Origin: a bacterium
GTDB lineage: Bacteria > CAIJMQ01 > JAADFP01
DNA length: 5,336 nt
Reading direction: 5' to 3'
Assembly (NCBI GenBank): GCA_027021085.1
Contig: JALUVB010000293.1
Span: 1-5,336, forward strand
Shown here: positions 1 through 5,336 of the stretch, piece by piece
Numbering within the stretch: the first letter of the stretch is position 1
How the letters are laid out: each line of letters starts with the position of its first letter
The notes under the pieces: model-generated
What the model saw: only the letters and a program-made list of their open reading frames with translations
Databases searched by the model: none
Told to the model about the DNA's origin: nothing
Translations under genes and position numbers: made by a program

Positions 1-56
1 CTAACAAGGCGCTCCACTTGACCGCTATTCCGCTGGAGCTCCATAGCGGCAAGTGA
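1..56 (+). CDS. Possible 3' tail of an upstream gene (partial, unidentified)
   Basis: One forward frame is open from the window edge and ends at TGA 54-56, giving the 17-residue tail NKALHLTAIPLELHSGK. It would end just where the repeat-rich spacer begins, which is where a gene end is expected. Seventeen open codons at an edge are not statistically meaningful, and I do not recognise the family. The reverse strand is also open from an ATG at 44-42 (reading MELQRNSGQVERLV) leftwards, so a divergent gene start is an alternative. Low confidence. Confidence 0.25.
   Translation, partial: NKALHLTAIPLELHSGK
15..55. repeat. Inverted repeat at the left edge
   Basis: CACTTGACCGCTAT (15-28) is complementary to ATAGCGGCAAGTG (43-55) with one bulged A, giving a 13-bp stem. 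The loop contains the palindrome GGAGCTCC (35-42). An alternative shorter pairing is CCGCT (30-34) with AGCGG (45-49). No T-run follows, so it is not a standard intrinsic terminator, although it lies across the possible stop codon of the edge gene. Confidence 0.55.
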
Positions 57-57
57 C

Positions 58-153
58 CCTGGACGTTAGACTGTTAACCCCAGAAAATCCATACGCAGGC
101 ATGAGCAGGCAGGTGGGCAGGAACCTATCTCCCTTACTACTCGCTACTTTCTC
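58..153. other. Spacer with two stray heptamers and GCAGGCA repeats
   Basis: No gene is seen here. Two units in the TAGAC orientation, CCTGGAC and GTTAGAC, occupy 58-71. The 7-mer GCAGGCA occurs at 95-101 and 105-111, followed by a related GGTGGGCAGG. The same GCAGGCA forms one arm of the palindrome near 2281, so this may be a decayed relative. The open frame spanning 53-304 consists of translated repeats and is not counted as a gene. Confidence 0.4.
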
Positions 154-181
154 ACCATTCACCGTTCACTGCTTACTATTA
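154..181. repeat. Degenerate heptamer array, ACTGTTC family (4 units)
   Basis: Four adjacent 7-nt units read ACCATTC, ACCGTTC, ACTGCTT and ACTATTA. This is the same family as 252-286, and its reverse complement (GAACAGT) appears downstream of mutL. The flanking bases at about 137-153 look like further decayed units. Confidence 0.6.
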
Positions 182-201
182 TCTTGTCTGTTCCTCTTCC
201 C

Positions 202-236
202 AGTCTACAGTCTAAAGTCTATGGTCTATAGTCTTT
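202..236. repeat. Heptamer array, AGTCTAN family (5 units)
   Basis: Five consecutive 7-nt units read AGTCTAC, AGTCTAA, AGTCTAT, GGTCTAT and AGTCTTT. The first 33 nt, together with three preceding C residues, recur exactly 89 nt downstream. The 7-nt period is not a multiple of three, and the array causes spurious open frames through it. Confidence 0.85.
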
Positions 237-251
237 CCTGCTCCCCTCGCT

Positions 252-286
252 ACTGTTCACTATTTACTGTTTACTGTTCACTGTCC
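252..286. repeat. Heptamer array, ACTGTTC family (5 units)
   Basis: Five consecutive units read ACTGTTC, ACTATTT, ACTGTTT, ACTGTTC and ACTGTCC. The array lies between the two identical AGTCTAN arrays, so the two families alternate. Confidence 0.85.
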
Positions 287-291
287 CCCCA

Positions 292-326
292 GTCTACAGT
301 CTAAAGTCTATGGTCTATAGTCTAAA
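292..326. repeat. Heptamer array, GTCTANA family (5 units), copy of 202-236
   Basis: Five units read GTCTACA, GTCTAAA, GTCTATG, GTCTATA and GTCTAAA. Positions 288-323 repeat 199-234 base for base (36 nt). The copies differ only after the last shared GTCT. This shows either recent duplication of an array block or strong homogenisation. Confidence 0.85.
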
Positions 327-346
327 AGATCCCTCCCCGAGGTAAA

Positions 347-370
347 GTCGGAATCGGAAACAGGAATCCG
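347..370. repeat. Octamer array (3 units), reverse of the CTGGTTTC family
   Basis: Units GTCGGAAT, CGGAAACA and GGAATCCG have an 8-nt spacing. Their reverse complement (CGGATTCC, TGTTTCCG, ATTCCGAC) resembles the CCTGGTTT/CTCGGTAT octamers at 2181-2204 and 2543-2590. The match is loose and only three units are present. Confidence 0.4.
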
Positions 371-401
371 TGCCGCCGGAGAATAGAAATATTCCCGGCA
401 C
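370..401. other. Hairpin with GAAA tetraloop upstream of mutL
   Basis: The outer stem is GTGCCG (370-375) with CGGCAC (396-401). The inner stem is GAATA (381-385) with TATTC (390-394), closed by the loop GAAA (386-389), a GNRA-type tetraloop. Five bases bulge on the left side and one on the right. It lies immediately before the predicted mutL -10 element, where a -35 would be. If transcription starts near 431 it is not in the mutL mRNA, so it would act as DNA (operator) or fold in read-through RNA from upstream. Confidence 0.55.
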
Positions 402-415
402 TTCTCAACTGTTTC

Positions 416-424
416 TGGTAAAAT
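416..424 (+). promoter_or_regulatory. Extended -10 promoter of mutL, probably leaderless
   Basis: The sequence TGGTAAAAT contains the extended -10 element TGn (416-418) followed by TAAAAT (419-424). Only six bases separate it from the ATG at 431, so a start point six or seven bases downstream falls on or next to the A of the ATG. No Shine-Dalgarno precedes the ATG, which fits a leaderless mRNA. No good -35 is visible at normal spacing, which extended -10 promoters tolerate. Confidence 0.5.
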
Positions 425-430
425 TAGCCC

Positions 431-2083
431 ATGGGCAAGATTAAGAAACTCCCGGAACATGCCGTAAAACTAATCGCTGCAGGCGAGGTTATCCTTGGCC
501 CCTACTCAGTGGTAAAGGAACTTGTCGAGAACTCTCTGGATGCAGGAAGTAAAAACATACGAATAAGCCTGGTAAAAAGCGGGGTGAAAGAAATCGTGGT
601 GAGAGACGATGGGCAGGGGATGGATAGAGAAGACGCTTTACAGGCATTTGAAAGGTACTCTACCAGCAAAATAAAAGATGTAAGGGATATTTCCCGGCTT
701 CACACTTATGGGTTCAGAGGAGAGGCACTGCCCAGTATTGCCGCTGTATCCCTTACCACCCTGAGTACTTCTACCGGAGAAGAGGGTACGCGGGTAAAAG
801 CAAAAGGCGGGAAAATTGTAGAAGTGGAAGAAGTTAATCTTCCACCCGGGACCCAGGTAAAAGTGGAAGAGCTGTTTTTTAATACCCCGGTAAGGAAAAA
901 GAGCTTCCACTCACCCCAGTGGGAATTGAAACAAATTCTGGAAGTGGTAGTGCGCGAAGCACTCTCTTCCTTGAAAGTATCCTACCAGGTGGAAAACAAC
1001 GGCAAAGAGGTTTTCTTTTCTCCCCGCAGGAATGAAATCATAGAAAGAATTCAGGACATATGGGGTAAAGAATGGAAAAACAATCTGCTTCCGGTTGAAT
1101 TCTCCTGGAAAGGGATGGAGATAACCGGTTGGTGCTCCTCCCCGGCTCAGGGGAAGAAATCTCCTGTTTACTACTTTTACGTGAATAATCGTTCTGTTAC
1201 ACACAAAGTGCTCAGGGGTGCAGTACGGGAGGCCTATTCCACCTACCTGGGAAGAGATGAATTCCCCATAATCTATCTTTTTCTGAATGTGCCCTCCCAG
1301 GAGGTGGATGTAAATGTCCATCCTTCCAAAGACGAAGTACAATTTAAACAGCCAGGCATAGTTTTTGAGGCAGTAAGGAAAGCCCTGCAAAACTCTTTCC
1401 CCTTGAAAAATGTCCGGGTATTTTCCTCCCCTACCCCAACCCCCAGCAACAGAAAAGACTCATCATTAGGCCTCTCTTTTGAAGTAAAGGAAAAAGGAAA
1501 GGAATACCAGGTTATTCCCTTTACCCAGATGCACCGCACGTATCTGTTCCGGGAAATAAAAGAAGGTATTTTAGTTATTGACCAACATGCTCTTCACGAG
1601 AGGCTGATATTTGAGAAATGGAGAGAAGGAATAAAGGGAAAGCAGGTACTTAAGCAAAAGCTTCTCTTTCCCGTTACCGTAGAGGTTTCTCCCCAGGAAG
1701 AAACCATCATCAGGGAAAACTGGCAGTCTATAGCTGAAATAGGCGTGGAACTGGAGGAGTTTGGCGCACGCACCTATCTCCTTTCTTCTCTCCCCTCTCT
1801 GATTGCCGGGAAGACTGATCCTCTGAAGACATTCTCGGATATCTTAGATGAAATTAAAAAAATTCCTACCGGCATTTCTTTACCGGAACAGATAGAAACT
1901 TTAATAAAACAGCTTTCCTGCAAGGCTTCCATAAAGGGAGGAGACACACTGAAAGAGGAAGAAGTGGAAAACCTTATGAAAATGTGGGAAGAAAACAGAG
2001 AAATAGTAACCTGTCCCCACGGCAGGCCGGTATTTGTAATAATCACCTGGGAAGAATTAGAGAGAAGATTTCAGAGAAGGTAA
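431..2083 (+). CDS. mutL: DNA mismatch repair protein MutL, endonuclease type
   Basis: This cytoplasmic GHKL ATPase couples MutS mismatch recognition to strand incision. N-terminal ATPase motifs are IAAGEV (15-20), VVKELVENSLDAG (27-39, catalytic E30, metal ligand N34), DDGQGM (59-64), STSKI (77-81), GFRGEAL (94-100) and NTPVRKK (151-157). VDVNVHPSK (292-300) carries the lysine that contacts the ATP phosphate. The C-terminal domain has the nuclease metal motif DQHA(X)2E(X)4E at 384-395, SCKASIKGG (496-504), CPHGRP (528-533) and a terminal FQR (547-549), so it should nick DNA itself without MutH. QKLLFP (409-414) matches the beta-clamp binding motif. At 550 residues it is somewhat short because the linker (about 321-357) is brief. 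The usual arginine of the RPxSVVKE motif is G23, and RHATSKI reads RYSTSKI. The ATG at 431 starts exactly at the conserved N-terminus. No mutS or miaA is adjacent. Confidence 0.97.
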   Translation: MGKIKKLPEHAVKLIAAGEVILGPYSVVKELVENSLDAGSKNIRISLVKSGVKEIVVRDDGQGMDREDALQAFERYSTSKIKDVRDISRLHTYGFRGEALPSIAAVSLTTLSTSTGEEGTRVKAKGGKIVEVEEVNLPPGTQVKVEELFFNTPVRKKSFHSPQWELKQILEVVVREALSSLKVSYQVENNGKEVFFSPRRNEIIERIQDIWGKEWKNNLLPVEFSWKGMEITGWCSSPAQGKKSPVYYFYVNNRSVTHKVLRGAVREAYSTYLGRDEFPIIYLFLNVPSQEVDVNVHPSKDEVQFKQPGIVFEAVRKALQNSFPLKNVRVFSSPTPTPSNRKDSSLGLSFEVKEKGKEYQVIPFTQMHRTYLFREIKEGILVIDQHALHERLIFEKWREGIKGKQVLKQKLLFPVTVEVSPQEETIIRENWQSIAEIGVELEEFGARTYLLSSLPSLIAGKTDPLKTFSDILDEIKKIPTGISLPEQIETLIKQLSCKASIKGGDTLKEEEVENLMKMWEENREIVTCPHGRPVFVIITWEELERRFQRR

Positions 2084-2090
2084 GAGTTTA

Positions 2091-2125
2091 GATAGACTAT
2101 AGACCTTAGACTTTAGACGTTAGAC
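2091..2125. repeat. Heptamer array, NTTAGAC family (5 units)
   Basis: Units GATAGAC, TATAGAC, CTTAGAC, TTTAGAC and GTTAGAC start eight bases after the mutL stop. This is the reverse complement of the GTCTANA family found upstream of mutL. A sixth, partial unit (GTTTAGA) precedes it. Confidence 0.85.
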
Positions 2126-2136
2126 CGGGAGATAGG

Positions 2137-2178
2137 GAACAGTAAGCAGTGAACAGTAAATGGTAAGCAGTTAATGGT
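2137..2178. repeat. Heptamer array, GAACAGT family (6 units)
   Basis: Six consecutive units read GAACAGT, AAGCAGT, GAACAGT, AAATGGT, AAGCAGT and TAATGGT. This is the reverse complement of the ACTGTTC family upstream of mutL. Confidence 0.85.
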
Positions 2179-2180
2179 AA

Positions 2181-2204
2181 CTCGGTATCCTGGTTTCTCG
2201 GTAA
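2181..2204. repeat. Octamer array, CTGGTTTC-like (3 units)
   Basis: Units CTCGGTAT, CCTGGTTT and CTCGGTAA follow directly after the GAACAGT array. The same octamers recur in the six-unit array at 2543-2590. Confidence 0.6.
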
Positions 2205-2264
2205 AGGGGATAGATTTCGCAGGAATAACAAAAGAAAAGCAAAAAAGGGAAAAACCAGCCCGCA

Positions 2265-2291
2265 TGTCATGCCTGCGGAAGCAGGCATCCA
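2265..2291. repeat. GTCAT-type palindromic extragenic element
   Basis: TGTCATGCCTGC (2265-2276) and GCAGGCATCCA (2281-2291) flank the loop GGAA. The 8-bp stem ATGCCTGC/GCAGGCAT is perfect. The layout GTCATnCCnGC, short loop, GCnGGnATCCA matches a palindromic intergenic element common in many bacterial genomes, which when translated gives spurious peptides such as ASAGMT. A second, stretched copy lies at 2619-2667. Confidence 0.7.
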
Positions 2292-2292
2292 C

Positions 2293-2327
2293 GCAAGACT
2301 TTAGACTATAGACTTGAGACATTAGAC
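2293..2327. repeat. Heptamer array, NTTAGAC family (5 units)
   Basis: Units GCAAGAC, TTTAGAC, TATAGAC, TTGAGAC and ATTAGAC abut the palindrome at 2265-2291. The 14-nt stretch TTTAGACTATAGAC is also found, reverse-complemented, at the end of the array at 292-326. Confidence 0.8.
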
Positions 2328-2341
2328 TGGGAGGGGAAATG

Positions 2342-2355
2342 CAAGATACAAGATA
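2342..2355. repeat. CAAGATA heptamer pair
   Basis: Two exact copies of CAAGATA are adjacent and followed by CAGG. This is too short to be significant alone, but it is another 7-nt unit in the same repeat field. Confidence 0.5.
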
Positions 2356-2374
2356 CAGGTGGGGGCACAGGTGG

Positions 2375-2409
2375 AACTAACAACTAACAACTCATAACTC
2401 ACAACTCTT
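2375..2409. repeat. Heptamer array, AACTNAC family (5 units)
   Basis: Five consecutive units read AACTAAC, AACTAAC, AACTCAT, AACTCAC and AACTCTT. This is a third heptamer sequence family, again with five units and 35 nt, and it runs straight into the next TAGAC array. Confidence 0.8.
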
Positions 2410-2441
2410 GGACTTTAGACCATAGACTATAGACTTTAGAC
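2407..2441. repeat. Heptamer array, TNTAGAC family (5 units)
   Basis: Units CTTGGAC, TTTAGAC, CATAGAC, TATAGAC and TTTAGAC. The first unit overlaps the end of the AACT array by three bases. Confidence 0.85.
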
Positions 2442-2446
2442 AGGGA

Positions 2447-2539
2447 GTATAGTAAACAGTAAATAGTGAATAGTGAATAGTGAATAGTAGTGAGTAGCGA
2501 GTAGTTAGTAGTGAGGGAAGATAGTGAACAGTGAATGGT
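2447..2539. repeat. Long heptamer array, GAATAGT/GAACAGT family
   Basis: Units GTATAGT, AAACAGT, AAATAGT and three identical GAATAGT copies (2468-2488) are followed by AGTGAGT, AGCGAGT and AGTTAGT. Periodicity is lost around 2510-2525 and then resumes with GAACAGT and GAATGGT (2526-2539). It is the longest array in the window, and its identical triplet suggests recent unit expansion. Confidence 0.8.
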
Positions 2540-2542
2540 GGG

Positions 2543-2590
2543 TTGGTATCCTGGTTCCCTGGTAGTCCTGGTTTCTCGGTTTCCTGGGAG
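2543..2590. repeat. Octamer array, CTGGTTTC family (6 units)
   Basis: Six 8-nt units read TTGGTATC, CTGGTTCC, CTGGTAGT, CCTGGTTT, CTCGGTTT and CCTGGGAG. The period is 8 rather than the 7 of the other arrays. Confidence 0.7.
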
Positions 2591-2615
2591 AGCTTCTGAG
2601 AGATGTTAGGGCTCT

Positions 2616-2691
2616 ACCTGTCATACCCGCCTCCCCGGCTCATCTCAGGAGACAGGTGGGTATCCAATCAATAAGGGTGTTGCCCACCTGT
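2616..2691. other. Cluster of competing inverted repeats
   Basis: Three pairings share bases and cannot all form together. ACCTGTC (2616-2622) pairs with GACAGGT (2651-2657). ATACCCGCCT (2623-2632) pairs with AGGTGGGTAT (2654-2663), with one G-T wobble. ACAGGTGGG (2652-2660) pairs perfectly with CCCACCTGT (2683-2691). The segment 2619-2667 has the GTCAT-type palindrome layout with an enlarged loop. No T-run follows, so it is not a simple terminator. Confidence 0.5.
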
Positions 2692-2841
2692 GAAGGCAGT
2701 AATCTTTAGGCATTCAAAAGAGAAGTTGCACATAGCGTTATTTAGAGTTTGGTGTTTAGAATTCTGGATTTGTCCTTGAACCACAGCCCAGCCTATGTTG
2801 GGAGGATTCAGCAGGGAAAAATTATGGCATTAGTTACCATC
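2692..2841. other. Spacer with a weak TTTAGAN heptamer array
   Basis: No gene is seen. Units TTTAGAG, TTTGGTG, TTTAGAA, TTCTGGA and TTTGTCC at 2741-2775 follow a 7-nt rhythm but are poorly conserved. The remainder (2776-2841) shows no repeat and may be upstream promoter sequence. The 14-codon frame starting at 2824 and ending inside the -10 element is not supported as a gene. Confidence 0.35.
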
Positions 2842-2869
2842 GTGACTATCTCTGCAAGGATGGTATAAT
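2842..2869 (+). promoter_or_regulatory. Strong extended -10 promoter of the secretin operon
   Basis: A perfect TATAAT (2864-2869) is preceded by TGG (2861-2863), giving an extended -10. A -35-like GTGACT (2842-2847) sits 16 bp upstream and shares TGAC with the consensus. The ATG at 2879 is nine bases beyond the -10, so the predicted start point (about 2876) leaves a leader of only a few bases. No Shine-Dalgarno is present before the ATG. Confidence 0.75.
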
Positions 2870-2878
2870 ATACAAACA

Positions 2879-3802
2879 ATGGTAAAAAACGGATTTTTTA
2901 TTTTTGTACTTGGTGTCTTTCTCGTCGGCTGTCTTTCTTCTGTGAGCCCGCTACCTTCCATAGAAAACCTGCTTTCCCAACAGAAATTCGAGGAAGCTAT
3001 TATTGCCTGCGAGCTTTTCCTCTCTGAAAACCCCTCCTCTCCCTATGCGCCAGAAATCACCTATCTCCTGGGCAAAACATACCTAAAAATAGGTAATCCT
3101 TACGAATCCATAAGAGTATGGGAAGACTATCTCCGAAAGTTTCCGGAAGGTAAACATAGAAAAGAAGTGGCATCCGCCATAGAAAATTGGAAGAAAGAGA
3201 AAGGCAAAAGCTATCTTTCCCAGATGGAAGAGGAAATAAAAGGGCTATCTCTTGCCTACGAAAAAGTACTGGGTAAAAAGATGCCTCCCTCCCGATTATA
3301 TGCTACCCTGGGTAACATTTACTGGGAAGAAGGAAAGAAAAAACAAGCCCTTTCCCTCTACAAGAAAGCAGTGCAACTTGATCCTTCTCTAATAAACAAT
3401 CCCGCCATTGCTTCCCGCCTGGGAAATTCTACCCTGGAGCCAGCACCTCTCCTGCTGGAAGTGGAAGATGAGAATATCTTATCCCTGGAAAAGATATGGA
3501 AAGGAGAATGGGAAGCAGAAAGCGGCGAACTTAAAAATTTTCGCATAAAGAGACGCCTGGGAATAATTGTCAGCGGCAAAGTAAGAAACAAAGGGACAAA
3601 AGAAGCTAAGAAAGTAAGATTATTAGTCACACTATACGACTTCTACGCCCGCATACTTTCTTCTAAAAGTATCTGGCTGGGAGAAATACCGGCAGGAGAA
3701 TCCATACCCTTTTCAATAGTTTTTAGGGGCGTAGAGAAAGACAAGGTGCACTCGGTAGATTACCTTATTCTAAAAAATAATAACCAGGAGGCAAAGAAAT
3801 GA
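2879..3802 (+). CDS. TPR lipoprotein with C-terminal FxLYD/DUF3426-like domain
   Basis: This 307-residue protein starts with a lipoprotein signal peptide whose lipobox LVGC places the lipidated cysteine at residue 18, so it should sit on a membrane facing the periplasm. Residues 26-90 form two TPR-like helical hairpins (AIIACELFLSENP, LGKTYLKIGNPYESI), and 138-170 is a clear TPR (YATLGNIYWEEGKKKQALSL, then YKKAVQLDP). Residues 220-298 form a beta-rich module of FxLYD/DUF3426 type (SGKVRNKGT 232-240, then LYDFYA, then PAGESIPFSIVF). It is the first gene of the operon and its stop overlaps the next start as ATGA. TPR lipoproteins of the PilF/PilW type act as pilotins for secretins. A pilotin-like role is inferred from the secretin three genes downstream; general scaffolding is the alternative. 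The ATG at 2879 is chosen because it directly opens the signal peptide. Confidence 0.88.
   Translation: MVKNGFFIFVLGVFLVGCLSSVSPLPSIENLLSQQKFEEAIIACELFLSENPSSPYAPEITYLLGKTYLKIGNPYESIRVWEDYLRKFPEGKHRKEVASAIENWKKEKGKSYLSQMEEEIKGLSLAYEKVLGKKMPPSRLYATLGNIYWEEGKKKQALSLYKKAVQLDPSLINNPAIASRLGNSTLEPAPLLLEVEDENILSLEKIWKGEWEAESGELKNFRIKRRLGIIVSGKVRNKGTKEAKKVRLLVTLYDFYARILSSKSIWLGEIPAGESIPFSIVFRGVEKDKVHSVDYLILKNNNQEAKK
3786..3791 (+). promoter_or_regulatory. Perfect Shine-Dalgarno AGGAGG
   Basis: AGGAGG lies seven bases before the ATG at 3799 and within the last codons of the lipoprotein gene. It contrasts with the lack of any such site before the first genes of the two transcripts, and it fixes the start of the 71-residue gene. 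Confidence 0.85.
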
Positions 3803-4014
3803 AGTTAAGAGAAAAAATTATCTGGATAGTAGTAGGTTTTCTGTTGCTGATTAATCTTTTCACCCTTTTAAACACACCATTAAGAGCACAGGCACTGCTT
3901 CCACCTTCTCCTGTTGCACTATCCGCAGGGGAGAAAGGTGTGGTATACTTTTATGACGGAGCAAATTTATGGCTTTCCCGCGATTACGGAGAAAACTGGA
4001 AAAAGGTAAAATGA
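3799..4014 (+). CDS. Small exported or membrane-anchored protein with one Asp-box
   Basis: This 71-residue protein has a charged start (MKLREK) and a hydrophobic segment at about 7-25. The segment is either a membrane anchor or a Sec signal with a possible AQA cleavage site at 30-32, which would release a 39-residue peptide. Near the C-terminus, SRDYGENW (60-67) fits the Asp-box pattern SxDxGxxW, preceded by a likely beta strand (GVVYFYDG 47-54). Asp-boxes normally occur as repeated beta-propeller blades, so a single one in a tiny protein is unusual. I do not recognise the family. The coding case rests on the perfect AGGAGG and on ATGA overlaps with genes on both sides. A role beside the secretin or lipoprotein is only inferred from position. 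Confidence 0.75.
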   Translation: MKLREKIIWIVVGFLLLINLFTLLNTPLRAQALLPPSPVALSAGEKGVVYFYDGANLWLSRDYGENWKKVK

Positions 4015-4358
4015 AATTTGTGCTCATTGGTTTCTTTGTTATTTTTCTTGCCTTAGCCGGTTCCGCCGCAGAACTCAGGCCCAGCCAGGTGTACTATGGT
4101 GACCCCTTTAACTTCAAGCACCCTGCTTCCATAAACATGGAAAAGGTAATCAATTCACATCCCCTCTCCAAGAAATTATCCTCCTACTCGGAAAAAGAGC
4201 CCGAGTTCTGGCTTTATCTGAATAAGATAAACCAGGACATATTCGATGTTCTACATAACTTTGCCCAGGAAAAAGGCTACGACCTGATTGTGGAAAGAGG
4301 AAGCATGAAAAACGTCCCGGATATCACCCGGGAAGTAATTTCCTGCTTAAAAAGATGA
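4011..4358 (+). CDS. Miniature Skp/OmpH-like periplasmic protein
   Basis: This 115-residue protein has a Sec signal peptide (MKFVLIGFFVIFLALAGSAA, cleavage about 20). INMEKVINSHPLSKK (41-55) resembles the first strand and helix of OmpH/Skp proteins. KINQDIFDVLHNFAQEKGYD (72-91), then LIVE and DITREVISCLKR (104-115), match the OmpH C-terminal body (IxxAVxxVAxxxGYDLVVD, then DITxEVxxxL). The long coiled-coil arms between these parts, about 90 residues in E. coli Skp, are reduced to roughly 15. Skp shields unfolded outer-membrane proteins, so this short form could assist the secretin encoded next, but without arms it cannot form the usual jellyfish cavity. The ATG at 4011 is preferred over 3969 because it opens the signal peptide, overlaps the previous stop as ATGA and follows a modest AAGG. 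The OmpH link is by eye and moderate. Confidence 0.8.
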   Translation: MKFVLIGFFVIFLALAGSAAELRPSQVYYGDPFNFKHPASINMEKVINSHPLSKKLSSYSEKEPEFWLYLNKINQDIFDVLHNFAQEKGYDLIVERGSMKNVPDITREVISCLKR

Positions 4359-5281
4359 AAAGAATTTTACCTCTCCTCTTTATCCTGCTTATTCCTTACT
4401 CCTTATGGGCAGTACTGCCCGACCAGGTAATGATAGAGGTAAAAGTAGTAGAAGTATCCACACGTTCAGGGAAACAAATCGGAGTAAGATGGGGCTATGA
4501 CAGGGAAAGGCACACAGTCAATCCCATAGCCAGCAACTATTACTCAGAAACCGGCACACCCAAAGCAAGAAGAGGAGGCGGAGAAGAAGCACCTCTATAC
4601 CAGGGAGAATTTGATTTCCTTAATTTAAACTGGGATAAAGGCGTTGACCTCCTCTTTGATAGAATCAAAATAGGAAAAACTCTTCTGGATGCACGCATTC
4701 AGGCTTTGATACAGGAGGGTAAAGCCAAACTTCTGGCCAACCCGCGTATCGTCACCATAAACGGGAAAAAAGCCACCATAATCTCCGGGCAGGAGATTCC
4801 ATTTCAAACCACCAAATTGGTGAGTACCCGCACCGTGCTTACCACGGAGTTTAAAACTGCCGGAGTAACATTGAATGTAACACCAAATATTCAGGAGAAC
4901 GATTTTATACTCCTGGATGTTGAACCCGAAGTAAGCGGGATAATAGGGCATGAGGATGTAGTCTTTGGCAATACGAGTGAGGGGCCTGATAATACAATGG
5001 TAGCCTCGCTCCCTGTTTTCTCTACCCGCAAGGTAAAAACACAGGTCCTGGTAAAAAACGGGGGCACACTGGTGATAGGCGGGCTCTACCAGAATAGCCT
5101 GGTTAAAGACGTGGAAAAGGTGCCGTTTCTGGGAAGTATTCCCGTTTTCGGCCTGCTTTTCAGGAAAACCGAAGAAAAGCTTGTGCAAAGTGAACTCTTA
5201 GTATTCATTACTCCCCGCATAATACGCCCCGGGGAAGGCATTGTTATTCCCCGGATGATTGAAAAAGAGAAAGAAAAGTAG
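4355..5281 (+). CDS. Short secretin-family outer-membrane channel (GspD/PilQ core only)
   Basis: This 308-residue protein has a signal peptide (1-19, ending SLWA) and then directly the secretin core. The core opens with VMIEVKVVEV (25-34) and IGVRWG (42-47), continues with ALIQEGKAKLLANPRIVTIN (117-136), and has gate-type beta strands at about 145-195 (GQEIPF, VTLNVTPNI). The secretin signature is at 236-268 (GGTLVIGGL, then VPFLGSIPVFGLL) and SELLVFITPRII (279-290) closes it. It should form an oligomeric outer-membrane pore. GspD, PilQ and InvG relatives are usually over 500 residues and carry periplasmic N0/N1/N3 domains, which are absent here. Residues 50-95 are a non-conserved insertion. 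The start overlaps the previous stop as ATGA and has no Shine-Dalgarno, indicating coupled translation. No secretion ATPase or platform gene is in view, so the substrate is unknown. Confidence 0.93.
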   Translation: MKRILPLLFILLIPYSLWAVLPDQVMIEVKVVEVSTRSGKQIGVRWGYDRERHTVNPIASNYYSETGTPKARRGGGEEAPLYQGEFDFLNLNWDKGVDLLFDRIKIGKTLLDARIQALIQEGKAKLLANPRIVTINGKKATIISGQEIPFQTTKLVSTRTVLTTEFKTAGVTLNVTPNIQENDFILLDVEPEVSGIIGHEDVVFGNTSEGPDNTMVASLPVFSTRKVKTQVLVKNGGTLVIGGLYQNSLVKDVEKVPFLGSIPVFGLLFRKTEEKLVQSELLVFITPRIIRPGEGIVIPRMIEKEKEK

Positions 5282-5336
5282 CCTTGTTATCATATTTGGC
5301 CTCAAGTTTACTCGCCTTACTCATTTTCTTTAGACC
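5282..5336. other. Operon end and probable start of another heptamer array
   Basis: The spacer after the secretin stop has no clear hairpin terminator in the 55 visible bases. TTTAGAC (5329-5335) followed by C matches the first unit of the NTTAGAC arrays, and TTACTCGCC/TTACTCATT (about 5308-5325) is a loose direct repeat. The window ends before this can be confirmed. Confidence 0.4.

What the first reader, a model, noticed from the sequence alone, without database searches (positions are those of the whole stretch)
2879..5281. Compact four-gene secretin module with its own pilotin-like and Skp-like partners
A TPR lipoprotein, a 71-residue Asp-box peptide, a mini-Skp and a core-only secretin are fused into one operon by ATGA overlaps and driven by a strong promoter. 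Secretins normally sit in large type II/III secretion, type IV pilus or phage operons with ATPases and platform proteins. Here the visible operon contains only outer-membrane and periplasmic parts and appears to end at the secretin. It may be a self-contained channel-assembly unit or a split component of a pilus or secretion machine.
Basis: partly seen in the sequence, partly recalled or inferred. Interest (0 to 1): 0.75.

Follow-up and report, generated by a model that had tools for sequence, protein, structure and literature searches.

The report
Four-gene cassette with stripped-down secretin
Two related uncultured bacteria carry a compact four-gene unit encoding an outer-membrane gate protein stripped to its pore-forming part, an outer-membrane lipoprotein and two tiny exported proteins, placed between two old neighbour genes where a sister genus has nothing; the gate lacks the parts by which such gates normally dock to their motors, so how it is used is an open question.

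Summary
Four overlapping genes (2879-5281) form one translationally coupled unit behind a conserved extended -10 promoter: a TPR + FxLYD-like lipoprotein, a 71-aa exported peptide, a 115-aa protein matching only the C-terminal part of Skp, and a secretin consisting of the complete PilQ-type pore domain with no N-domain. The same order occurs in the only other genome of the genus, and all four genes are under purifying selection (dN/dS 0.02-0.12; secretin core 0.012). In the sister genus mutL and the Wzy_C/TPR gene, which flank the unit here, lie 1 bp apart: an empty site. So the unit is a discrete, genus-specific cassette. It is not in a T2SS/pilus locus, but the genome has GspE/PilB, PilT, GspF and three other secretins elsewhere. 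Corrections: Wzy_C starts 2 bp after the secretin; 'Asp-box' is sub-threshold; 'mini-Skp' is homologous only at its C-terminus; 'pilotin-like' rests on architecture. Most likely it makes an accessory outer-membrane pore whose missing N-domain functions are supplied in trans by the small partners, using motors encoded elsewhere; an autonomous pore is not excluded. New variant of a known kind.

The parts
2842..2869 (+). extended -10 promoter GTGACT-N16-TATAAT with TGn, 9 bases before the first ATG (transcript probably leaderless)
   Evidence: 10 of 12 consensus matches, TG before -10; block conserved in G001 while upstream diverges; leaderless start is inference
2879..3802 (+). TPR lipoprotein (307 aa), lipobox LVGC, C-terminal beta domain resembling FxLYD
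   Evidence: Pfam TPR_2 1.2e-12; FxLYD NF038353 1.5e-4, 21.6 vs cut-off 23; 85% identical orthologue, dN/dS 0.085; no match to C-terminal part outside the genus in 41 genomes
3799..4014 (+). 71-aa exported peptide (p71): hydrophobic N-terminus, AQA site, C-terminal sub-threshold Asp-box-like motif
   Evidence: BNR E 0.06-0.07, below cut-off; 97% identical in G001, dN/dS 0.036; none elsewhere in 98 genomes
4011..4358 (+). 115-aa exported protein with the C-terminal part of Skp/OmpH and no room for Skp arms ('mini-Skp')
   Evidence: Pfam OmpH 1.3e-5, sub-cut-off, residues 70-111; best of 1001 against the class's own Skp profile (16.0 vs 7.2 bits for the best shuffle); dN/dS 0.117; the genome has a full-length Skp elsewhere beside BamA-like and LpxC-like genes
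4355..5281 (+). core-only secretin (308 aa): signal peptide followed directly by the PilQ-type pore domain, no N0/N1/N3, no S-domain
   Evidence: PF00263 1.5e-48 full length; TIGR02515 PilQ 7e-61 from residue 23; aligns to PilQ 6w6m 319-569; core dN/dS 0.012; at least 88 residues precede the core in the other secretins with an intact start
5284..5336 (+). start of fifth gene, Wzy_C O-antigen ligase + TPR (complete, 553 aa, in G001); ancestral neighbour of mutL, not a cassette member
431..2083 (+). mutL, upstream flank of the cassette
   Evidence: Pfam MutL_C 1.4e-33; synteny in G001 and G002

Best explanation
The four genes are a genus-specific accessory secretin cassette inserted between mutL and a Wzy_C/TPR gene. 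Shown by sequence: one coupled unit, all four proteins carrying export signals by inspection, all under purifying selection, secretin reduced to the complete pore domain, and an empty site in the sister genus. Inferred: the secretin subunits oligomerise into an outer-membrane channel. The TPR lipoprotein sits on the inner leaflet of the outer membrane and acts as pilotin/assembly factor (the known T4aP pilotins Tgl/PilF are TPR lipoproteins that act on secretins without an S-domain). p71 and the Skp-C-like protein sit under the ring in the periplasm and stand in for the missing N-domains, as separately encoded ('split') periplasmic parts. The pore then serves a type IV filament or T2SS motor encoded elsewhere in the genome.
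For: Conserved order, overlaps and promoter in two species. dN/dS 0.012-0.117, secretin most constrained. Complete secretin core aligned end to end with PilQ. No N-domain possible in the frame. Empty site mutL-1 bp-Wzy_C in the sister genus. Four secretins and several GspE/PilB/PilT ATPases plus GspF in the genome. TPR lipoprotein pilotins act on S-domain-less T4aP secretins (PMC10653833), and TadD is essential for Tad secretin assembly (PMC6668835). A secretin lacking residues 43-258 of PulD (most N-domains) still assembles in liposomes (PMC4604470). Mitochondrial GspD, which lacks all N-domains, forms oligomeric complexes, and a separately encoded N-domain may bind it (yeast two-hybrid; PMC8134430).
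Against: N3 is reported as required for assembly of bacterial GspD (PMC8134430). Neither small protein resembles an N-domain in sequence. No pilin, platform or ATPase lies in the cassette, so coupling to a motor is inferred. Structure models of the lipoprotein and the 115-aa protein are low confidence. The lipoprotein has no match to a pilotin family. The cassette is known from only two metagenome-assembled genomes, and the G001 secretin carries a 17-bp tandem duplication that shifts the frame near the 3' end.
Confidence: 0.42

Rival explanations
1. Autonomous pore: the secretin and its lipoprotein form a gated outer-membrane channel that works without any type IV filament or T2SS motor, e.g. 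for efflux or uptake of large molecules.
For: No docking domains in the secretin; only outer-membrane and periplasmic parts in the cassette; strong selection on the pore.
Against: No secretin that works without an inner-membrane partner is known to me (own knowledge); motors are available in the genome.
Confidence: 0.25
2. Subunit modulator: the core-only protein co-assembles with one of the genome's full-length secretins and changes the number of N-domains per ring.
For: Truncated PulD forms mixed multimers with full-length PulD (PMC4604470); three full-length secretins are present.
Against: Only ~30-40% identity to the genome's other secretins and a separate branch in the tree; it has its own operon partners.
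Confidence: 0.1
3. Polysaccharide-linked exporter: the cassette works with the downstream Wzy_C/TPR gene, like TPR-lipoprotein/outer-membrane-porin pairs in exopolysaccharide export.
For: Wzy_C/TPR starts 2 bp after the secretin; TPR lipoprotein plus channel.
Against: Wzy_C/TPR abuts mutL in the sister genus and lies near mutL in the wider class without the cassette, so the adjacency is inherited from the insertion site.
Confidence: 0.08
4. Filamentous-phage remnant (pIV-like export secretin).
For: PHROG pIV profile 7.8e-44.
Against: Match is to the pore domain only (177-401 of 403); PilQ-type models and solved PilQ score better; no Zot, coat or replication gene in 28 kb of G001; best phage hits about 31% identical.
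Confidence: 0.04
5. Decaying remnant of a longer secretin locus.
For: N-domains missing; frame-shifted 3' end in G001.
Against: dN/dS 0.012 in the secretin core and 0.02-0.12 for all four genes, intact overlaps and promoter in both species.
Confidence: 0.04

Closest known systems
PilQ, type IVa pilus secretin (TIGR02515; 6w6m, 4av2)
   Same: complete pore domain aligned from residue 23 to 290; no S-domain; TPR lipoprotein nearby, as with PilF/Tgl
   Different: no N0/N1/AMIN domains; no pilMNOP, pilB/C or pilin genes in the locus
Mitochondrial GspD of jakobids and heteroloboseans (PMC8134430)
   Same: secretin reduced to C-domain, with no N0-N3 and no S-domain
   Different: [quoted passage not shown] no lipoprotein/Skp-like operon
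T4aP/Tad TPR proteins (PilF/PilW/Tgl, TadD)
   Same: lipobox, TPRs, association with a secretin that lacks an S-domain
   Different: no match to those family models at E<=1; additional C-terminal beta (FxLYD-like) domain
Skp/OmpH periplasmic chaperone
   Same: C-terminal helix-strand-helix (GYDLIV...DIT) shared with the genome's own Skp
   Different: arms absent, N-terminal half unrelated, below Pfam cut-off; the genome has a canonical Skp beside bamA
Split TPR + secretin pair in the same class (G003-G006, beside PilM/N/O-like genes)
   Same: short secretin (378-402 aa) next to a TPR protein
   Different: retains 88 or more residues with an N-domain-like stretch; clusters in the tree with the 890-aa secretin (C155), not with this one

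Membership tests
Secretin superfamily (PF00263) | complete secretin pore domain | tested here: met
   1-169 of 169 model positions, E 1.5e-48; conserved end to end with PilQ
Secretin superfamily (PF00263) | at least two N-terminal periplasmic N-domains (PMC10653833) | tested here: not met
Secretin superfamily (PF00263) | SDS-resistant outer-membrane multimer | not testable with these tools
   needs expression
T2SS / T4P locus | ATPase, platform and (pseudo)pilins in the locus | tested here: not met
   none in 28 kb around the cassette in G001; present elsewhere in the genome
T4aP pilotin PilF/PilW/Tgl | outer-membrane TPR lipoprotein | tested here: met
   lipobox LVGC by inspection; TPR matches; outer-membrane location itself is inference
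T4aP pilotin PilF/PilW/Tgl | match to a PilF/PilW family model | tested here: not met
   no such NCBIfam model among matches up to E 1
Skp/OmpH | C-terminal part of the body domain | tested here: met
   residues 70-111 match OmpH 93-139; above all 1000 shuffles; below the curated cut-off
Skp/OmpH | coiled-coil arms that hold the client | tested here: not met
   115 aa in all; arm region not present in alignment
Skp/OmpH | trimer / chaperone activity | not testable with these tools
   model of pLDDT 65 on two sequences, no Foldseek match
BNR/Asp-box proteins | Asp-box motif over the curated cut-off | tested here: not met
   13.9 bits vs 27
Filamentous phage pIV | phage genome context (Zot, coat, replication genes) | tested here: not met
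   only housekeeping-type genes around the cassette in G001

The most novel reading that the evidence does not exclude
A naturally N-domain-free bacterial secretin that forms a working outer-membrane gate together with a lipoprotein and two tiny periplasmic partners, independent of any filament or secretion motor: a free-standing secretin pore.
Probability: 0.22. Interest if true: 0.75.

Novelty: new variant of a known kind. Interest (0 to 1): 0.5.

Why it matters
Secretins are described as pore domains preceded by at least two N-domains that dock to inner-membrane partners (PMC10653833), and N3 is held necessary for assembly of GspD (PMC8134430). A bacterial secretin kept under very strong selection with no N-domain, in its own conserved four-gene unit, asks directly which of those functions are dispensable or can be supplied in trans. 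It is a bacterial counterpart to the N-domain-less mitochondrial GspD, small enough to reconstitute in laboratory E. coli.

Tried and rejected
Wzy_C as a fifth cassette member: rejected, since it already abuts mutL in the sister genus. Short secretins of the same class (378-402 aa) as orthologues: rejected; they are the split form of the 890-aa secretin and keep an N-terminal region. Phage origin: disfavoured. Pseudogene: rejected by dN/dS. Homologues of the lipoprotein C-terminus, p71 and the 115-aa protein beyond the genus: none found in 41, 98 and 98 genomes, and none of the 115-aa protein on plasmids. Structure models were too shallow to be informative (two sequences each). The tree placement of the secretin outside the class's own clades is clear, but its sister group (a mix including Tad secretins) has only 95/75 support on long branches. 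Secretins from 60 genomes do not exclude core-only secretins elsewhere; a wider survey was not made.

Full report
What is there. The window is a complete contig (G000:C293, 5336 bp) of a 1.93-Mb draft genome in 307 contigs. Its closest relative, G001, is in the same genus, and the corresponding contig is named 'Caldisericota bacterium isolate M_MaxBin.041' in the public record. Four genes overlap by ATGA at each junction: 2879-3802, 3799-4014, 4011-4358, 4355-5281. The overlaps and a promoter block (GTGACT-16-TGnTATAAT, 2842-2869) are conserved in G001. The -10 box ends 9 bases before the ATG and there is no obvious Shine-Dalgarno sequence, so the mRNA is probably leaderless (inference).

The genes are real. 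Between G000 and G001 dS is 0.35-0.87 and dN/dS is 0.085 (lipoprotein), 0.036 (p71), 0.117 (115-aa protein) and 0.018 (secretin; 0.012 for its core), against 0.055 for neighbouring mutL. Because dS is high, this is a meaningful test. The pore protein is the most constrained gene of the group.

Domain content. The secretin matches Pfam Secretin over its full length (1.5e-48) and TIGR02515 PilQ from residue 23 (7e-61). It aligns with residues 319-569 of PilQ 6w6m: the whole pore domain and nothing in front of it except a signal peptide. The stop-to-stop frame is 340 codons and its upstream end lies in the coding region of the preceding gene, so no N-domain is hidden there. In a set of about 60 secretin proteins from related and unrelated genomes, the others with an intact start carry at least 88 residues before the core. 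The lipoprotein has a lipobox (LVGC), TPRs and a C-terminal beta domain near FxLYD. The 115-aa protein is homologous to Skp only in its last ~45 residues. Against a profile of the class's own Skp proteins it scores 16.0 bits, the best of 1000 shuffles 7.2, and hhalign gives E 2e-4 with only 46% probability. The genome's canonical Skp lies beside a bamA-like gene. p71 has only a sub-threshold Asp-box motif.

Neighbourhood and origin. In G001 the order is ABC transporter - mutL - four genes - Wzy_C/TPR - ribE-like gene. In the sister genus (G002) the mutL stop is followed by one base and then the Wzy_C/TPR start codon: the same site without the cassette. In the other family of the class Wzy_C/TPR and mutL are also near each other, without the cassette. 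The four genes are therefore a discrete cassette gained in this genus (or lost elsewhere), and the downstream Wzy_C gene is an inherited neighbour. Three of the four proteins have no detectable relatives outside the genus. The secretin forms its own long branch outside the three secretin clades that the class inherits, which argues against a recent duplication of a resident secretin.

Machines elsewhere. The genome has a GspD-E-F locus (C264), an 890-aa TPR-secretin beside pseudopilin and GspL-like genes (C155), a standalone STN-secretin (C106), and further PilB/GspE- and PilT-type ATPases (C79, C25, C90). A pore could therefore borrow a motor.

How it probably works. Secretins without an S-domain are piloted in T4aP by TPR lipoproteins proposed to bind the unfolded beta-lip (PMC10653833); the lipoprotein here fits that role by architecture only. 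N-domains normally oligomerise and contact inner-membrane partners; here they are absent. PulD without residues 43-258 assembles in liposomes (PMC4604470), and mitochondrial GspD without any N-domain oligomerises and may bind a separately encoded N-domain (PMC8134430), so a split arrangement is physically plausible. The same paper states that N3 is needed for bacterial GspD assembly, which is the main objection. My leading model is therefore an accessory pore with its missing periplasmic functions supplied in trans by the two small proteins. Steps shown: gene unit, selection, domain loss, empty site. Steps inferred: oligomerisation, piloting, role of the small proteins, motor.

Assessment. Its functional labels are too strong for the two small proteins, and the statement that the operon ends at the secretin is doubtful as transcription goes, although the cassette itself does end there. 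The finding is a new variant of a known kind, known so far from two draft genomes of one genus.

Noticed in passing
window 2095-2131, 2297-2333, 2411-2447 (and, on the other strand, about 196-236 and 291-330): Dispersed intergenic heptad repeats (TAGACNN)n: three units in a row occur 328 times in G000 and 153 in G001, 0 in the sister genus G002 and 5 in G003; the reversed-pattern control gives 0 in G000-G002. Companion 7-bp repeats of the type AGTGAACAGTAAACAGT occur at 2134-2178, 2451-2495 and 2523-2553. Function unknown.
   Followed up: partly
L035 13332-13350 (G001:C161): 17-bp tandem duplication shifts the frame near the 3' end of the G001 secretin; assembly error or real mutation cannot be told apart here.
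   Followed up: partly
L072 7118-9876, L073 8045-10810, L074 9638-12556, L075 8874-10034 (G003-G006): In the other family of the class a TPR/N-domain protein and a 378-402-aa secretin are separate adjacent genes where this genus has a single 890-aa protein: a fission or fusion of a secretin next to PilM/N/O-like genes.
   Followed up: partly
L040 11641-13272 (G000:C106): A standalone STN-secretin with a long C-terminal tail, not in a pilus or T2SS locus, with orthologues in G001 and G002.
   Followed up: no
window 2842-2881: Promoter -10 box ends 9 bases before the start codon with no obvious Shine-Dalgarno sequence: probable leaderless mRNA, conserved in G001.
   Followed up: partly
window 3799-4014: p71 also has fewer synonymous changes than its neighbours (dS 0.35 vs 0.69-0.87); fourfold sites 8 of 34 vs 50 of 133 in the secretin, suggestive only.
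   Followed up: partly
L035 9042-10699 (G001:C161): mutL of G001 is broken into three frame pieces at its 5' end, possibly sequencing or assembly errors.
   Followed up: no
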